A stretch of DNA of 64,000 nucleotides. Source: Promicromonospora sukumoe 327MFSha3.1. Lineage in GTDB: Bacteria > Actinomycetota > Actinomycetes > Actinomycetales > Cellulomonadaceae. The notes under the pieces are model-generated. The model did not search any database and was not told where the DNA came from. It worked only from the letters and a program-made list of their open reading frames with translations. Positions within the stretch are counted from its first letter, which is position 1, and each line of letters opens with the position of its first letter. The translations under genes were made by a program, and so were the position numbers. The stretch lies in NCBI RefSeq assembly GCF_000385135.1, contig NZ_ARQM01000011.1:558001-622000 (forward strand), in the 5' to 3' direction. This document shows positions 1 through 64,000 of this stretch, piece after piece.

Positions 1-3000
1 ACGCAGGGCACCGCGACGATCGTGGACGGGTTCATCGACTACACGGCGGCCGAGGACGGCACCGGCCTGGACACCTTCACCTACCAGGTCACGGACACCC
101 GTGGCGCGGTGGGCGAGGGCCTGGTCCGCGTGGGCATCACGCCCAAGCCGGCCACCAACCAGCCGCCGCAGGCCGCGGACGACGAGACGACGGTGCGGCC
201 GGGCCGCACGGTCGCCGTCCGCGCGCTGGAGAACGACACCGACCCCGACGGCGACGAGATCGGCCTGGTGGAGAGCGGGTTCGAGGGCACCGGGGACATG
301 GACCCCAAGGTGGTCAAGGACGACGTCGTGGTCACCGCGCCGGACGACGAGGGGTCCTACTCCTTCTACTACGGCATCCAGGACACCGCCAAGGCCAAGG
401 CCAGCGGCGCCATCTCGGTGAACGTCGACCAGAACGCGCCCCTGCTGCGGCCGATCGCGCACGACGACGTCGTCACGGCGGACGACGTCGAGGGCTCCTC
501 GACCGTGACCGTCGACGTGAAGGCCAACGACATCGACCCGGACGGCGTGGCCGCCGACCTCGAGCTGAGCATCGACCCCGACCTGGAGGGCGTGCGGATC
601 ACCGACGAGGGCATGGTCGAGGTGGAGCTCACCCAGAACGCCCGGGTGATCACCTACACCGTGACCGACATGGACGGCCTGGAGGCCAAGGCGTTCGTTC
701 GCGTTCCGGGCGACCAGGCGCGGCCGCACATCAAGCCCGGCCAGGAGCCGCTCAAGGCGACCAGCGGCGAGCCGCTGACGATCGACCTGGCTGACTACGT
801 GGTGGTGCGCGACGGCACCGAGCCGCGGATCACCGAGGAGAAGACGGTCAAGGCCCTGGAGGGCAAGGTCGTCGTCGACGACGAGGACACACTCGTCTAC
901 ACCTCGGCCGAGGACTTCGCCGGTGGGGCCTCGGTCAGCTTCGAGGTGACGGACGGCGACGGGCCGGACGACCCCGAGGGCCTGACGGCGGTGCTGACGC
1001 TGCAGATCGACGTGACGCCGTCCAAGAACATGCCGCCCAAGATCACCGGCCGGCCGGTGCTGGAGGCCACGGCCGGCGAGGAGAGCTCGGTCGACCTCTC
1101 GCGGTACGTCAAGGACCCCGACAAGGACCCGCTGACCTTCACGGTCAAGGGCGTCGAGGGCATCTCGCCCGCGGTCTCCGGCGACACGGTCTCGGCCGAA
1201 GTGGACCCCTCCGTCTCGAAGGGCACCGCGCAGGAGCTGGCGATGACGGTCTCGGACGGCAAGAACCCCGCCGTCGACGCCGTGCTGACCGTCAAGGTCG
1301 TGGCCTCGACCCGGCCGCTCGTGCAGACCACGCAGGACGTCGTGCTCGACGCCCACCAGGGTGAGCCGACGACCATCCCGGTCCTGGCCAACGACACGAA
1401 CCCGTTCCCGGGCAGGGACCTGACCCTGTCCGGGGTGCCGACGGTCGAGACCGGCCAGGGCACCGCCGAGTACCGCGGCGACCAGCTCGTGGTGACGCCG
1501 TCCGAGGACTTCACCGGCGCCATGCTGGTGCGGTACCGCGTGCAGGACGTCACCGGCGACCCCGACCGCGAGGTCGACGGCATCGCCAAGCTGACGGTCC
1601 TGGGCAAGCCGGAGCCGCCGCGCGCGCCGCGCGTCGAGGAGGTGCGCTCCCAGACCGTGGTGCTGAGCTGGGACCAGCCGAACAACAACGGTGCGGACAT
1701 CACCGGCTACACGCTGCGGACGCAGAACGGTCAGGAGCACGCCTGCGGCACGACCACCTGCACGTTCGACGGGCTCAAGAACAACGTGAAGTACACGTTC
1801 ACGGTCACGGCGACAAACGAGGTGGGCGAGTCCGACCCGTCGCCGGCCTCCAAGGAGGCTCGCCCGGACGAGAAGCCGGACCAGCCCGCGCCGCCGACCC
1901 TCGAGTTCGATAACAAGAGCCTCAAGGTGTCGTGGAAGAACAAGGTGTACACGGACCGGTCGCCGATCGAGTGCGTGAACCTGGAGATCAGCCCGGCCCC
2001 GGCCGACGGCGTGATCCAGAAGACCTGCGTCCAGGGCGGCAACACCACGTGGACCGGGCTGGAGAACGGCACGGCCTACACGGTGCGGGTCCAGGCCAAG
2101 AACGCGGCCCCGGACCCGTCCGACTGGTCCGAGCCGTCCGCGCCGGAGACCCCGGCCGCGCCCCCGGCCCAGCCGGCCGCACCGACCGCGAAGCGCGCCA
2201 ACACCGCCTGGGGCGGTCAGATCGACGTCTCGTGGACGGCCCCGGCCAACAACGGTGACGCCGTGAAGGCGTACTACCTCGACGTCTACCAGGACGGCAA
2301 CAAGGTCAAGACGCTGAAGGTGTCCGGCACGTCGCAGCCCGTCCAGGACCTGAACCAGGAGTCTTCCTACACGTTCACCGTCCAGGCCGAGAACAAGGCG
2401 GGCAAGTCCCCGGTCAGCGGGCAGTCCGCCGCGGAGCCGGCGTACGGCATCCCGACCCGCCCGGCGGGCGTGCAGGCGAGCAACCCTGGTAACGGGCGGG
2501 CGAACGTGAGCTGGAACGCGATCGCCGGCTCGGACTTCCGCGGTCCGGCGCACCGGTACGAGGTCTCGGCCAACGGTCAGGGCAGCCCGAGCGCGGGCAA
2601 CGCGACGTCCTACACGTACGAGGGCCTGAACAACGGGACGTCGTACACGTTCCAGGTCCGCGCGTGCAACCAGTACGTCTGCGGAGACTGGTCGGCGGCG
2701 TCCAACGCGGTGATCCCCTTCGGCCCAGTGCCGAAGCCGTCCATCTCCGCGAACGGCGGTGACCAGAAGGTCACGTTCACCTGGGACGCCACCGCGCAGA
2801 ACGGGCGGCCCACCACGGTGCGGGTCACCGGTGCGATCAGCAGCACGGCCAAGAGCGGTTCGCAGACGGCGTCGGCCGGGTACAGCGACGCCAAGGAGGC
2901 GTGCGTCACGGTGACCGACTCCGAGAACCAGTCGGCGAAGACCTGCGCCACCGGCACGTCGGACGCCCGGCCCAACCCGCGGGCGTGGGTGACGCACGGC

Positions 3001-3291
3001 AGCTCCATCAACAACAACGAGTGCAGCCACTCGTCCTGCGCCTATTTCAAGATCAACACGAAGGACTTCCCGGCGGGCAACCACTCGGTGGCCTGCTGGG
3101 CCGGCGACACCCCCGAGGTCAGCGGCTGGCACGACATCGTCACCCACGGCCGCACCTGGGAGACGAGCAACCGGCGGACCTACAACATCCCGGCCAACGG
3201 GCAGGTCCAGCTGAACTGCTTCTTCGGCCATCCAGGAGCCGCGGTCGCCGTGATGATCGACGGCACCCGCTATGAGGCCACGAACTGGTAG
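1..3291 (+). CDS. Giant surface protein with Ig-like and fibronectin III repeats (5' end outside window)
   Basis: The frame is open from the first base, so the true start lies upstream; 1,096 residues are visible. The first half is a string of Ig/cadherin-like repeats carrying acidic turns such as ENDTDPDGD, ANDIDPDG and LANDTNPFPG. From about base 1612 to 2960 there are roughly five fibronectin type III repeats, each with a tryptophan strand and a T-Y-x-F-x-V-x-A-x-N strand. The last 110 residues are cysteine-containing and end without a membrane anchor. Such repeats are typical of extracellular or wall-exposed proteins; any signal or N-terminal anchor would be outside the window. It lies 104 bases before the MoxR gene on the same strand, with a strong hairpin between them. 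The function is unknown; a structural or adhesion role, or a substrate of the downstream secretion genes, is inference. Confidence 0.85.
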   Translation, partial: TQGTATIVDGFIDYTAAEDGTGLDTFTYQVTDTRGAVGEGLVRVGITPKPATNQPPQAADDETTVRPGRTVAVRALENDTDPDGDEIGLVESGFEGTGDMDPKVVKDDVVVTAPDDEGSYSFYYGIQDTAKAKASGAISVNVDQNAPLLRPIAHDDVVTADDVEGSSTVTVDVKANDIDPDGVAADLELSIDPDLEGVRITDEGMVEVELTQNARVITYTVTDMDGLEAKAFVRVPGDQARPHIKPGQEPLKATSGEPLTIDLADYVVVRDGTEPRITEEKTVKALEGKVVVDDEDTLVYTSAEDFAGGASVSFEVTDGDGPDDPEGLTAVLTLQIDVTPSKNMPPKITGRPVLEATAGEESSVDLSRYVKDPDKDPLTFTVKGVEGISPAVSGDTVSAEVDPSVSKGTAQELAMTVSDGKNPAVDAVLTVKVVASTRPLVQTTQDVVLDAHQGEPTTIPVLANDTNPFPGRDLTLSGVPTVETGQGTAEYRGDQLVVTPSEDFTGAMLVRYRVQDVTGDPDREVDGIAKLTVLGKPEPPRAPRVEEVRSQTVVLSWDQPNNNGADITGYTLRTQNGQEHACGTTTCTFDGLKNNVKYTFTVTATNEVGESDPSPASKEARPDEKPDQPAPPTLEFDNKSLKVSWKNKVYTDRSPIECVNLEISPAPADGVIQKTCVQGGNTTWTGLENGTAYTVRVQAKNAAPDPSDWSEPSAPETPAAPPAQPAAPTAKRANTAWGGQIDVSWTAPANNGDAVKAYYLDVYQDGNKVKTLKVSGTSQPVQDLNQESSYTFTVQAENKAGKSPVSGQSAAEPAYGIPTRPAGVQASNPGNGRANVSWNAIAGSDFRGPAHRYEVSANGQGSPSAGNATSYTYEGLNNGTSYTFQVRACNQYVCGDWSAASNAVIPFGPVPKPSISANGGDQKVTFTWDATAQNGRPTTVRVTGAISSTAKSGSQTASAGYSDAKEACVTVTDSENQSAKTCATGTSDARPNPRAWVTHGSSINNNECSHSSCAYFKINTKDFPAGNHSVACWAGDTPEVSGWHDIVTHGRTWETSNRRTYNIPANGQVQLNCFFGHPGAAVAVMIDGTRYEATNW

Positions 3292-3300
3292 AACCTTCCC

Positions 3301-3332
3301 TGCCCGGCCGCCGCGCACGCGGCGGCCGGGCA
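3301..3332 (+). terminator. Perfect 15-bp hairpin after the Ig/Fn3 gene
   Basis: Two 15-base arms (TGCCCGGCCGCCGCG and its complement) flank a 2-base CA loop, starting 10 bases after the stop codon. There is no T-run, as is usual for hairpins at gene ends in high-GC actinobacteria. It probably reduces read-through from the surface-protein gene into the MoxR gene. Confidence 0.7.
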
Positions 3333-3395
3333 CGCCATGATCGACACAGATTTCACCCGACGAACGAGCAGTAACGAGCAGTAGGGATAGACGAG

Positions 3396-4370
3396 ATGAC
3401 CACGATGACCCCTGAGCAGGCGGCCTGGTTCGCCCAGACCTTCGACCGGCTCGTCGGCAACGTCGGCCAGGCGGTCCTGGGCAAGGCGCCGGTGGTGCGC
3501 ATGGCGCTCACGTGCATGCTCGCCGAGGGCCACCTGCTGCTGGAGGACGCCCCCGGCACCGGCAAGACCATGCTCGCCCGCTCGATCGCGGCGTCGGTGC
3601 AGGGCACGCACAACCGCATCCAGTTCACGCCGGACCTGCTGCCCTCCGACGTCACGGGTGTGACGATCTACGACCAGAAGACCGGCAAGTTCGACTTCCA
3701 TCCGGGCCCGATCTTCGCCTCGATCGTGCTGGCCGACGAGATCAACCGTGCCTCGCCGAAGACCCAGTCCGCGCTGCTGGAGGTCATGGAGGAGGGCCGG
3801 GTCACCGTCGACGGCGTCGCCCACACGACCGGCCGCCCGTTCATGGTGCTCGCGACCCAGAACCCGATCGAGCAGGCCGGTACCTACCGCCTGCCCGAGG
3901 CCCAGCTCGACCGCTTCCTGATGAAGACGTCGGTGGGCTACCCGGACCACGCCTCGACGGTGGAGATCCTGTCGGGCGCCTCGGTCAAGGACCGCAGCAA
4001 GACCCTGCAGCCCATCATCACCACCAAGGCCGTCACCGAGATGGCCGACCTCGCCGCGACCGTGCACACCGACACCGCGGTGCTGGAGTACGTGTCCCGC
4101 CTCGCCGAGGAGACCCGCAACGCGCACGAGGTGCGCGTCGGCGTCTCGGTCCGTGGTGCGCTGGCCCTGGTGCGCTGCGCCAAGGTGTGGGCCGCCGCGC
4201 ACGGCCGCAACTACGTGCTGCCCGACGACATCAAGGAGCTGGCGCAGCCGGTCTGGGCCCACCGCTTCGTGCTGGACCCGGAGGCCGAGTTCGCGGGCGC
4301 CCGCCCCGACGTCGTGCTGGCCCGGATCATGGCCGACGTCGCCGCGCCGCAGGAGCGGGCCTCGGCATGA
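3396..4370 (+). CDS. MoxR-family AAA+ ATPase
   Basis: This 324-residue protein is a MoxR-type AAA+ ATPase, a family that acts as a chaperone-like remodelling factor and is usually encoded next to DUF58 and transglutaminase-like genes. Walker A is APGTGKT at residues 52-58, and Walker B with the following asparagine-arginine is VLADEINR around 111-118. Sensor motifs follow, and the length fits the family. The ATG at 3396 lies downstream of a short direct repeat (aacgagcagt twice) and a weak GG-rich ribosome site. Its stop overlaps the ATG of the DUF58 gene (ATGA), so the two are translationally coupled. The target is probably the DUF58/transglutaminase-like pair or other locus proteins; that part is inference. 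Confidence 0.95.
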   Translation: MTTMTPEQAAWFAQTFDRLVGNVGQAVLGKAPVVRMALTCMLAEGHLLLEDAPGTGKTMLARSIAASVQGTHNRIQFTPDLLPSDVTGVTIYDQKTGKFDFHPGPIFASIVLADEINRASPKTQSALLEVMEEGRVTVDGVAHTTGRPFMVLATQNPIEQAGTYRLPEAQLDRFLMKTSVGYPDHASTVEILSGASVKDRSKTLQPIITTKAVTEMADLAATVHTDTAVLEYVSRLAEETRNAHEVRVGVSVRGALALVRCAKVWAAAHGRNYVLPDDIKELAQPVWAHRFVLDPEAEFAGARPDVVLARIMADVAAPQERASA

Positions 4371-5698
4371 CGACCTCGGGCATGGCGTCCGGTACCGGGT
4401 ACGGGAAACGTCAGGAGAAGCCGACCGGTCTCGCCGGCGTCGTCGCGGCGGGCCGGGCGCAGGCGCAGCGCGGCCGGCGCGGCTGGGTGACCTTCGCCGC
4501 CGGCGCCCGTACGCGGGCGGCGGCGGCCGGTCGCACGCTCGCGCCGGTCCGCCGCACGTTCAGCACGTTCGGCATCGCGGTGACCCTGGTCGCGGCCGGT
4601 GCCTGGATCGCAGCGCTGACGCTCGGCTGGCTCGAGCTGCTGGTGGCCGCGATCGTGCTCACGGTGACGCTGCTGTGCGCCATCGTGTTCGTGCTCGGCC
4701 GGTTCAAGTACGACGTCGTGCTCGACCTGGCGCAGGCGCGCGTGACCGTCGGCGACCGCGCCGTCGGGCGCCTCGACGTGCGCAACGCGTCGAACCGCCC
4801 GCTGCTGCCGTCGGTGATGGAGCTCCCCGTCGGCACCGGCACGGCGGCCTTCCCCGTGCCCCGGCTCAAGGGCGGCGGCACGCACGAGGAGATCTTCACG
4901 ATCCCGACCCGGCGCCGCAGCGTCATCACGGTCGGCCCGGTCAAGTCCGTGCGCGCCGACCCCCTGGGTCTGCTGCGCCGCGAGATGACGTGGACGAACG
5001 AGCAGGAGGTCTTCGTGCACCCGCGCGTCAAGAACCTCACGGGCTCGTCGACGGGGTTCCTCAAGGACCTCGAGGGCCGCGTCACCAACGACATCACCAA
5101 CGCCGACGTGAACTTCCACGCGCTGCGCGACTACGTGCCGGGCGACGACCGCCGCCACATCCACTGGAAGACGACGGCCCGCACCGGTCAGATCATGGTG
5201 CGCCAGTTCGAGGAGACCCGGCGCTCGCACCTCGCGGTGCTGCTGTCCACGCGCGCCGAGGACTACGCGAACGAGGACGAGTTCGAGCTCGCCGTGAGCG
5301 TGTGCGGCTCCCTGGGCCTGCAGGCCATCAAGGAGGACCGCGGCGTGACGGTGCTCGTCAACGAGGCCACGCTGCACGGTGACCACCGCACCCGCCTGCT
5401 GGACGACCTCTCCCGGATCGAGATGGTGTCCCGCAAGTCCAAGCTGGTGGACCTCGCCCGTGCCGCGAGCATGGCCGCCGCCGACTTCTCGGTGATCTCC
5501 TTCATCGTCGGCAGCATGGTCACGCCCACCGAGCTGCGCGCGGCGTCGGCCCGCGTGCCCGCCGGCGTGCAGGTCATGGCCATCCAGTGCGTGCCGGGGG
5601 CCTCCCTCGGCCGGCACTCCATCGCGGAGCTGGGCGTGCTCACCCTGGGCCGCCTCGGCGACCTGCCCCTTGCGCTGAAGAAGATGAGCGACGCATGA
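4367..5698 (+). CDS. DUF58 (vWA-like) membrane protein
   Basis: This is a 443-residue DUF58 protein. A basic N-terminal stretch is followed by two membrane helices at about residues 68-88 and 91-112. The signature DUF58 segment, DYVPGDDRRHIHWKTTAR, sits near 255-272. The domain has a von Willebrand A-like fold and functions with MoxR ATPases; its molecular role is not established. Translation is coupled at both ends: the ATG overlaps the moxR stop, and its TGA overlaps the start of the transglutaminase-like gene. A longer upstream extension of the frame exists but runs through moxR and has no support. Confidence 0.93.
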   Translation: MTTSGMASGTGYGKRQEKPTGLAGVVAAGRAQAQRGRRGWVTFAAGARTRAAAAGRTLAPVRRTFSTFGIAVTLVAAGAWIAALTLGWLELLVAAIVLTVTLLCAIVFVLGRFKYDVVLDLAQARVTVGDRAVGRLDVRNASNRPLLPSVMELPVGTGTAAFPVPRLKGGGTHEEIFTIPTRRRSVITVGPVKSVRADPLGLLRREMTWTNEQEVFVHPRVKNLTGSSTGFLKDLEGRVTNDITNADVNFHALRDYVPGDDRRHIHWKTTARTGQIMVRQFEETRRSHLAVLLSTRAEDYANEDEFELAVSVCGSLGLQAIKEDRGVTVLVNEATLHGDHRTRLLDDLSRIEMVSRKSKLVDLARAASMAAADFSVISFIVGSMVTPTELRAASARVPAGVQVMAIQCVPGASLGRHSIAELGVLTLGRLGDLPLALKKMSDA

Positions 5699-8154
5699 GT
5701 GACGAGAACACCCGTGGCAACCTCCCGAGGGGAGGGGCCGCGCAGGGCAACCAGCCGCCCTACGGCACCGGTACCGGGTACCGGACCGGCACCGGCCGGG
5801 GCACCACCCGCCGCAGGGAAGCCGAGCAGCCGCGCGCGCTGACCAGGTTCGCCCTGGTCGACGTCGCGGCGCTCGTCGTGATGCTCGGGGCCGTCGCCGT
5901 CGGCTTCGGCCCGGTCTGGGGCTCGCTCGGCTACCTGCTGCCCACGGTCGGCGGCGTCGTCGTCGGCCTGGCCGTGGCCTGGGTGGGCGCCTGGCGCCGC
6001 TTCCCGGCCGTCGTCGTGACCGCGCTCGCCGTGCTGGCCTACGTCCTGTTCGGCGGCGCGCTGGCCCTGCCGCACACGACCATCGCCGGTGTCGTGCCCA
6101 CCCTGGACACGGTGCGCGAGCTGCTGCTCGGCTCGGTGCAGGGCTGGAAGCAGTTCATCACCACCACGCCCCCCATGCGGTCGTTCCCCGACCTCGGGGT
6201 GGTCCCGTTCCTGCTCATGCTGATCGTGTCCCTGGTCGCGGGCACCATCGCCTGGCGCGCGAAGCACGCCGTCTGGGCCGTGGTGCCGATCATCGTGGCC
6301 CTCGTCGGCGTGATCCTGCTCGGCACGGTCGACCCCGCCATGCCGATCGTCCAGGGCCTCGTGATCGCCATCGCCGCGCTCCTGTGGGGCGCCGTGCGCG
6401 TCATGGAGGCGCGCGTCGGCACGCACTCGATCTCCACGGAGGCGAGCCGTGAGGCCACGCGCCGTCTGCGCTGGCACCGCGTCCGCACGGGCGCCACGAT
6501 CCTGGGCGTCGCCGCGCTGGCCGCCGGCTTCACCGCGCCGATCATCATGCCGGGGCAGCCCCGCACGGTGCTCCGCGAGGAGATCGTCCCGCCCTTCGAC
6601 ATCCACCAGTTCACCAGCCCCCTGGTCGCGTTCCGGCACTACGCCAAGGACGCCCGCGAGGACGAGCTGTTCACGGTGAGCGACCTGCCCGAGGGCGCCC
6701 GCGTGCGGCTCGCGACCCTCGACCGCTACGACGGCGTTGTCTACGACGCGGCCGGCGACGGCGGCGACACCGGCGTGTACACGCGCGTCGGCGAGGAGAT
6801 CGCGACGGGCTCCAGCGTCACGCCGACGCCGATCGACATCACCGTCTCGGGGTACAGCGGCGTCTGGGTCCCGGAGATCGGCAAGCTCACCGGCATCGAG
6901 TGGAGCGGCGCGAACGCCGAGGCGCAGACGGACGGCACCTACTACAACCGGGACACGCTCACCGCGATCACCACCGCGGGCATCAAGAAGGGCGACACGT
7001 ACCGCCTGAACGTGCTCATGCCCGAGACGCCGGACGAGGACGTCCTCAAGAAGTCCGAGATCAGCGACGCTGACCTGCCCGAGACCGAGCCGACCGCGAT
7101 GCCGGCGGGCCTGCCCGCCAAGGCGACGCAGTTCACGGGCGAGGAGACCGACCCCGCGACCAAGCTGTTCTACATCCGGGACGCCCTGCAGGCCTCGGGC
7201 GTGCTGTCCAGCGGTCTCGACGGCGAGGTGCCGTCGCGTCCGGGCCACTCGGCGGAGCGGATCGACACGCTCGTCGAGGAGGAGAAGATGGTGGGTGACG
7301 ACGAGCAGTTCGCCGTCGCGCTCGCCCTCATGGCGCGGCAGGCCGGCATCCCGGCCCGCGTGGTCATGGGCTTCTACCCCGACAAGGACAGCGACTACCA
7401 GGAGGGTGAGCCCTGGACGGTGCGCGGCGAGGACGTGCACGCCTGGATCGAGGTGCCCTACAAGGAGTACGGCTGGGTGCCGATCGACGCCGTCCCGGAC
7501 GAGAAGCCCCAGATCCAGCCGGAGCCCAAGAGCGAGCAGGTGCCCAAGCCGCCGGTGCTCCAGGACCCGGAGCCGCCGGAGGAGCCGGACAAGGCGAAGG
7601 CCGGCAGCGTCGAGGACGACAACAAGGACGACGCCGAGAACGACCCCTTCGACTGGGGCCTGCTCGGTCTGATCCTGCTCGCCGTGGGCATCCCGCTGCT
7701 CGTCATCGCGGGCCCGATCATCGCGATCCTGGCCTACAAGGCCCGGCGTCGTACGGCCCGCCGCACCGCGGAGCAGCCCGCCGACCGGATCAGCGGCGGC
7801 TGGCACGAGGTGGTCGACGTCGTCACCGACCTCGGCACGACCGTCCCGCCGGGCGCGACCCGGCGCGAGGGTGCCGGCGTGATCGCCGGTGCGCACCAGG
7901 TCCCCTCGACCCTCACGCTCGCCCACCGGGCGGACGCGTCGGTCTTCGGGCGCGGTGAGCCGACCCAGGCGGACGTCGACTCGTTCTGGGCCGAGGTGGA
8001 CGAGCTGGTGGGCGGTCTACGCTCCAACCTGAGTACGCGACGGAGGGTGCGCGCGGCGTTGTCGCTGCGGTCCGTCTGGGCGCGTGTGGGCGGTGGTCGC
8101 GGAGTCCTCGCGGCACTCGGGGGACTCGGGTCCCGGCGGAAGAAGGAGAGCTGA
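5695..8154 (+). CDS. Transglutaminase-like membrane protein lacking the catalytic cysteine
   Basis: This 819-residue protein resembles TgpA-like transglutaminases. It has a cluster of membrane helices between about residues 55 and 300, an extracytoplasmic transglutaminase-like core near 440-610, and another helix after an acidic, proline-rich linker (about residues 660-685). The core keeps the family's histidine (DVHAW, H582) and aspartate (PIDAV, D598). However, the nucleophile position reads GDDEQFA instead of the usual G-x-C-E-x-F-A, so Asp536 replaces cysteine. It should therefore not be assumed to be an active transglutaminase or protease; a binding or scaffold role is more likely. The start overlaps the DUF58 stop and its own TGA overlaps the next ATG, so it belongs to the moxR-DUF58 translational chain. 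Confidence 0.9.
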   Translation: MSDENTRGNLPRGGAAQGNQPPYGTGTGYRTGTGRGTTRRREAEQPRALTRFALVDVAALVVMLGAVAVGFGPVWGSLGYLLPTVGGVVVGLAVAWVGAWRRFPAVVVTALAVLAYVLFGGALALPHTTIAGVVPTLDTVRELLLGSVQGWKQFITTTPPMRSFPDLGVVPFLLMLIVSLVAGTIAWRAKHAVWAVVPIIVALVGVILLGTVDPAMPIVQGLVIAIAALLWGAVRVMEARVGTHSISTEASREATRRLRWHRVRTGATILGVAALAAGFTAPIIMPGQPRTVLREEIVPPFDIHQFTSPLVAFRHYAKDAREDELFTVSDLPEGARVRLATLDRYDGVVYDAAGDGGDTGVYTRVGEEIATGSSVTPTPIDITVSGYSGVWVPEIGKLTGIEWSGANAEAQTDGTYYNRDTLTAITTAGIKKGDTYRLNVLMPETPDEDVLKKSEISDADLPETEPTAMPAGLPAKATQFTGEETDPATKLFYIRDALQASGVLSSGLDGEVPSRPGHSAERIDTLVEEEKMVGDDEQFAVALALMARQAGIPARVVMGFYPDKDSDYQEGEPWTVRGEDVHAWIEVPYKEYGWVPIDAVPDEKPQIQPEPKSEQVPKPPVLQDPEPPEEPDKAKAGSVEDDNKDDAENDPFDWGLLGLILLAVGIPLLVIAGPIIAILAYKARRRTARRTAEQPADRISGGWHEVVDVVTDLGTTVPPGATRREGAGVIAGAHQVPSTLTLAHRADASVFGRGEPTQADVDSFWAEVDELVGGLRSNLSTRRRVRAALSLRSVWARVGGGRGVLAALGGLGSRRKKES

Positions 8155-9905
8155 TGACGGACGTGGTCTGCGCTGGTTGCGGGTCGACCCAGCGAGCGGG
8201 TGCGCCGTTCTGCGCCGCGTGCGGACGGGAGTTCCCGCGTACGGGGCGTCCGGTCGCCGAGCCGGCCCAGGTGCCCCAGGGACAGGTGCAGGCGGCGGCC
8301 GCGGCCGCCGCCGCCCGGAACGGCTCGGGCTCGGTGCCGCTGGTGGAGAGCCGGCCGCCGATCACCACCGAGGTGGAGGTGTACACGGCGACGCAGATCC
8401 CCAAGGCGGGGTCCGTGCCGCCGCCGCTGGTGGCGCCCTACGCGGGTGTCGGCAAGCGGTTCGTGGCCTGGCTCATCGACGGCGCCATCGCCGGTGTGCT
8501 CGTGGGCATCGTGGCGGCCGTCGGCATCGCGCTGATCGACATCCCGTCGGGCCTCGTGGTCATATCGCAGGAGCAGAGGGCTGAGATCGCCGCCCAGGTG
8601 ATGCGGGTCTACCTCCTCGGTGGCCTCGTCGCGTTCCTGTTCCAGCTGTCCATGTGGATCTGGGAGTCCCGGACCGGCCGCACCATCGGCAACTCCGCGA
8701 TGGGGCTGCGCACCGTGTCCGCCGAGGACCGCGGGCCCATCGGGTTCGTCCGCGAGCTGCTGCGCGTGCTCGTGCTCGCCGCGGGCTCCGTGGTGTTCGT
8801 CGTCGGCCAGATCGTGGTGCTGCTCAGCCCGCTCTGGGACAAGGGCGGCAAGATGCAGGGCTGGCAGGACAAGGCGGCCCGGTCGGTCGTCATCGACATC
8901 CGCGCCCCGCAGGTCCCCGGCACCGGCCTCACTCCGGTGGCGGCCGGCCCGCGGGCCCCGGGCAAGCCCGCGGTGCGGCCCGCCGCGCCGGCCGCGCCCG
9001 CCCAGGGGCAGTACGGCTCGCCGCAGCTGCCCCCGCTGTCTCCCGCGGGCCAGCAGGCCCCGGCGCAGCCGGCCGTCGCGGCGCCCGACCCGTGGGCGTT
9101 CCCGCAGGCACCCGCCCAGGGCGCCCCGGCAGGGGGTGGCGACAGCCTGATCACCGGCATCCCGGGCAGCACGCCGAGCGCTCCGCCCGCGCAGCCGGTC
9201 CAGCAGCAGCCGGCCCAGCCGGCTCAGCAGCAGCAGCCTTATCAGCAGCAGCCGTACCAGCAGCCCGCGCAGCAGCAGCCGGCCCAGCCGGTCCAGCAGC
9301 CGGTCCAGCAGCCGGTCCAGCAGCCGGTTCAGCAGCAGCCGGCGCAGCAGCCCGGCTCGGCCTGGCCGACCAAGACCTGGCCCGCGGGTCAGGAGCCCGG
9401 TGCGCCCGCGCAGCCGGCCCCGGCCCAGCCGGCGCCGGTCCAGCCCGCACCCGTCCAGCCGACGCCGGCCCAGCCGGCCCAGTCGGCGCCGACCCTGCCG
9501 CCGCAGTCCGACGAGTTCTCGGACGCCACGCGGATGCAGGCGCCCATCCTCGAGCCCGCCGCCACCGTGACGGTGGCGATCGAGCTCGAGTCGGGCGAGC
9601 GCCGCGTCATCGACGGCCCCGCGCTGGTGGGCCGCAACCCGCAGGCGACCGGTGGTACGGGGTACATCCTCGTGCGCGTGGACGACCCGACCCGGTCGGT
9701 GTCCAAGAACCACGCCGAGCTCGGCGTGGACTCCGCGGGGCTGTGGCTGACGGACCGCGGGTCCACGAACGGCACGGTCGTCTCGGCGCCGGGCCGCTCG
9801 CCGCAGGTCGCGGAGCCGGGCGCGCGCGTCCGGGTGCCGGTCGGCTCGACCATCCACGTCGGGGACCGCCGTCTGGTCGTGCACGCCGACGAGTCCAGGG
9901 CATGA
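8154..9905 (+). CDS. Zinc-ribbon / RDD membrane / FHA protein
   Basis: This 583-residue protein is modular. An N-terminal zinc ribbon has two C-x2-C pairs (CAGC and CAAC, residues 4-23). An RDD membrane domain with three helices spans about 95-245. A long Pro/Gln/Ala linker covers about 260-460. A C-terminal FHA domain (about 472-583) contains the GR, S-x-x-H (SKNHAEL) and GSTNGT motifs that bind phosphothreonine. The linker includes GDSLITGIPG (329-338), which is nearly repeated in the FHA protein two genes downstream. The FHA domain is likely cytoplasmic and read by the kinase and phosphatase encoded just downstream. Start and stop both overlap neighbouring genes by a few bases. Confidence 0.92.
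   Translation: MTDVVCAGCGSTQRAGAPFCAACGREFPRTGRPVAEPAQVPQGQVQAAAAAAAARNGSGSVPLVESRPPITTEVEVYTATQIPKAGSVPPPLVAPYAGVGKRFVAWLIDGAIAGVLVGIVAAVGIALIDIPSGLVVISQEQRAEIAAQVMRVYLLGGLVAFLFQLSMWIWESRTGRTIGNSAMGLRTVSAEDRGPIGFVRELLRVLVLAAGSVVFVVGQIVVLLSPLWDKGGKMQGWQDKAARSVVIDIRAPQVPGTGLTPVAAGPRAPGKPAVRPAAPAAPAQGQYGSPQLPPLSPAGQQAPAQPAVAAPDPWAFPQAPAQGAPAGGGDSLITGIPGSTPSAPPAQPVQQQPAQPAQQQQPYQQQPYQQPAQQQPAQPVQQPVQQPVQQPVQQQPAQQPGSAWPTKTWPAGQEPGAPAQPAPAQPAPVQPAPVQPTPAQPAQSAPTLPPQSDEFSDATRMQAPILEPAATVTVAIELESGERRVIDGPALVGRNPQATGGTGYILVRVDDPTRSVSKNHAELGVDSAGLWLTDRGSTNGTVVSAPGRSPQVAEPGARVRVPVGSTIHVGDRRLVVHADESRA
9190..9485 (+). repeat. Low-complexity coding repeat (Gln/Pro/Ala tract)
   Basis: This is an in-frame degenerate repeat of short units such as cag-ccg-gtc-cag-cag and cag-ccg-gcc-cag. 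It encodes QQPAQP/QQPVQQP-type sequence in the linker of the RDD/FHA protein. The most regular part, near 9290-9340, has 12-base units. Such tracts change length by slippage; here they most likely form a flexible spacer. Confidence 0.8.
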
Positions 9906-10741
9906 CCCAGCAGGAGCAGGGGCTGACGACGATCTGGGGTGCGGCCTCGCACCAGGGTCGTCGTCGGTCCCTCAACGAGGACGGGTACCTGGCCACCGGC
10001 CGGGTGTTCTTCGTGGCCGACGGCATGGGCGGCCACGAGGCGGGCGAGGTGGCCAGCGCGGAGGCGCTGGCCGCGCTCAGCGGTCTCGCCGACATCGACA
10101 AGGTCGAGCCTGCCCTGGTGGAGGCGTTCCTCGAGATCGCCCAGCAGCGGGTCCGCGCCATCGAGACGGACTCGGGCAACGCGCCCGGCACCACCCTGAC
10201 GGGCGTGCTGGTCGACGAGCGCGAGGACGTGCCGTACTGGCTGTTCGTGAACGTCGGCGACTCGCGTACCTACATCCTCTCGGGCGGGGTGCTCACGCAG
10301 GTGAGCGTGGACCACTCCGAGGTGCAGGAGCTCGTGGACGCGGGCACCATCACGATGGAGCAGGCCCGGATCCACCCGCGGCGGAACGTCATCACGCGGG
10401 CCCTCGGCGCCCAGGACGACGTCCGCGCCGACTTCCGGTACATCCCGGTCACGCTGCACGACCGCGTGCTGGTCTGCTCCGACGGCCTCACGGGCGAGCT
10501 GACCGACGAGCAGATCACGACGATCCTGCTGGAGCAGCCGGACCCGGAGCGAGCCGCCGGGCACCTGGTCAACGCCGCGATCCAGGCCGGTGGCCGGGAC
10601 AACATCACGGTGGTCGTGGTCGACGTGACCGGCGTGGACCACGAGACCTTAGGCTCGTCGACAGCGCCACGGGCGGGGGCGGAGATGGACGAGGACACCC
10701 TGCCGCGAGAAGAGCACGAAGCAAGAACCCAGGGGGTCTGA
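9902..10741 (+). CDS. PP2C-family Ser/Thr protein phosphatase
   Basis: This is a 279-residue soluble PP2C (PstP-like catalytic domain). The metal-binding motifs are visible in order: RSLNEDGY, FVADGMGGHEAG, NVGDSRTYIL, SDGLTGELTD and GGRDNITVVVVD. Unlike mycobacterial PstP it ends soon after the catalytic domain, with no membrane helix. It should remove phosphates placed by the Ser/Thr kinase encoded about 1.7 kb downstream, resetting the FHA proteins around it. The ATG overlaps the stop of the RDD/FHA gene. Confidence 0.95.
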   Translation: MTQQEQGLTTIWGAASHQGRRRSLNEDGYLATGRVFFVADGMGGHEAGEVASAEALAALSGLADIDKVEPALVEAFLEIAQQRVRAIETDSGNAPGTTLTGVLVDEREDVPYWLFVNVGDSRTYILSGGVLTQVSVDHSEVQELVDAGTITMEQARIHPRRNVITRALGAQDDVRADFRYIPVTLHDRVLVCSDGLTGELTDEQITTILLEQPDPERAAGHLVNAAIQAGGRDNITVVVVDVTGVDHETLGSSTAPRAGAEMDEDTLPREEHEARTQGV

Positions 10742-10742
10742 C

Positions 10743-12434
10743 ATGACGGTGCACTACAGCGAGGGTTCCGCGCGGGTGGTGGTCCGCAACAACACGGTGG
10801 TCGTGCTGCCCGGGCCGGCGCCCGCCGGCGTCGTCGACGCGCTCTGGACGGCGCTCGAGGGGCCGGACGGCGGGGTCGCCGCGACCCTCGGTGTGCTGGC
10901 CGCCGGCGGCCTGGCGGAGACGCCGCCGTTCGCCGTGGTCTCGCTCTCCGGGGGCGAGCCGGCGACGGCGGCGCACGTCGCCGTCCGCGGTACCGGCGTC
11001 AAGGTCGTGGTGAGCGCCGAGGGCGCCGGCGGCCCGGTCGAGGTGACCGGTGCCGGCGTCGTCACGTGGTCGGAGCGCGTCGTCGACGGCCCGACGTCGT
11101 TCGCCGTCACCACCGACGAGGCGCCCGCCGACGAGGAGTACCCGGTGCAGGCCGCGGTGGTGCGGGCGAGCGCCCTGCGGCGCACGCTGGTCGAGACCGC
11201 CCAGGCGGCCGAGCTCCCGGCGTCCCCGGTCGAGGTCCCGGCGGCGAAGGCCGAGCCGGCCCCCGCGCCCGTGCGTGGTGTCCCGATCTTCGGGTTCGGC
11301 GGCCAGCCGTCCGGCGAGACCATCGTGCCCGGCGCGCTCGACGTGCCCCTGCTCGGCGGCGAGCCCGACGCGAAGCCGGAGCCGGCCGACCAGCCCGGTC
11401 CGGACGCGAGGCCCGAGCCCGACGCCGCCCCCGAGCCCGCCCCGCTGCTCGGCCTGGGCACCGTGAGCGCCCCCGAGGCGCCGCGCACCGAGGTCGACGA
11501 GGCCACCCAGTTCGGCGCCGACGACGACTACGGCCACCTCTTCGGCGACACCGTGATGCGCCGGGTCGAGGACGCCGCGGTGCGGCAGGGCGAGGACGAC
11601 GACGAGGCCGAGGAGGAGGCGGCGGCCGCGGAGCCGGCGCCCGCCCCGCCGCCCGTGCCCTCGCCCCCGCCCGTGCCGGAACCGCCGGTGCAGCCCGAGC
11701 CGGCCGGCGACTCCCTGATCTCCGGGATCCCGGGCGGCTGGACCCCGCCCAGCACGCTGAGCCCGGCGGAGCCGCCCCCGGGCGTGACGCCGGGCGCCGC
11801 GCAGCGGGCCGCCTCGGTGGGGGACTCCCCGGCCGACGACGTGCCCCTGGACGACCACGACGGCCAGACCATGATGTCGTCCGACATCGCCGCGCTCCGC
11901 AAGGCCGCGGGCGCCGTCGTGCCCAAGTTCTCGGCGGGCATCCTGCCGGGCGGGCCGCAGATCCTGGGCCTCCTGTGCCCCGACGGGCACCCCAACCCGC
12001 CCACGCACGACCGCTGCCGCGCCTGCGGCGCCGAGCTCGGCGGCGACGCCCAGCAGGTGCCGCGCCCGTCGCTCGGGCAGATGCTCGTCACCGGTGGCGT
12101 GCAGCCCGGCATCGGGGGCCCGCAGGTCGTCGAGCTGGACCGCCCGGTCGTCGTCGGCCGGCGTCCGCGCACCAACAACGCGTCGGCGGACCGCACGCCG
12201 CGCCTGGTCACCGTGGCCAGCCCGGACCAGGACATCTCGCGGTCGCACGTCGAGATCACCCTCGAGGAGTGGCACGTGCTGGTCGCGGACCTCGCGACCA
12301 CCAACGGGACCACCCTCCTGCGCCCGGGGCAGCAGCCCCGGCGGCTGCACCCGAACGAGAAGGTGATCGTGGTCGAGGGCGACGTCGTGGACCTGGGCGA
12401 CGGGGCGACCCTGACGTTCGAGGGCATCTGGTGA
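10743..12434 (+). CDS. FHA protein with acidic/proline linker and zinc ribbon
   Basis: This 563-residue protein has a small N-terminal beta-rich domain (about 1-170) I do not recognise. A long acidic, Pro-rich linker follows, with DE-runs around 280-295 and proline runs around 300-320. A C-x-n-C-x2-C mini-ribbon (CPDGH...CRAC) lies near 411-432, and a C-terminal FHA domain (about 455-563) carries VVGRRPR, SRSHVEI and TTNGTTLL. The linker holds GDSLISGIPG at 322-331, the same short motif seen in the RDD/FHA protein. It starts one base after the PP2C stop. It is probably a phospho-dependent adaptor for the secretion motor; that role is inference. Confidence 0.88.
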   Translation: MTVHYSEGSARVVVRNNTVVVLPGPAPAGVVDALWTALEGPDGGVAATLGVLAAGGLAETPPFAVVSLSGGEPATAAHVAVRGTGVKVVVSAEGAGGPVEVTGAGVVTWSERVVDGPTSFAVTTDEAPADEEYPVQAAVVRASALRRTLVETAQAAELPASPVEVPAAKAEPAPAPVRGVPIFGFGGQPSGETIVPGALDVPLLGGEPDAKPEPADQPGPDARPEPDAAPEPAPLLGLGTVSAPEAPRTEVDEATQFGADDDYGHLFGDTVMRRVEDAAVRQGEDDDEAEEEAAAAEPAPAPPPVPSPPPVPEPPVQPEPAGDSLISGIPGGWTPPSTLSPAEPPPGVTPGAAQRAASVGDSPADDVPLDDHDGQTMMSSDIAALRKAAGAVVPKFSAGILPGGPQILGLLCPDGHPNPPTHDRCRACGAELGGDAQQVPRPSLGQMLVTGGVQPGIGGPQVVELDRPVVVGRRPRTNNASADRTPRLVTVASPDQDISRSHVEITLEEWHVLVADLATTNGTTLLRPGQQPRRLHPNEKVIVVEGDVVDLGDGATLTFEGIW

Positions 12435-12480
12435 GGGCCTCGACGGACGAGTCCCCCTCCACCATCGAAGAAGGAGTGTT

Positions 12481-14112
12481 GTGAGCAGCAAGCGGGCGCC
12501 TTCCGCGCCGCCTCAGATCGCCGGGTTCGAGTACAAGAAGCTGATCGGTTCCGGCGGCTTCTCGGACGTGTTCCTCTACGAGCAGCAGCGACCCAAGCGG
12601 CAGGTCGCCGTCAAGGTGCTGCTCAAGGAGCACGCGAGCGACGCCCAGCGGGTCGCGTTCGACTCCGAGGCCGACCTGATGGCGGTCCTGGGCAACCACC
12701 CCTCGATCGTGACCATGTACGAGGCGAGCGTCGCCGACGACGGCCGTCCGTACCTGGCCATGGAGTACTGCTCGCGCCCCAACCTGGGCGCGCGGTACCG
12801 GTCGGAGCGCTTCTCGCTGGCCGAGGCGCTGCGCACCACGATCCAGATCGCCGGCGCGGTCGAGACCGCCCACCGGCTCGGCATCCTGCACCGCGACCTG
12901 AAGCCCGCCAACATCCTGGTGACGCAGTTCGGGCACCCCGCGCTCACCGACTTCGGCATCTCGTCGACGGTCGACCAGGCCTCCGCCGCGGAGGGCATGT
13001 CCATCCCGTGGTCCCCGCCGGAGTCGTTCGGCGACCCGCCCGTGGCGGGCAAGACGACGGACGTCTGGGCGCTGGCCGCCACCTGTTACACGCTGCTGGC
13101 CGGGCGCACGCCGTTCGAGGTGCCGGGCGGCTCCAACACGTCGGCCGACCTGGTCGCGCGGATCGAGCAGGCGCCGCTGCCGCCCATCGGGCGCAACGAC
13201 GTGCCGCCGTCGCTGGAGCAGGTTCTCCGCATCGCGATGGCCAAGCACCCGTCCTCGCGCTACCCGTCGGTGCTGGCGTTCGCCCGCGCGCTGCAGCAGG
13301 TCCAGGTGGGCCTGGCGCGCGACATGACCCCCATCGACCTCCTCGACGAGACCGGTGCGGTCGCGGAGGAGGAAGAGGACGAAGACGGTACGCGGCTGAA
13401 GAACGTCACGGCGATCGACCCGGGGCAGCGACCTGCTCCCGCGCAGTCGTTCGCCGGGGGCGGGACGTCGTCGGGCGGCTTCGCGCCCGCCACGCAGGGC
13501 ACCCAGGGCACGTCCGGCTGGGCGCCCCAGGGCGGCACCGCGCCTGGCCGGTCGACGACGGTGCCCGCCGTCGACGTGCCGGTGGCCGCGGTCGGGTGGA
13601 ACACCCCGGCCGTCGAGGAGACCGTGCACCGCACGCGCGGGCCCGAGGCCCCCGCGGAGGAGCCGCTGGCGGCCGAGCCCGAGAAGTCGTCCCCGTGGAG
13701 CACCGTGGCGCTGATCGCCGGCGCCGTGGTGCTGGTGGCCGTCCTCGTCGTGGGCTGGATCGCGCTGAAGCCCGGCGCCGGGGAGCCCGAGACGGAGCAG
13801 ACCGCGACGGTCGCCGGCGACCCGCCCCCCGCGCCCGGCGTCGGGTACGTGCCCCCGGTCCGTGACCTGGAGGGCAAGGCAGAGGGCAAGAACGCCGTCT
13901 TCACCTGGCAGCCGCCGAAATCCAGTGAGGAGGGCGACGAGTACGGGTACCGTGTGCTGTCGGCCACCGAGCAGAGCCGCTACGAGCCCGTTGTGGGAAC
14001 CACCGTGACCGTGGCCCGGCTCCAGGGTGAGAAGACGTGCCTCGAGGTCGTCGTGGTGCGTGCGGGCAAGCCTTCGGCGCAGCCGGCGCAGCAGTGCGTC
14101 GAGCTCGACTGA
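12481..14112 (+). CDS. Membrane Ser/Thr protein kinase
   Basis: This is a 543-residue PknB-like receptor kinase. The catalytic domain fills about residues 15-285: glycine loop IGSGGFSDV, ATP lysine K45 (VAVKVLL), catalytic loop HRDLKPAN with D139, and LTDFG. A linker of about 120 residues leads to one membrane helix near 409-430, then an extracellular tail that looks like a single fibronectin III-type domain rather than PASTA repeats. The start is GTG at 12481, chosen because GAAGGAG lies 6-12 bases upstream. It is the obvious writer for the four FHA-type readers in this cluster. What its external domain senses is unknown. Confidence 0.95.
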   Translation: MSSKRAPSAPPQIAGFEYKKLIGSGGFSDVFLYEQQRPKRQVAVKVLLKEHASDAQRVAFDSEADLMAVLGNHPSIVTMYEASVADDGRPYLAMEYCSRPNLGARYRSERFSLAEALRTTIQIAGAVETAHRLGILHRDLKPANILVTQFGHPALTDFGISSTVDQASAAEGMSIPWSPPESFGDPPVAGKTTDVWALAATCYTLLAGRTPFEVPGGSNTSADLVARIEQAPLPPIGRNDVPPSLEQVLRIAMAKHPSSRYPSVLAFARALQQVQVGLARDMTPIDLLDETGAVAEEEEDEDGTRLKNVTAIDPGQRPAPAQSFAGGGTSSGGFAPATQGTQGTSGWAPQGGTAPGRSTTVPAVDVPVAAVGWNTPAVEETVHRTRGPEAPAEEPLAAEPEKSSPWSTVALIAGAVVLVAVLVVGWIALKPGAGEPETEQTATVAGDPPPAPGVGYVPPVRDLEGKAEGKNAVFTWQPPKSSEEGDEYGYRVLSATEQSRYEPVVGTTVTVARLQGEKTCLEVVVVRAGKPSAQPAQQCVELD

Positions 14113-14155
14113 CGGACACCGGCCGGTCGGCCGGCTGACAGGGGGAGAGGACGAC

Positions 14156-14854
14156 GTGGGCGATCTCGCGCTGGAGTTCTGTGGCGAGTGGTTCGACCCT
14201 GCGCAGGCAGCGGACGGGTTCGACGTGGGCCGCGAGGGCGACCTCGCGATCGACGACAACCCCTACCTGCACCGTCGCTTCCTGCGCCTGACGCAGGAGG
14301 ACGGGATCTGGTGGCTGTCCAACGTGGGCTCCCTGATCTCCGCGACGGTGTGCGACGCGGGCGGCGGGGTGCAGTCGTGGCTGCCGCCCGGCCACCGCCT
14401 GCCCATCGTCTTCCCCACCACCTCGATCGTCTTCACGGCCGGCCCCACCACCTACGAGCTGACCGCTCAGCTCACGGACGCCCCGTACCACGAGGTCCGC
14501 TCCGAGGACCCCGACACCGGCGCCACCACCATCGGCGCCATCAGCTTCACCACCAGCCAGAAGCAGCTCATCGTGGTGCTCGCCGAGCCCATGCTGCGCC
14601 GCGAGGGCACCGGCCTGAGCGAGATCCCGTCCAGCGCGGACGCGGCTCGCCGGCTGGGCTGGGCCACCACCCGGTTCAACCGCAAGCTCGACAACGTCTG
14701 CGAGAAGCTCGACCGCATCGGCGTCAAAGGACTGCGCGGCGGCCCCGGGGTGCTCGCCACGAACCGGCGTGCCCGGCTCGTCGAGTACGCGGTCGCCTCC
14801 CGCCTGGTGACCCCCGCAGACCTTCCACTTCTCGACCTGAAGGACGACGCCTGA
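14156..14854 (+). CDS. Degenerate FHA-like / HTH-like regulatory protein
   Basis: This is a 232-residue cytoplasmic protein. The GTG start at 14156 is supported by a GGGGGAGAGG ribosome site 6-15 bases upstream; the longer open frame runs back into the kinase gene and is rejected. The first half reads like a beta-sandwich of FHA type (VGREGDLAIDDNPYLHRRFLRL), with a histidine but no canonical S-x-x-H or NG motif. The second half is helical and basic (SADAARRLGWATTRFNRKLDNVCEKL) and resembles a helix-turn-helix. It sits one base before the FtsK/EccC gene. It could regulate or gate the motor; I cannot assign a biochemical function. Confidence 0.8.
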   Translation: MGDLALEFCGEWFDPAQAADGFDVGREGDLAIDDNPYLHRRFLRLTQEDGIWWLSNVGSLISATVCDAGGGVQSWLPPGHRLPIVFPTTSIVFTAGPTTYELTAQLTDAPYHEVRSEDPDTGATTIGAISFTTSQKQLIVVLAEPMLRREGTGLSEIPSSADAARRLGWATTRFNRKLDNVCEKLDRIGVKGLRGGPGVLATNRRARLVEYAVASRLVTPADLPLLDLKDDA

Positions 14855-14855
14855 C

Positions 14856-17800
14856 GTGCGCATCAAGCTGACGCTGAACAGACCCGACGAGTCCGGCGTG
14901 AACGTCGCGGTCACCGCCGACGCCACCGCGACGGTGCGCGACGTGGCCGAGGCCCTCTTCTCGGGCGACCCCACCCGCAACGGCGCCCCGGCGCCCGAGA
15001 ACCTGTCCCTGCAGGTGGTCGGGGACGGATCGACCAGCTTCACCAGCGGTCGCGTGCTGACCCCCACGAGCGACCTGGTCCAGGCGGGCCTGCGCTCCGG
15101 GTCCGTGGTCTCGATCGTCCGGGTCTCCGACCAGTTCGTGAACCCGGGGCAGGACCGCGGCACCGCCGTCGCGCAGCTCCGCGTCCTGGACGGGCCCGAC
15201 GCCGGGCGCGACTTCCCGCTGCCGGTCGGCACGTCCTACATCGGCCGCGACCGGGGCATGGACATCCGCCTCCAGGACGGCCAGGTCTCCAAGCGGCACG
15301 CCCGCGTGGTCGTGGGCGAGTCCATCGAGCTGCACGACCTCGCCTCGGCCAACGGCCTCGTCATGGGCGGCAAGCGGATGACGCGCGCCGTGCTGACGTC
15401 GTCCGACACCGTGACCCTCGGCGAGACCACGCTGTCCGTGGTGGCGCTGCACCGGTCGACGAACATCGCGCCGACCAGCCCGGTCGTCGAGTTCAACCGG
15501 TCGCCGCGCGTGGTCACCCGGTTCGGCGAGATCAAGATCAAGGCGCCCAAGCCGCCCAAGCCCCCGCAGCCGCAGCGCCTGCCGTGGCTGATGATGCTCG
15601 CGCCGATGGCGATGGGCGCCGTCATGTACTCGGTCACCCGCAACCCGATCTCGCTGATCTTCATGTTCATGAGCCCGGTGATGATGTTCGGGATGTGGAT
15701 GGACCGGAAGATCTTCGGCAAGAAGCAGTTCAAGGAGGCGTCCGAGCAGTTCGAGCAGGCCGTCGTCGCGACGTCGGAGCGCATCGACCGCACGCACGCC
15801 GTCGAGCGCGCCGTCCGGCTCGCGGAGCTGCCCTCCCTCGCGGAGTCCCTCGACGCCGTGCGCCGGCTCGGCGGGCTCATGTGGACCCACCGCCCCGAGC
15901 ACCGCGGCTTCCTCTCGGTGCGGTTCGGGCTCGGCTCGGGCCCCGCCCGCACCCTGTTCGACGAGCCGCGCGAGAACGACGCGATCCCCGAGCACTGGCA
16001 GCGGGTCCTGGACCTCCAGGAGCAGTGCCTCACCATCCACGACGTGCCGATGGGCGCCGGGTTCCGGCACGGCGGCAACGTCGGCATCGCCGGGCCGAGC
16101 GGCGTGGTCGAGCCGGTGGGCCGCTCCGTGCTGCTGCAGCTCGTCGCGCTCCACTCGCCCGCCGAGCTCGTCGTCACCGCGCTCACCTCCGCGCGCTCGC
16201 GGGCCGACTGGGAGTGGCTCGAGTGGCTGCCCCACACGGGCTCGCCGCACAGCCCGCTCGGCGCGTCGGACCACCTGGCCGACGACCCGGCGTCGGGCAT
16301 CTCCCTGCTGACCCGGCTCGAGGAGCTCGTCGAGGCCCGGGGCGCCAACCTCGACGGCAACGCGGCTCTCGTGGGCGAGCTCGACGCCGAGAAGGACCGC
16401 AAGGACCCGCCGCCCCCGCCCGTGCTGCCGTCCGTCGTCGTCCTCGTCGAGGACGACGCCCCGGTCGAGCGGGCCCGGCTCGTCCGCCTGATCGAGCACG
16501 GCGCCGCCGCCGGCGTCCACGTGGTCTGGATCGCGCCCACGGTCGAGCAGCTCCCCGCGGCCTGCCGCACCTTCGTGCTCCTGGACCCGAACTCCACCGA
16601 CAACGGCGCGATGACGGGTGAGGTGCACTACGGCCAGCTCGCCTACCCGGTGCGCTGCGACGTCGCCGACCTCGGCACCGCGCGCGAGGTGGCCCGCATC
16701 CTGTCGCCGGTGATCGACATCGGCGCGCCCACCGACGACGAGTCGGACCTGCCGCGCGCGGTCTCCTACCTGTCGCTGGCCGGCACCGGGCTCGGCAAGG
16801 ACGCGGGCGGTGTGATCGAGCGGTGGCGGGAGAACCTGTCCCTCACCCCGCGCGACGGCTCGCCGCCGGTCCGGCGCAAGACCCCGACCAACCTGCGCGC
16901 GCTCGTCGGGCACGACGGCGTCGAGCCGTTCCACCTGGACCTGCGCACCCAGGGCCCGCACGCCCTCGTGGGCGGTACCACCGGTGCCGGTAAGTCGGAG
17001 TTCCTGCAGTCCTGGGTGCTCGGCATGGCGGCCGCGCACAGCCCCGACCGCGTGACGTTCCTGTTCGTGGACTACAAGGGTGGCGCCGCGTTCGCCGACT
17101 GCGTCAACCTGCCGCACACCGTCGGCCTGGTGACGGACCTGTCGCCGCACCTCGTGCGGCGCGCGCTGTCCTCGCTGCGCGCGGAGCTGCACTACCGCGA
17201 GCACCTGCTGAACCGGAAGAAGGCCAAGGACCTGGCGTCCCTGGAGCGCACGGGCGACCCCGAGGCGCCGCCCAGCCTGATCATCGTGGTCGACGAGTTC
17301 GCGGCCCTGGTCGGCGAGGTCCCGGAGTTCGTGGACGGCGTCGTCGACGTCGCCCAGCGTGGCCGCTCGCTCGGCCTGCACCTGATCCTGGCGACGCAGC
17401 GCCCCGCCGGTGTCATCAAGGACAACCTGCGCGCCAACACGAACCTGCGCATCGCCCTGCGCATGGCCGACGAGCACGACTCCAAGGACGTGCTCGGGGA
17501 CGAGATGGCGGCGCACTTCTCGCCGTCGATCCCGGGTCGCGGCGCCGCGAAGACCGGCCCTGGCCGGCTCACCACCTTCCAGACGGGCTACGCCGGTGGC
17601 TGGACCACGGACGAGCCGGAACGTTCCTCGCTGGACATCGAGGAGATGGACTTCGGCACCGGCCGCCGCTGGGAGCTGCCCGCTCCCGAGGTGATCGAGG
17701 ACCGCGACCCCGGCCCCAACGACATCGCGCGCGTGGTCAGCACGATCCGCCGCGCGGCGAACGACGCCGGCGTCCCGACGCCCCGCAAGCCGTGGCTGCC

Positions 17801-19331
17801 CGAGCTGGCGCCCACGTACGACCTGGCGCTGCTGCCCAACCGGCGCACCGACTCCCAGCTCGTCCTCGGCGTGCTGGACAACCCGCCGGCCCAGGCCCAG
17901 CCGACCGTGCACTACGAGCCGGACAGCGACGGCAACCTCGCCATCTACGGCACCGGTGGCACCGGCAAGAGCACCACGATGCGCACCATCGCGGTCTCCG
18001 CGGGCCTGACGCACCGCGGTGGCCCCGTGCAGGTCTACGGCATCGACTGCGGCTCCGGCGGTCTGTCGATGCTGGAGAACCTGCCGCACGTCGGCGCGAT
18101 CATCGCCGGTGACGACGAGGAGCGCGTGGGCCGCCTCCTGCGCCGTCTGCGCGACACGCTGGACCAGCGGGCCGACCGCTACGCCGCCGTACGCGCCTCG
18201 ACGATCGAGGAGTACCGCCGCCTGGCGAACAAGCCCGACGAGCCGCGCATCATCGTGCTCGTCGACGGTATCGGCGCGTTCCGCGACGCCTACGAGAACA
18301 TCACGGCCCGCGGCTTCTCGATCTTCGGCACGTTCACGCAGCTCGCGACCGACGGCCGCCCCGTCGGCATCCACCTCGTCATGAGCGGCGACCGCGCCGT
18401 CTCCGTGCCGCCGTCGCTGGCCTCCACGGTCCAGAAGCGGATCGTGCACCGCATGGCCAAGGAGGACGACTACGTGATGCTGAACGTCCCGAAGGACGTC
18501 CTGACCCCGGCGTCCGCGCCGGGCCGGGCCATCATGTACGGCCAGGAGGCGCAGATCGCCGTGCTCGGCGGCGACTCCAACGGTGCGGTGCAGTCGCGCG
18601 AGCTCGCGCGCCTGGAGCAGACCATGCGCTCGGTCGGCGGGGTGCCCCAGGCCCCCGGCGTCGAGCGGCTGCCCGAGTCGTTCACGCTGGAGCAGCTGCC
18701 CCAGCGCTCGGCGGAGCTGGCCACGATCGGCCTGCGGGACCTGGACATCGCCCCGATCGGCCTGCCGATGCGTGGCCCGCTCATGCTCGCGGGCCCGCCC
18801 GGTTCGGGCCGCACGACGGCGTTCGTGACGCTGGCGACGGCCCTGCGCCGGGCCGGCAGCGGGCGGCTTGTGTACCTCTCGTCGCGTCGGTCGAGCCTGT
18901 CCGTCATGGACCTCTGGGACATGTCGGCGCCCAGCCCCGAGGAGATCGTCGAGACCCTCAAGGACCTCACCGCGGCCCTCGAGAGCGATCGGCTCGCCCC
19001 GGGTACTCTCACCGTGATGATCGAGAACTACACCGAGCTCACGGGCACGCCCGCGGAGAAGCCGATGGAGGCCTTCGTCAAGCTCGCGTCCCGCAAGGAC
19101 CAGCTCGTCATCGGTGAGTCGGAGTCGTCCACCTGGAGCAAGGCGTTCACGCTCGCGGGCCCGTTCAAGTCCGGCCGCAACGGCCTCCTCCTGACCCCGG
19201 GGGACTCGGACGGCGAGACGCTCATGAACACCCCGCTCGGCCGCATCCGCCGCAAGGACTTCCCGCCGGGGCGCGGGTTCCTCGTCACGGCGGGCCGCGC
19301 AACCAAGATCCACGTCGCCCTCCCGGGGTGA
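14856..19331 (+). CDS. FHA-domain FtsK/SpoIIIE ATPase, EccC/EssC-type type VII secretion motor
   Basis: This 1,491-residue protein is the motor of a type VII-like (WXG100) secretion system. An N-terminal ubiquitin-like/FHA region (about 1-210, with SYIGRD, SKRHARV and SANGLV) is followed by two membrane helices near 245-290 and three ATPase modules. Module 1 has an intact Walker A, GGTTGAGKS (706-714), and Walker B, IIVVDEF (809-815). Module 2 has GTGGTGKST (1032-1040), but its Walker B lacks the glutamate (LVDGIG, D1137). Module 3 has GPPGSGRT (1313-1320) with arginine in place of the lysine, so it is probably dead. This matches the known pattern in which only the first module hydrolyses ATP strongly. 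The GTG start lies one base after the preceding stop. Confidence 0.95.
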   Translation: MRIKLTLNRPDESGVNVAVTADATATVRDVAEALFSGDPTRNGAPAPENLSLQVVGDGSTSFTSGRVLTPTSDLVQAGLRSGSVVSIVRVSDQFVNPGQDRGTAVAQLRVLDGPDAGRDFPLPVGTSYIGRDRGMDIRLQDGQVSKRHARVVVGESIELHDLASANGLVMGGKRMTRAVLTSSDTVTLGETTLSVVALHRSTNIAPTSPVVEFNRSPRVVTRFGEIKIKAPKPPKPPQPQRLPWLMMLAPMAMGAVMYSVTRNPISLIFMFMSPVMMFGMWMDRKIFGKKQFKEASEQFEQAVVATSERIDRTHAVERAVRLAELPSLAESLDAVRRLGGLMWTHRPEHRGFLSVRFGLGSGPARTLFDEPRENDAIPEHWQRVLDLQEQCLTIHDVPMGAGFRHGGNVGIAGPSGVVEPVGRSVLLQLVALHSPAELVVTALTSARSRADWEWLEWLPHTGSPHSPLGASDHLADDPASGISLLTRLEELVEARGANLDGNAALVGELDAEKDRKDPPPPPVLPSVVVLVEDDAPVERARLVRLIEHGAAAGVHVVWIAPTVEQLPAACRTFVLLDPNSTDNGAMTGEVHYGQLAYPVRCDVADLGTAREVARILSPVIDIGAPTDDESDLPRAVSYLSLAGTGLGKDAGGVIERWRENLSLTPRDGSPPVRRKTPTNLRALVGHDGVEPFHLDLRTQGPHALVGGTTGAGKSEFLQSWVLGMAAAHSPDRVTFLFVDYKGGAAFADCVNLPHTVGLVTDLSPHLVRRALSSLRAELHYREHLLNRKKAKDLASLERTGDPEAPPSLIIVVDEFAALVGEVPEFVDGVVDVAQRGRSLGLHLILATQRPAGVIKDNLRANTNLRIALRMADEHDSKDVLGDEMAAHFSPSIPGRGAAKTGPGRLTTFQTGYAGGWTTDEPERSSLDIEEMDFGTGRRWELPAPEVIEDRDPGPNDIARVVSTIRRAANDAGVPTPRKPWLPELAPTYDLALLPNRRTDSQLVLGVLDNPPAQAQPTVHYEPDSDGNLAIYGTGGTGKSTTMRTIAVSAGLTHRGGPVQVYGIDCGSGGLSMLENLPHVGAIIAGDDEERVGRLLRRLRDTLDQRADRYAAVRASTIEEYRRLANKPDEPRIIVLVDGIGAFRDAYENITARGFSIFGTFTQLATDGRPVGIHLVMSGDRAVSVPPSLASTVQKRIVHRMAKEDDYVMLNVPKDVLTPASAPGRAIMYGQEAQIAVLGGDSNGAVQSRELARLEQTMRSVGGVPQAPGVERLPESFTLEQLPQRSAELATIGLRDLDIAPIGLPMRGPLMLAGPPGSGRTTAFVTLATALRRAGSGRLVYLSSRRSSLSVMDLWDMSAPSPEEIVETLKDLTAALESDRLAPGTLTVMIENYTELTGTPAEKPMEAFVKLASRKDQLVIGESESSTWSKAFTLAGPFKSGRNGLLLTPGDSDGETLMNTPLGRIRRKDFPPGRGFLVTAGRATKIHVALPG

Positions 19332-19337
19332 CGGGGC

Positions 19338-19355
19338 ATGGGGAGTCCTCCCCAT
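19338..19355 (+). terminator. Short hairpin between the motor gene and the first WXG100 gene
   Basis: ATGGGGAG and its complement pair around a 2-base TC loop, 7 bases after the motor stop codon. It may be an RNA end-stabilising or partial termination signal that lets the WXG100 gene be expressed separately. The roughly 90 bases that follow hold an AT-richer stretch (gaatagttcg) that could be a promoter, but I see no convincing -35/-10 pair. Confidence 0.4.
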
Positions 19356-19443
19356 TCCACCGCGTCACGGGCCATGGAATAGTTCGTGACGTCGCAGAGA
19401 CGGAGGTTGTCCGAGGGGGCAGCCACAGACAAAGGAGCTTGAC

Positions 19444-19728
19444 ATGGTCGCAGAGGGTGGCAACGTTTTCGGTCTTGATGTCGAGGCAGTCCGGAGCCTC
19501 GCCAACACGCTCCGTACCCAGGCCGAGGGCGTCCGTCAGGTCGTGACGACGATCACGAGCCAGATGGCCCAGACCCAGTGGAACGGTCAGGACGCCGTGC
19601 AGTTCCAGGAGGAGTGGGACGGCACCCACGCCGCCAAGCTCAACGAGATCGCCGCGGCGCTCGAGCAGTACGGCACGACGGCCGACAACAACGCTCAGAT
19701 GCAGGACGAGACCTCGAGCGCGTACTGA
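19444..19728 (+). CDS. WXG100 family secreted protein (EsxA-like)
   Basis: At 94 residues this is the classical WXG100 size, predicted as a helical hairpin with W46-N-G48 at the turn (QTQWNGQDA). It forms small secreted dimers that are both substrate and activator of EccC/EssC motors. The tail QMQDETSSAY carries D-E-x-x-S-x-Y rather than the mycobacterial Y-x3-D/E signal. The ATG is preceded by AAAGGAG at ideal distance, the best ribosome site in this locus. A strong hairpin follows at 19779-19814, suggesting it is expressed at a higher level than the next gene. Confidence 0.95.
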   Translation: MVAEGGNVFGLDVEAVRSLANTLRTQAEGVRQVVTTITSQMAQTQWNGQDAVQFQEEWDGTHAAKLNEIAAALEQYGTTADNNAQMQDETSSAY

Positions 19729-19778
19729 TCGAGCTCGAGCCTCTTCCAGAGGCCAGGCCCCGCACAGGGGCCGGTACC

Positions 19779-19814
19779 AAGGGGTGCGGGACCGACTACG
19801 GCCCGCACCCCTTG
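19779..19814 (+). terminator. 13-bp hairpin between the two WXG100 genes
   Basis: CAAGGGGTGCGGG pairs perfectly with CCCGCACCCCTTG around a 10-base loop; an AT-richer run (taaggacaaaagaattc) follows 6 bases later. It is probably a partial terminator that lowers transcription of the second WXG100 gene. Confidence 0.65.
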
Positions 19815-19893
19815 AGTCGTAAGGACAAAAGAATTCTCGGTTGTACCCAGGCGAGGCCCGACGCCGTCACCGGCGGGACGTGAGGAGAACCAA

Positions 19894-20961
19894 GTGAGCG
19901 GGGGAATGGTCGGCGCCGATATCGAGGCGCTGCGTTTGCTTGCGGACAAGTTTGACGAGGGTAGCGACAGGCTCGAGAACATCGTCACCGTCGTGGAGTC
20001 GGCAGTCCCGCAGGACAGTGGCTGGAGCGGGCCGGACGCCGAGGGCTTCCGTCAGGAGTGGAGCGGCAGCCACCTCGTGCGGCTCCGGGAGACGGCGGCC
20101 GCGCTGGGCGAGGTGGCCGGCAAGGTGCGGTCCAACGCCGACGCGCAGGAGCAGACGTCGAGCGACTACTCCGGCATCGGCGGTGGCACCGGCGGCACCG
20201 ACGTCGCCGGCGCGAGCGACAGCGGCTTCAACTGGGGCGGTCTCGGCCTGGCCGGGATGCTCGGTGCCAAGGGGATCGGGTTCGCGCTGGCCGCCACGAA
20301 GGCGATCAAGACCGGACCCGCACTGGCGGGGCTGCTGTCGGCGACCCGCCTCGGCGACGCGGCGAAGATCGCCGACGCGACGACGGACGTCTTCCGTGGC
20401 GCGGGTGGCCTCGTGGGCCGGACCGCGGCCGGTATCGGCGTCGCGGAGGACTTCGGTCTCATCGGCAAGATGAGCGGCATGGTCGGCCTGGCGAGCTCCG
20501 CCGGCAACATCGCGCGGTTCGCGGGCACCGCCGGCGGCGTGTTCGGTGTGATCGGCGGGTTCAACCAGATGTTCAACACCCAGTACGACGGCGTCCGAGG
20601 CGGCGTCGACCGGGTCATGGGTGGCCTGTCGGTCATCGGCGGTGCGGGCGGTATCGCGATGGCCCTCGGCGGTGCGGCGATGCTCGGCCCCGTGGGCGTC
20701 GGCATCGCCGTCGGCGCCGGCGTGGTCGCCGGTGCCTGGGCCCTGGGCAACCTGGTGTACGACAACTGGGACTCGATCTCTGGCGCGGCGAGCACCGCCT
20801 GGAACGCGACGACCGGTGCCATCAGCGACGGCTGGAACGCGGCAGGCGATGCCGTCGGTAACATTGCAGACGCGGCAGGGGATGTCGTATCCGACGTAGG
20901 CGACGCGGTCGGCGACGGCCTCTCGGCCGCCGGCGACTTCGTAGGAGGGCTGTTCAGTTGA
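19894..20961 (+). CDS. Large WXG100-domain protein with glycine/alanine-rich membrane-active C-terminus
   Basis: The first 90 residues of this 355-residue protein form a WXG100 domain (W44-S-G46, SGWSGPDAEGFRQEW). After a glycine-rich hinge come long Gly/Ala/Val hydrophobic stretches around 113-140, 185-215 and 245-285. The tail is built of amphipathic repeats of the GDAVGNIADAAGDVV type and ends FVGGLFS. The start is GTG at 19894 with TGAGGAG upstream. Long WXG100 proteins are typical type VII substrates or LXG-like effectors. No catalytic toxin motif is visible and I see no immunity gene that I can name, though the next small genes could serve. Effector, pore-former or structural substrate are all possible. 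Confidence 0.88.
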   Translation: MSGGMVGADIEALRLLADKFDEGSDRLENIVTVVESAVPQDSGWSGPDAEGFRQEWSGSHLVRLRETAAALGEVAGKVRSNADAQEQTSSDYSGIGGGTGGTDVAGASDSGFNWGGLGLAGMLGAKGIGFALAATKAIKTGPALAGLLSATRLGDAAKIADATTDVFRGAGGLVGRTAAGIGVAEDFGLIGKMSGMVGLASSAGNIARFAGTAGGVFGVIGGFNQMFNTQYDGVRGGVDRVMGGLSVIGGAGGIAMALGGAAMLGPVGVGIAVGAGVVAGAWALGNLVYDNWDSISGAASTAWNATTGAISDGWNAAGDAVGNIADAAGDVVSDVGDAVGDGLSAAGDFVGGLFS

Positions 20962-21746
20962 GCGGGCAGACGATGAACTTCACCAAGGCGGACTACGAGG
21001 CGGCCATCGCCGTGCTCGGGCGTGCTGAGGAAGGGAAGCCGGTCGGGATCGTGAACCTGACCGACGAGCAGGTCATGGTGCTCGACGGCGTCCAGGCCTT
21101 CCAGCCCACGCCGCTCCCGTGGCTCGACGCGCAGGGCGACGTCGACAAGGAGCTCGTCGGCAAGGTGGCGCTCCGCGCGCTCCTCGGCCAGGGTTACGTG
21201 GTGCCCGCCAGCCGCGGTGAGGGCGAGGAGATCGGGATCGACGCGATCCCCGAGCTGACCGGCACGCTGGTGCTGCGCCGGACCGCCCAGGCGATCATCT
21301 CCGCGGAGCGCGTGACGACCCTCGGTCGGCACTGGGTGTTCTGCTACGTGCACGAGGGTTACGGGATCCTGGAGGAGGAGGTCGCCACCAGTGGCCACCA
21401 CACCTTCTCGGTGTACCCCGAGGCCTTCCTCGGTGAACGGCTGGAGCAGTACCTCGACCCGACGTCCGCCGCGATCATGGCCGGCAAGCCGCGCACGTTC
21501 ACGGTGCCGGAGTTCGAGGCCGCCGCGCCGAACCTCCCCGAGCTCGCCGAGGCCCTGACCGTCACCGTGGTGTCGGTCGCCAAGGCCGGCGTCGAGACGA
21601 TCCGGAACGTGACCGTGTACTCGGGCCCGCGCGGTGTGTTCACGGTGCAGGGCGACCTGCGCGACGGCGTGGACGACCGCCTGGTGCTCACCGAGGTGGG
21701 GGCGGGCGTCGTCCGCGGCCTCCCCGGGAAGCTGCTCGCCGCATGA
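20958..21746 (+). CDS. Unknown protein linked to WXG100 substrate (possible chaperone)
   Basis: This 262-residue soluble protein has no recognised motif. It begins with TTG at 20958, overlapping the previous stop (TTGA). That start is favoured over the ATG at 20973 because GGAGGG lies 8 bases upstream. It is mixed alpha/beta with several short hydrophobic strands (TGTLVLRRTAQAII, HWVFCYVHEGYGI) and no signal or membrane helix. Position and size recall the EspG-type chaperones that accompany type VII substrates in mycobacteria, but I see no sequence signature that proves this. An immunity or regulatory role is equally open. Confidence 0.85.
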   Translation: MSGQTMNFTKADYEAAIAVLGRAEEGKPVGIVNLTDEQVMVLDGVQAFQPTPLPWLDAQGDVDKELVGKVALRALLGQGYVVPASRGEGEEIGIDAIPELTGTLVLRRTAQAIISAERVTTLGRHWVFCYVHEGYGILEEEVATSGHHTFSVYPEAFLGERLEQYLDPTSAAIMAGKPRTFTVPEFEAAAPNLPELAEALTVTVVSVAKAGVETIRNVTVYSGPRGVFTVQGDLRDGVDDRLVLTEVGAGVVRGLPGKLLAA

Positions 21747-22492
21747 GTGCTGCGGGAACGACTTCGGTCACCGGGGACCGTGTCCCCCGCAAGGCCCGCA
21801 GGATCGCCGCCGAGCTCCCTGAGCTCGGCGGCATCCGCCATGTCGAGGCCAACCCGCCGTCGCCCACCGCGTGGTGGGTCGCCGTCGGGGTCGCCGTGCT
21901 CTTCACGGTGGTCATCTCTCTCGGGACCGGTGGGATCGTCGGCGCGGTCGTGCTGATCCCGGCCTGGGTGGTGATCGGCTGGATCGTCCTCGGGTACATG
22001 GGGGCGGAGAAGGTGGTCGTGCTCGACCGCGGGCTGCTCATCGGCTCGTTCGCGCCGGGCCTGAAGCCGCGCGTCGTGCCGTTCGACCGGTTCGAGGTCG
22101 ACTCGGTCACCGCGGTTCGCCCGGGCTTCAAGCTCGCCGACATGCTCCGCGGCCGCACGCGCCTGACCACCGGCCGCACCGCGGTGTGGGCCTGGAACGG
22201 GGTGGCCTTCGTGGCCGCGCTGGGGCCCGTCGCGCAGCGGAGCTACGTCGACGCCGCCGGGACGTTCCGCGCGGAGGACCCCGCGCGTCGCGAGCGGGTC
22301 GTGTGGTGGTTCGGCACCTGGCGGCAGCCCGACCGCCTGGTTGGTGCCCTGGAGTCCGCCCTGCTGGACCTGGGCCAGCCCGTGGCCGGTCTCTCGCAGC
22401 AGGTGCTGCCGCTGGTGCGGATCAGCGGCCGGCCCGTCGACGCCGCCACGCAGGTGCCTCGGCTGGTGGCGGCGCTGGAGCGTGCCTCGTGA
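21743..22492 (+). CDS. Small membrane protein of the WXG100 locus
   Basis: At 249 residues it has two adjacent membrane helices (about 48-67 and 71-92). A soluble C-terminal domain follows, beginning like a PH-type beta-barrel (EKVVVLDRGLLIGSF). No family was recognised. Its ATG overlaps the previous TGA and its own TGA overlaps the next GTG, so the three small genes after the long WXG100 protein form a coupled unit. It could be an accessory membrane subunit of the secretion machine or an immunity protein; both are guesses. Confidence 0.83.
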   Translation: MSAAGTTSVTGDRVPRKARRIAAELPELGGIRHVEANPPSPTAWWVAVGVAVLFTVVISLGTGGIVGAVVLIPAWVVIGWIVLGYMGAEKVVVLDRGLLIGSFAPGLKPRVVPFDRFEVDSVTAVRPGFKLADMLRGRTRLTTGRTAVWAWNGVAFVAALGPVAQRSYVDAAGTFRAEDPARRERVVWWFGTWRQPDRLVGALESALLDLGQPVAGLSQQVLPLVRISGRPVDAATQVPRLVAALERAS

Positions 22493-22722
22493 GCGAGGAG
22501 CGCACCGTCATCCGGTGGGCCCTCTGGATCGGCCTCGGGCTCTTCGGCGTGGTCGTCTTCGCCAAGTCGGTCGACCTCATCCCCGTCGCCGTGATCGCCG
22601 GCCTGCTGGGCCTGCTCGCACTCGGCTTCGCGGGGTACGGAGCGCTGGACCAGGCGGCCGAGCGCGCCAACCTCCGTCGTCGTGCCGCCAAGGTCCAGCG
22701 GGAGCGCGAAGAGGGGCGTTGA
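22489..22722 (+). CDS. Two-helix mini membrane protein
   Basis: This is a 77-residue protein with two membrane helices (about 9-26 and 30-50) and a charged coiled tail rich in Arg and Glu (RANLRRRAAKVQRE). The GTG start overlaps the upstream stop codon (GTGA), which decides the start. It is the last gene of the secretion train. No family assignment. Confidence 0.75.
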   Translation: MSEERTVIRWALWIGLGLFGVVVFAKSVDLIPVAVIAGLLGLLALGFAGYGALDQAAERANLRRRAAKVQREREEGR

Positions 22723-22800
22723 GCCCGGAACGCGAGGATTCTCACAGGAACCCCACGTCCACCCCCTGAACCTGGGGTGAGGTGGGCCTTACCCGGTCGG

Positions 22801-22806
22801 TAGAAT
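22801..22806 (+). promoter_or_regulatory. Candidate -10 box of the reductase gene
   Basis: TAGAAT fits the actinobacterial TANNNT -10 consensus, 50 bases before the GTG start. The -35 region is not clear. A small ACCCC/GGGGT hairpin just upstream (about 22761-22778) may close the preceding transcript. Confidence 0.4.
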
Positions 22807-22855
22807 CGGAAGCGGCCTTCGCTTCCCTTGTCCTCGACCGGAAGGCGCCCCCTTC

Positions 22856-24253
22856 GTGAGCACCACCCGACCCTTGCGCGTCGCCGTCGTCGGCGCCGGC
22901 CCCGCCGGCATCTACGCGAGCGACATCCTGTCCAAGACCGACCTCGACGTGAGCATCGACCTGTTCGAGCGCCTGCCGGCGCCGTTCGGCCTCGTGCGCT
23001 ACGGCGTGGCCCCGGACCACCCGCGCATCAAGCAGATCATCGTCGCGCTCCACAAGGTGCTCAGCCGCGGAGACATCCGCCTGCTGGCCAACGTGGACTA
23101 CGGCGTGGACCTGAAGCTCGAGGACCTGCGCCAGTTCTACGACGCGGTGATCTTCTCCACCGGGTCGATCAAGGACGCCGAGCTGAACATCCCGGGCATC
23201 GACCTGGACGGCTCGTACGGCGCCGCCGACTTCGTGTCCTGGTACGACGGCCACCCCGACGTGCCGCGCACCTGGCCGCTGGAGGCCCAGCAGGTGGCCG
23301 TGATCGGCGCCGGCAACGTGGCGCTCGACGTGGCCCGCATCCTCGCCAAGCACGCGAAGGACCTGCTGCCCACCGAGATCCCGGCCAACGTGCACGAGCT
23401 GCTGGAGAAGTCCCCGGTCACGGACGTGCACGTGTTCGCGCGCCGCGGCCCGGCGCAGGTCAAGTTCTCTCCGCTGGAGCTGCGCGAGCTGGGCCACGTG
23501 CCCGACGTCGACATCGTCGTGTACCCGGAGGACTTCGACTTCGACGAGGGCTCCGAGGCGGCGATCAACTCGTCCAACCAGACCAAGCAGGTCGTCAAGA
23601 CCCTGGTCGACTGGACGCTCAAGGACCCCGCGCAGAACACGGCGTCGCGCCGGCTGCACCTGCACTTCCTGCACGCCCCGGCCGAGGTGCTCGGCGAGGA
23701 CGGCAAGGTCGTCGGGTTCCGCACCGAGCGCACCGCGCTGCAGGGCGACGGCACCGTCAAGGGCACCGGCGAGTTCACCGACTGGCCCGTGCAGGCCGTC
23801 TACCGCGCCGTCGGCTACTTCGGCTCCTCCCTGCCGGAGATCCCGTACGACGACGTCAAGGGCGTTATCACCAACCGCGAGGGCCGCGTCGTCGACATCG
23901 ATGGCAACCAGGTCCCGGGCGTGTACGCGACCGGCTGGATCAAGCGCGGCCCGGTGGGCCTCATCGGCCACACCAAGTCCGACGCGTCGGAGACCATCCG
24001 GCACCTCGTCGAGGACGTCACCGGTGTGGCGGACGGCGAGGCGCCCGGCGACCTGACGGGCGGGCGCACCGCCCCGCAGGGCACCACGGAGGCCGTCACC
24101 GAGTTCCTCGCCGGCAAGGGCGTCGACTACATCGAGTGGTCCGGCTGGGAGCTCCTGGACGCCCACGAGCGGGCGCTCGGCGAGGCCGTCGGCCGTGAGC
24201 GGATCAAGGTCGTCCCGCGCGACGAGATGGTCACCATCAGCCGCCGCTCGTAG
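22856..24253 (+). CDS. FprA-type ferredoxin/adrenodoxin-like NADP+ reductase
   Basis: This 465-residue protein matches NADPH-ferredoxin reductases of the adrenodoxin reductase family. The FAD-binding motif [11 protein letters not shown] is at the N-terminus and the NADPH-binding motif [15 protein letters not shown] lies near residue 151. The conserved C-terminal segment reads [20 protein letters not shown]. It transfers electrons between NADPH and ferredoxins in the cytoplasm. The GTG at 22856 gives the usual short N-terminus ([15 protein letters not shown]). It stands alone between a candidate -10 box and a strong terminator. Confidence 0.93.
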
Positions 24254-24280
24254 GCTGCTCACCGCGGACGTCCAGCAACC

Positions 24281-24310
24281 GTGCCCGGAAGACTCAGGTC
24301 TTCCGGGCAC
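24281..24310 (+). terminator. 13-bp terminator hairpin after the reductase gene
   Basis: GTGCCCGGAAGAC pairs perfectly with GTCTTCCGGGCAC around a TCAG loop, 27 bases after the stop codon, and is followed by the short T-containing run agttgt. Confidence 0.8.
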
Positions 24311-24386
24311 AGTTGTCGGTGGGGCGCCGGCCCGCCGGGGAACCCGGGGCCGGGCTGGCGCGTTCGGGTGGGAGGAAAGGAGTGCG

Positions 24387-25310
24387 ATGCACAGGCACTA
24401 CAACGGGCTGAAGACCGCCGCGCTGTTCGGTGGCATGTGGGCCGTGATCCTCGGGCTCTGGGCGCTCTTCGGGGCGAAGTCGGGCTTGCTGTGGATCTTC
24501 GTGCTCATCGGGCTGGGGACCACGGCCTACGGATACTGGAACTCCGACAAGCTCGCGATCCGCGCGATGCACGCGTACCCGGTCACGGAGCTGCAGGCGC
24601 CGGAGATGCACCGCATCGTGCGCGAGCTCTCCACGGCGGCACGCCAGCCGATGCCGCGGCTCTACATCTCGCCGACCAAGGCGCCCAACGCGTTCGCCAC
24701 CGGCCGCAACCCGCAGAACGCCGCCGTGTGCTGCACCGAGGGCATCCTCGGGCTGCTCAACGAGCGCGAGCTGCGGGGCGTGCTGGGCCACGAGCTGATG
24801 CACGTCTACAACCGCGACATCCTGACGTCGTCGGTGGCCTCCGCGCTCGCCGGCGTCATCACGGCCCTGGCGCAGTTCCTGCTCTTCTTCGGCGGCGGCG
24901 ACCGCCGCGAGGGCGGCAACCCGCTCGCGGCGCTCGCCATGGCGCTCCTCGCCCCGATCGCGGCCATGCTCATCCAGATGGCGATCTCCCGCACCCGCGA
25001 GTACGACGCCGACGAGGACGGCGCCCGCCTGACGGGCGACCCGCTCGCGCTCGCGTCCGCGCTGCGCAAGCTGGAGCAGGGCACGCAGCGCGCCCCGCTG
25101 CCGCAGGACCGCGACCTGACCAACGTGTCGCACCTGATGATCGCCAACCCGTTCCGCGGCGCCGGCATCGGCCGCCTGTTCGCCACGCACCCGCCGATGC
25201 CGGACCGCATCCGCCGGCTCGAGGCCATGGCGGGCGGCCCCGACGGCGGCTACAACCCGGGCGGCCCGACGTCCGGCCCGGACTGGGGCACCCCGCCCGG
25301 GATGCTCTGA
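24387..25310 (+). CDS. htpX: Membrane zinc metalloprotease HtpX
   Basis: This 307-residue protein is an M48B heat-shock protease that degrades misfolded membrane proteins. Two N-terminal helices (10-29, 33-51) are followed by the zinc motif HELMH (135-139). Two further helices and the third zinc ligand E205 ([10 protein letters not shown]) come next. The ATG at 24387 has GGAGGAAAGGAG upstream; a longer open frame exists but overlaps the reductase end and terminator. It ends in a Gly/Pro-rich tail. It is followed by yajQ on the same strand, a common actinobacterial arrangement. Confidence 0.95.
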
Positions 25311-25440
25311 GCCCACCCGCCCGCCGTCCGCACCTCACCCGCGCAAAGCGTTCGTCGCGGTCGGCGGGTGCGGATACGGTGAGCAGATTCCGACCGGGCG
25401 TGCAGGGGCGCCCGGGTGTTACGCAGAAGGAGCACCACAC

Positions 25441-25935
25441 ATGGCCGACTCGTCGTTCGACATCGTCAGCAAGGTCGACCGCCAGGAGGTCGACAACGCG
25501 CTGAACCAGGCCGCCAAGGAGATCTCGCAGCGGTACGACTTCAAGAACGTCGGCGCATCGATCACCTGGAGCGGCGAGAGCATCGTCCTCGTCGCCAACT
25601 CGTCGGAGCGCGTGCTCGCCGTCCTCGACGTCTTCGAGACCAAGCTGGTCAAGCGCGGCATCTCGCTCAAGGCGCTCGAGCTCGGCGACCGCGAGCCCAA
25701 GCCGTCCGGCAAGGAGTACCGCCTCGCGGCGACCCTCAAGGAGGGCCTGGCGGGGGAGTCCGCCAAGAAGGTCACCAAGATCATCCGCGAGGAGGGCCCC
25801 AAGGGCGTCAAGACGCAGATCACGGGTGACGAGGTCCGGGTGACCAGCAAGTCGCGCGACCAGCTCCAGGAGGTGCAGAGCCTGCTCAAGGGTTCGGACC
25901 TGGACTTCGCGCTGCAGTTCACGAACTACCGCTGA
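25441..25935 (+). CDS. yajQ: YajQ-family nucleotide-binding protein
   Basis: This is a 164-residue member of the YajQ (UPF0234) family, small soluble proteins with two ferredoxin-like domains. Some members bind cyclic-di-GMP or nucleic acid. Family hallmarks include the N-terminal [10 protein letters not shown], the central RYDFKN and the C-terminal [12 protein letters not shown]. The ATG has AGAAGGAG about 9 bases upstream. The 130 bases before it contain an imperfect GC hairpin and could hold a promoter (ggatacggt). Confidence 0.94.
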
Positions 25936-25943
25936 CGGCGGGT

Positions 25944-25981
25944 GGACGGGCGGTCACCGGGAGTCCGGTGGCCGCCCGTCC
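25944..25981 (+). terminator. 17-bp hairpin between convergent yajQ and phosphotransferase genes
   Basis: GGACGGGCGGTCACCGG pairs with its complement across a 4-base loop with one G-T wobble. It lies 8 bases after the yajQ stop and before the end of the oppositely oriented gene, so it probably works in both directions. Confidence 0.8.
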
Positions 25982-26014
25982 GGCCTGTCGCGAGGACTCT
26001 GCACGATCCGATGC

Positions 26015-26902
26015 CTATGCCGTGAGGCGATCCGCCTCGGCCAGCAGCAGCTCGCCGAACGGCTGAAAGCCGATGCTGCACGCGTAGACGCCGCTGAAGA
26101 CTCGGTGGATGGTTCCCCATTCCCAGATGGCGGTGGCTTCCACGCCCGTGCGAGATGCCAGCCGCTCGGTCCGCGCGCAGAGGTCATCGCCGAGGTCCGG
26201 GTTGCAGCGCACGATGGTGCCGAGGTCGCACGCCGGTTCGGCTCGCAGCCCGGCTGGATCGATGAGCTTGTAGCTGCCGTCACTCGCCTGCAGGGCGTTC
26301 ATCTCGTGGATGTCACCGTGGACCAGAACTGCGGACCGGTCGTCGTGGGCGAGGCGACGACGATTCATGCATTCCAGCGCGCCCGCCACGGTGGCCGGAG
26401 AACACGGTCGCCCTGCCTGCTCCCACAGTGCCGGCAGCCGGTCGGCGTACCGCTCAGCCAGGTTCGCGCCGGTTGGTAGGTCGACGTCGGGACCGATCGG
26501 ACGCCACAGACGAACCGCCACATCGCACAGCAGGTTGTGGCGGCTGACAGGATCGGCCACGACGTCGTACATCGGAGTCCCGAGGCGCTCCAGCAGAAGA
26601 GCCCGTCGATCCGCGTCCTCGCCCAGCAGCCTGGCGCAGCCCACTCCGTCCGCAAGGCGCAGCAGCTTGGCCTCCGGCCCGATGTCCCGACCTGGCACAC
26701 CGATCTTGAGGACCGCCGGAGTTCCGTCAGCCTGTGTCACCTCGACGACCAGGGCGACGTGACCGCCCGCGAGGCTGGCGCCGATTCTCAGGGACCACTC
26801 GTGGGCCAGTGAGTTGACCACACCTGGCAGCTCGTCCAGCCAGGATTCGTTCCCGTCGGCAATGACCGTCCTGCGGACCTGTTCAGGAATGTCGAGGCGC
26901 AC
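26015..26902 (-). CDS. APH(6)/hydroxyurea-type antibiotic phosphotransferase
   Basis: This 295-residue protein resembles the aminoglycoside 6-phosphotransferase / hydroxyurea kinase family. It has ATP lysine K66 (AVLKIG), catalytic loop VHGDIHEMNAL with D197, and metal-binding IDPAGLRAEPACDLG with D215. The start is GTG at 26902. It is monocistronic, convergent with yajQ, and appears less GC-rich with more relaxed codon choice than its neighbours, suggesting recent transfer. Actual substrate (streptomycin, hydroxyurea or something else) cannot be told from sequence alone. Confidence 0.88.
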   Translation of the reverse strand: MRLDIPEQVRRTVIADGNESWLDELPGVVNSLAHEWSLRIGASLAGGHVALVVEVTQADGTPAVLKIGVPGRDIGPEAKLLRLADGVGCARLLGEDADRRALLLERLGTPMYDVVADPVSRHNLLCDVAVRLWRPIGPDVDLPTGANLAERYADRLPALWEQAGRPCSPATVAGALECMNRRRLAHDDRSAVLVHGDIHEMNALQASDGSYKLIDPAGLRAEPACDLGTIVRCNPDLGDDLCARTERLASRTGVEATAIWEWGTIHRVFSGVYACSIGFQPFGELLLAEADRLTA

Positions 26903-26947
26903 CCCGCCAACCTAGCCCGGTGACTCCGGCCCGGGTGATGGCGCGTC

Positions 26948-27796
26948 TCAGTCGCGCGCCCCGAGCTCCACCGCCAGCTCCATGCAGCGCAGCCGGGCCG
27001 GGGAGAAGTCGTAGGGCATCTTCCCGACGGCCTCGAACGCGCTCATGGACCGTGGCTCGCTGCCTGAGGTCGGGTCGGCGTCCCAGGACTCGAAGAGCGC
27101 GTCGTCGCGCTCGTCCAGCCCGGCCTCCTCCATGGCGGCCCCCAGGACTCGTTCGAACGCGTGCCGTTCGGCGGCCACCCGGGCCACCCGGGGGTCGTCG
27201 ACGGCGACCGTGTCGTCCAGCGCCTCCTCGGCGGCGTCGACCCGGTCGGACTCCGCCCGCAGCTCCGGGTCGCCGGCCAGGACGAGGAACCGGCCGGCCT
27301 GCACCGCCGCGCCCAGCGGCCCGAAGATCCGCTCGGTGACCAGCAGGGTGTCCAGGTCCGCCTGGCGCAGGGCGCCCTCGGGCAGGTCCGCGAGGCGACT
27401 GGTGACGACGTCGGACAGCAGGCCCGCCCGGCTGCCCTGGGTGCGCATCCGCTGCACGGCCGCCCGCTGCCGGCGCAGCTCTGCCTCCTGGGCGACCAGG
27501 GTCTCGTCCAGCCGTTCCAGGACGGCCGCGATGCCGTCGTCGTCGGGCCCGGCAGGGGCGGAGCCGAAGGCGTCGCGGATGTCGTCGAGCGCGATCCCGG
27601 CGTCCGCCATCCGGCGGATCCACAGCAGCCGGATCATGTCCTCGTAGCCGTAGCGGCGCCGGTCGTCGCCGCCCCGCTCGGGCTCGGGGAGCAGGCCGAT
27701 CTCGTGGTAGTGCCTGATCGCGCGCGGCGTCGTGCCGGCGAAGGCGGCGGCGTCACCGATCTTGACCTGGCGCGGCGGGACGAAGGACGGGTGCAT
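26948..27796 (-). CDS. MerR-family transcriptional regulator
   Basis: This 282-residue regulator has an N-terminal MerR winged helix (VKIGDAAAFAGTTPRAIRHYHEIGLL, about 9-35, with RRYGYED wing). A coiled-coil dimerisation segment of the LDETLVAQEAELRRQRAAVQRM type and a long acidic helical C-terminal domain follow. That domain has no clear metal- or drug-binding cysteines. The ATG at 27796 was chosen because the MerR domain begins there; the longer frame has no homology. It lies 71 bases downstream of the amidotransferase gene on the same strand. Confidence 0.9.
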   Translation of the reverse strand: MHPSFVPPRQVKIGDAAAFAGTTPRAIRHYHEIGLLPEPERGGDDRRRYGYEDMIRLLWIRRMADAGIALDDIRDAFGSAPAGPDDDGIAAVLERLDETLVAQEAELRRQRAAVQRMRTQGSRAGLLSDVVTSRLADLPEGALRQADLDTLLVTERIFGPLGAAVQAGRFLVLAGDPELRAESDRVDAAEEALDDTVAVDDPRVARVAAERHAFERVLGAAMEEAGLDERDDALFESWDADPTSGSEPRSMSAFEAVGKMPYDFSPARLRCMELAVELGARD

Positions 27797-27838
27797 GGGT
27801 GGAGCCTTCCTCGACGGGGGACGTAGGTCCACCGGACC

Positions 27839-27857
27839 ACATCCCGCTACGTGAGGT
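27839..27857 (-). promoter_or_regulatory. Candidate MerR operator upstream of its own gene
   Basis: On the + strand, ACATCCCG and CGTGAGGT form an imperfect inverted repeat around CTA, with 6 of 8 positions complementary. It lies 43 bases before the MerR start codon. MerR proteins usually bind such dyads within their own promoters, so autoregulation is likely, but this site is only a candidate. Confidence 0.35.
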
Positions 27858-27867
27858 GCAACTCCGG

Positions 27868-28704
27868 TCACCCGAGGGCCGGCGTGGGCGAGAACTCGCG
27901 CAGCTCCTCGCGGCCGCCGCGGACGACGAGGCACGTGGACTCCGGCACCTCTCGCCAGGCTCCGCGCAGGTCCCCGAGCGGCTCGGACACCACGAGCCGG
28001 GCGTCGTCGGAGATCCCGTGCAGCACGGGGTTGTCGGGGTACTGGTGGCGGAGCGTCGAGACGTCGGTGCTGTGGAACAGCGACCGGGACTCGCCCATGC
28101 TGGAGTACCGGAACGCCCACGTGGTCTCGCCGTCGGTGGTGGCCACCGTCATCTGGATCGGGTGCTCGACGCCGTGGCGTCGCCCCGTCTCCTCGATGAG
28201 GCCGACGGCGCGGGCCACCGCCCCGGGTGGGTCCTCCTGGAGCCCGAACGTGAGGGCCAGGTAGAAGAACAGCTCGGAGTCCGTCGACCCCTCGATGCCC
28301 GGGTAGAGGGCGGGATCGACGGCCAGCATCAGGTCGCGTTTCACCGCCGGGAAGTCGGCGATGCCCCCGTTGTGCATCCAGAGCCAGCGGCCGTGCCGGA
28401 ACGGGTGGCAGTTGGCCTGCTGCACGTCCGTGCCGGTCGAGGCCCGGATGTGGGCGAAGACCCGCCCGGCGGCCGCGTGGGCCGAGATCTCCCGCAGGTT
28501 GCGGTCGTTCCAGGCCGGCTCGGTGCTGTGGTAGATCCCTGGTTCCTCCAGGGCGCCGTACCAGCCGACGCCGAAGCCGTCACCGTTGATGGTCTCCGCG
28601 CCCAGCCGGGAGTGCCTGCTCTGCACCACCAGAGAGTTCTCCGGCTTGTAGAGCAGATCCTCCAGGAGCACGGGCGATCCTGAGTACGCGAGCCAACGAC
28701 ACAT
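27868..28704 (-). CDS. Class II glutamine amidotransferase (YafJ/EgtC-like)
   Basis: This is a 278-residue Ntn-type class II glutamine amidotransferase. After removal of Met1 the nucleophile is Cys2 (MCRWLAYSG). Family motifs NGDGFGVGWY, RASTGTDVQQANCHPF and WMHNGGIADF follow. Stand-alone members of this type remove gamma-glutamyl groups or act as glutamine hydrolases; EgtC in ergothioneine synthesis is one example. No ergothioneine gene (egtB, egtD) is nearby, so I do not call it EgtC. It is followed by the MerR gene. Confidence 0.9.
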   Translation of the reverse strand: MCRWLAYSGSPVLLEDLLYKPENSLVVQSRHSRLGAETINGDGFGVGWYGALEEPGIYHSTEPAWNDRNLREISAHAAAGRVFAHIRASTGTDVQQANCHPFRHGRWLWMHNGGIADFPAVKRDLMLAVDPALYPGIEGSTDSELFFYLALTFGLQEDPPGAVARAVGLIEETGRRHGVEHPIQMTVATTDGETTWAFRYSSMGESRSLFHSTDVSTLRHQYPDNPVLHGISDDARLVVSEPLGDLRGAWREVPESTCLVVRGGREELREFSPTPALG

Positions 28705-28770
28705 CTCGACCTCACTCTCGGGGCCAGCATGCGCCGGGGGCCGCCGCCGCGCGTCATCCGAATCGGGTGA

Positions 28771-28809
28771 GGCCGGACGGGCGACGGGTCGCCGGCACGA
28801 CGTCCGGCC
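28771..28809 (-). terminator. Compound hairpin after the efflux gene
   Basis: GGCCGGACG and CGTCCGGCC form the outer stem, with a perfect inner 6-bp hairpin (GGCGAC/GTCGCC, 28780-28793). It lies just after the end of the MFS gene read on the - strand, isolating it from the amidotransferase gene downstream. Confidence 0.6.
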
Positions 28810-28828
28810 GTGACGGCGACCCGACCGG

Positions 28829-30349
28829 TCAGCCGACGCTCACCGGCTCCGCGACGCGGTCGGCGTCCGACGCCGCGGCGGGCGCCGGGTGCCCGAGCGA
28901 CAGCCCCTGGCCGCGCCGGCGGAACAGCAGCGCGGACAGCACCGCGCCGACCGCGAAGAACCCGGCGCCCCACCAGTACGCGGTCGAGTAGCTGGCGATC
29001 GCGGCCTGGCCGGCGACCGCCTCGGTGACCGGCGCGTGGGCAGCGAGGTAGTCGGCCGCCGCGGTGGCGGCCAGCGTGTTGAGCAGCGCGGTGCCGATCG
29101 AGCCGCCCACCTGCTGGCTCGTGTTCACCATGGCCGAGGCGACGCCGGCGAACTCCCGGTCCACGCCCAGCGTGGCGGTCTGCATGGAGGCGGGCATGAT
29201 CGTGCCCATCGCGAACCCGATGACCATCAGGCCGGGCATGACGTGGCCGACGTACGTGCTCGAGGCGTCCAGGAACGTCAGGTCGATCATGCCGATCGCC
29301 CCCAGGGTCATACCGATCGGCACGAGCAGCTTGGGCCCAAAACGCGGCACGAGCAGGTTGGTGCCGAGCTGGGCGGCGAGGATCAGCATGCCGATCATGG
29401 GCAGGAACGCCAGGCCCGTGCGGATCGGCGTGTAGCCGAGCGTGAGCTGCAGGTAGTACGTGACGAAGAGGAAGATGCCGAACATGCCGGCGCCGGCGAT
29501 CAGCACCGAGAGGTACGCGGCGCCCCGGTTCCGGTCGAGCACGATCCTCAGCGGCAGCAGGGGGTGCGCCGCGCGCGTCTGCCAGAAGGCGAAGGCCACG
29601 AGCAGCACGCCGGCCGCGGTGAGCAGGCCCCAGGTCAGGGGCGCGTCCCAGCCGCCGGTCTCGGCGTTGGAGAAGCCGTAGACGAGCCCGAACAGCGCGC
29701 CGGAGACCAGCAGCGTGCCCGGCACGTCCAGCTTCGGCCGCGGGCCGCTGCGGGCGACGCGCGGGATGAACATCGACGCGCCGACCAGGGCGACCGCGGC
29801 GATGAGCACGTTGATGTAGAGGTTCCAGCGCCAGTCGAGCGACTCGGTCAGCACGCCGCCCAGCAGCAGCCCGACGGCGCCGCCGGCCCCGGCGATGGCG
29901 CCGAAGACGCCGAACGCGCGGGCGCGTTCCCGGGGGACGGTGAAGGTGGTGGTGAGCACGGCGAGGGCCGTGGGGGCCAGCAGCGCGCCAAAGGCGCCCT
30001 GGAGTGCACGGGCGGCCACGAGCAGCTCGAAGGAGCCCGCGGCGCCGCCCAGGGCCGAGGCGAGGGCGAACCCGATGAGCCCGACGACGAAGGTGCGCTT
30101 GCGGCCGATGAGGTCGGAGAGGCGCCCGCCGAGCAGGAGCAGGCTCGCGAACGTGAGGGAGTAAGCGGTGATGACCCACTGGCGCTGGCCGTCCGAGAAG
30201 CCGAGGTCGGCCTGGGCGGAGGGGAGGGCGATGTTCACGACGGTCGCGTCGAGCACGACCATCAGCTGGGCGAGCCCGACCACGACGAGCGTGATCCAGC
30301 GACGACGGTCCGTCGCGGGGGTTGAAGTCTGGGACATGTCTCGCAGCAT
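28829..30349 (-). CDS. 14-helix MFS drug efflux transporter (EmrB/QacA type)
   Basis: This 506-residue proton-driven efflux pump belongs to the DHA2 family. It begins with the typical RRRWITLVVVGLAQLMVVLDATVVNIALP-type first helix (residues 16 onward). Motif A GGRLSDLIGRKR lies after helix 2, and about 14 hydrophobic segments are visible in total. Two starts are possible: ATG 30349 and ATG 30337. I keep 30349 because a plausible -10 (GATAGT on the - strand) would put the transcript start right at that codon. It is divergent from the TetR gene, the standard repressor-pump arrangement. Substrates are unknown. Confidence 0.93.
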   Translation of the reverse strand: MLRDMSQTSTPATDRRRWITLVVVGLAQLMVVLDATVVNIALPSAQADLGFSDGQRQWVITAYSLTFASLLLLGGRLSDLIGRKRTFVVGLIGFALASALGGAAGSFELLVAARALQGAFGALLAPTALAVLTTTFTVPRERARAFGVFGAIAGAGGAVGLLLGGVLTESLDWRWNLYINVLIAAVALVGASMFIPRVARSGPRPKLDVPGTLLVSGALFGLVYGFSNAETGGWDAPLTWGLLTAAGVLLVAFAFWQTRAAHPLLPLRIVLDRNRGAAYLSVLIAGAGMFGIFLFVTYYLQLTLGYTPIRTGLAFLPMIGMLILAAQLGTNLLVPRFGPKLLVPIGMTLGAIGMIDLTFLDASSTYVGHVMPGLMVIGFAMGTIMPASMQTATLGVDREFAGVASAMVNTSQQVGGSIGTALLNTLAATAAADYLAAHAPVTEAVAGQAAIASYSTAYWWGAGFFAVGAVLSALLFRRRGQGLSLGHPAPAAASDADRVAEPVSVG

Positions 30350-30352
30350 ATA

Positions 30353-30370
30353 CGGAACTATCGAGTTCCG
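30353..30370. promoter_or_regulatory. Inverted-repeat operator between the MFS and TetR genes
   Basis: CGGAACT-ATCG-AGTTCCG is a perfect 7+7 dyad with a 4-base centre, in the 86-base divergent region. It overlaps the candidate -10 of the pump gene and lies just upstream of TATTAA (30387-30392), a possible -10 for the tetR gene. It is the expected site for TetR binding and joint repression of both genes. Confidence 0.65.
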
Positions 30371-30435
30371 GATACCGTTGGTTCAGTATTAACCCGAAGG
30401 TAAGGTCGGACAGTGCAGCGAGGAGGGCGACAGCG

Positions 30436-31059
30436 ATGACGGATGTCCAGCAGACCGAGGCAAAGCCCCGGCTCGGACGCAAGAGGGACCACACCCGCGA
30501 CCCCGAGATCCTGGACGCCGCGCTCGAGGTGCTGTCCGAGTCCGGCTACGACGGCATGACCATCGACATGGTGGCCACCCGCGCCAAGGCCGGGAAGGCG
30601 ACCGTCTACCGCCGGTGGTCGTCCAAGGCCGAGCTCGTGCTCGACGCCGTCGCGTGCATGAAGCAGGGCGAGATCGACCTCGACGACCTGCCGGACACCG
30701 GGACCCTGCGCGGCGACCTCGTCGCGATGATCCGGACGCCGAGCATCCGCGACGGCGAGCGCAAGCTCAAGGTGATGGCCGGGATCGTGTCGATGATCGC
30801 GCGCAGCCCCGAGCTGGCCGCCGCCGCGCAGGAGGCGCTCGTCGAGCCGCGCGCCACGGTCAACCGCATCTTCTTCCGCCGCGCCATCGAGCGCGGCGAG
30901 GTCCCGGCCGACATCGACGTCGAGAAGCTCTGCATCATCGGCCCCGCGCTCGTCGCCTACAGCGTGCTCATGCTGGGCCGGCCCGTCGACCGCGACTTCC
31001 TGATCTCGAACATCGACCAGGTCATCCTGCCCGCCGCCGGCGTCCGGGCCGAGCCATGA
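30436..31059 (+). CDS. TetR-family repressor of the adjacent efflux pump
   Basis: This 207-residue TetR regulator has an HTH in residues about 18-65 (ILDAALEVLSESGYDGMTIDMVATRAKAGKATVYRRW). The helical C-terminal domain is of the TetR_C type. The ATG at 30436 has a GAGGAGGG ribosome site 10 bases upstream; the longer frame lacks one. It probably senses the pump's substrates and releases the 30353-30370 dyad. Its stop overlaps the start of the HAD gene. Confidence 0.93.
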   Translation: MTDVQQTEAKPRLGRKRDHTRDPEILDAALEVLSESGYDGMTIDMVATRAKAGKATVYRRWSSKAELVLDAVACMKQGEIDLDDLPDTGTLRGDLVAMIRTPSIRDGERKLKVMAGIVSMIARSPELAAAAQEALVEPRATVNRIFFRRAIERGEVPADIDVEKLCIIGPALVAYSVLMLGRPVDRDFLISNIDQVILPAAGVRAEP

Positions 31060-31925
31060 CCGGCCTGCCCCGGGTCGTCGCGACCGACCTCGACGGCACG
31101 CTCCTGCGCAGCGACGGCAAGGTCTCCGACCGCACCCGCCAGGTCCTCGCCGACCTGGACGCCGCTGGCGTCGAGGTCGTCTTCGTCACCGCCCGGCCCC
31201 CGCGCTGGCTCGACCACCTCGCCGACACCGTGGGCGGCCACGGCCGTGTCATCTGCATCGGCGGGGCGTGCGTGCTCGACCTCGCCACCGGCGAGACCCT
31301 CGAGACCTGCGGTTTCGACGACGACGCCGTGCGCGCCGTCGTGACCGGCATCCGCACCGCGCTGCCCCACGCCGCCCTCGCCTTCGAGCGGCCCGACGGC
31401 GTCGCGTTCGACCCGGCCTACCCGAAGCGTGAGCCCGCGCTGGACCCCGGCCTCTGGTCGGTGCCGGTCGAGGAGACGCTCGGCGCTCGCGGCCCGGTGT
31501 CCAAGATCCTGGCGCTCGACCCTGCGCGCATACCGCCGCCGGGCATCCTCCTGGACCCGCCGGAGGACATCCGGCTGGCGCAGGAGGAGTTCTTCACCGC
31601 CGTCCGCGCCGCCGTGGGGGAGTACGCGCACCTGGCGTACTCCGGCGCCGTCGGCCTGGCCGAGCTCATGCCGCCCGGCGTCGACAAGGCCGCCGCGCTC
31701 GCCCGCTGGTGCACGCGCCTCGGCGTCGACGCCGCCGACGTCTGGGCCTTCGGCGACATGCCCAACGACCTGCCGATGCTCACGTGGGCGGGCCGCGGCA
31801 TCGCGGTGGCCAACGCCCACGCGGACGTGCTGGCCTGCGCGGACGCCGTCGTCGGGCACCACGACGCCGACGGCGTGGCCGAGGAGCTCGCGACCCTGCT
31901 CGCCCGCGGCCTGGACCGCGCCTAG
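31056..31925 (+). CDS. HAD-superfamily hydrolase (Cof type)
   Basis: This is a 289-residue HAD phosphatase. Motif I is ATDLDGTLL with D11 and D13, motif II VVFVTARPP, and motif III K in GVDKAAAL. Motif IV is AFGDMPNDLPML. A type IIB cap domain lies between motifs II and III, as in Cof/YbjI enzymes that dephosphorylate sugar phosphates or flavin intermediates. The ATG overlaps the TetR stop, so it is co-translated with the repressor although no functional link is obvious. It converges with and overlaps the PfkB gene by 4 bases. Confidence 0.93.
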   Translation: MTGLPRVVATDLDGTLLRSDGKVSDRTRQVLADLDAAGVEVVFVTARPPRWLDHLADTVGGHGRVICIGGACVLDLATGETLETCGFDDDAVRAVVTGIRTALPHAALAFERPDGVAFDPAYPKREPALDPGLWSVPVEETLGARGPVSKILALDPARIPPPGILLDPPEDIRLAQEEFFTAVRAAVGEYAHLAYSGAVGLAELMPPGVDKAAALARWCTRLGVDAADVWAFGDMPNDLPMLTWAGRGIAVANAHADVLACADAVVGHHDADGVAEELATLLARGLDRA

Positions 31926-32779
31926 GCCGGCTCGTCCAGCAGCGGGCTGAGGTGGCGCGTGCCCAGGGCGCGCGTCGCCTGCCTCGCGCCCGCCTTGAGG
32001 CACTCCGCGGTGCCCGCGCCGCCCAGGTGCGCCGCGAAGAACCCGGCGAAGAACGCGTCCCCGGCGCCGTTGGTGTCCACCACCTCGGTGGGCTCCGCCG
32101 GCGTCTCGAACCAGCCGTCCGCCGTGCGCGCCACGGCGCCCCGCGCGCCGAGCGTGCACACCACCGTGCTCGCGCCCCGCTCCAGCAGGGTCGTCATGAG
32201 CGCGCGGTGGTCGTCCGTGCCGTCGTCGTTGAGGAAGACGAACGAGCACGCGTCGGCGAACGGCCGGTGGAACTCGGCCACGCCGTCGTAGTCGTGCAGG
32301 TCCGTCCAGAGCGTGGCACCGCCCGCCACGGCGGCCGGCAGCAGGGCCTGCCCGACGGCGCTCAGGTCCAGCACCACGTGCTCCGCGGCCGCCACGCGTG
32401 CGACTGCCGCGGGGTCCGGCTCCGGCGACGCCTCGGGCACCGCGAGGTAGATCGAGAGGCGCTCGCCGGCGTCGGTCATCAGGTTCAGGTGCTGCTCCGA
32501 CGGCCCGGCCACGCGCCGCGCGAGCACCTCCGCGCCCCGCGCGTGCCCGAGCGCCTGCAGGATCAGGTCCGCCTCGGGATCCGTCCCGACGTCGGCCACG
32601 AGCGTGCTCGCCACGCCGAGGTCGGCCAGGTTCAGGATCTTGCCGGCGCTCGTCCCGCCCAGCGTGCGCACCGACCCGCGCGCGAACAGCGTGTGCGGGC
32701 GCGGGTCGGGCAGGCGGTCGAGCCGGACCATCGTGTTCCAGGTCGCGGGCCCGGCCACGACGGTGCGAGGAGAGTTCAT
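31922..32779 (-). CDS. PfkB-family carbohydrate kinase
   Basis: This 285-residue member of the PfkB/ribokinase family has the glycine-rich N-terminal signature region (RTLGGTSAGKILNLADLG). The C-terminal anion-hole/catalytic motif is DTNGAGDAFFAGFFAA, whose second Asp is the catalytic base. I choose ATG 32779 rather than GTG 32785 because a GGGAGGG ribosome site is well spaced only for the ATG. The substrate, a sugar or nucleoside, is not evident. Confidence 0.93.
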   Translation of the reverse strand: MNSPRTVVAGPATWNTMVRLDRLPDPRPHTLFARGSVRTLGGTSAGKILNLADLGVASTLVADVGTDPEADLILQALGHARGAEVLARRVAGPSEQHLNLMTDAGERLSIYLAVPEASPEPDPAAVARVAAAEHVVLDLSAVGQALLPAAVAGGATLWTDLHDYDGVAEFHRPFADACSFVFLNDDGTDDHRALMTTLLERGASTVVCTLGARGAVARTADGWFETPAEPTEVVDTNGAGDAFFAGFFAAHLGGAGTAECLKAGARQATRALGTRHLSPLLDEPA

Positions 32780-32807
32780 GCGCACACCCTCCCATCAGCG
32801 GAAGGAG

Positions 32808-33761
32808 TCAGGGGAGCAGCAGCACGTGCGCGCCGGCGACCGTGGCCGGGTCGCTCATCATGTCGACGGCCACGATGTGCCCGTCGTGCACGACCACCGC
32901 GAACAGGCCGAGTGGCGTGCCGCCCGGCGCGTACGCGAACCCCACGGAGCCGTCGATGAGTGCGGGCACCGCTGCGCCCGCCCGGCCGCGGAACGCCTCG
33001 GCCACGGCCGCGGCCCCGCGCACCTCGCGGGCCAGCAGGGGAGCGCCGCGGTCCGCGGCCTCGGCCGCCGCCGCGAGGGCGGCCTGGTCGGCGCGCAGCA
33101 CCACGTCCGGCGCGAGCACGGCCAGCAGTCCCGCGAGGTCGCCCGTGCGGGACGCCAGGAGAAACGCCTCGACCACCTGCCGGTCCGTCTTTCCCGGGGC
33201 GGCGGCGCGGGAGCCGGCGTCGTCCGCCGCGTCCTCACCGGCGGCGTGCTGCGCCCCGGGTCCGGACTGCACCCGGCGCCGTCCGCGGCTCGCCAGCTGG
33301 CGAGACGCCGCGACCGAGCGGCCCAGCACGGGGGCGATCTGCTCGTACGGCACGGCGAACAGGTCGTGCAGCACGAACGCGAGGCGCTCGGCCGGGTCGA
33401 GGCTCTCCAGCACCACCTGCATCGCCACCCCGACGACGTCGGCCAGCTCGGCCTCGCGCACCGGGTCGGGAGAGGCGTCGTCCAGGATCTCCGGCGCGAC
33501 GTCGTCGGGGGCACCCGACGGCAGCGGGTCCTCGCGGCGCGTGTTCCGGGAGCGGAGCATGTCGAGGCAGATCCGGCCGGTCACCGTGGTCAGCCAGCCG
33601 GCGAGGTTGTCGATGCCCTCGTCGCCGGTGCGGCTCAGGCGCAGCCAGGCCTCCTGCAGCGCGTCGTCGGCGTCGTCGGGGTTGCCGAGCATCCGGTAGG
33701 CCACCGCCCGCAGGCGGGGCCGGTGCTGCTCGAAGGTGCGGGCGAGGTCGTCGGGGGTCAT
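32808..33761 (-). CDS. ECF41-group sigma factor with SnoaL-like C-terminal domain
   Basis: This 317-residue protein is an ECF sigma factor of the SigJ/ECF41 type. The sigma-2 region lies at about 8-75 (YRMLGNPDDADDALQEAWLRL) and sigma-4 at about 105-160 (ESLDPAERLAFVLHDLFAVPYEQIAPVLGRS). A fused SnoaL-like/NTF2 domain (about 190-317) acts in this group as a built-in anti-sigma or activator in place of a separate anti-sigma factor. It is divergent from a carboxymuconolactone-decarboxylase-like gene, the standard ECF41 partner, and its start is next to the promoter described at 33763-33789. Confidence 0.94.
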   Translation of the reverse strand: MTPDDLARTFEQHRPRLRAVAYRMLGNPDDADDALQEAWLRLSRTGDEGIDNLAGWLTTVTGRICLDMLRSRNTRREDPLPSGAPDDVAPEILDDASPDPVREAELADVVGVAMQVVLESLDPAERLAFVLHDLFAVPYEQIAPVLGRSVAASRQLASRGRRRVQSGPGAQHAAGEDAADDAGSRAAAPGKTDRQVVEAFLLASRTGDLAGLLAVLAPDVVLRADQAALAAAAEAADRGAPLLAREVRGAAAVAEAFRGRAGAAVPALIDGSVGFAYAPGGTPLGLFAVVVHDGHIVAVDMMSDPATVAGAHVLLLP

Positions 33762-33762
33762 C

Positions 33763-33789
33763 TGTCACATCCTCGTTCGGGGGTTCGTC
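33763..33789 (+). promoter_or_regulatory. ECF41 consensus promoter of the CxxC partner gene
   Basis: TGTCACA (33763-33769) and CGTC (33786-33789) are separated by exactly 16 bases and point toward the + strand gene at 33857. This is the reported ECF41 target promoter (TGTCACA / CGTC). It begins two bases beyond the sigma gene start codon, so sigma binding could also influence its own transcription. Confidence 0.8.
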
Positions 33790-33856
33790 ATCGGTGTGAC
33801 GGCGCGCAGGGCGCCGATGTGACTGGCCGGAACCCGGCCACGACGAGAGGACCGCG

Positions 33857-34387
33857 ATGACCACCGAGACCACCGCTCAGGAACTGGCCCAGCACCTCGA
33901 CCTCCAGGCATCCGGCACCCCCCACCTGCGGACGGTGACGCCCCGTGCGAAGAACCCGGCGCTGCTGGTGCCGGGCGCCCTGAAGGCGCTTCCTGAGCTG
34001 GGGAAGCTCGCCCACGGCCAGGGTGTCCCCGCGACCACCCTCGAGCTGGTGCACCTGCGCGTCAGCCAGATCAACGGCTGCGGTTGGTGCATCGAGTACG
34101 GCATGCGCCAGGCCCGCAAGGCCGGCGAGTCGGAGGACCGTCTGGCGTCCGTCGCCGCCTGGCGCGAGTCGCCCTACCTCAGCGAGGCCGAGTGCGCGGC
34201 GATCGAGCTCGCCGAGGCGATGACCCGCCTCGCGGACAGCGCGGAGGGCGTGCCGGACGCCGTCTGGGACCGCGCCGCCGAGCACTGGGACGAGAAGGCG
34301 CTCGCGGCACTCGTGCTGCACGTCGGCGTCACCAACCTGTTCAACCGCCTCAACGTCACGACCCGCCAGGTCCCGGGCACCTGGTGA
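33857..34387 (+). CDS. Carboxymuconolactone decarboxylase/AhpD-like CxxC protein
   Basis: This 176-residue all-helical protein belongs to the CMD/AhpD-like superfamily. A redox-type motif is C75-G-W-C78 (INGCGWCIEYG), after a conserved LRVSQ segment. AhpD members use such a CxxC for peroxide reduction. Stand-alone members next to ECF41 sigma factors have unproven substrates. The promoter at 33763-33789 predicts it is the main target of the sigma factor opposite. The ATG is preceded by GAGAGGA. Confidence 0.92.
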   Translation: MTTETTAQELAQHLDLQASGTPHLRTVTPRAKNPALLVPGALKALPELGKLAHGQGVPATTLELVHLRVSQINGCGWCIEYGMRQARKAGESEDRLASVAAWRESPYLSEAECAAIELAEAMTRLADSAEGVPDAVWDRAAEHWDEKALAALVLHVGVTNLFNRLNVTTRQVPGTW

Positions 34388-34400
34388 CTCCGTGACCGCT

Positions 34401-34441
34401 GGTCGAGCTTGTCGAGACCCCCGGCCCCGACAAGCTCGACC
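34401..34441. terminator. 14-bp REP-like hairpin between convergent genes
   Basis: GGTCGAGCTTGTCG pairs with CGACAAGCTCGACC around a 13-base loop, between the CxxC gene and the converging rarD gene. The GTCGAGCTTGTCGA core is, in my recollection, a common dispersed palindrome in Micrococcales genomes. It likely serves as a bidirectional terminator. Confidence 0.65.
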
Positions 34442-34445
34442 GGCG

Positions 34446-35348
34446 TCAGCCCCGCCCGAGGCGCGGCGCCTTACGGGCCTGCCGGACGCCGTCGACCGTG
34501 AGCAGGATCAGCGCGACCCACACCAGCGCGAACCCGGCCCAGCGGGCCGGCGGCATGTGCTCCCCGAACACCAGCAGCCCCACGAGGAACTGCAGCACCG
34601 GCGCGAGGTACTGCAGCATGCCGACCACGGACAGCGGCAGCCGCCGGGCGGCGGCGCCGAACAGGAGCAGCGGCAGGGCGGTCACGATGCCGGCCGACAT
34701 CAGCAGCAGCGCGTGCCCGGTGCCCTCGCTCGTGAACGTGCCCGCGCTGCCCAGCCAGAGCAGGTAGGCCAGCGCGAACGGGGTGGCGACCGCCGTCTCG
34801 ACGGCCAGGCCGGGCAGGGCCGCGACGGTGCGGCCCACGCGGTTCTTCACGAGCCCGTAGAGGCCGAAGGAGAGCGCGAGGGTCAGCGAGATCCAGGGCA
34901 GCCCACCCAGCCCCGTGGACAGCACGACGACGGACGCGGCGCCGCACGCGATCGCGATCCACTGCACGGGCCGCAGGCGTTCGCGCAGCACCAGCACGCC
35001 GAGCAGCACGGTGACGATGGGGTTGATGAAGTAGCCCAGGGCGGCGTCGAGCACGCGGTCGCTGAGGACGGCGTACACGTACACGACCCAGTTGACGACG
35101 ATCAGGGCCGCCGCGACGGCGAACGTGCCCAGGATGCGCGGCGACCGCAGCGCCGTGCGGAAGTCGCCGAGCTGGCGCAGCGCGGCGAGCGCGATCAGGC
35201 AGAAGAGCAGGCTCCACACGATGCGGTGCGCCACGATCTCCAGGGGGCCGGCCGGCTCCAGGAGCGGGAAGAACAGCGGCATCCCGCCCCAGAGCAGGTA
35301 GGCGCCGATGCCGAGGGGGAGCCCCCAGCGATCCTGTTGTTGTGTCAC
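34446..35348 (-). CDS. rarD: RarD/EamA-family ten-helix transporter
   Basis: This is a 300-residue EamA-superfamily permease. After GTG 35348 it begins WGLPLGIGAYLLWGGMPLFF, the characteristic RarD N-terminus, then shows about ten membrane segments in two repeats (second repeat from GWISLTLALSFGLYGLVKNRV-like sequence). RarD was first described as a chloramphenicol-sensitive-phenotype protein; its substrate is not firmly known. The longer upstream frame (to 35465) is non-hydrophobic and lacks a ribosome site, so it is discarded. Confidence 0.92.
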   Translation of the reverse strand: MTQQQDRWGLPLGIGAYLLWGGMPLFFPLLEPAGPLEIVAHRIVWSLLFCLIALAALRQLGDFRTALRSPRILGTFAVAAALIVVNWVVYVYAVLSDRVLDAALGYFINPIVTVLLGVLVLRERLRPVQWIAIACGAASVVVLSTGLGGLPWISLTLALSFGLYGLVKNRVGRTVAALPGLAVETAVATPFALAYLLWLGSAGTFTSEGTGHALLLMSAGIVTALPLLLFGAAARRLPLSVVGMLQYLAPVLQFLVGLLVFGEHMPPARWAGFALVWVALILLTVDGVRQARKAPRLGRG

Positions 35349-35472
35349 GGCGTCACCATAGAACTCGCGCGCTCGTGCGGGTCGCGAACGGGCTGTGGGG
35401 CTCGTCACCAGGCCGGACCCGATTTCGATTTCTCGCCGGGGCCTCGTGGGGGCTATGGTTGGCACCGTTCAC

Positions 35473-35554
35473 GGCTGGTTGCCCGAGCGGCCAAAGGGAT
35501 CTGACTGTAAATCAGACGGCTCAGCCTTCGGGGGTTCGAATCCCTCACCAGCCA
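35473..35554 (+). tRNA. tRNA-Tyr (GTA)
   Basis: This is an 82-base class II tRNA with a long variable arm. The acceptor stem GGCTGGT/ACCAGCC is perfect, the anticodon stem is TCTGA/TCAGA and the anticodon GTA is at 35517-35519. The T-loop is GTTCGAATC. No CCA is encoded. A strong terminator follows. Confidence 0.96.
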
Positions 35555-35562
35555 CGTGAAGC

Positions 35563-35601
35563 AAACAGGGCGTGACCGACATCGTTGGTCACGCCCTGTT
35601 T
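35563..35601 (+). terminator. 15-bp terminator after tRNA-Tyr
   Basis: AAACAGGGCGTGACC pairs with GGTCACGCCCTGTTT around a 9-base loop, ending in TTTCGTTG. It starts 9 bases after the tRNA, making it one of the few hairpins in the window with a short T-run. Confidence 0.9.
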
Positions 35602-35784
35602 CGTTGTCGGGTTCGTGCCGGTGCGGCCGGGCTGCGCGTCTGCGTGGCCGAGGTCGTACGCGGGTCCTGGCCCTGGTTTCTGGCCCAACCGCAGGGTCCG
35701 GACCGGGCTCGCGACCTGCGCGGCGCACCTCACACCCGATTCGATTTCACGCCAGGCCGGAGGGCATGTAGAGTCTTCCTCGCC

Positions 35785-35857
35785 GCCCCGATAGCTCAGT
35801 CGGCAGAGCGTCTCCATGGTAAGGAGAAGGTCAAGGGTTCGATTCCCTTTCGGGGCT
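35785..35857 (+). tRNA. tRNA-Thr (GGT)
   Basis: A 73-base cloverleaf: acceptor GCCCCGA/TCGGGGC, D-arm with AGCTCAGTCGGCAGAGC, anticodon loop ATGGTAA giving GGT at 35818-35820, T-arm AAGGGTTCGATTCCCTT. No CCA is encoded. Confidence 0.97.
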
Positions 35858-35942
35858 CTGTGATCGACGCGGGGTCGTACGCCTACCTCACCGGCTAGCC
35901 GGTGGGGAGCAACGGCGGACGGCCTCGCGTTCAGTCACGCGC

Positions 35943-36019
35943 GGCGGGGTAGCTCAGCTGGTCAGAGCGCACGACTCATAATCGTGAGGTCGCGGGTTCG
36001 AGCCCCGCCCTCGCTACCA
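35943..36019 (+). tRNA. tRNA-Met (CAT), elongator type, with encoded CCA
   Basis: The cloverleaf has acceptor GGCGGGG/CCTCGCT with two G-T wobbles, D-arm AGCTCAGCTGGTCAGAGC and anticodon stem CACGA/TCGTG around CTCATAA. The T-arm is GCGGGTTCGAGCCCCGC and CCA is encoded at 36017-36019. The absence of three G-C pairs in the anticodon stem argues for the elongator rather than the initiator tRNA. Confidence 0.93.
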
Positions 36020-36032
36020 AGCAAGTACATCC

Positions 36033-36054
36033 GCCCGGCACCCTTTTGCCGGGC
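36033..36054 (+). terminator. 8-bp hairpin after tRNA-Met
   Basis: GCCCGGCA pairs with TGCCGGGC around CCCTTT. A second hairpin (GCGCCTC/GAGGCGC, 36071-36090) stands directly before the rpmG ribosome site and may shape the rpmG leader. Together they separate the tRNA from rpmG or process the joint transcript. Confidence 0.55.
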
Positions 36055-36103
36055 GACGAGAAGACACATGGCGCCTCCCTCTCGAGGCGCGGAGGTGAGA
36101 GCC

Positions 36104-36274
36104 ATGGCAAGCAAGAGCGCGGATGTCCGCCCGAAGATCACGCTGGCGTGCGTGGACTGCAAGGAGCGGAACTACATCACGAAGAAGAACCGGCGGAACG
36201 ACCCGGACCGCCTGGAGCTGGCGAAGTTCTGCCCGCGCTGCGGCAAGCACACGTCGCACCGCGAGACCCGCTGA
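36104..36274 (+). CDS. rpmG: 50S ribosomal protein L33
   Basis: This is a 56-residue L33 of the zinc-binding (C+) form, with C-x2-C pairs in CVDC and CPRC. The sequence [19 protein letters not shown] is characteristic. A strong GGAGGTGA ribosome site precedes the ATG. It sits between tRNA-Met and the dehydratase pair, a conserved actinobacterial order. Confidence 0.97.
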
Positions 36275-36297
36275 GTCTCTCGTAGCTTCACACCGAC

Positions 36298-36783
36298 GTG
36301 GCGAACGCTGATTTCGAGGGCCGGTCCTACCCGGCCAACGCTCCCTACTCCGTAGGCCCCGAGAAGATCCGCGAGTTCGCTGTTGCCGTCGGTGCCACGC
36401 ACCCCGCGCACCACGATCTCGTGGCGGCGCGGGGTTCTGGCTATCCGGACCTTGTCGCCCCGCCCACGTTCGCCGTGGTCGTGGCGCAGCGCGCGGAGTC
36501 GCAGTACATCAGCGACCCCGAGGCGCAGATCGACTTCACGCGCGTGGTCCACGCGGACGAGCGCTTCACGCACCACCGCCCGATCGTCGCCGGCGACGAG
36601 CTCACGACGGTGCTGCACGTGGACCGCGTCGTCGTCCGCGGGGCGATCAGCATGGTGACCACGCGCTGCGAGATCTACGCGATGCCCCAGCACGTCGAGG
36701 TGCCCTCGCCCGAGGCCGAGGGCCCCGGCGAGCACGTCGCCACCGTCGTCTCCACGCTGGCCATCCGAGGTGAGGACGCATGA
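36298..36783 (+). CDS. MaoC-like dehydratase subunit A (HadA-like)
   Basis: This 161-residue hot-dog-fold protein is of the FAS1-dehydratase/HadA type (SVGPEKIREFAVAVG, VAPPTFAVVVAQR, FTHHRPIVAGDEL). In mycobacteria HadA pairs with HadB to form a (3R)-hydroxyacyl-ACP dehydratase, where HadA provides the substrate-binding half. This organism's group generally lacks mycolic acids, so the acyl substrate here is open. GTG start at 36298, 23 bases after rpmG; the stop overlaps the next ATG. Confidence 0.92.
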   Translation: MANADFEGRSYPANAPYSVGPEKIREFAVAVGATHPAHHDLVAARGSGYPDLVAPPTFAVVVAQRAESQYISDPEAQIDFTRVVHADERFTHHRPIVAGDELTTVLHVDRVVVRGAISMVTTRCEIYAMPQHVEVPSPEAEGPGEHVATVVSTLAIRGEDA

Positions 36784-37202
36784 GCCGCCCCGACATCGCG
36801 ACGCTCGCCGTCGGCGACGTGATCGGCAGCCGCACCGTCACCTTCGACCGCGCGGCCCTCGTCCGGTACGCGGGCGCCAGCGGCGACCTGAACCCGATCC
36901 ACTGGAACGACAAGTTCGCCGTGGGCGCGGGCCTGCCCGGCGTCATCGCGCACGGCATGCTCACCATGGGCAGCGTCGTCGGCCTGGTCGTGGACTGGGC
37001 GGGCGACCCGGGTGCCGTCGTCGACTACCAGACGCGGTTCACCAAGCCCGTCGAGGTGCCCAACCCGGGCACCGCCCAGGTCGACGTCGTGGGCACGGTC
37101 GGCGTGGTCGACGCCGAGGCCGGAACGGTCCGCGTGGACCTCGTCGTCACGGTCGACGGCGGCAAGGTCCTGGGCCGCACCCAGGTGCTCGTCCGCCTCT
37201 GA
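36780..37202 (+). CDS. MaoC-like dehydratase subunit B (HadB-like)
   Basis: This is a 140-residue MaoC-type hydratase half with the catalytic motif GDLNPIHWND (Asp and His of the hydratase dyad) and the following PGVIAHGMLTMG helix. It is the catalytic partner of the preceding gene, with which it overlaps by 4 bases. In related genomes murB follows directly; here murB begins 8.2 kb further on. Confidence 0.93.
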   Translation: MSRPDIATLAVGDVIGSRTVTFDRAALVRYAGASGDLNPIHWNDKFAVGAGLPGVIAHGMLTMGSVVGLVVDWAGDPGAVVDYQTRFTKPVEVPNPGTAQVDVVGTVGVVDAEAGTVRVDLVVTVDGGKVLGRTQVLVRL

Positions 37203-37369
37203 CGCCCTTCGGCGCCCGACGGCGCCCCGGTCGCCCCGTGCGGCGGCCGCCCCGCGAACAGTTCGTCGGGGTAACCAATTTTTAACCCTTAAACCCTTCC
37301 TCATGCGTACCCGCATCAGGTGTGATGCTCTCGTCCGGAGTTGTACGGACCCGACGAGAGGAATTCCGC

Positions 37370-39649
37370 GTGACGTCTCGACGACGTATCACAGCCCTGG
37401 CCACCGCGGCCGGGGTGCTCTTTCCGCTCATCCCGCTCTCCGCGGCCGCCGCCGGTGCGGCGACCGCCTCTCCCGCAGCGGCACCGCGCGCCGACGACGT
37501 CGTGGCGTGCGCCCCGGTGCTGGCCGCGGGCTCGCTCGACGAGGCGTTCGGCGCGGCCGCCGAGGCCACGGGGGTGCCCGAGGACCTGCTCAAGGCAGTG
37601 TCGTACCTGGAGTCCCGCTGGGACCAGCACGCGGGCCAGGCCAGCGCCGACGGCGGCTACGGCGTGTTCAACCTGGAGGCCGGCCCGGCGCTCGGCCACG
37701 CGCACGGCGAGGGCCTGCCGCTCTCCGCCGTGACCGACAAGGCGGGCCCGGCCCGCGAGGGCACCGCCGAGCTGACCCGGGCCGCCGCGCTGACCGGCCT
37801 CGACGAGGCCACGCTGAAGTCCGACGCGCAGGCGAACGTCTGCGGCGGCGCGGCCCTCCTGGCGTCGTACCAGGCCCAGGCGGAGCGCGACGGCGCCGCG
37901 GCGACGCCCGCCGCCCAGGCCGACGCCGCCAAGGCCGACGACCTGACCGCCTGGGAGGACGCGGTGTCCCGCATGAGCGACATCGAAGGCTTCGCGGCCG
38001 GCGTCTTCACGACGCTGCGGCGTGGCGCGGGCACCACGACCCCCGCGGACGGTCCGGTGATCCTCACCGGCAACCCGGACGTCGTCGTGCCGAAGGCTCG
38101 GGCGACGAGCGACCCCGGGGCGGACTGTCCCGCCGACCTGGGCTGCGAGTGGCTCCCCGCCCCGTACGAGAAGGCCTCCGCGGACGACCCGGACGGCACC
38201 GGGGACTACGGCAACCACGACCAGGCCGACCGCACGGGCGCGGGCGGCCCGTCGATCGACTACATCCTGATCCACGACACCGAGACGGCCTACCAGCCGT
38301 CGGTCAACCTGGTGCAGGACCCGACCTATCTGGCCTGGAACTACACCCTGCGGTCCTCCGACGGGCACGTGGCCAATCACCTCGACCCGGCCGACGTCGG
38401 CTGGCACGCGGGCAACTGGTTCATGAACATGCACTCGATCGGCCTCGAGCACGAGGGCTGGGCCGGCACGGGCTCCTGGTACACGGAGGCGATGTACCAG
38501 TCCTCGGCCGCGCTGGTGCGGTACCTCGCGGAGGAGCACGACATCCCGCTCGACCGCGCCCACGTCATCGGGCACGACCAGGTGCCGGGCATCCTGCCGG
38601 GCTACACCAAGAACGTGCACTGGGACCCGGGCCCCTACTGGGACTGGGACCACTACTTCGAGCTGCTGGGCGCGCCCATCGGCGGCGACCTGGAGGCGAC
38701 GACGGACGTCGCGCCGGGCGACGTCGTCGAGGTGCGCACGGGCTACGCCGACAACCCCAACACGGTGACGGGCTGCGAGGAGGCGTCGCCGACCTCGGGC
38801 GACTGCGTCGAGGGCGCGGGGACCAACTTCCGCTACCTGTACCAGGAGCCCTCCCAGGACGCCGCGCTGGCGAAGGACCCGGGCTGGAAGCCGGACGGCG
38901 CCGACGGCACCACCTACGCGAGCGACGTGAGCGCGCGCGTGCAGTCGGGGCACAAGCTCGTCGTCGACCGGGTCGAGGGCGACTGGCTCGGCGTGTGGTG
39001 GGCCGGTGCGCTGGTCTGGCTGCACAACCCTGCCGACCGGCCGGTCGTGGTGCCGACGACGGCGCAGACGATCACCGTCGCGGGTGACGCCCCGGCGCCG
39101 GTGTTCGGCCGGGCCTACCCGGAGGCGGCCGCCTACGAGGCGCACCCGGACGTGCCGGTGCAGGAGGTCACCCCGATCGAGTACACGGTCGGCGTCGGGC
39201 AGACGTACGCCGTGTCCGACGACGACGTGGCCGCCGACTACTACCGGGCCGCCACCTTCGACGGCTCGGGGCCGGGCGACCGCACGGTCGTGCGCGGCGA
39301 CGACGTCTACTACCAGGTGTGGCTGGCGCACCGGCACGTGTACGTCAACGCGGCCGACGTCGAGCTCCACGACCCGGTGGTCGCGGACGTGGCGGGGCCG
39401 TCGATCGAGGGCAAGGCCAAGGCAGGTCGCTTCCTGACCGCCGATCCCGGGTCGTACCTGCCGGGCGACGTCGACGTGGCCTACCGGTGGCTGCGCGACG
39501 GCGAGCCGGTGCGCTGGGCGACCGGCAGCCGGTACCTGGTGACAGGCCGCGACCGCGGCGCGGAGCTGACGGTCGAGGTGACGGTCTCCGCGGACGGGTA
39601 CACGTCGGCGTCGTACACCTCGGAGCCGCGGCGCGTGGCGGGCCGCTGA
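37370..39649 (+). CDS. Secreted muralytic enzyme: transglycosylase-like domain plus N-acetylmuramoyl-L-alanine amidase
   Basis: This 759-residue exported protein starts with GTG 37370 (GAGAGGAA upstream), giving a signal peptide with an RRR start and Ala-rich cleavage region. A lytic-transglycosylase-like segment follows (PEDLLKAVSYLESRWDQHAG, GGYGVFNLEAG, about 65-115). Next is an Amidase_2 domain (about 295-435) with zinc-type histidines in IHDTE, HVIGHDQ and NVHWDPGPYWDW. The tail contains SH3-like and Ig-like modules. It should cut peptidoglycan between muramic acid and the stem peptide. The AT-rich patch near 37275-37300 (ccaatttttaaccc) is the likely promoter area. Confidence 0.9.
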   Translation: MTSRRRITALATAAGVLFPLIPLSAAAAGAATASPAAAPRADDVVACAPVLAAGSLDEAFGAAAEATGVPEDLLKAVSYLESRWDQHAGQASADGGYGVFNLEAGPALGHAHGEGLPLSAVTDKAGPAREGTAELTRAAALTGLDEATLKSDAQANVCGGAALLASYQAQAERDGAAATPAAQADAAKADDLTAWEDAVSRMSDIEGFAAGVFTTLRRGAGTTTPADGPVILTGNPDVVVPKARATSDPGADCPADLGCEWLPAPYEKASADDPDGTGDYGNHDQADRTGAGGPSIDYILIHDTETAYQPSVNLVQDPTYLAWNYTLRSSDGHVANHLDPADVGWHAGNWFMNMHSIGLEHEGWAGTGSWYTEAMYQSSAALVRYLAEEHDIPLDRAHVIGHDQVPGILPGYTKNVHWDPGPYWDWDHYFELLGAPIGGDLEATTDVAPGDVVEVRTGYADNPNTVTGCEEASPTSGDCVEGAGTNFRYLYQEPSQDAALAKDPGWKPDGADGTTYASDVSARVQSGHKLVVDRVEGDWLGVWWAGALVWLHNPADRPVVVPTTAQTITVAGDAPAPVFGRAYPEAAAYEAHPDVPVQEVTPIEYTVGVGQTYAVSDDDVAADYYRAATFDGSGPGDRTVVRGDDVYYQVWLAHRHVYVNAADVELHDPVVADVAGPSIEGKAKAGRFLTADPGSYLPGDVDVAYRWLRDGEPVRWATGSRYLVTGRDRGAELTVEVTVSADGYTSASYTSEPRRVAGR

Positions 39650-39660
39650 CGGGGAGCTGA

Positions 39661-39727
39661 TACGCACGCGGGGTGCGTTGCGCGCAGTAGACGATGTCTA
39701 CCGTGCGCAACGCACCCCGCGTGCGTA
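39661..39727. terminator. 67-bp bidirectional palindrome between convergent genes
   Basis: Arms of 23 bases (39661-39683 and 39705-39727) are perfectly complementary. Within the 21-base centre a second matched pair GTAGAC/GTCTAC continues the stem. It lies between the converging amidase and C39 peptidase genes, with no T-run, and probably ends both transcripts. Confidence 0.8.
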
Positions 39728-39768
39728 CGTTCTGCCCGCGCCCGGCCGGACGGCCAGGGCGACCCGGC

Positions 39769-41115
39769 TCACCAGTTCGGGGTGACCCCCGGCAGGTTGC
39801 GCGGCAGCTTCACGTCCTTCGGGTGGTAGACGTACGTGAGGCCGTCGGTCGAGGTCTGCCAGACCCGCTCGAAGTTCTCCCGCGTGTACACGACGCGGAC
39901 GGCGTCGTTGGTCGCCCCGTGCGGGTCGTTCAGGATCGGGTCGCCGTCGGCGGTGAACCCGCGCAGCACCACGAGGTGCCCGTCCGTCTCGTACCCGGCC
40001 TCCGGCATCTCCTCGGCCTCGAAGTTGATCGAGAAGACCAGCGGGATGCCGGCCGCGACGAACTTCTCGGCCTCCGCGAGCGAGCGCAGCCGGGTCACGA
40101 ACGACTCCAGGCCGAACGTGCTCGCGTAGGCGGCGTTGAACGGCCAGTTGCCGGCGCCCTCGTACGTGTAGTCCCAGGTGTTCATCGCGGCGTAGTCGAC
40201 CTGCGGGTCGCCGTTCGGGGCCTCGATGCCCTCCAGCTCCTCGGCCGGCACCTCGCGCCCGTAGGAGTAGATCACCATCGTCGACGACGTCGGTGAGCAC
40301 CACACCTGGCCGCCGCCGCCGAACTCGGGGTACTCGCCGCGGTGGATGTTCTGGCTGTACTGCGGCACGTCGAGCGACACCTCGCGCCCGAGCGTGAAGT
40401 CGCTCGTACCCGTGTAGTGCGTGTCGGGCAGGTACTCGTTCGTCATCGTGCTCACGGAGTCGAGCCGCGGGGAGACCCGCGTGCCCTCGGGCCGGTACAG
40501 CGTGGCCCGGGTCTGGAACGCCTCCGGCTCGTTGCCGGACTTCGCGACGAACGTGTCCGTGAACAGGTACGCGTCGTCGTCGGTCTGGCCGTTCACGGAG
40601 GTGCGGTGGATGTCGCCGACGCCGCCGTCGGCGGGAGCGAACTCGTCGTCCGAGGCCCAGCGGCCCATGACGAACCACTTGGTCCAGGTCCCGTCGGCCT
40701 TGCGGCCGCGGAACTCGATCTCGACCCAGGTGCCCGTGGGCGTCTTCGCGTTCCACGAGCTCACGGACTCGTCGATGGCGTACCCGGTCTCGACCACCGG
40801 CGAGGTCCACCGGCCGGTCTCGTAGCTGACGGGCGTGCCGTCACCGAACGGGTCGGTGTACTCGACGATCTCCCCGCCGCCCCGCAGCACCAGCCCGCCG
40901 TGCGCGCCCGGCCGCAGGTTGGAGCTCTCGCCCGCGCGGAAGTCCCGCACACCGTCCCACGCGGTCAGCGTGATCTGGTTGTCCGACGCCGCCGTGCCCT
41001 GCCCTGCCGCCTCCGTCGCCGGAGCGGCGCTCGCCGCGATCCCCGCCTGCGTCACGAGCGCTCCTGTCGTCACCAGTGCCAATGCCGTCTTGCGCAGTCT
41101 TCCCCGTGTCGACAC
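39769..41115 (-). CDS. Secreted C39-family cysteine peptidase-like protein
   Basis: This is a 448-residue exported protein with an N-terminal signal (RKTALALVTTGALVTQAGIAASA). A long beta-rich region (about 45-245) precedes a C39-like papain-fold domain. Candidate catalytic residues are C273 (VWCSPTSSTM), H380 (TDGHLVVLRGF) and D397 (LNDPHG). Actinobacterial proteins of this type are secreted and their substrates are largely unknown. The start is GTG 41115 with GGGAG upstream. It faces the amidase gene across the palindrome. Confidence 0.88.
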   Translation of the reverse strand: MSTRGRLRKTALALVTTGALVTQAGIAASAAPATEAAGQGTAASDNQITLTAWDGVRDFRAGESSNLRPGAHGGLVLRGGGEIVEYTDPFGDGTPVSYETGRWTSPVVETGYAIDESVSSWNAKTPTGTWVEIEFRGRKADGTWTKWFVMGRWASDDEFAPADGGVGDIHRTSVNGQTDDDAYLFTDTFVAKSGNEPEAFQTRATLYRPEGTRVSPRLDSVSTMTNEYLPDTHYTGTSDFTLGREVSLDVPQYSQNIHRGEYPEFGGGGQVWCSPTSSTMVIYSYGREVPAEELEGIEAPNGDPQVDYAAMNTWDYTYEGAGNWPFNAAYASTFGLESFVTRLRSLAEAEKFVAAGIPLVFSINFEAEEMPEAGYETDGHLVVLRGFTADGDPILNDPHGATNDAVRVVYTRENFERVWQTSTDGLTYVYHPKDVKLPRNLPGVTPNW

Positions 41116-41164
41116 GCCTGTCTCCCTGTCTCCGGGCCCCTCTTTGATGAGCGGGCCGTGGACC

Positions 41165-41198
41165 CTACCTATCAGAGCGAGGGCCAGGACAGTAGCAA
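41165..41198 (-). promoter_or_regulatory. Candidate promoter of the C39 peptidase gene
   Basis: Read on the - strand, TTGCTA and TGATAGGTA are separated by about 18 bases and lie some 50 bases before the GTG start, in an AT-richer patch. It is consistent with a housekeeping sigma promoter; no other evidence. Confidence 0.35.
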
Positions 41199-41238
41199 AT
41201 TAGGCGTCAGCCGAAAGCGCGTCGTGCGCAAGAGGTGC

Positions 41239-42582
41239 TCAGGGGAGCGGGGCGTGCGCGCCCGTGCGCGGGCCGAGGGCCGCACCCGTCGCCAGCAGCA
41301 CGCCGCCCAGGCAGAGCAGCGCGGCCACCGCGGTCCGCTCCCCGAGCGCGGCCTGCAACGGCGGCAGGTAGTACGGATAGAGCGCGGGCAGCACGATCGA
41401 CAGGCTGTAGCCGACGCCGTAGCCGCTGGACCGGACCGCCGTCGGGAAGCGCTCGGCGAGGTAGGCGCCGACCGGTCCGTACCCGCTCACGGCCACCACC
41501 TGCAGGGCGACCACCAGCAGCACGGTGACCGGCACGGCGGACGTCGTGAACACCCCGGCGTACGTCACGGGAGCGGCGACGGCGGCCACCACGCCCGCCG
41601 CCACGAGCGTCGCGCGCCGGCCCGCCGACGTCGACACGTGGCCGAGCGCCAGCATCGTCCCGGCGGACACGGCGGTGCCGCACATCATCATGAACGAGAC
41701 GGCCCGCGCGTCGAGCTCCCCGGCGCCCTGCAGCGCCGTGGCGAGCGTCGGTACCGACATGTTGGTCAGCAGCCACAGTCCGGTCATCATGAGCAGCACC
41801 TGGCCGAGGGCCCGCCGGTGGGCGCCGAACAGCACGTCCCGCAGCGGTCGCGGACGCTTGGCGGTACCGGTCCACGCGGCGGAGTCGGCCACCCCGCCAC
41901 GGCGGTAGTACCAGAGCATCGCCCCGGCCAGCGCGGCACCCGCCAGGAACGGCAGGCGCCAGCCCCACGCACTGTACGACGCCGGGTCGAGCACGCTCAG
42001 CAGGAGCAGCACGAGCGCCGAGATGGTGGCGTTGGCCAGCGGCGACATGCTCATCGCCGTCCCGCTGAGCAGCCCTCGGCGGTGGGGCGCCGACCACTCC
42101 ATGGCCAGCGGGATCGCCGACGTGTACTCGCCGCCGATGAAGATGCCGCCGAGAAAGCGCAGCGCCACGACGATCGCCAGGGTCCCCGCGCCGAGCACCT
42201 CGTGACCGGGCACCAGCGCGATGAGCAGCGTGGTCAGTGCGACGCCGGCCAGGGCCACGCGGGTGGTGGAGGTGCGGCCGATGCGGTCCGCGAGCGGGCC
42301 GAAGAGCGCGGCTCCGAGCGGGCGGCCGAGCAGCGTGGCGACGAAGACGAGCCCGGCGTTGGCCGCCAGGGCGTCGGACCCGAACAGGTCCGCCGAGGCC
42401 GGGGCGAGCGCGACGACCGGCAGGAAGATGTCGAACTGGTCCACGTAGTTGCCGCCGATGCCACCGCGGACGGCACGGCGGGCGGCGCCGGGGTGCGGTG
42501 GTCCGCCGGCTCCGGGCGCACCGGCGGGGCTGGACGGGCTGGACGGTACGGGCGCGTGGGCGGGTTGCTGGGCAGCGGTCAC
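41239..42582 (-). CDS. MFS transporter (MHS type) under TPP riboswitch control
   Basis: This 447-residue, 12-helix MFS protein belongs to the metabolite:H+ symporter branch. The first helix contains NYVDQFDIFLPVVALAP, motif A is FGPLADRIGR, and a second cluster GEYTSAIPLAMEW follows. It begins with GTG 42582, directly downstream of a complete TPP riboswitch, so it should be made when thiamine diphosphate is scarce. Its likely cargo is therefore thiamine or a thiamine precursor such as the pyrimidine moiety; that is inference from regulation, because the family also moves sugars and organic acids. The ribosome site AAGGAAG lies inside the riboswitch 3' end, suiting translational control. Confidence 0.9.
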   Translation of the reverse strand: MTAAQQPAHAPVPSSPSSPAGAPGAGGPPHPGAARRAVRGGIGGNYVDQFDIFLPVVALAPASADLFGSDALAANAGLVFVATLLGRPLGAALFGPLADRIGRTSTTRVALAGVALTTLLIALVPGHEVLGAGTLAIVVALRFLGGIFIGGEYTSAIPLAMEWSAPHRRGLLSGTAMSMSPLANATISALVLLLLSVLDPASYSAWGWRLPFLAGAALAGAMLWYYRRGGVADSAAWTGTAKRPRPLRDVLFGAHRRALGQVLLMMTGLWLLTNMSVPTLATALQGAGELDARAVSFMMMCGTAVSAGTMLALGHVSTSAGRRATLVAAGVVAAVAAPVTYAGVFTTSAVPVTVLLVVALQVVAVSGYGPVGAYLAERFPTAVRSSGYGVGYSLSIVLPALYPYYLPPLQAALGERTAVAALLCLGGVLLATGAALGPRTGAHAPLP

Positions 42583-42593
42583 CGAGGCTCACT

Positions 42594-42684
42594 TCCTTCG
42601 CCGGAATGACCCGGAGCAGGTTCAACGGTCGACGCGGCGTCAGCGTCCTCTCAGCCCGTGCCTCCGGGCTCCCGTGTGGTCGGC
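42594..42684 (-). promoter_or_regulatory. TPP (thiamine diphosphate) riboswitch
   Basis: Read on the - strand the THI-box hallmarks occur in order. They are GGGAGCCC...GGGCTGAGAGG (CTGAGAGG at 42654-42647), a small variable hairpin (GACGC/GCGTC), then GAACCTG (42623-42617), CTCCGGGTCATTCCGGCG (ending at 42599) and AAGGAAG. This matches the conserved aptamer of RF00059-type elements. It ends about 11 bases before the MFS start codon, so ligand binding would hide the ribosome site. Confidence 0.93.
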
Positions 42685-42702
42685 GCCACCCTAGCGCCTC
42701 TC

Positions 42703-42750
42703 ACGTGTCAGACGTACAGATCCCTCGGGTGACCTGTGTGTCTGACCCGT
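42703..42750 (-). terminator. 48-bp imperfect palindrome after the LacI gene
   Basis: This 48-base dyad lies 3 bases after the lacI-type gene end and about 20 bases before the TPP aptamer. Most arm positions pair, with three G-T wobbles and three mismatches. It is 40/48 identical to the perfect palindrome at 46606-46653, so both belong to one repeat family. Confidence 0.75.
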
Positions 42751-42752
42751 GG

Positions 42753-43877
42753 TCAGCCGAGGTCGGGCACGGGGCCGGTCGTCGTGCCCTCGACCAGGCT
42801 GACCGGCAGCATCACCGACTCCGGCTGCTCGCCGGCCAGCAGCGCGATGACCGCGAGCCCGAGCGCGCGGCCCTTCTCGACCAGCGGCTGGTGCACGCTG
42901 GTGAGCACGTCGGGGGAGAGCCACGGCAGGTCGAGCCCGTCGAACCCGGCTACCGACACGTCCTCGGGCACGCGCAGACCGAGCTCCCGCGCCGCGATCA
43001 CGGCGCCGGCCGCGAGCAGGTCGGAGTGCGCGATGATCGCCGTCGGGCGGTCCCGGGCGGGTGCCCACTCGGAGAGGATCTCGGTGGCGGCGTCCCGCCC
43101 GTGCTCCACGAGCGAGGCGGGCGTCTCCCACGACATGACAGGCTCGATCACGTCGCGCACGCCGGCCAGACGGTTGCGGGTGGGGGTGCGCTCGGCGGCG
43201 GCGAGCCGCTCGGCGTCGACCAGTCCCGACCGCTCGTCGCGCCCGAACGGCAGCGCGATCTCCGCGATGCGGGTGTGGCCCAGCTCGACCAGGTGCCGCA
43301 CGGCCTCGGCCGCACCGCGGCGGTCGTCGACGCCGACCACGGGCACCCCGGGCACCTCGTGCCCCTCGCCGATCACGACCGGCACGCCCCGGCGCTGCAG
43401 CGCCGCCAGGTTCGGGTCGCCCTCCAGGATGCCCCACACGAGCACGGCCACGTCCATCGCGGCGGCCTCGACCAGCGGGTCGACGGCGGCGGGCAGCCCC
43501 GCCTCGGCCGCGAGCCCGACGGACTGCGCGGTGGCGCCCTGCGGCATGCCGGGCACGAGCAGCACGCCCAGGCCCTGCTCGCCGATCGCGGAGACGAGGC
43601 CGTGCAGCACCTGCGTGGACACCGGGTCCCGGAACGACCGGCCGAGCTGGTCGCCGATCACCACGCCCACGATCCCGGAGCGGCCCGACCGGAGCTGGCG
43701 CCCCAGCGGGTTGGGCCCCGAGTACTCGAGCTCCCGGGCGGCGGCCAGCACCTTCTCCCGGGTCTCGGGCGTGATCGGTCCCGCACCGGAGAACGCGAGC
43801 GAGGCGGTGGACACGGAGACACCTGCCAGCTCGGCGACCTTCGCGAGGGTCGGTCGGCCAACGGTCTGGCGGTTCAT
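42753..43877 (-). CDS. LacI-family transcriptional regulator
   Basis: This 374-residue LacI/GalR regulator has an N-terminal HTH with hinge helix (TLAKVAELAGVSVSTASLAFSG, about 9-30). A periplasmic-binding-protein-like sensor domain ends in the typical SVAGFDGLDLPWLSPDVLTSVHQP segment. The ATG at 43877 has GAGAGAAGGAA upstream; the ORF's earlier start is unsupported. It is divergent from an MFS gene, which it probably controls. The effector, presumably a sugar or nucleoside, is unknown. Confidence 0.93.
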   Translation of the reverse strand: MNRQTVGRPTLAKVAELAGVSVSTASLAFSGAGPITPETREKVLAAARELEYSGPNPLGRQLRSGRSGIVGVVIGDQLGRSFRDPVSTQVLHGLVSAIGEQGLGVLLVPGMPQGATAQSVGLAAEAGLPAAVDPLVEAAAMDVAVLVWGILEGDPNLAALQRRGVPVVIGEGHEVPGVPVVGVDDRRGAAEAVRHLVELGHTRIAEIALPFGRDERSGLVDAERLAAAERTPTRNRLAGVRDVIEPVMSWETPASLVEHGRDAATEILSEWAPARDRPTAIIAHSDLLAAGAVIAARELGLRVPEDVSVAGFDGLDLPWLSPDVLTSVHQPLVEKGRALGLAVIALLAGEQPESVMLPVSLVEGTTTGPVPDLG

Positions 43878-43988
43878 CGCGGTTCCTTCTCTCGCATCGG
43901 GCACCGGTGGTGCAGGACCCGGGTATCTGCTGGGCTGATCCCAGATTGTGGCTTACGGTCGGGAGATTCAATCGCACCAAGGAGTTCC

Positions 43989-45227
43989 GTGCCTACTGCA
44001 CACGCCGCCGCCCGCGCGGTCTTCGTCGTCTTCGCCGCCAGCGGGTTCGCGTTCGCGAGCTGGGCATCGCGCCTCCCCGCCGTCCGGGACGGCCTCGGGT
44101 TCTCCGAGCAGGAGATGGGCATCCTGCTCCTGACGGGCTCCATCGGATCCGTCGCCGCGATCCCGCTCTCGGGCCTCGTCGCGGAGCGGATCGGCACCGC
44201 GCGCACCGTGCTGTCGTTCTCGGGCCTGCTCGTGGCCGGGCTCGTCGTGGCCGGTTACGGCGTCGCGTCGGACGAGCACCTCGCCGTCCGCGGCGGCCTG
44301 ATCCTCTTCGGGGTGGGCGCGGGGGTCTGGGACGCCGCGATGAACCTCGAGGGCGCCACCGTGGAGCAGCGCCTCGGGCGTGCGGTCATGCCGATCTTCC
44401 ACGCCGGGTTCTCGTTCGGCACCGTCCTCGGCGCCGGCATCGGCGCCCTCGTGGCCACCGCCGGCGTCCCGGTCCTGTGGCACATCGTCGCGGCGGGCGT
44501 GGTCGCCTTCCTGTCCGTCGTGGTCGCCACCCGGTTCTTCACGCCGCGTGCGCTCGCGGCCGCCGTACCGGACGACGCCGTGGGCGCGGCCGGCGCGGAC
44601 GGCGCCGACCCGGCCGAGGTGACCCCGCCGCCGTCGGGCGTGGCCGGCCTGCTCGCCGCCTGGCGCGAGCCGCGCACCCTGGCGATCGGCCTCGTGGTGC
44701 TGAGCGCCGCACTCACGGAGGGCGTCGCCAACGACTGGGTGAGCCTCGCGGTCGTGGACGGGTTCGGCACCTCCGACGGCATGGGCGCCGTGGGCCTCGC
44801 CGTCTTCCTCACCGCGATGACGACGGCCCGCCTCGCCGGGACGCGAGCGATCGACCGGTACGGACGGGTGCCGGTCCTGGTGATCTCTGCTGCGCTCGCA
44901 TTCGTGGGCGTGCTGACGTTCTCCCTGGTCCCGGTCCTGTGGCTCGCGCTGATCGGGGTCGGCCTGTGGGGCCTGGGCGCCGCGATGGGCTTCCCGATGG
45001 GCATGAGCGCGGCGTCCGACGAGCCACGCCGGGCCGCGATGCGCGTGGCCGCCGTCTCGACCATCGCGTACACCGCGTTCTTCGTGGGCCCGCCGCTGAT
45101 CGGCTTCGTGGCGCACGCGACGGGCTACCGCCTCGCGGTGCTCGTGCTGCTCGTCCCGATGGCGCTCGGGCTCGTCGTGGCCCGCTCCGTGCGGCCCCTG
45201 CCGACGGCGGCAGGTGTGAAGAGGTAG
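43989..45227 (+). CDS. MFS transporter (YbjJ-like) divergent from LacI regulator
   Basis: This is a 412-residue, 12-helix MFS permease. It starts with GTG 43989 (AAGGAG upstream) and reads VFVVFAASGFAFASWASRLPAVRDGLGFSE-type first-loop sequence, characteristic of YbjJ-like transporters. The central loop is long and acidic (about 190-215). The 111-base gap to the LacI gene holds a small dyad, GATTCAATC (43965-43973), but no convincing LacI operator. The substrate is unknown. Confidence 0.9.
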   Translation: MPTAHAAARAVFVVFAASGFAFASWASRLPAVRDGLGFSEQEMGILLLTGSIGSVAAIPLSGLVAERIGTARTVLSFSGLLVAGLVVAGYGVASDEHLAVRGGLILFGVGAGVWDAAMNLEGATVEQRLGRAVMPIFHAGFSFGTVLGAGIGALVATAGVPVLWHIVAAGVVAFLSVVVATRFFTPRALAAAVPDDAVGAAGADGADPAEVTPPPSGVAGLLAAWREPRTLAIGLVVLSAALTEGVANDWVSLAVVDGFGTSDGMGAVGLAVFLTAMTTARLAGTRAIDRYGRVPVLVISAALAFVGVLTFSLVPVLWLALIGVGLWGLGAAMGFPMGMSAASDEPRRAAMRVAAVSTIAYTAFFVGPPLIGFVAHATGYRLAVLVLLVPMALGLVVARSVRPLPTAAGVKR

Positions 45228-45343
45228 CGGGGATCACAGCGGCGGGTATGCCCAGGCCAGGCCGCGGAAACCGAGCACTGAACACGTCTGCGGACACCAA
45301 AAGGTTCCAGAATTGGCAGACATCACCCACGCCATGTCGAAGA

Positions 45344-45373
45344 TGTGCACAAATCCAACGCGTCGGGTAGATA
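45344..45373 (+). promoter_or_regulatory. Candidate promoter for murB
   Basis: TAGATA (45368-45373) fits a -10 box, and TGTGCA (45344-45349) is a weak -35 at 18-base spacing, within an AT-richer stretch. The distance to the GTG at 45384 predicts a leaderless or nearly leaderless murB mRNA, which agrees with the absence of a ribosome site. Confidence 0.45.
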
Positions 45374-45383
45374 GGCTTGCACG

Positions 45384-46592
45384 GTGAGCCCATACCCGGC
45401 AGACACCGTCCAGGCACAAGCGGTGGTCCCCAGCCTCGCCGACCTCACCACCCTCCGTGTTGGTGGGCCGGCAGCCTCGTACGTCGAGGCAGAGGAAGAG
45501 GCCGCGATGATCGAGGCGGTGACCGCCGCCGACGACGCCGGCGTGCCGCTGCTGGTCGTGGGCGGCGGCTCCAACCTGCTGGTGGCCGACGAGGGCTTCG
45601 GCGGCGTGGTCGTCCGGGACGTCCGCACCGGGATCACCGTCGAGTCGGACGACTCCTGCGGCGGCGCCGTGGTGACCGCACCCGCCGGCCAGAACTGGGA
45701 CGAGCTGGTCGCGCGCGCCGTCGACGAGGGCTGGGTCGGCATCGAGTCGCTGTCGGGCATCCCGGGGACGGTCGGCGCCGCTCCCGTGCAGAACATCGGC
45801 GCGTACGGCCAGGAACTGTCCGGCGTCGTCTCCCTGGTCCGCACCTGGGACCGCGGGGACCGCCGGGTACGGACCTTCTCCGTCGGCGAGCTGCGCTTCG
45901 GGTACCGCACGTCGCTGCTCAAGCGCTCCATGCACGGCGAGGGGCGCGAGGGCATCAAGGGCGAGGGCGACCCGCGTGCCCCCTGGTACCCGTCGCCGCG
46001 CTACGTGGTGCTGAGCGTCCAGTTCCAGTTCCGGCTCGGCACGCTGTCCGCGCCGGTGGGCTACGGCGAGCTGGCCCGCCGCCTCGGCGTCGAGGTGGGG
46101 CAGCGCGCCCCGATGAAGGACGTCCGCGAGACCGTGCTGGGCCTGCGCGGCGGCAAGGGCATGCTGCTCGACAGCCCGGGCTTCGACGGGGAGCCGGACC
46201 ACGACCGCTGGAACTCGGGGTCCTTCTTCACCAATCCCGTGATCCCCGTGGAGCACCTGGAGCACCTGCCCGAGGACGCCCCGCGCTACCCGGTCCGCTC
46301 CGCGACGCCGGAGACGACCACGGGCCCGAGCCTCGGCGCCATCGACCCGACGCTCGTCAAGACCAGCGCCGCGTGGCTCATCGAGCACGCGGGCTTCGCC
46401 AAGGGCTTCGGCCTGGCGGGGGAGCACAGCCCCGCACGGCTCTCGACCAAGCACACGCTCGCGATGACCAACCGCGGCGGGGCCCGCACCGAGGACGTCA
46501 TCGCGCTCGCCCGCGCGGTGCGCGACGGCGTCCGCGACCGGTTCGGCGTGACCCTCGTGCCGGAGACCGTCCTGATCGGCGTCTCCCTCTAG
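45384..46592 (+). CDS. murB: UDP-N-acetylenolpyruvoylglucosamine reductase
   Basis: This 402-residue type I MurB performs the NADPH-dependent reduction that makes UDP-MurNAc, a cytoplasmic step of peptidoglycan synthesis. FAD-binding motifs are TTLRVGGPA and GGGSNLLVADEGF, then GIPGTVGAAPVQNIGAYGQE. The catalytic serine lies in NSGSFFTNP, and the C-terminal glutamate segment is LVPETVLIGV. It is longer than E. coli MurB because of an insertion near 185-215 (EGREGIKGEGDP). It ends just before a perfect palindrome and converges on the L,D-transpeptidase gene. Confidence 0.96.
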   Translation: MSPYPADTVQAQAVVPSLADLTTLRVGGPAASYVEAEEEAAMIEAVTAADDAGVPLLVVGGGSNLLVADEGFGGVVVRDVRTGITVESDDSCGGAVVTAPAGQNWDELVARAVDEGWVGIESLSGIPGTVGAAPVQNIGAYGQELSGVVSLVRTWDRGDRRVRTFSVGELRFGYRTSLLKRSMHGEGREGIKGEGDPRAPWYPSPRYVVLSVQFQFRLGTLSAPVGYGELARRLGVEVGQRAPMKDVRETVLGLRGGKGMLLDSPGFDGEPDHDRWNSGSFFTNPVIPVEHLEHLPEDAPRYPVRSATPETTTGPSLGAIDPTLVKTSAAWLIEHAGFAKGFGLAGEHSPARLSTKHTLAMTNRGGARTEDVIALARAVRDGVRDRFGVTLVPETVLIGVSL

Positions 46593-46605
46593 CCCCTGCG
46601 CGATC

Positions 46606-46653
46606 ACGTGTCAGACGCTCAGGTCACCCGGGTGACCTGAGCGTCTGACACGT
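46606..46653. terminator. Perfect 48-bp palindrome between convergent genes
   Basis: Two 24-base arms are exactly complementary with no loop bases between them (centre CCC/GGG). It starts 14 bases after the murB stop and ends one base before the end of the converging L,D-transpeptidase gene. It is a second copy of the family seen at 42703-42750. It is probably a bidirectional terminator. Confidence 0.8.
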
Positions 46654-46654
46654 T

Positions 46655-47680
46655 CTAGTAGACGACTACGGGCGTGCCCGACGGGGCGCCCCAGGTGTCC
46701 CAGATCCAGTCCATCGCGCCGTTCGACACCCGCACGCAGCCGTGCGACGCCGGGAACGCCGGCACCGACGCCGACCCGTGCACCGCGATGCCGCCCGTGA
46801 AGAACTTGGGCCGCCACATGTCGCCGAGCTCCAGGCCCGACGCGTACATCCGGTTCTCCTCGCGGTACACCGCGAACGACCCGCGCGGCGTGTACGCCGT
46901 GTAGGTGTTGCCCTTGGCCTGGTACGTCTCCCCGTTGCCGGACGACGCGTTGATGACCTTGACGACCTTGCCGTTCTCGACGGCGAGCACGAGCTGCCGG
47001 TCGATGTCGATCTCCAGCACCTTGCCCGACGACGTCTGCGCCTTCGGCACCACGCCCTTGTCGGCCGCGGCCTGCGTGGCGTCACCCACCACGCCGTCCC
47101 GGTACAGGCCGCCGGCCTTCTGCAACGCGAACACCGCCTGCTGCGTCTCGCCGCCGTACGCCTTGTCCACGGAGGTCACGAAGTACCCGAGGTCCTGCAG
47201 CCGCTGCTGGAGCTTGCCCACGCGGTTGCTGCTCTCGCCGTACTCGATGTAGTCCGGCTTCTCGGGCTCGTCGTCCTTGCCGCCCTTGCCGTCGCCCTTG
47301 TCGTCGGACTTGCCCTCGTCGGAGCCCTTGCCGGAGCCGCCGTCGTCGTCCGCGTCGTCCCCCGACCCGTCGGCGTCCTCGTCGCCCTGGCCGGACCCCT
47401 CGTCCGTGCCCTCGCTCGCGCTCTCCGACGGTGTGGCGCTCGGCTCGGCCTCCGCGGACGGCTCGCTCGCCGTCGGCTCCGGGCTCGGCGAGCTCTCCTC
47501 GGGCGCGGACGCGCTCGGCGAGCTCGTCGTCCGGTCCGCCTCCGCCGGGGGCTCCCGGTCGTCGCCGCAACCGGACAGCAGGGTCGCCGCCAGCGCCACC
47601 GCGCCCAAGGTGCCGACGACCCTCTTGCCCACGGCGCGGCTGACCGCACCGTGGCCGGACCTGCTGTGCACAACCCGCAT
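46655..47680 (-). CDS. L,D-transpeptidase lipoprotein with peptidoglycan-binding domain
   Basis: At 341 residues, this starts from ATG 47680 (GAGGAGGAG upstream). A signal peptide ends in the lipobox LLSGC, so C38 becomes the lipid-anchored N-terminus. A long Ser/Glu/Asp/Gly-rich spacer (about 40-140) crosses the wall space. A PG_binding_1 domain follows (GKLQQRLQDLGYFVTSVDKAYGG). The YkuD catalytic domain ends in H301...H313-G-C315-V-R, with C315 the nucleophile. It makes 3-3 cross-links or attaches proteins to peptidoglycan outside the membrane. Its position next to murB fits a wall role. Confidence 0.93.
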   Translation of the reverse strand: MRVVHSRSGHGAVSRAVGKRVVGTLGAVALAATLLSGCGDDREPPAEADRTTSSPSASAPEESSPSPEPTASEPSAEAEPSATPSESASEGTDEGSGQGDEDADGSGDDADDDGGSGKGSDEGKSDDKGDGKGGKDDEPEKPDYIEYGESSNRVGKLQQRLQDLGYFVTSVDKAYGGETQQAVFALQKAGGLYRDGVVGDATQAAADKGVVPKAQTSSGKVLEIDIDRQLVLAVENGKVVKVINASSGNGETYQAKGNTYTAYTPRGSFAVYREENRMYASGLELGDMWRPKFFTGGIAVHGSASVPAFPASHGCVRVSNGAMDWIWDTWGAPSGTPVVVY

Positions 47681-47812
47681 CGTGACTCCTCCTCGACCGC
47701 GCCTGCTGGGGGTGGCGCGGCACAACACCCGCGAGACGACGTCGTCCCCCCGCGAGTGTCCTGTATCTCTAACCGACGCGCGGCGGATCAGGATCGTTGG
47801 GACAGTCGATCG

Positions 47813-48886
47813 TCACCCAATCGTGACTGTTCCGCCTGCGGGGAGCCGAACCGGCGCGGCGGCGGGGTCCGGGGCCAGCAACCAGGCGTCCACCTCGGCC
47901 AGCAGTCGCGCCTTGGTCGACGACGACGCCCGGCTGGCCCGGATCGACGACGCCGCCAGCCCCGCGAGCTCCGCGTCCGTGAACCCGTGCGCGTCGCGTG
48001 CGATCTGGTACTGGTCCACGAGCCGCGACCCGAACAGGAGCGGGTCGTCCGCGCCGAGCGCCACGACGGCGCCCGCGTCCACCAGGGTACGCAGCGGCAC
48101 CTCGCTCGCCTCCCCGTACACCCCCAGCCCGATGTTCGAGCCCGGGTTCACCTCCAGCGCCACGCCGCGGTCCACGATCTCCGCGAGCACCCGCGGGTCC
48201 TCCGCGGACCGCACACCGTGCCCGATCCGGTCCGGCACCAGCTCGCGCATGACCTCGCTGATGTGGTCCGGCCCGAGCAGCTCCCCGCCGTGCGGCACGG
48301 CGGCCAGCCCGGCCCGGCGAGCGATGTCGAACGCGGGACCGAACTGCGACGTCTCCCCGCGGCGCTCGTCGTTCGACAGCCCGAAGCCCACGACCTCGCC
48401 GACGCCGTCGCCCGCGTACCGGGCGGCGAGCCGCGCCAGCGTGCGCGCGTCGAGCGGATGCTTCATGCGCGACGCCGCGATGATCACGCCCACCTCGATC
48501 CCGTACGCGGCGCTCGCGGTCCTGGCGGCGTCGATCACGATCTCGACGGCCGGCGTGATGCCGCCGACGAAGGGCGCGTAGGAGGTGGGGTCGACCTGGA
48601 TCTCCAGGCGGCCCGAGCCTTCCGCGGCGTCGTCGGCCGCCGCCTCGTGGACCAGGCGGCGCATGTCGCCCTCGGACCGCACGCAGGCGCGTGCGGCGTC
48701 GTAAAGGCGCTGGAAGCGGAACCAGCCGCGCTCCGTGGCGGGCAGGCGCAAGGGGTCGTTGTCGATGAGCGCATCGGGCAACCGGACGTTGTACGCGGCA
48801 GCCATGTCGACGAGGGTCGGCACCCGCATGGATCCGGTGAAGTGCAGGTGGAGGTGCGCCTTGGGAAGAAGTGCGAGGTCGCGCAT
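47813..48886 (-). CDS. Adenosine deaminase-family amidohydrolase
   Basis: This 357-residue ADD-family enzyme converts adenosine (or a related purine/aminodeoxy nucleoside) to its deaminated form. It shows the metal motif KAHLHLHFTGSM, the catalytic-glutamate region VPHGGELLGPDHI, DRIGHGVRS, NPGSN and GADDP. Canonical enzymes read HAGE and TDDP, so the active site has drifted and the exact substrate is uncertain. ATG 48886 is favoured because the domain begins at once; the extra 19 residues of the longer frame are not conserved-looking. The 167-base gap upstream is shared with the divergent kinase gene. Confidence 0.88.
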   Translation of the reverse strand: MRDLALLPKAHLHLHFTGSMRVPTLVDMAAAYNVRLPDALIDNDPLRLPATERGWFRFQRLYDAARACVRSEGDMRRLVHEAAADDAAEGSGRLEIQVDPTSYAPFVGGITPAVEIVIDAARTASAAYGIEVGVIIAASRMKHPLDARTLARLAARYAGDGVGEVVGFGLSNDERRGETSQFGPAFDIARRAGLAAVPHGGELLGPDHISEVMRELVPDRIGHGVRSAEDPRVLAEIVDRGVALEVNPGSNIGLGVYGEASEVPLRTLVDAGAVVALGADDPLLFGSRLVDQYQIARDAHGFTDAELAGLAASSIRASRASSSTKARLLAEVDAWLLAPDPAAAPVRLPAGGTVTIG

Positions 48887-49009
48887 CTGCGTAGTCTGGC
48901 AAAGCAGCGTGCTGCTGGCAGCCGCGATCGTGATACTCCGCACTACTCACACACATCGCGCCGACCATCTTTGGTGTGCGCGCTCTCCGCTACGTATCCT
49001 GAGAAGAAC

Positions 49010-49075
49010 ATGCCGCAGATAGCCGAAATGACTGATTTGCTCGATCCGCAACGATGGACCCCGGTGAACCAGTGA
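49010..49075 (+). CDS. Possible 21-residue leader peptide before the atypical kinase
   Basis: An ATG at 49010 opens a 21-codon frame (MPQIAEMTDLLDPQRW... ) whose TGA overlaps a GTG (49072) in the kinase frame. If translated, it would couple translation to the kinase from GTG 49072 instead of ATG 49054. Only a weak GAGAAG lies upstream, so this is speculative. Confidence 0.25.
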   Translation: MPQIAEMTDLLDPQRWTPVNQ

Positions 49076-50979
49076 CTGAGAACAACACGGGCGAGGCCGA
49101 CGCAGCCGACCTCCCGGTGCACGTCGTCCTCGGGGGCAGGTACGAGCTGGTCGACGTCCTCGGCACGGGCGCGACGTTCACCGTGTACGACGCGCAGCGG
49201 GTTGCGGTCCCGGAGCCCGAGCCGGGCGACGAGGACGCGGCGTCCGAGGCGGCTGACGCGACCGACGTGACCGAGGCGGACGACGGTGAGGCCGCCGGCG
49301 CGGATGCGGACGGCGACGAGGCGAAGGCTGACGAGGCGAAGTCCGGCGATGCCACGGCTGACGAGGCCGACTCCGGCGACGGTTCCGGCAGCAAGGACGG
49401 CGAGCCCGACGCCGCGTCCGACGTCGACGGTGAGCCGGCCGCCGGGGCAGAGGGCGACCCCGACGCGACGGCCGAGATCGCCGAGCCCGCGGAACCCGAG
49501 GCCGACCCCTTCGACGGGCCCCTCGTGGTCAAGGTGCTGCACCCGCACCTGGTGGACGACCAGAACGCCCGGGCCTCCCTGCAGCGCGAGGTCGACGCGT
49601 CGGCGCTCGTGACGCACCCGGGCGTCGTGAAGGTCCTGGACTCCGGCGAGGAGGACGTCGCGGGCGCGAGCGTGCCGTGGACGGTCATGAACCGCGTGCC
49701 GGGCATCTCCCTGTCCGACTACGCCGGGGACAGCGGCCTGCCCTGGCGGGACGCGCTCATGATCATCGACGGCCTGCTGGAGGGCCTCGCCGCGGTGCAC
49801 GCGGCAGGTCTGGTGCACCGGGACATCGCGCCGCGCAACGTGATGGTCGACAAGCAGCCCGACGGCACGTTCGCCGTCGGCCTGCTGGACCTCGGGCTCA
49901 CCCGGCCCGCCGGTGGCGACGGCGAGGGTGCCACGGTGGCCGGATCGGTCATCGGCATGTCGCCCGAGCAGGCGCGCGGCAAGCCGCTCGACGCCCGGAG
50001 CGACATCTACGCCGTCGGCGCGCTCGCGTACTACACGCTGACCGGGCACGCCCCGTTCGAGCGGGCGCAGGCCGAGGACGTCCTGCGGGCGCACGTGAAC
50101 GCCCCCGTGCCCGCGGCGTCCGCGCGGCGCGCGGCCGTCCCGGCGTCGGTGGACCGCCTCGTGTCCCGGGCCATGGCCAAGGACCCGAACCGCCGGTTCC
50201 CGACGGCCGACTCGATGCGCGAGACGGTCACGATCCTGCTCGGTGGCCCCGCGGGCCGGATGGGCACCAGCGGCGAGACCATGCAGCTCGGTGTGGGCGC
50301 GGGCGGCACCGAGGTGATCGACCCGGTGACCGGCGCACCCGGGTCCGGCACGATGGTGCTGGGCCCGGCGACCGACCCGGAGGACCGCACGACCATGGTC
50401 GCCGCGGTGGGGGCTGCCGGCGCCGCCGGTGCGCTCGCCGCCGACCCGGCCGCCGCGTCCGTGCCGCCGCCGCTCGCGCCGCCGGAGGAGGAGCGGTCCT
50501 TCTGGCAGAAGATGACCACCGGCCGCGGCCGCGTGGTCACGATCATCGTGTTCGCGCTGCTCGTGTTCGGCGGGGCCGGCCTGGTGATCGCGAACATGAT
50601 GGGCGACAACGGGCCACAGGGGGTCACGCCGAGCGAGAGCCCGTCGACCCGGGAGCCGTCGCGGTCGCCCTCACCGTCGCCGACCCCGAGCGACACGGAA
50701 GAGGTGGCCCCGCCGCCGGAGTTCACTCCGCGTCCGTCGCCGACCCCGTCGCCGACCCCCACGCCGTCGCCGACGCCCACCCCGTCGCCGACACCTACGC
50801 CCACGCCGACGGACCAGCCCACGGAGGAGCCCACCGAGGAACCGACCGAGGAGCCGACGGAGGAGCCCACGGAGGAACCGACGGAGGAGCCGACGACTCC
50901 GGTCGAACCGTCGACCAACCCCAGCGGCGGCGGGCAGGCGGACGGCGGCACCAACAACCAGCCCGCAGGCAGCCGCTAG
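49054..50979 (+). CDS. Membrane protein kinase with acidic insertion in the N-lobe
   Basis: This 641-residue protein has a Ser/Thr-kinase-like domain with three oddities. A roughly 100-residue acidic, low-complexity insertion (about 52-152) separates the glycine loop (VLGTGATFTVYDA) from the ATP lysine K160 (LVVKVLHPHL). The catalytic loop reads HRDIAPRN, with alanine where Ser/Thr kinases have lysine. DFG is replaced by DLG (279-281). A membrane helix at about 493-515 leads to an outer tail of PTPSPTPT and TEEP repeats. The start may be ATG 49054 or GTG 49072; neither has a strong ribosome site. It is convergent with a small unknown gene. Role unknown; possibly a weak or regulatory kinase. 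Confidence 0.88.
   Translation: MDPGEPVTENNTGEADAADLPVHVVLGGRYELVDVLGTGATFTVYDAQRVAVPEPEPGDEDAASEAADATDVTEADDGEAAGADADGDEAKADEAKSGDATADEADSGDGSGSKDGEPDAASDVDGEPAAGAEGDPDATAEIAEPAEPEADPFDGPLVVKVLHPHLVDDQNARASLQREVDASALVTHPGVVKVLDSGEEDVAGASVPWTVMNRVPGISLSDYAGDSGLPWRDALMIIDGLLEGLAAVHAAGLVHRDIAPRNVMVDKQPDGTFAVGLLDLGLTRPAGGDGEGATVAGSVIGMSPEQARGKPLDARSDIYAVGALAYYTLTGHAPFERAQAEDVLRAHVNAPVPAASARRAAVPASVDRLVSRAMAKDPNRRFPTADSMRETVTILLGGPAGRMGTSGETMQLGVGAGGTEVIDPVTGAPGSGTMVLGPATDPEDRTTMVAAVGAAGAAGALAADPAAASVPPPLAPPEEERSFWQKMTTGRGRVVTIIVFALLVFGGAGLVIANMMGDNGPQGVTPSESPSTREPSRSPSPSPTPSDTEEVAPPPEFTPRPSPTPSPTPTPSPTPTPSPTPTPTPTDQPTEEPTEEPTEEPTEEPTEEPTEEPTTPVEPSTNPSGGGQADGGTNNQPAGSR
50732..50892 (+). repeat. 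In-frame Pro/Thr/Ser and Glu-Glu-Pro-Thr tandem repeats
   Basis: Bases 50821-50892 are six 12-base units (ac[gc]-gag-ga[ga]-cc[gc]) encoding TEEP. Just upstream, 50732-50812 holds ccgtcgccgac-type units encoding SPTPTP. They form the extracytoplasmic stalk of the atypical kinase and may vary in copy number between strains. Confidence 0.9.
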
Positions 50980-51007
50980 CCGCGGGTCGCCGGCCGCCGG
51001 CGCCACG

Positions 51008-51043
51008 CGAGGGCGCCCTGGTCCCACGACCAGGGCGCCCTCG
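51008..51043. terminator. 16-bp bidirectional terminator hairpin
   Basis: CGAGGGCGCCCTGGTC pairs perfectly with its complement around CCAC, between the kinase gene and the converging small gene at 51049. Confidence 0.85.
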
Positions 51044-51048
51044 GCGCG

Positions 51049-51345
51049 TCACAGCTCCTTGAGGCGCTCCTTCAGGGCCATGGCGGCGCGCGCCCGGAGC
51101 ATGGGGCCTTCTGCCTCCTCGTCGGACGACGCCTCCGCGACCGTCGCCATGTGCGCCGCGAACCGCGCGTCCGCGGCGGCGAGGGTCGCGTCCGGGTCTG
51201 CGCGGTAGGCGTCGCCGACGTCGTCCAGCGCGCCGTCGTGGAAGGTCACGCCCATGGTGTCGATCGGCAGCACCATGTCGTAGATCGCCGAGGCGACAGC
51301 CGCCTCGACGCGTGCCGTGATGTCGATTTCGCCCGAGTTGTTCAT
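51049..51345 (-). CDS. Unknown 98-residue soluble protein
   Basis: This is a small, acidic, mostly helical protein (MNNSGEIDITARVEAAVASA... ; LRARAAMALKERLKEL at the end) without signal, membrane helix or known motif. Codon use and third-position GC fit a real gene, and it is framed by a terminator on one side and the two-component operon end on the other. No function assigned. Confidence 0.65.
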   Translation of the reverse strand: MNNSGEIDITARVEAAVASAIYDMVLPIDTMGVTFHDGALDDVGDAYRADPDATLAAADARFAAHMATVAEASSDEEAEGPMLRARAAMALKERLKEL

Positions 51346-51410
51346 GCGGGCAACCTATCGGCCGCCTGGCGCGCCGTCCTGGAAAGACGCCGTTGTCCGT
51401 CCCGAAGGGG

Positions 51411-52022
51411 TCAGGCGATCCAGCCGCGCTCCCGGGCCACCGTCACGGCGGCCGTGCGGTCGGCGACGCCCAGCTTGGCGAACGCCCGGATGAGGTGCGT
51501 CTTCACCGTGGCCTCCGTGATCGACAGCTCCCGCCCGACCTCGGCGTTCGACCTGCCGCGCGCCACCAGCGTCAGGACCTCGGACTCCCGCGCGGAGGGC
51601 CGCTCCGCCGCGGTGCGGACCGAGCTGACCAGGCGCGTCGCCACGCTCGGCGCCAGCACCGTCTCGCCGCGGGCCGCCGCGCGGATGCCCGCGACGAGCA
51701 CGGCCCGCGGGGTGTCCTTGAGCAGGTAGCCGGTCGCCCCGGCCTCGACGGCGCGCAGGATGTCGGCGTCGGTGTCGTACGTGGTCAGCACCACCACCCG
51801 GGGCCCGGTGCCCACGATCCCCGCGGTCGCGGAGACGCCGTCGAGCACGGGCATCCGCAGGTCCATGAGCACCACGTCGGGCGCGAGCTCCCCGGCCAGC
51901 GCGACGGCCTGCTCCCCGTCGGCGGCCTCGCCCACGACCTCGAGATCGTCCTCGACCGCGAGCATGCCCGCCAGCCCCGACCGCACCACCGGATGGTCGT
52001 CCACCACAAGCACCCGGATCAT
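51411..52022 (-). CDS. NarL/LuxR-type response regulator
   Basis: This 203-residue regulator has a receiver domain (VVDDHPVVR, phospho-acceptor D54 in VLMDLRMP, TTYDTD, YLLKD). A C-terminal LuxR HTH follows (SARESEVLTLVARGRSNAEVGRELSITEATVKTH, about 140-173). The ATG overlaps the stop of the histidine kinase gene (ATGA). It is the last gene of the exporter operon and probably controls that exporter. Confidence 0.95.
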   Translation of the reverse strand: MIRVLVVDDHPVVRSGLAGMLAVEDDLEVVGEAADGEQAVALAGELAPDVVLMDLRMPVLDGVSATAGIVGTGPRVVVLTTYDTDADILRAVEAGATGYLLKDTPRAVLVAGIRAAARGETVLAPSVATRLVSSVRTAAERPSARESEVLTLVARGRSNAEVGRELSITEATVKTHLIRAFAKLGVADRTAAVTVARERGWIA

Positions 52023-53368
52023 CGCGCCACCCCCTGTGTCCCGTCCTCCGCCCGGACGGCGTTCCCGCCGTCCGGCGCCGTGCCCTTGTGCCCGTCCGCA
52101 CCCGCACCCGCGCCCGTGCTCGTGCCCGGTACGGCGGCGTCGACCGGGACCCGTGCCCGCAGCGTCGTACCGCTGCCCGGCGTGGAGCTGACCGACAGGG
52201 TGCCACCCACCGACCGCACCCGGTCGCGCATCCCGGCCAGCCCGAACCCGTCGTCGACGTCGGGGCCGAAGCCCTGCCCGTCGTCGGCCACGGTGAGCGT
52301 CACCGCCCCGTCGGCCTGGGCCAGACGCACGCCGACGATCATCGCCCGCGCGTGCCGCCGGACGTTCGACAAGGCCTCCTGGGCCGCCCGCAGCAGCACC
52401 ACCTCGGTCGCCGGCGGCAGCGGCCCGACGCCGCTGGCCTCGAAGCTCACCACCTCGTTCGTCTCCAGGGCGTACCGCTCCGTGAGCCGCCCCAGCGCCT
52501 GCGGGAGCGAGGCGTCCTGCAGTGCCACGGGGGCGAAGGCAGCGACCAGCGCCCGGGCCTCGGCCAGGTTCTCGCGCGCCGTCTCCTCGACCACGCGCAG
52601 ACGTTCCCGCGCGCCGCCGTCGTCCCCGTGGTCCAGGGCCGCCGTCGCCGCCTGCGCCTGCATGACGACGCTCGTGAAGCCCTGGGCCAGCGTGTCGTGG
52701 ATCTCCCGGGCGAGGCGCTCGCGCTCGGCCACGACACCCGCCTCGTGGTTGGTCCGGGCCAGCTCCGCCTGCGCGGCACGCAGCTCGTCGAGCAGGCGCG
52801 CGTGCTCCTCGGCGCGCCGCATCGCGAGGTGGAACCAGAGCCCCAGCCCGATCGCGAACAGGAGCGTCACGAACATCTGCGGCACCACGTCGAGCACCAC
52901 GTCCGGCGCGAAGTCGTAGGCCGCGACGATACCGATCGTCACCGACACGGTGAGCGCCGCACAGCCCACCACGCCCTGCTTGATCGACTCCAGCAGCATC
53001 CACACCTGCGCGAACGCGATGAACATCAGGAACGTCGCCACGCCGGCCTGCGATACGGCCACCCCGGTGGCCAGCACCAGCACCACCAGGTAGGCCAGGG
53101 CCGGGCCCCGCTGCCGGGTGCGCGCCGCCCGGGCTCCCCACAGCAGGTACGCGATCACGAGCGCCGCCAGCGCCGCACAGGCCACCACGAGGTGCGTGCC
53201 GCGCGTGCCCTCCAGCACCAGGGCGGCCGCGGTGAGCGCGACGATCACGCCGAACGCCGCGTCCCACCACCGCACCTGCTGCTCCCACCCGGCGTACAGG
53301 AGATCGGCGGGGTCCCCGCCGCTCGCCGCGTCGTCGCGCCCTGCGCCGCGAGTTTCGTCAGCCGTCAT
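52019..53368 (-). CDS. NarL-family sensor histidine kinase
   Basis: This 449-residue membrane kinase has about five to six helices in residues 35-180. A HisKA_3 dimerisation domain carries H224 (AREIHDTLAQGF), and the HATPase domain shows AAQEALSNVRRHA, VADDGQGFG and GLAGMRDRV. There is no large external sensor loop, as in DesK-like or bacitracin-type kinases that sense membrane stress or an associated ABC exporter. The ATG at 53368 overlaps the end of the permease gene by 11 bases. Confidence 0.94.
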   Translation of the reverse strand: MTADETRGAGRDDAASGGDPADLLYAGWEQQVRWWDAAFGVIVALTAAALVLEGTRGTHLVVACAALAALVIAYLLWGARAARTRQRGPALAYLVVLVLATGVAVSQAGVATFLMFIAFAQVWMLLESIKQGVVGCAALTVSVTIGIVAAYDFAPDVVLDVVPQMFVTLLFAIGLGLWFHLAMRRAEEHARLLDELRAAQAELARTNHEAGVVAERERLAREIHDTLAQGFTSVVMQAQAATAALDHGDDGGARERLRVVEETARENLAEARALVAAFAPVALQDASLPQALGRLTERYALETNEVVSFEASGVGPLPPATEVVLLRAAQEALSNVRRHARAMIVGVRLAQADGAVTLTVADDGQGFGPDVDDGFGLAGMRDRVRSVGGTLSVSSTPGSGTTLRARVPVDAAVPGTSTGAGAGADGHKGTAPDGGNAVRAEDGTQGVAR

Positions 53369-54227
53369 CGTGTCGTCGCCACCGGAACGTCCGGGTGCCG
53401 ACCACGAGCGCCACCACCAGCCATGCCGCCAGTACAGCAGCAGTCGCACCGTGCTGCCAGGAGCCGGCCGGCTCCGCCGCCGCGAACGCCTCCGGCAGGA
53501 ACACCGACCGCATGCCCTGCGCGATCCACTTCAGCGGGAAGATCGACGACAGGTCGAGCATCCAGCCCGGCAGCTGCGTGACCGGGAAGAACACGCCCGA
53601 CGTGAACTGCAGCACCAGGAGCGGTGTCACCACCACGGCGCTCGCGGACCGGCCGGAGCGCGGCACCGACGAGTACGCGACGCCGCACACGGCGCCGGCC
53701 GCCGTCCCCAGCACGAACACCCACGCGAAGGTGATCCAGCGCGCCGGGTCCTCGGGCAGGGGCACGTCGAAGGCGACTGCCGCGACCGCGAGCAGCAGGG
53801 CGGTCTGTGCGAGCACCGTCACCAGCGACAGGAGCACCTTGCCCAGAAAGTACGACGTCGCGGGCAGCGGCGTGGCACGCAGCCGCTTGAGCGTCCCGTC
53901 GTCCCGCTCGACGGCGATCGACATCGCGAGCGTCTGGTAGGTCGAGAGCATGACGCCGGTCGCGATCATCCCGGGCAGGAAGTACTGCGCGAAGCTGACG
54001 CTGACGCCGTCCGAGACCACCGGGTCGTCGTCACCGAAGACCGCGGAGAAGATCGCGAGCATGATGATCGGGTACGCGAACCCGAAGACCATCGAGTCGC
54101 GTTCGCGGAGGAACTGCAGCAGCTCCACGCCGCCGCGCACCAGGCCGAGCCGAAGCGTGCCGGGCAGTCGCCTGGCGGTGCTCGCCCCGGTCCGGGCAGT
54201 CCTGCTCGTCGCAGCAGCCGTGCTCAT
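53358..54227 (-). CDS. ABC-2 type exporter permease
   Basis: This 289-residue protein has six membrane segments and the ABC-2 signature area (FTSGVFFPVTQLPGWMLDLSSIFPLKW) near residues 205-235. It should form the channel of the exporter with the ATPase encoded just before it. The start ATG 54227 shares one base with the ATPase stop. Substrate unknown; such systems move drugs, antibiotics or lipids out of the cell. Confidence 0.93.
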   Translation of the reverse strand: MSTAAATSRTARTGASTARRLPGTLRLGLVRGGVELLQFLRERDSMVFGFAYPIIMLAIFSAVFGDDDPVVSDGVSVSFAQYFLPGMIATGVMLSTYQTLAMSIAVERDDGTLKRLRATPLPATSYFLGKVLLSLVTVLAQTALLLAVAAVAFDVPLPEDPARWITFAWVFVLGTAAGAVCGVAYSSVPRSGRSASAVVVTPLLVLQFTSGVFFPVTQLPGWMLDLSSIFPLKWIAQGMRSVFLPEAFAAAEPAGSWQHGATAAVLAAWLVVALVVGTRTFRWRRHDDG

Positions 54228-55123
54228 CACGCCGCCTCCTCGGTGTCGATGGTGCTCTCGCCGATCAGGGACAGGTACACGTCCTCGAGCGTCGGGCGGG
54301 TCACGGACAGGCCGGGCACCTCGCCGTCCGGCCCGGCGGCGGCGATCAGGCGCGCGACGGCGGCCGTCGGCCGGTCGGTCCGCTCGGTGCGGCGCACGCC
54401 CTCGTCGTCCCACGCGACGACCGGGGTGCGGGCCCCCGGCCCGCCGAGCGTCTCGGGCGTGCCCTCGGCGACCACGACGCCGTCGCGCACGACGACCACG
54501 CGGTCCGCGAGCTGCGCGGCCTCGTCGAGGTAGTGGGTGGTCAGCAGGATCGTGGTGCCGTCGTCGCGCAGGCCGGTCACGAGGTCCCAGAAGGAGCGCC
54601 TGGCCTCCGGGTCGAACCCCGTCGTGGGTTCGTCCAGGAAGAGCAGCTCGGGTCGGCCCACGATCCCGAGGGCCACGTCGAGCCGCCGCCGCTGGCCGCC
54701 GGACAGCCCGCGCGTCCGCGCCCTGGCCTTCTCCGCGAGCCCGACGGCGGCGATGACCTCGCCGGGGTCGCGCGAGCCGGGGTACGCGGCGGCGGTGGAG
54801 CGCACCTTCTCCAGGACCGTGAGCTCGCTCAGGTCCCTCGAGTCCTGCATGACCACGCCGATGCGGGCCCGCCAGGCGCGGCCCGCGTGCCGGGGGTCCT
54901 CGCCGAGCACGGTGACGTCGCCGTCGTCCCGGTCGCGGAACCCCTCGAGGATCTCGACGGTGGTGGTCTTTCCGGCCCCGTTGGGGCCAAGCACCGCCAC
55001 GATCTCACCGTGGGCGACGTCGAGGTCCAGCCCGGCCACGGCGTCCTTGAACCCGGTACGGGCGGTGCCGTACCGCTTGCGGAGGCCGCGTACCCGCACG
55101 GCCGACGATCCGGTTGTCTCCAT
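54227..55123 (-). CDS. ABC exporter ATPase (DrrA-like)
   Basis: This is a 298-residue nucleotide-binding subunit. Walker A is GPNGAGKT (46-53), the Q-loop VMQDS, the signature LSGGQ (140-144) and Walker B LFLDEP (161-166). The H-loop is LTTHY. The C-terminal extension resembles DrrA-type ATPases. It is first in a - strand operon ATPase-permease-histidine kinase-response regulator with overlapping genes throughout. The 228 bases upstream separate it from the divergent tRNA-Trp and should contain its promoter; I found no clear boxes. Confidence 0.95.
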   Translation of the reverse strand: METTGSSAVRVRGLRKRYGTARTGFKDAVAGLDLDVAHGEIVAVLGPNGAGKTTTVEILEGFRDRDDGDVTVLGEDPRHAGRAWRARIGVVMQDSRDLSELTVLEKVRSTAAAYPGSRDPGEVIAAVGLAEKARARTRGLSGGQRRRLDVALGIVGRPELLFLDEPTTGFDPEARRSFWDLVTGLRDDGTTILLTTHYLDEAAQLADRVVVVRDGVVVAEGTPETLGGPGARTPVVAWDDEGVRRTERTDRPTAAVARLIAAAGPDGEVPGLSVTRPTLEDVYLSLIGESTIDTEEAA

Positions 55124-55351
55124 GTCCCGAGCATGCTCCGCGGGGCACCTCCGGCGGGACGCCCGTTCGGCTGCATCTCGTGTCCGTCGTCCGGTGGACA
55201 GCGCTCACCCGGTGACCTGCGAGGGGCCCCGGGGAACGAGTTCGACCTACGGCGCTGGGTACCGTACAGTTGTGCCTCGGTGATCGAAGCTCACCTGATG
55301 CGGCGTGCCTCTCCAGGGCACGCGGTGGTCAGGACCGGGTAACGAACACAT

Positions 55352-55427
55352 AGGGTAGTGGCGCAATTGGTAGCGCAGCGGTCTCCAAAACCGCAGGTTG
55401 CAGGTTCGAGTCCTGTCTACCCTGCCA
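55352..55427 (+). tRNA. tRNA-Trp (CCA) with encoded 3' CCA
   Basis: The cloverleaf has acceptor AGGGTAG/CTACCCT, D-arm GGCGCAATTGGTAGCGC, anticodon stem GCGGT/ACCGC with loop CTCCAAA (anticodon CCA) and T-arm GCAGGTTCGAGTCCTGT. Discriminator G is at 55424 and CCA at 55425-55427. The position before secE is conserved in actinobacteria. Confidence 0.97.
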
Positions 55428-55528
55428 GCGTGAACCCCAGCGGGGCCGCGCGCAGCGGGCCCACGTGAGTGGACCTGGAACGGCAGTCCGCGCCGCCCGG
55501 CGCGCCGGGCCACAGGAGTGGGGTAGCA

Positions 55529-55774
55529 GTGAGCGACACCGAGGTGATCCAGAGCGCCGCGGAGCGTCCGAGCAAGGGCGGCGGCAACATCTTCGCCCGG
55601 ATCGCGCTCTTCGTGCGCCAGGTGGTGGCCGAGCTCAAGAAGGTCGTCTCGCCGACGCGCTCCGAGCTCATCACGTACACGACCGTCGTGCTCGTCTTCC
55701 TGGTCGTCGTCATGATCTTCGTGGTGGCCCTGGACTACGCCTTCGGCATGCTGGCCGGCTGGGTCTTCGGCTGA
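55529..55774 (+). CDS. secE: Preprotein translocase subunit SecE
   Basis: This 81-residue protein has one C-terminal membrane helix (TYTTVVLVFLVVVMIFVVALDYAF) preceded by the conserved amphipathic segment VRQVVAELKKVVSPTRSEL. It is an essential subunit of the SecYEG channel. GTG 55529 is chosen because AGGAG lies about 10 bases upstream; the longer frame starts inside the tRNA spacer. Confidence 0.95.
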   Translation: MSDTEVIQSAAERPSKGGGNIFARIALFVRQVVAELKKVVSPTRSELITYTTVVLVFLVVVMIFVVALDYAFGMLAGWVFG

Positions 55775-55913
55775 TCGTCCCTCTCGGAGACGACGGCTGA
55801 GGCGGTCGTCGGCGGGCCCGTCGGACGGGCCTCACGCCGGTCCGGGTGCGCCGGACCAACACATGCGGCACGCTGCGCAGTACTTCGCTGTGATCGTTCT
55901 CGCCCGTCGCTGA

Positions 55914-55944
55914 TTGTCCCTTCGCGGTACTTTCGCGCGACAAT
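55914..55944 (+). promoter_or_regulatory. Possible promoter or dyad in the secE-nusG gap
   Basis: The 249-base gap between secE and nusG holds TTGTCC (55914-55919) and GACAAT (55939-55944), 19 bases apart. These also form the arms of an inverted repeat ATTGTC/GACAAT. A GC hairpin (GGCCCGT/ACGGGCC) lies near 55815-55832. An internal nusG promoter is plausible but the spacing is longer than ideal. Confidence 0.3.
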
Positions 55945-56023
55945 GGCCGGACACAGCTCGTAGAAGTACGCACACCCGTGCCGGGCGCAGCCCCGGCGCA
56001 CGAAGAGAAAGCAGGTTCGTTTC

Positions 56024-56842
56024 GTGTCCCAGGACTCTCTGGACCAGACGGAGAACGTCTCGCCGGCCGACGGCGACGAGACGGCCGTCGACGCGCCCCT
56101 GGACGCCGAGAACGCTGACGTGCCTGCGGACGCCGAGACCCCGGCCGAGACCGTCGAGGACGAGGTCGAGGACGACGTCGCCGACGAGCGCCCCGCTGAC
56201 GCCGACGGCGACGTCATCGTGGACGAGGTCGAGGAGTTCAAGCGAACCCTCCGCGGCCAGTTCGGCGACTGGTACGTCATCCACTCGTACGCGGGTTACG
56301 AGAAGCGCGTGAAGACCAACCTCGAGAACCGCATCCAGAGCCTGAACATGGAGGACTACATCTTCCAGGTCGAGGTTCCGATGGAAGAGGTCGCCGAGAT
56401 CAAGAACGCGCAGAAGAAGATCGTGAGCCGGGTGCGCATCCCGGGTTACGTCCTCGTGCGCATGGACCTGACCGACGAGTCGTGGGGCGCCGTGCGGCAC
56501 ACCCCGGGCGTCACGGGCTTCGTCGGGCACACCCACCAGCCCGTGCCGCTGAGCTTCGACGAGATCTACTCGATGCTCGCGCCGTCGATGCTGCCGCAGG
56601 CCGGCCAGCAGGTCGGCCAGCAGGCACCTGGTGGCGGCACCATCACCAGCTCCGGCAAGGCTCCGGTCCACGTGGACTTCGAGGTCGGCGAGTCGGTGAC
56701 CGTCACGGACGGTCCGTTCGACACGCTGCCCGCCTCGATCTCCGAGATCAACGTCGAGGCCCAGAAGCTCAAGGTCCTCGTCTCCATCTTCGGCCGGGAG
56801 ACCCCGGTCGAGCTGGGGTTCAACCAGGTCGCCAAGATCTGA
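56024..56842 (+). CDS. nusG: Transcription termination/antitermination factor NusG
   Basis: This 272-residue NusG has a long acidic N-terminal extension (about 1-75, rich in Glu, Asp and Ala) typical of actinobacterial NusG. The NGN domain ([20 protein letters not shown], about 83-190) and the KOW domain follow ([23 protein letters not shown], about 222-272). It couples RNA polymerase, ribosome and Rho. GTG start at 56024 with GAGAAAGCAGG-type upstream sequence. It is followed by rplK and rplA. Confidence 0.96.
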
Positions 56843-56917
56843 TTCGTCCGTACCCCAGCACTTGCAACCGGGTCATCGCCCACGGCGTAGGCCCATCCAA
56901 CAGAAGGTAGTGAACGC

Positions 56918-57349
56918 ATGCCCCCGAAGAAGAAGGTCTCCGGCCTCATCAAGCTGCAGATCCAGGCCGGCGCCGCGACGCCGGCTCCGCCGATCGGCCC
57001 CGCGCTGGGTCAGCACGGCGTGAACATCATGGAGTTCTGCAAGGCGTACAACGCGGCGACCGAGTCGCAGCGTGGCAACGTCATCCCGGTCGAGATCACC
57101 GTGTACGAGGACCGCTCGTTCACCTTCATCACCAAGACGCCGCCGGCCGCCGAGCTGATCAAGAAGGCCGCCGGTGTGGCCAAGGGCTCCGCGACGCCGC
57201 ACACGGTCAAGGTCGCCTCGATCACCAAGGACCAGGTCCGCGAGATCGCGACGACCAAGCTTCCTGACCTGAACGCGAACGACCTCGACGCCGCGTCGCT
57301 GATCATCGCGGGCACCGCCCGCTCGATGGGCATCACCGTTTCCGAGTGA
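56918..57349 (+). CDS. rplK: 50S ribosomal protein L11
   Basis: This is a 143-residue L11. The N-terminal [18 protein letters not shown] and [19 protein letters not shown] carry the proline-rich thiostrepton-region residues, and the C-terminal RNA-binding domain ends [12 protein letters not shown]. It forms the GTPase-associated centre with 23S rRNA. It starts 75 bases after nusG with GAAGGTAG upstream of the ATG. Confidence 0.98.
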
Positions 57350-57428
57350 TCCCCCCGGGGCTTCCGCCCCGGACGAACCACCACCAGTGGCAGGGCCGGT
57401 CGGCCCGCTACGACCACAAGGAGAGAAC

Positions 57429-58145
57429 ATGGCAAAGCGCAGCAAGGCGTACCTCGCCGCCGCGGAGAAGATCGACAGCGAGAACCTGTACTCGCCGCTC
57501 GAGGCCATCCGCCTGGCCAAGGACACCGCCACGGTCAAGTACGACGCCACCGTCGAGGTCGCGTTCCGGCTGAGCGTGGACCCCCGCAAGGCGGACCAGA
57601 TGGTCCGTGGCACGGTCAACCTGCCGAACGGCACGGGTAAGACCGCCAAGGTCATCGTGTTCGCCAACGCCGCCAAGGCGGAGGAGGCCCGTGCGGCCGG
57701 TGCCGACGAGGTCGGTGGCGACGAGCTGATCGAGAAGGTGGCCGCCGGCTACACCGACTTCGACGCGGCTGTCGCCACGCCGGACCTCATGGGCAAGGTC
57801 GGTCGCCTCGGTAAGGTCCTCGGCCCCCGCGGTCTCATGCCGAACCCGAAGACCGGCACCGTGACGATGGACGTGACCAAGGCTGTCACCGACATCAAGG
57901 GCGGCAAGATCGAGTTCCGCGTCGACAAGCACGCGAACCTGCACTTCATCATCGGCAAGGCTTCGTTCTCCGAGGCCCAGCTGCTGGAGAACTACGTCGC
58001 CGCGCTCGACGAGGTCCTGCGCCTCAAGCCGTCGTCGTCGAAGGGTCGCTACATCAGCAAGGCGACCATGACCACCACGATGGGCCCCGGCATCCCGCTG
58101 GACCAGAGCAAGACCACCAAGCTTCTCGAGGAGCTCTCGGCCTGA
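57429..58145 (+). CDS. rplA: 50S ribosomal protein L1
   Basis: This 238-residue L1 shows the signature region [26 protein letters not shown]-type segment around residues 120-145. It binds 23S rRNA at the E-site stalk and in many bacteria represses the rplK-rplA mRNA. The ATG at 57429 has AAGGAGAG upstream. The unit closes with the clearest intrinsic terminator of the window. Confidence 0.98.
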
Positions 58146-58169
58146 TCCGAGCGCCCCGAAAGCGCAGAG

Positions 58170-58204
58170 AGGCCCGCATCCCGCAAGGGATGCGGGCCTT
58201 TTTG
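58170..58204 (+). terminator. Intrinsic terminator after rplA
   Basis: AGGCCCGCATCCC pairs with GGGATGCGGGCCT around GCAA and is followed directly by a run of T (58199-58203), the classic Rho-independent form. It separates the ribosomal protein unit from the protease cluster. Confidence 0.97.
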
Positions 58205-58225
58205 AATTTTCATCAGGATCATGTA

Positions 58226-58255
58226 TCGAACCGGGTGGTCCCACCTCTTGTCTGA
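58226..58255 (+). promoter_or_regulatory. Candidate ECF-type promoter of the sigma/protease unit
   Basis: TCGAACC (58226-58232) and GTCTGA (58250-58255), with 17 bases between, resemble RpoE-type promoters (GAAC... and TCTGA). It lies about 46 bases before the sigma gene start codon. If real, it suggests the sigma factor transcribes its own unit. Confidence 0.4.
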
Positions 58256-58300
58256 TGGGCGGCAGGAAGCCGACGTGAGCCGAGGAGAGAGGAGTGCCTG

Positions 58301-59053
58301 ATGGGCACTGTTTTCTCCCTCCCCGGATCCGTGTGCTCGGCCGTAGACTCGGTTGGTCCAAGCGCTCCACGTCCGGCACGCGACGTGGAAACATCCGCCA
58401 GCAGAGAATCCCGTGGTGCAATGACAGGATCAAGGGAGGCCCTGCCCGACGTCGACGGGTCCGGTCTCACGCTCGGTGATCGCGCGGCGATCGCCCTGAC
58501 CGAGTACCGCGCCGGAAACCACCAGGCGCTCGGCGACCTGGTGCGCGAGGCGACGCCGCTGCTGTGGCACACGGTCCGCGCGCAAGGGGTCGACCGCGAT
58601 GCCGCGGACGACGTCGTGCAGAGCACCTGGGTCGCGTTGGTACGCCACGCCGAGTCGATCGCCGAGCCGAAGGCCGTGCTGAAGTGGCTGCTGGTCACCG
58701 CGAAGCGCGCTGCCTGGGAGGCGGTGCGCAAGCACCGTGACGACGAGAAGCGCCGTACCGAGCTGCCGGACGACAGCCCTGAGCATCCGATGGCTCTCCC
58801 CGCGAACGACCCGCCCCCGGACGCCGAGGTGCTGCGCGACGAGCGCGACCGCATCCTCTGGACGTCCCTCCAGAAACTTCCCGGACGCTGCCAGGAGCTG
58901 CTGCGTCTGGTGTCGCTCGCCGACCGGCCGGACTACCGGTACATCTCGGCGGCGATCGGAATGCCGATGGGTTCCATCGGTTCGACTCGTGGCCGCTGCT
59001 TGGCGAAGCTGCGCACCATCCTCGATGAGCAAGGGGACTTCTCGTGGACCTGA
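58301..59053 (+). CDS. ECF-type RNA polymerase sigma factor of the protease cluster
   Basis: This is a 250-residue sigma-70-like factor. Sigma-2 covers about 60-135 (DLVREATPLLWHTVRAQGVDRDAADDVVQSTWVALV), and sigma-4 about 185-245 (LQKLPGRCQELLRLVSLADRPDYRYISAAIGMPMGSIGSTRGRCLAKL). ATG 58301 has GAGAGGAG 7 bases upstream; ATG 58421 would trim a non-conserved N-terminal tail and is the alternative. It overlaps the next gene by 10 bases. No zinc-type anti-sigma gene is adjacent, so the downstream small protein is the best candidate partner. Confidence 0.92.
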   Translation: MGTVFSLPGSVCSAVDSVGPSAPRPARDVETSASRESRGAMTGSREALPDVDGSGLTLGDRAAIALTEYRAGNHQALGDLVREATPLLWHTVRAQGVDRDAADDVVQSTWVALVRHAESIAEPKAVLKWLLVTAKRAAWEAVRKHRDDEKRRTELPDDSPEHPMALPANDPPPDAEVLRDERDRILWTSLQKLPGRCQELLRLVSLADRPDYRYISAAIGMPMGSIGSTRGRCLAKLRTILDEQGDFSWT

Positions 59054-59604
59054 CGCCGGAACCCAACCAGGACGACGAGGCCGTGGGGCACCTCTCGTTC
59101 GACCCGAAGGGCGTGCTGGACGCCGAGGACGGCGCCGTGCTGACCCGGCTCGCGCGCGCGGTCGGGGCCGTGGACCCGGTGCCGGAGGGGCTCGTCGAGC
59201 GGTCGCTGTTCGCGATCACGCTGGCGGGTCTCGAGGCCGACATGATGGAGGCCGTCTACCTCGACGCTCCGCTCGCGGGCGTCCGGGGGGCCGCCGCGGC
59301 GGCCCGGGCCGACGACGCCGCGCCCGCCGAGGCGAAGACCATCACCTTCACGCACGACTCGCTGACCGTGATGATCACGCTGTCCCCGTCCGCCGGCGGA
59401 CGGGTCCGGATCGACGGCTGGGCCGCACCCGCGGCCGGGCTGGACGTGGAGCTGCACCGCCCCGGGGTCGACGTCGTCACGACGGCCTCCGACGAGGACG
59501 GCCGGTTCGCCTTCGACTCGGTGGAGCGCGGGCGCGCGAGCCTGGTCGTCCGCCGCACCGACGGCGGTGGCGGCGCCGTGAGCACGCCGATCATCGAGCT
59601 GTGA
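59044..59604 (+). CDS. Small sigma-partner protein with carboxypeptidase-regulatory-like beta sandwich
   Basis: This 186-residue soluble protein starts at GTG 59044 inside the end of the sigma gene. The N-terminal half is helical and contains DPVPEGLVERSLFAITLAG, which in my recollection is common in small proteins beside actinobacterial sigma factors of this type. The C-terminal half (about 95-186) looks like a transthyretin/carboxypeptidase regulatory-like sandwich (GLDVELHRPGVDVVTTASDEDGRFAFDSV). No zinc or catalytic motif. Binding of the sigma factor, as a non-classical anti-sigma, or of the proteases is inference. Confidence 0.82.
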   Translation: MDLTPEPNQDDEAVGHLSFDPKGVLDAEDGAVLTRLARAVGAVDPVPEGLVERSLFAITLAGLEADMMEAVYLDAPLAGVRGAAAAARADDAAPAEAKTITFTHDSLTVMITLSPSAGGRVRIDGWAAPAAGLDVELHRPGVDVVTTASDEDGRFAFDSVERGRASLVVRRTDGGGGAVSTPIIEL

Positions 59605-59607
59605 ACC

Positions 59608-59631
59608 GCTGAACTGCTGAACTGCTGAACT
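59608..59631 (+). repeat. Three perfect 8-base direct repeats
   Basis: GCTGAACT is repeated three times without spacing, four bases after the stop of the small sigma-partner gene and 74 bases before the subtilisin gene. It could be slippage-prone filler or a protein-binding array in the leader of the subtilisin mRNA; nothing else supports either. Confidence 0.75.
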
Positions 59632-59704
59632 ACCGAGTGTTTGATCTGGCCGAGGGGCGCGGCGGGATCTGTCGAGCAATCGTCGTCGATGGAGAGGTAT
59701 TGCT

Positions 59705-61231
59705 GTGAGCGAGCCCATGCCTGAGCCCGAGCTGCGCGTCCGTGACCACGCCGGGGGGTGGCGGCCGGTCCGGGAGGTCGATCCGGAGTCGTACCGGCTC
59801 CCGGGCGGCGGTCGTGTCGCGCCGACCCGATACGTACAGGACCGTGTGATCGTCCGCGGCGACGCCGAGGGCGGCCACAACGCGCTGCTGGACCTGATCA
59901 CCACCCGAGCGCGCGAGCAGGGCATCACGGTGACGACCAGCGACTTCGTCCAGGCGCAGTCCCGCGCGGGCGCAGGCGTGCTCCACGGGCGGCCCGACGT
60001 CGAGGTGCGGCTCGACGACGTGAGGGACGACTGGGACGCGCTGGGGCTCATGGTGGCTGTCGCAGAGGACGCCGGCGAGAGCCGGGCTCGGCTGACGCTG
60101 GACCACGTGATCACCGGACACAAGAACAAGGGCGGGTTCGGCGACCCCGACGAACGCATTCCGGCGGTCTACCCGGGTGCCGCGCCGGTCCGTACCCCAG
60201 ACGGGGCTTCACCGCTCGTGACGGCCGGGGGAGTCGAGCGCCCCGTCGTCGCCGTCCTCGACACCGGGATCGGTGCCCACTCCTGGTTCGACGAGCCCCG
60301 TACCGTGGTGCTGCGCGATGCGCTCCTCGACGGTCAGCCGATCGGTACCTTTCCGGAAGAGGACGTCGACGCCGAACGGGACGGCCGCCGGGACGGCCCC
60401 GCATCGCCTCTCGACACTTTCGCGGGCCACGGCACGTTCATCGCCGGTGTGGTGCACCAGATCTGCCCCGACGCGGCCATCTTGCCCGTTCGCGTGTACG
60501 GCGGTGCGGGAACGGTGTCCGAGTGGGACTTCGCGCGTTCGCTGGAGAGGCTGCTCGAGTTCCATCTGCGAGGCCTCGCTCGCGTTCCGGGCTACTTTCC
60601 CGTCGATGTCGTGGTGATCGCCAGCGGCTACTACCTGGAGCACCCTGAGGACGATGACGACTACGAGGGCATCTATCGTGGGCGGCTCCGTGACCTCCGC
60701 CGAGCCGGTGTCCTCGTGGTGGTTTCTGCGGGCAACGACGGCTCGGCCCGCAAGTCGTTCCCTGCGGGCTGGGCGCCGCCCGTGCGGCGGACCGCTGAGG
60801 GCACCACACCCGTGGACCCGAGCGACCTGACGCCGGGACATACGCCGCTTATCGCTGTCGCAGCATCCAACCCGGACGGTACGCTCGCAGCGTTCAGCAA
60901 CGACGGACCGTGGGTCGCGGCAGTGCGCCCCGGGGTCAACGTGCTGAGCACGATGCCTACGACGTTCGACGGTGCGTTGCGGGGCGAGCGGACTGCGGAC
61001 GGTTTGCGGCACACGATCGATCTGGACGACTTCACGCGTGGGTTCGGCACGTGGAGCGGTACGTCCTTCGCGTCACCGCATCTCGCTGCGCAGCTGGCCG
61101 CGGCGCTGTATGCGCGGCGCAGCGCCGGAGAAGTACCGGCACACGACCCGCAGGGCCGTGTCCGTGATGCCTGGCATGCTGTTGTCGAGGTCGGCGATCT
61201 CTACTCGGAGATGCCTGGAGTGCCAGTCTGA
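59705..61231 (+). CDS. Cytoplasmic S8 (subtilisin-type) serine protease
   Basis: This 508-residue S8 peptidase has all catalytic residues. Asp186 is in AVLDTGIG, His242 in AGHGTFIAGV, the oxyanion Asn344 in SAGNDGS and Ser454 in WSGTSFASPH. There is no signal peptide or membrane helix, so it should act inside the cell. The 180-residue N-terminal region contains a segment (VQDRVIVRGD... , about 40-130) that may be a prodomain or a partner-binding domain. GTG start at 59705. The downstream TPR-CHAT protease gene begins 4 bases after its stop, implying a common job; proteolytic activation of one by the other is inference. Confidence 0.92.
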   Translation: MSEPMPEPELRVRDHAGGWRPVREVDPESYRLPGGGRVAPTRYVQDRVIVRGDAEGGHNALLDLITTRAREQGITVTTSDFVQAQSRAGAGVLHGRPDVEVRLDDVRDDWDALGLMVAVAEDAGESRARLTLDHVITGHKNKGGFGDPDERIPAVYPGAAPVRTPDGASPLVTAGGVERPVVAVLDTGIGAHSWFDEPRTVVLRDALLDGQPIGTFPEEDVDAERDGRRDGPASPLDTFAGHGTFIAGVVHQICPDAAILPVRVYGGAGTVSEWDFARSLERLLEFHLRGLARVPGYFPVDVVVIASGYYLEHPEDDDDYEGIYRGRLRDLRRAGVLVVVSAGNDGSARKSFPAGWAPPVRRTAEGTTPVDPSDLTPGHTPLIAVAASNPDGTLAAFSNDGPWVAAVRPGVNVLSTMPTTFDGALRGERTADGLRHTIDLDDFTRGFGTWSGTSFASPHLAAQLAAALYARRSAGEVPAHDPQGRVRDAWHAVVEVGDLYSEMPGVPV

Positions 61232-61235
61232 TGTC

Positions 61236-63854
61236 GTGAACGGGGAGGTGGGCAGCATCGATCTGGTCGCGCTCACCGAGCGGTTCGAGCGGGCACGCGA
61301 GTGGAACCTTCGTGCGCGCCCGAAGGTGGCCTTCCGTGAGTTCCGGGACCTGCTGGAAGACCTCGGACGGGAGGGCCGGGCAGCCCTCGACGACACAGCA
61401 CTGGAAGAGTGGGTCTGGCTCACCGCGAGGTCCTGGATGGGCCTGGCGCAAGCCGAGTTCGCGCTGTCGGGCGACGCGAGGGCGGCGATCGCCTCGCTCG
61501 ACAACGCTGTTGCCGCGGCGGGCGCCCTCACCGGGTCCGAGCGCGAGCACGTCGAGGCGGTCGCGGCCGGGCAGCGAGGAATGATCCTGCTCCACGCCGG
61601 TCAGATGCGCGAGGCGATCCCGCTCTTCGACAGGGTGCTCGAGGTGAGCCATCACGAGGCGCATCGTGACCGAGCGATGGCTCACCTGAATCGTGGCGTG
61701 GCCTATTCGGACCTCGGCGCCTTCGACCAGGCGCTGGCAGACGACCTGGCCGCTGCTCACCACGCCGAGGCGTCGGACAACCACAGGCTGGTCGCGTTCG
61801 CCCGTCACAACGCCGGATTCGATCTGAGCATGCTCGGGGACCTCCCCGCGGCCCTCGCCGAGATGGCGGCCGCGCGGGAGCTCGCACCGGACCAGGACGA
61901 CGGCATTCCGCTGCAGGGGCGCGCCGAGGTCCTCTACGGGGTCGGGCTGCTCGAGGAGGCGGAAGCCCTCCTGAGCGAGGCGATACCGCAGCTGCTCAAG
62001 GCCGGTCTCCGCACGGACCGCGCCATCGCCGAGTACTTTCGCTCCAGGTGCCTGCTGGCGCTGCGACGCTTCGACGAGGCGGCCGCGCTCGCCGTGCGAG
62101 CCCGGAAGCACTTCCTGGCCGTCGGTTACGAGCAGTGGGCGGCGCTCGCTCGTGTCCTCGAGCTCGAGGCCGCACTCGCACCCGTCCGGAACGACGCGCA
62201 GACGCTGCCCCAGGCCGTCGTCCGGCGCAGAGCGGCGCAGGCGCTCGCCGTCGCCGTCGAGGGTGATGCGGCAGGGCCCGTGCTCGGTCAGCATCCCGGT
62301 CACGCGGCGAGGCTGGTCGCGGCGCAGTGGCTGCTCCTCGCCGGGGACCGGTCCGGGGCGCGGTCAACGCTCGCCGAGCTACCGCGAGGCCTGGTCAACG
62401 CCCCGCTGACGATGCGGATCCAGCACTACACCGCTCGAGCGGAGCTGGCTTTCGCGACCGGGGACCGGGCGACCGGGCTGCGCGCCGTCCGGTCGGGCCT
62501 GGGCCTGCTCGCCGACCACCGTAGCCGCCTCGGGTCCGTCGAGTCCGTCACGGCCGCCGCGGCGCACGGCGTCGACCTGACCCGCGTCGACGTCGTCGCG
62601 GCGGTCCGCACCGGCAGGCCGGCCGCCCTGTTCGACGCCCTGGAGCGCGGTCGCACCACGTTCGCTGGGACCGGCCGCGTCACCCCGCCCGACGACCCGG
62701 AGGCGGCCGCGCTGCTGACCGAGGCACGCGGCCTGCTGGCACGGGCCCGCGAGCTCGGCGCGGGCTACTCCAAGGAGCGCGAACGCCTCACCCGTCGCGC
62801 GAGCCGCATCCAGGACGAAGTGCGGGAACGCTCCTGGCGGCACGCCGGCAACGCCGGCGCCGCGCAGCGCCCGGTCACCGCCCGCGAGGTGCGCGGCGTC
62901 CTCGCCGGGACGCGCAAGGAGACCGTCGTGGCCAACTTCGTCGCGATGGACGGCATGCTCCGCTGCGTCCGCGTAGACGCCGCCGGCGTCACCACCGTCG
63001 ACATCGGCTCCGCCGACGAGGTCATCGAGCACGTCCGCCGCCTGAACGCCGACTTCGCGATGGCCGCCAACGACCTGATCCCGGCCCCCTTGCGCGCCGC
63101 GGCGTCTTCCTCGCTGGCCCGCAACCTCAAGGCGCTCGACGCCGTCCTGCTCGCGCCGCTGCGCGCCGACGGCGACCTCTACGTCGTCGGCCGCGAGCCC
63201 CTGCTCAGCGTGCCGTGGGCCGCCCTCCCGTCCCGCGGCGGCCTGCGCACCTCCGTCAACTCGTACGTCGCGCGCGGCCGTGCGCACGCCCGGCCCACCG
63301 GTGAGCACCGGCTGCTCGCCGCCTCCGGCCCCGGCGTCCGCCACGGCGCCGCCGAGGCGCGCGGCGTGGGGGAGCAGTGGCCCGGCGCGACCGTCCTGAC
63401 CGGCAAGGACGCCGTCACCGAGCAGGTCCGCACCGCCCTGGCCACCCACGACGTCGTCCACCTGGCCACCCACGGTCAGCACGACGCCGACAACCCGCTC
63501 TTCGCGAGCATCGAGCTCGCCGACGGCCCGCTGTTCGCCCACGAGCTCGACGGCACGCCGCTGCCCGGCTCGGTCGTGATCCTGTCGTCCTGCGAGGTCG
63601 GAGGTTCCACCCAGGTGCTCGGCGGCGAGCTTCTCGGCCTGACCTCGGTGCTCCTGCGCCTGGGCGCCCGCGCCGTCATCGCCTCGGTCGCCAAGCTCTC
63701 CGACGAGCTCGCCGCACGCGTCATGCCCCGCCTGCACGCCCACCTGCGCGAGACCGACGACCCCGAGGCGGCGCTCGCGGCCGCGCTCCGCGACGTCGCC
63801 GAGCCCGTGCCCCTGGTCTGCTTCAGCTCGGTCGAAGGCCTCGCCGCCGGGTGA
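61236..63854 (+). CDS. TPR-CHAT caspase-like cysteine protease
   Basis: This is an 872-residue protein. The first 450 residues are helical TPR-type repeats (for example REAIPLFDRVLEVSHHEAHRDRAMAHLNRGVAYSDLGAFDQAL-type units). A coiled linker (RGLLARARELGAGYSKERERL) leads to a C-terminal CHAT domain. Its caspase-like dyad is H746 (HLATHGQHD) and C786 (ILSSCEVGG). CHAT domains are peptidases related to caspases and separase that often act in cell death, stress or defence. The start is probably GTG 61236; GTG 61248 is possible, and the long upstream frame overlaps the subtilisin gene and is rejected. Confidence 0.92.
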   Translation: MNGEVGSIDLVALTERFERAREWNLRARPKVAFREFRDLLEDLGREGRAALDDTALEEWVWLTARSWMGLAQAEFALSGDARAAIASLDNAVAAAGALTGSEREHVEAVAAGQRGMILLHAGQMREAIPLFDRVLEVSHHEAHRDRAMAHLNRGVAYSDLGAFDQALADDLAAAHHAEASDNHRLVAFARHNAGFDLSMLGDLPAALAEMAAARELAPDQDDGIPLQGRAEVLYGVGLLEEAEALLSEAIPQLLKAGLRTDRAIAEYFRSRCLLALRRFDEAAALAVRARKHFLAVGYEQWAALARVLELEAALAPVRNDAQTLPQAVVRRRAAQALAVAVEGDAAGPVLGQHPGHAARLVAAQWLLLAGDRSGARSTLAELPRGLVNAPLTMRIQHYTARAELAFATGDRATGLRAVRSGLGLLADHRSRLGSVESVTAAAAHGVDLTRVDVVAAVRTGRPAALFDALERGRTTFAGTGRVTPPDDPEAAALLTEARGLLARARELGAGYSKERERLTRRASRIQDEVRERSWRHAGNAGAAQRPVTAREVRGVLAGTRKETVVANFVAMDGMLRCVRVDAAGVTTVDIGSADEVIEHVRRLNADFAMAANDLIPAPLRAAASSSLARNLKALDAVLLAPLRADGDLYVVGREPLLSVPWAALPSRGGLRTSVNSYVARGRAHARPTGEHRLLAASGPGVRHGAAEARGVGEQWPGATVLTGKDAVTEQVRTALATHDVVHLATHGQHDADNPLFASIELADGPLFAHELDGTPLPGSVVILSSCEVGGSTQVLGGELLGLTSVLLRLGARAVIASVAKLSDELAARVMPRLHAHLRETDDPEAALAAALRDVAEPVPLVCFSSVEGLAAG

Positions 63855-63995
63855 ATTCACGGGCGAGGCCCAATCCTTCACCTGGGCCAACGTCCTGACC
63901 TGCACCGTCGCGGCGCACGATGACAGGCCGCCCCGCGCCCCGCTATCGTTTCCCGCCCGGTGTCCCTCGGGCCACCGCGAGGCAAGGGGACAAGC

Positions 63996-64000
63996 ATGTG
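63996..64000 (+). CDS. Probable start of the next gene (cut by window end)
   Basis: An ATG at 63996 follows AAGGGGA at ribosome-site distance, and TATCGT (about 63943-63948) could be a -10 box 48 bases upstream. Only five bases are visible, so nothing can be said about the product. Confidence 0.3.

Follow-up and report, generated by a model that had tools for sequence, protein, structure and literature searches.

A sigma factor unit with TPR-CHAT proteases in Promicromonospora sukumoe and its hypervariable subtilase and TPR-arm block

The interval between rplA and rplJ in the soil actinobacterium Promicromonospora sukumoe is filled by a unit of forward-strand genes encoding an ECF sigma factor, a small protein, an S8 subtilase (S8) and a TPR-CHAT protease (CHAT1), at 58301-63854 of the window, the 64,000-nucleotide stretch of DNA analysed here (Table 1). 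Within the genus, S8 forms a hypervariable block with the CHAT1 TPR arm (CHAT1-N); the two are inherited together, and their history is discordant with both flanks. Our tentative interpretation, which is quite possible and still short of an even chance, is that the unit is an ECF54-type cytoplasmic, Craspase-like signalling operon in which strains exchange the sensing half.

The initial annotation had described a unit of four genes; all four are present, and the description was right but incomplete, as a second TPR-CHAT gene (CHAT2), 57% identical to CHAT1, starts at the window edge. The overlap of the sigma and small genes (59044-59053) and the 4-base gap between the S8 stop and the CHAT1 start, both described previously, are borne out by the coordinates.

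Table 1. Features of the unit and its borders (window positions)
Feature	Position	Strand	Basis or remark
rplA terminator-like inverted repeat and T run	58170..58204	+	Upstream border of unit; read from sequence
ECF-type promoter-like site TATCGAAC-N17-TGTC, 5′ of sigma gene	58224..58252	+	Exact in 11/13 genus genomes
ECF sigma factor gene, 250 aa (210 aa with start at 58421)	58301..59053	+	TIGR02937, PF04542; start argued from genus alignment
Small protein, 186 aa, proposed sigma inhibitor	59044..59604	+	Weak CarboxypepD_reg-like sandwich; sigma-gene adjacency
S8 subtilase, 508 aa, triad D186/H242/S454, hypervariable within genus	59705..61231	+	PF00082, alignment
Hypervariable exchanged block, S8 and CHAT1 TPR arm	59705..62435	+	End given is about CHAT1 codon 400
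TPR-CHAT protease 1 (CHAT1), 872 aa, H746/C786	61236..63854	+	PF12770, TPR models, alignment
Promoter-like TGACA-N18-TATCGT, 5′ of CHAT2	63921..63949	+	Genus alignment
TPR-CHAT protease 2 (CHAT2) start	63996..64000	+	Runs past window to position 66593 (L003 8594)

Profile searches place three of the proteins clearly. The sigma protein exceeded the cut-offs of the ECF model TIGR02937 (62.5 bits, cut-off 42.9) and of PF04542 (34 bits, cut-off 24), S8 scored 73.5 bits against PF00082 (cut-off 21.8), and CHAT1 scored 87 bits against PF12770 (cut-off 24) and also matched TPR models; a phmmer search for a solved relative of CHAT1 returned none at E up to 0.01. The catalytic residues named in the initial annotation stand at their positions, the subtilase triad being kept in 20/20 aligned S8 proteins and the CHAT dyad in 31/31 aligned CHAT proteins, a count made without the broken or cut CHAT proteins of G010 and G013. 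The suggestion that S8 lacks a signal peptide rests on a hydrophilic N-terminus read by eye. The sigma gene probably starts at 58301: all 13 genus genomes have ATG, GTG or TTG there, with a GGAG motif upstream and a frame free of indels, although substitutions by codon position in the leader (458/358/475) are not clearly coding.

The small protein has a helical-looking N-terminal part followed by a weak CarboxypepD_reg-like sandwich. The sandwich fold proposed earlier is represented by a PF13620 match that stays below threshold (24 bits, cut-off 32.3), and searches of Pfam and NCBIfam-type profiles at E up to 1 gave no match to an anti-sigma family. The sigma gene adjoins the small gene in 13 of 15 other loci in the phylum, whilst S8 (over 200 bits) and CHAT are each found in 7/15, so the sigma factor and small protein form the constant core of the unit.

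Gene order argues that the unit is real, since both order and site are kept in the genus (12/12 other members searched) and the gene set recurs in a distant genus, g31. Matches were present in 59 g31 genomes, 43 of which were inspected, with 41 used for the correlations and 20 for the S8 tree; in all 43 loci examined, which were found through S8, the sigma, small and S8 genes lie together, 41 also have CHAT, and 38 have the exact sigma-small-S8-CHAT order. Random order, the outcome that would have spoken against a functional unit, is ruled out, and with it the idea of chance neighbours. Among farther relatives, S8 precedes the sigma gene in five loci (L040, L046, L064, L066 and L068). A recent mobile island is unlikely within the family, where rplA and rplJ flank the unit in 16/16 other S8-bearing loci with both sides visible; the 17th, in G013, stops at a contig edge and is outside this count. 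Plasmid spread of S8 was likewise set aside, as the single record returned from PLSDB was remote (33% identity) and 11.85 Mb long. S8 is not a constant member, since in two genomes of the family this site holds sigma-small-CHAT and no S8.

The block emerged from a comparison of 13 genus genomes, one per species. Strains whose sigma, small, CHAT2 and RplJ proteins are 90-100% alike have S8 proteins only 55-58% alike, and S8 and CHAT1-N fall into three classes (A, B and C) at odds with the tree of either flank. Deep alleles are thus shared across species against the flank trees, as would be expected of allorecognition or a balanced polymorphism. In AU tests, the block and flank tree sets were each rejected in the other's data (largest p 0.00024), the CHAT1-N tree carrying a long-branch warning. 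S8 distances followed those of CHAT1-N closely (Mantel r=0.97), in contrast to those of the CHAT1 end (0.08), CHAT2 (0.11), sigma (0.13) and small protein (0.06), none of which was significant. In the G012-G004 pair, sigma has a dS of 0.04, whereas S8 reaches about 1.3 and the TPR arm 1.76. The alignments and trees of CHAT1 and CHAT2 and the Mantel test were made without G010 (L024, 453 N), the tree of the upstream flank without G001, and the rplK table without G000, whose stretch begins after rplK. We make no claim that the S8 classes are older than the genus: G014 grouped with class C at 86% SH-aLRT, but a single genus clade was not rejected (p=0.195).

Because S8 and the TPR arm are adjacent, one exchanged stretch would explain their correlation without any contact between the proteins, and the whole unit could be an ordinary stress operon in which the block is a neutral recombination hotspot with divergent homologues, free of selection for diversity. 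The right edge of the block varies by strain pair, from about CHAT1 codon 190 to 660, which fits such a hotspot as well as the model preferred here, and dN/dS is below 1 in all seven pairs computed (highest 0.76), a result that lends no support to positive selection at sites. Against neutrality, at least three strain pairs (G000/G007, G011/G008 and G012/G004) show an exchange that takes in S8 together with the TPR arm, CHAT2 and, in most pairs, the adjoining CHAT1 end track the flanks, and a similar S8 contrast recurs in g31. That genus also speaks in part against our model: of its 27 pairs with sigma at 90% or more, 13 have S8 at 80% or more, and the CHAT end varies too. We consider the neutral explanation quite improbable, and the hypervariable block favours recognition or conflict as the theme of the unit, though it points to no particular trigger, and the stress- or infection-triggered switch of the initial annotation stays a hypothesis. 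The bounded hypervariable block appears to be a new aspect of the unit; no description of it was found in the open-licence literature, among the matches listed.

A theme of conflict raises the further alternative of dedicated abortive infection, in which an infected cell would be killed or stalled by S8 and CHAT, with the sigma factor merely boosting expression. CHAT and S8 proteases are known from conflict systems (PMC10907252, in the parts consulted), and the recognition half is hypervariable. However, the PADLOC matches were weak and confined to single proteins (subtilase 27.9 bits, BovA 21.1, DpdI 13.6), which also sets aside a catalogued anti-phage system, no killing effector was recognised within the unit, and the unit holds one fixed core site within the family rather than a variable island; this alternative seems to us distinctly improbable.

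The pairing of sigma factors with soluble protease neighbours is already in print. In the accessible sections of a review (PMC8999054), ECF54 sigma factors are described with conserved carboxypeptidase, subtilase and CHAT neighbours, and proteolytic control is proposed; the proteolytic cascade suggested in the initial annotation is plausible and had a published precedent. The unit resembles ECF54 in combining an ECF sigma factor with neighbours of these types, a likeness that rests on the neighbour description and not on the ECF54 group model: its subtilase and CHAT proteins score over their cut-offs, and CarboxypepD_reg stays below its own. The ‘carboxypeptidase’ of the published neighbour list is probably, we infer, the non-enzymatic CarboxypepD_reg-like small protein. 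For ECF54, those sections mention neither a second CHAT gene nor a location between rplA and rplJ nor an exchanged block. The published proposal, that the proteases degrade the sigma factor itself and keep its level low until a signal stops them, with the small protein as an adaptor, draws on the same conserved neighbours. The gene overlap and constant pairing of sigma and small protein fit a dedicated sigma partner instead, as does a non-enzymatic reading of the ‘carboxypeptidase’, and we regard degradation of the sigma factor as rather unlikely here.

Two other bacterial systems invite comparison, each as presented in the consulted parts of its source. In type III-E Craspase, the TPR-CHAT protease Csx29 cuts Csx30, which inhibits the ECF-like sigma factor CASP-sigma (PMC10028731), and the circuit that we propose similarly joins a TPR-CHAT protease, a small inhibitor and an ECF-like sigma factor. 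However, CHAT1 scored 16.7 bits against the Csx29 model NF041237 (cut-off 300), Csx30 is larger (565 residues) than the small protein, the unit has an added S8, and no CRISPR part was recognised within it, its read neighbours being ribosomal protein genes. EACC2-caspase systems co-encode a caspase-type peptidase, an ECF sigma factor and a TPR protein, for which proteolytic activation is proposed (PMC8195603), and thus share with the unit the joint encoding of protease, ECF sigma and TPR; in contrast, the portion of that source consulted describes no S8, and neither EACC2 nor DUF1822 matched the unit's four proteins (Pfam, E up to 1).

A dedicated sigma factor, as the initial annotation had it, is plausible, since a putative ECF-like −35/−10 pair precedes the sigma gene, altered in G003 and G008 and exact in the other genus genomes. 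The pair resembles ECF-type promoters in its −35/−10 layout. The pattern had two matches in G000, and 11/13 genus genomes contain a further type of match whose spacer is 16 bases long; these matches lend no support to a single-site regulon, and the 16-base-spacer site, which may yet belong to the sigma factor, is left unassigned. The reversed pattern gave two matches across the 13 genomes. Upstream of CHAT2, TGACA and its spacing are kept in 12/12 aligned genus genomes, with the −10 as TANNGT. The 16-base-spacer site of G000 lies between genes that resemble, by eye, those of a sugar-binding protein and a ROK regulator.

In the Craspase-like model, the small protein, whose frame overlaps the sigma gene, would keep the ECF sigma factor inactive. 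The TPR-CHAT protease, switched on through its TPR arm, would cut the small protein and free the sigma factor to transcribe its own operon from the site at 58224-58252. S8 may be the variable partner of the TPR arm, docking on it or cutting it to render CHAT1 active, or may itself be unleashed by the arm. Together, S8 and the TPR arm would recognise something that changes, possibly a protein from a phage or mobile element, a non-self partner or one another, and strains would therefore exchange the block. This swap would occur by homologous recombination, leaving sigma, small protein, CHAT1 catalytic end and CHAT2 fixed, under selection resembling conflict or allorecognition.

A bolder reading, which we think unlikely, sees in the block a bacterial haplotype for telling self from non-self or for recognising invaders, in which matched S8/TPR-CHAT alleles would be mutually quiet and a mismatched or foreign partner, met through conjugation, phage or a competitor, would unleash the proteases and a sigma-driven programmed response. 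In fungal incompatibility, HET-Q2 of Podospora and a CHAT allele of hetB in Aspergillus fumigatus are, in the excerpts consulted, encoded at loci highly polymorphic between strains (PMC12881547, PMC11138114), and the likeness lies in a subtilisin-like or CHAT protease at a strain-polymorphic locus. The fungal loci, however, are idiomorphic, and HET-Q2 acts on a gasdermin, whereas none of the proteins of the unit matched a gasdermin (Pfam, E up to 1), and bacterial self-recognition is speculation here. If true, the block would give bacteria an equivalent of the incompatibility loci of fungi, assembled from the same pair of protease classes.

Overall, the 13 related genomes represent a natural experiment that splits a variable half of the unit, made up of S8 and the TPR arm, from a half that stays fixed, namely sigma, small protein, CHAT catalytic end and CHAT2, and this division is a pointer to the interface between sensor and partner. 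Biochemical work can draw on the block classes for ready pairs of matched and mismatched alleles, and the unit links bacterial CHAT signalling with polymorphism of the sort familiar in genes for immunity and incompatibility.

On one strand downstream of the rplA terminator of Promicromonospora sukumoe 327MFSha3.1 (G000) lie genes for an ECF sigma factor, a small protein, an S8 subtilase and a TPR-CHAT protein (CHAT1), the small gene overlapping the sigma gene; a second TPR-CHAT gene (CHAT2) follows, and then rplJ. CHAT1 and CHAT2 were the only CHAT matches in the whole genome at E values up to 0.001. The catalytic residues proposed in the initial annotation (Asp186/His242/Ser454 in S8, H746/C786 in CHAT) were confirmed on checking, and are conserved in 20/20 aligned S8 proteins and 31/31 aligned CHAT proteins. 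The probable start of the sigma gene is 58301, where a start codon, an upstream GGAG motif and an indel-free frame are found in 13/13 genus genomes; the substitution pattern of the leader from this position is not clearly coding. The gene set fits the description of ECF54 in an excerpt of PMC8999054, and the unit is therefore known in kind. The ‘carboxypeptidase’ neighbour of ECF54 is probably the CarboxypepD_reg-like small protein of our unit.

Among G000 and 38 relatives, S8 matches were present in 19/39 genomes: G000, all 12 other members of the genus, 5/12 family members from outside the genus and 1/14 genomes of other families. The order rplA, sigma, small, S8, CHAT, rplJ was the same in 16/16 other family loci with both flanks visible, a count that leaves aside a 17th (G013), which stops at a contig edge. 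Of the seven family members without an S8 match, four have a short rplA-rplJ gap (346-791 bases) lacking the unit, two (G017 and G020) hold natural S8-less forms of it, and for one (G016) the stretch examined contained neither the unit nor rplJ. With the small protein as query, 16/396 genomes of the phylum matched, including G000; a sigma gene of the same type was nearby in 13 of the 15 other loci, S8 above 200 bits in seven and CHAT in seven.

Features and their coordinates (L numbers denote genome stretches)
Feature	Coordinates	Genome	Description
CHAT2 start	last five bases of the window	G000	second TPR-CHAT gene, 3′ of CHAT1
S8-less form of the unit	L155 1357-4926	G020	sigma-small-CHAT between rplA and rplJ
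S8-less form of the unit	L159 3403-7109	G017	sigma-small-CHAT between rplA and rplJ
Second-kind promoter-pattern match	L090 1501-1528 (G000:C10:1780368-1780395)	G000	spacer of 16 bases, ending in CTTGGTGTC; flanked by a divergent gene pair
IS30-type transposase-like frame	L025 4619-6010	G001	
Tandem array	L065 5242-16680	G130	
Subtilase gene	L078 4215-5546	G364	

In G001, rplA and the sigma gene are separated by a frame that by eye resembles an IS30-type transposase. The distant genome G130 carries a tandem array of two small, two CHAT and two S8 genes with one sigma gene. G364 has, near a small-protein match, a subtilase gene whose start resembles a signal peptide; it adjoins a secE-nusG-rplK-rplA-rplJ-rplL-like cluster, a position that is probably coincidental.

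Within the genus, identities are 92-100% for sigma and 84-97% for the small protein (13 genomes each) and 77-96% for CHAT2 (12 genomes). The S8 proteins fall into class A (G000, G009, G010, G001, G002 and G005), class B (G012, G004 and G011) and class C (G008, G007, G006 and G003), with 54-60% identity between classes. G000 and G007, for example, share 99% identity in sigma, 95% in the small protein, 92% in CHAT2 and 98% in RplJ, versus 56% in S8. As the S8 of G014, from another genus, is 51% identical to that of G000 (sigma 77%), divergence of S8 inside the genus almost equals that between genera. Class B is internally diverse, G012 and G004 sharing 68% in S8 though 98% in sigma. The low-identity stretch begins at the S8 start or in its first part and stops within CHAT1, at around codon 190 for G000/G010, 330-420 for G000/G007, 376-420 for G011/G008 and 600-660 for G012/G004. 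The catalytic end of CHAT1 is alike in the last three, readable, pairs; in G010 an assembly gap breaks it, and a separate piece (residues 689-872) is 98% identical.

The pairs G011/G008 and G012/G004 are each recovered in the trees of the upstream flank, sigma+small, CHAT2 and the downstream flank. Trees built from sigma+small, from CHAT2 and from the CHAT1 C-half join G000 to G007 and G006 (and to G010 where included); both flank trees place it in one clade with G007, G006, G010, G011 and G008. The S8 and CHAT1 N-half trees instead recover classes A, B and C, each with 100 bootstrap and 98-100 SH-aLRT support, the N-half tree carrying a long-branch warning at the join of the classes. In the C-half tree G011/G008 stay paired and G012/G004 split, as predicted from the late right edge of their block. 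AU tests (largest p 0.00024, for groups chosen after the distance matrix was known and not from prior hypotheses) rejected classes A and C on sigma+small (dlnL 129.5 and 138.0) and CHAT1-C data (74.8 and 67.0). They likewise rejected G011/G008 on S8 (311.1) and CHAT1-N data (260.4), together with G000/G010/G007/G006 on the former (515.1) and G000/G007/G006 on the latter (331.6). In Mantel tests of 12 genomes, S8 distances correlated with those of CHAT1-N (r=0.97, p 0.0005) and CHAT1 331-600 (r=0.43, p 0.0015); values for CHAT1 601-865, CHAT2, sigma and small were 0.08, 0.11, 0.13 and 0.06 (p 0.14-0.26).

Between G012 and G004, dS is 0.04 for sigma, 0.13 for small and 0.19 for CHAT2, versus about 1.3 for S8, 1.76 for the TPR arm (values above 1 being near saturation) and 0.69 for CHAT1 391-865. 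Because synonymous divergence is also raised in the block, we infer that it is old and imported, acquired by exchange and not by fast evolution only. In seven pairs dN/dS was below 1 in every segment (highest 0.76, S8 28-170, G000-G007), and there is therefore no evidence here for positive selection at sites. No description of the exchanged S8+TPR block was found among the matches listed in the open-licence literature searched.

A similar, not identical, pattern is seen in the genus g31, which belongs to the same order but to a different family. S8 is present in 59/119 of its genomes, and the loci of 43 of these 59 were examined. Sigma, small and S8 lie side by side on one strand in 43/43 loci and CHAT accompanies them in 41; the loci were picked through S8, whose count thus holds by construction, unlike those of sigma, small and CHAT. 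The exact order sigma-small-S8-CHAT occurs in 38/43, CHAT is doubled in one and ahead of S8 in two, and two lack CHAT, one of these ending at a contig edge. Across 41 loci, the correlation of S8 identity was 0.86 for CHAT_N, against 0.58 for both sigma and CHAT_C and 0.44 for small (CHAT_N and CHAT_C being the N- and C-terminal parts of CHAT). Identities between G479 and G527 are 96% for sigma, 93% for small, 52% for S8, 45% for CHAT_N and 65% for CHAT_C. Among the 27 pairs, not mutually independent, with sigma at least 90% identical, S8 identity is at most 60% in 13, 69% in one and at least 80% in 13. S8 (69%) and CHAT_N (89%) are decoupled in G536-G540.

Upstream of the sigma gene, 11/13 genus genomes carry TATCGAAC-N17-TGTC (fifth base G or T), with a variable spacer and conserved ends; the site is altered in G003 and G008. 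Its arrangement is that of ECF promoters, and the sigma factor therefore likely autoregulates through it. When the spacer was allowed to span 16 to 20 bases, the pattern matched 26 times in the 13 genomes: at 11 sigma-gene sites, at 11 of a second kind located elsewhere with a 16-base spacer, and at four others. A reversed-pattern control matched twice. Sequence like the second-kind match of G000 was found in 11/13 genus genomes, and could be either the operator of a regulator or a second target of the sigma factor. CHAT2 has its own upstream TGACA-N18-TANNGT, conserved in 12/12 aligned genomes.

Polymorphic loci carrying S8 or CHAT proteases are described, in excerpts of PMC12881547 and PMC11138114, from fungal incompatibility. 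The nearest tested circuit to our unit is Craspase, in which, according to an excerpt of PMC10028731, the TPR-CHAT protease Csx29 cuts Csx30, a binder and inhibitor of an ECF-like sigma factor. Our unit likewise has a sigma factor, a small partner and a TPR-CHAT protein, but no CRISPR component is recognised in it, and at 16.7 of 300 bits on the Csx29 model CHAT1 does not score as a Csx29. By analogy, the small protein would inhibit the sigma factor and CHAT would be a protease acting on the small protein; S8, on the basis of a co-inheritance that linkage alone could yield, would be the changing partner of the CHAT1 TPR arm.
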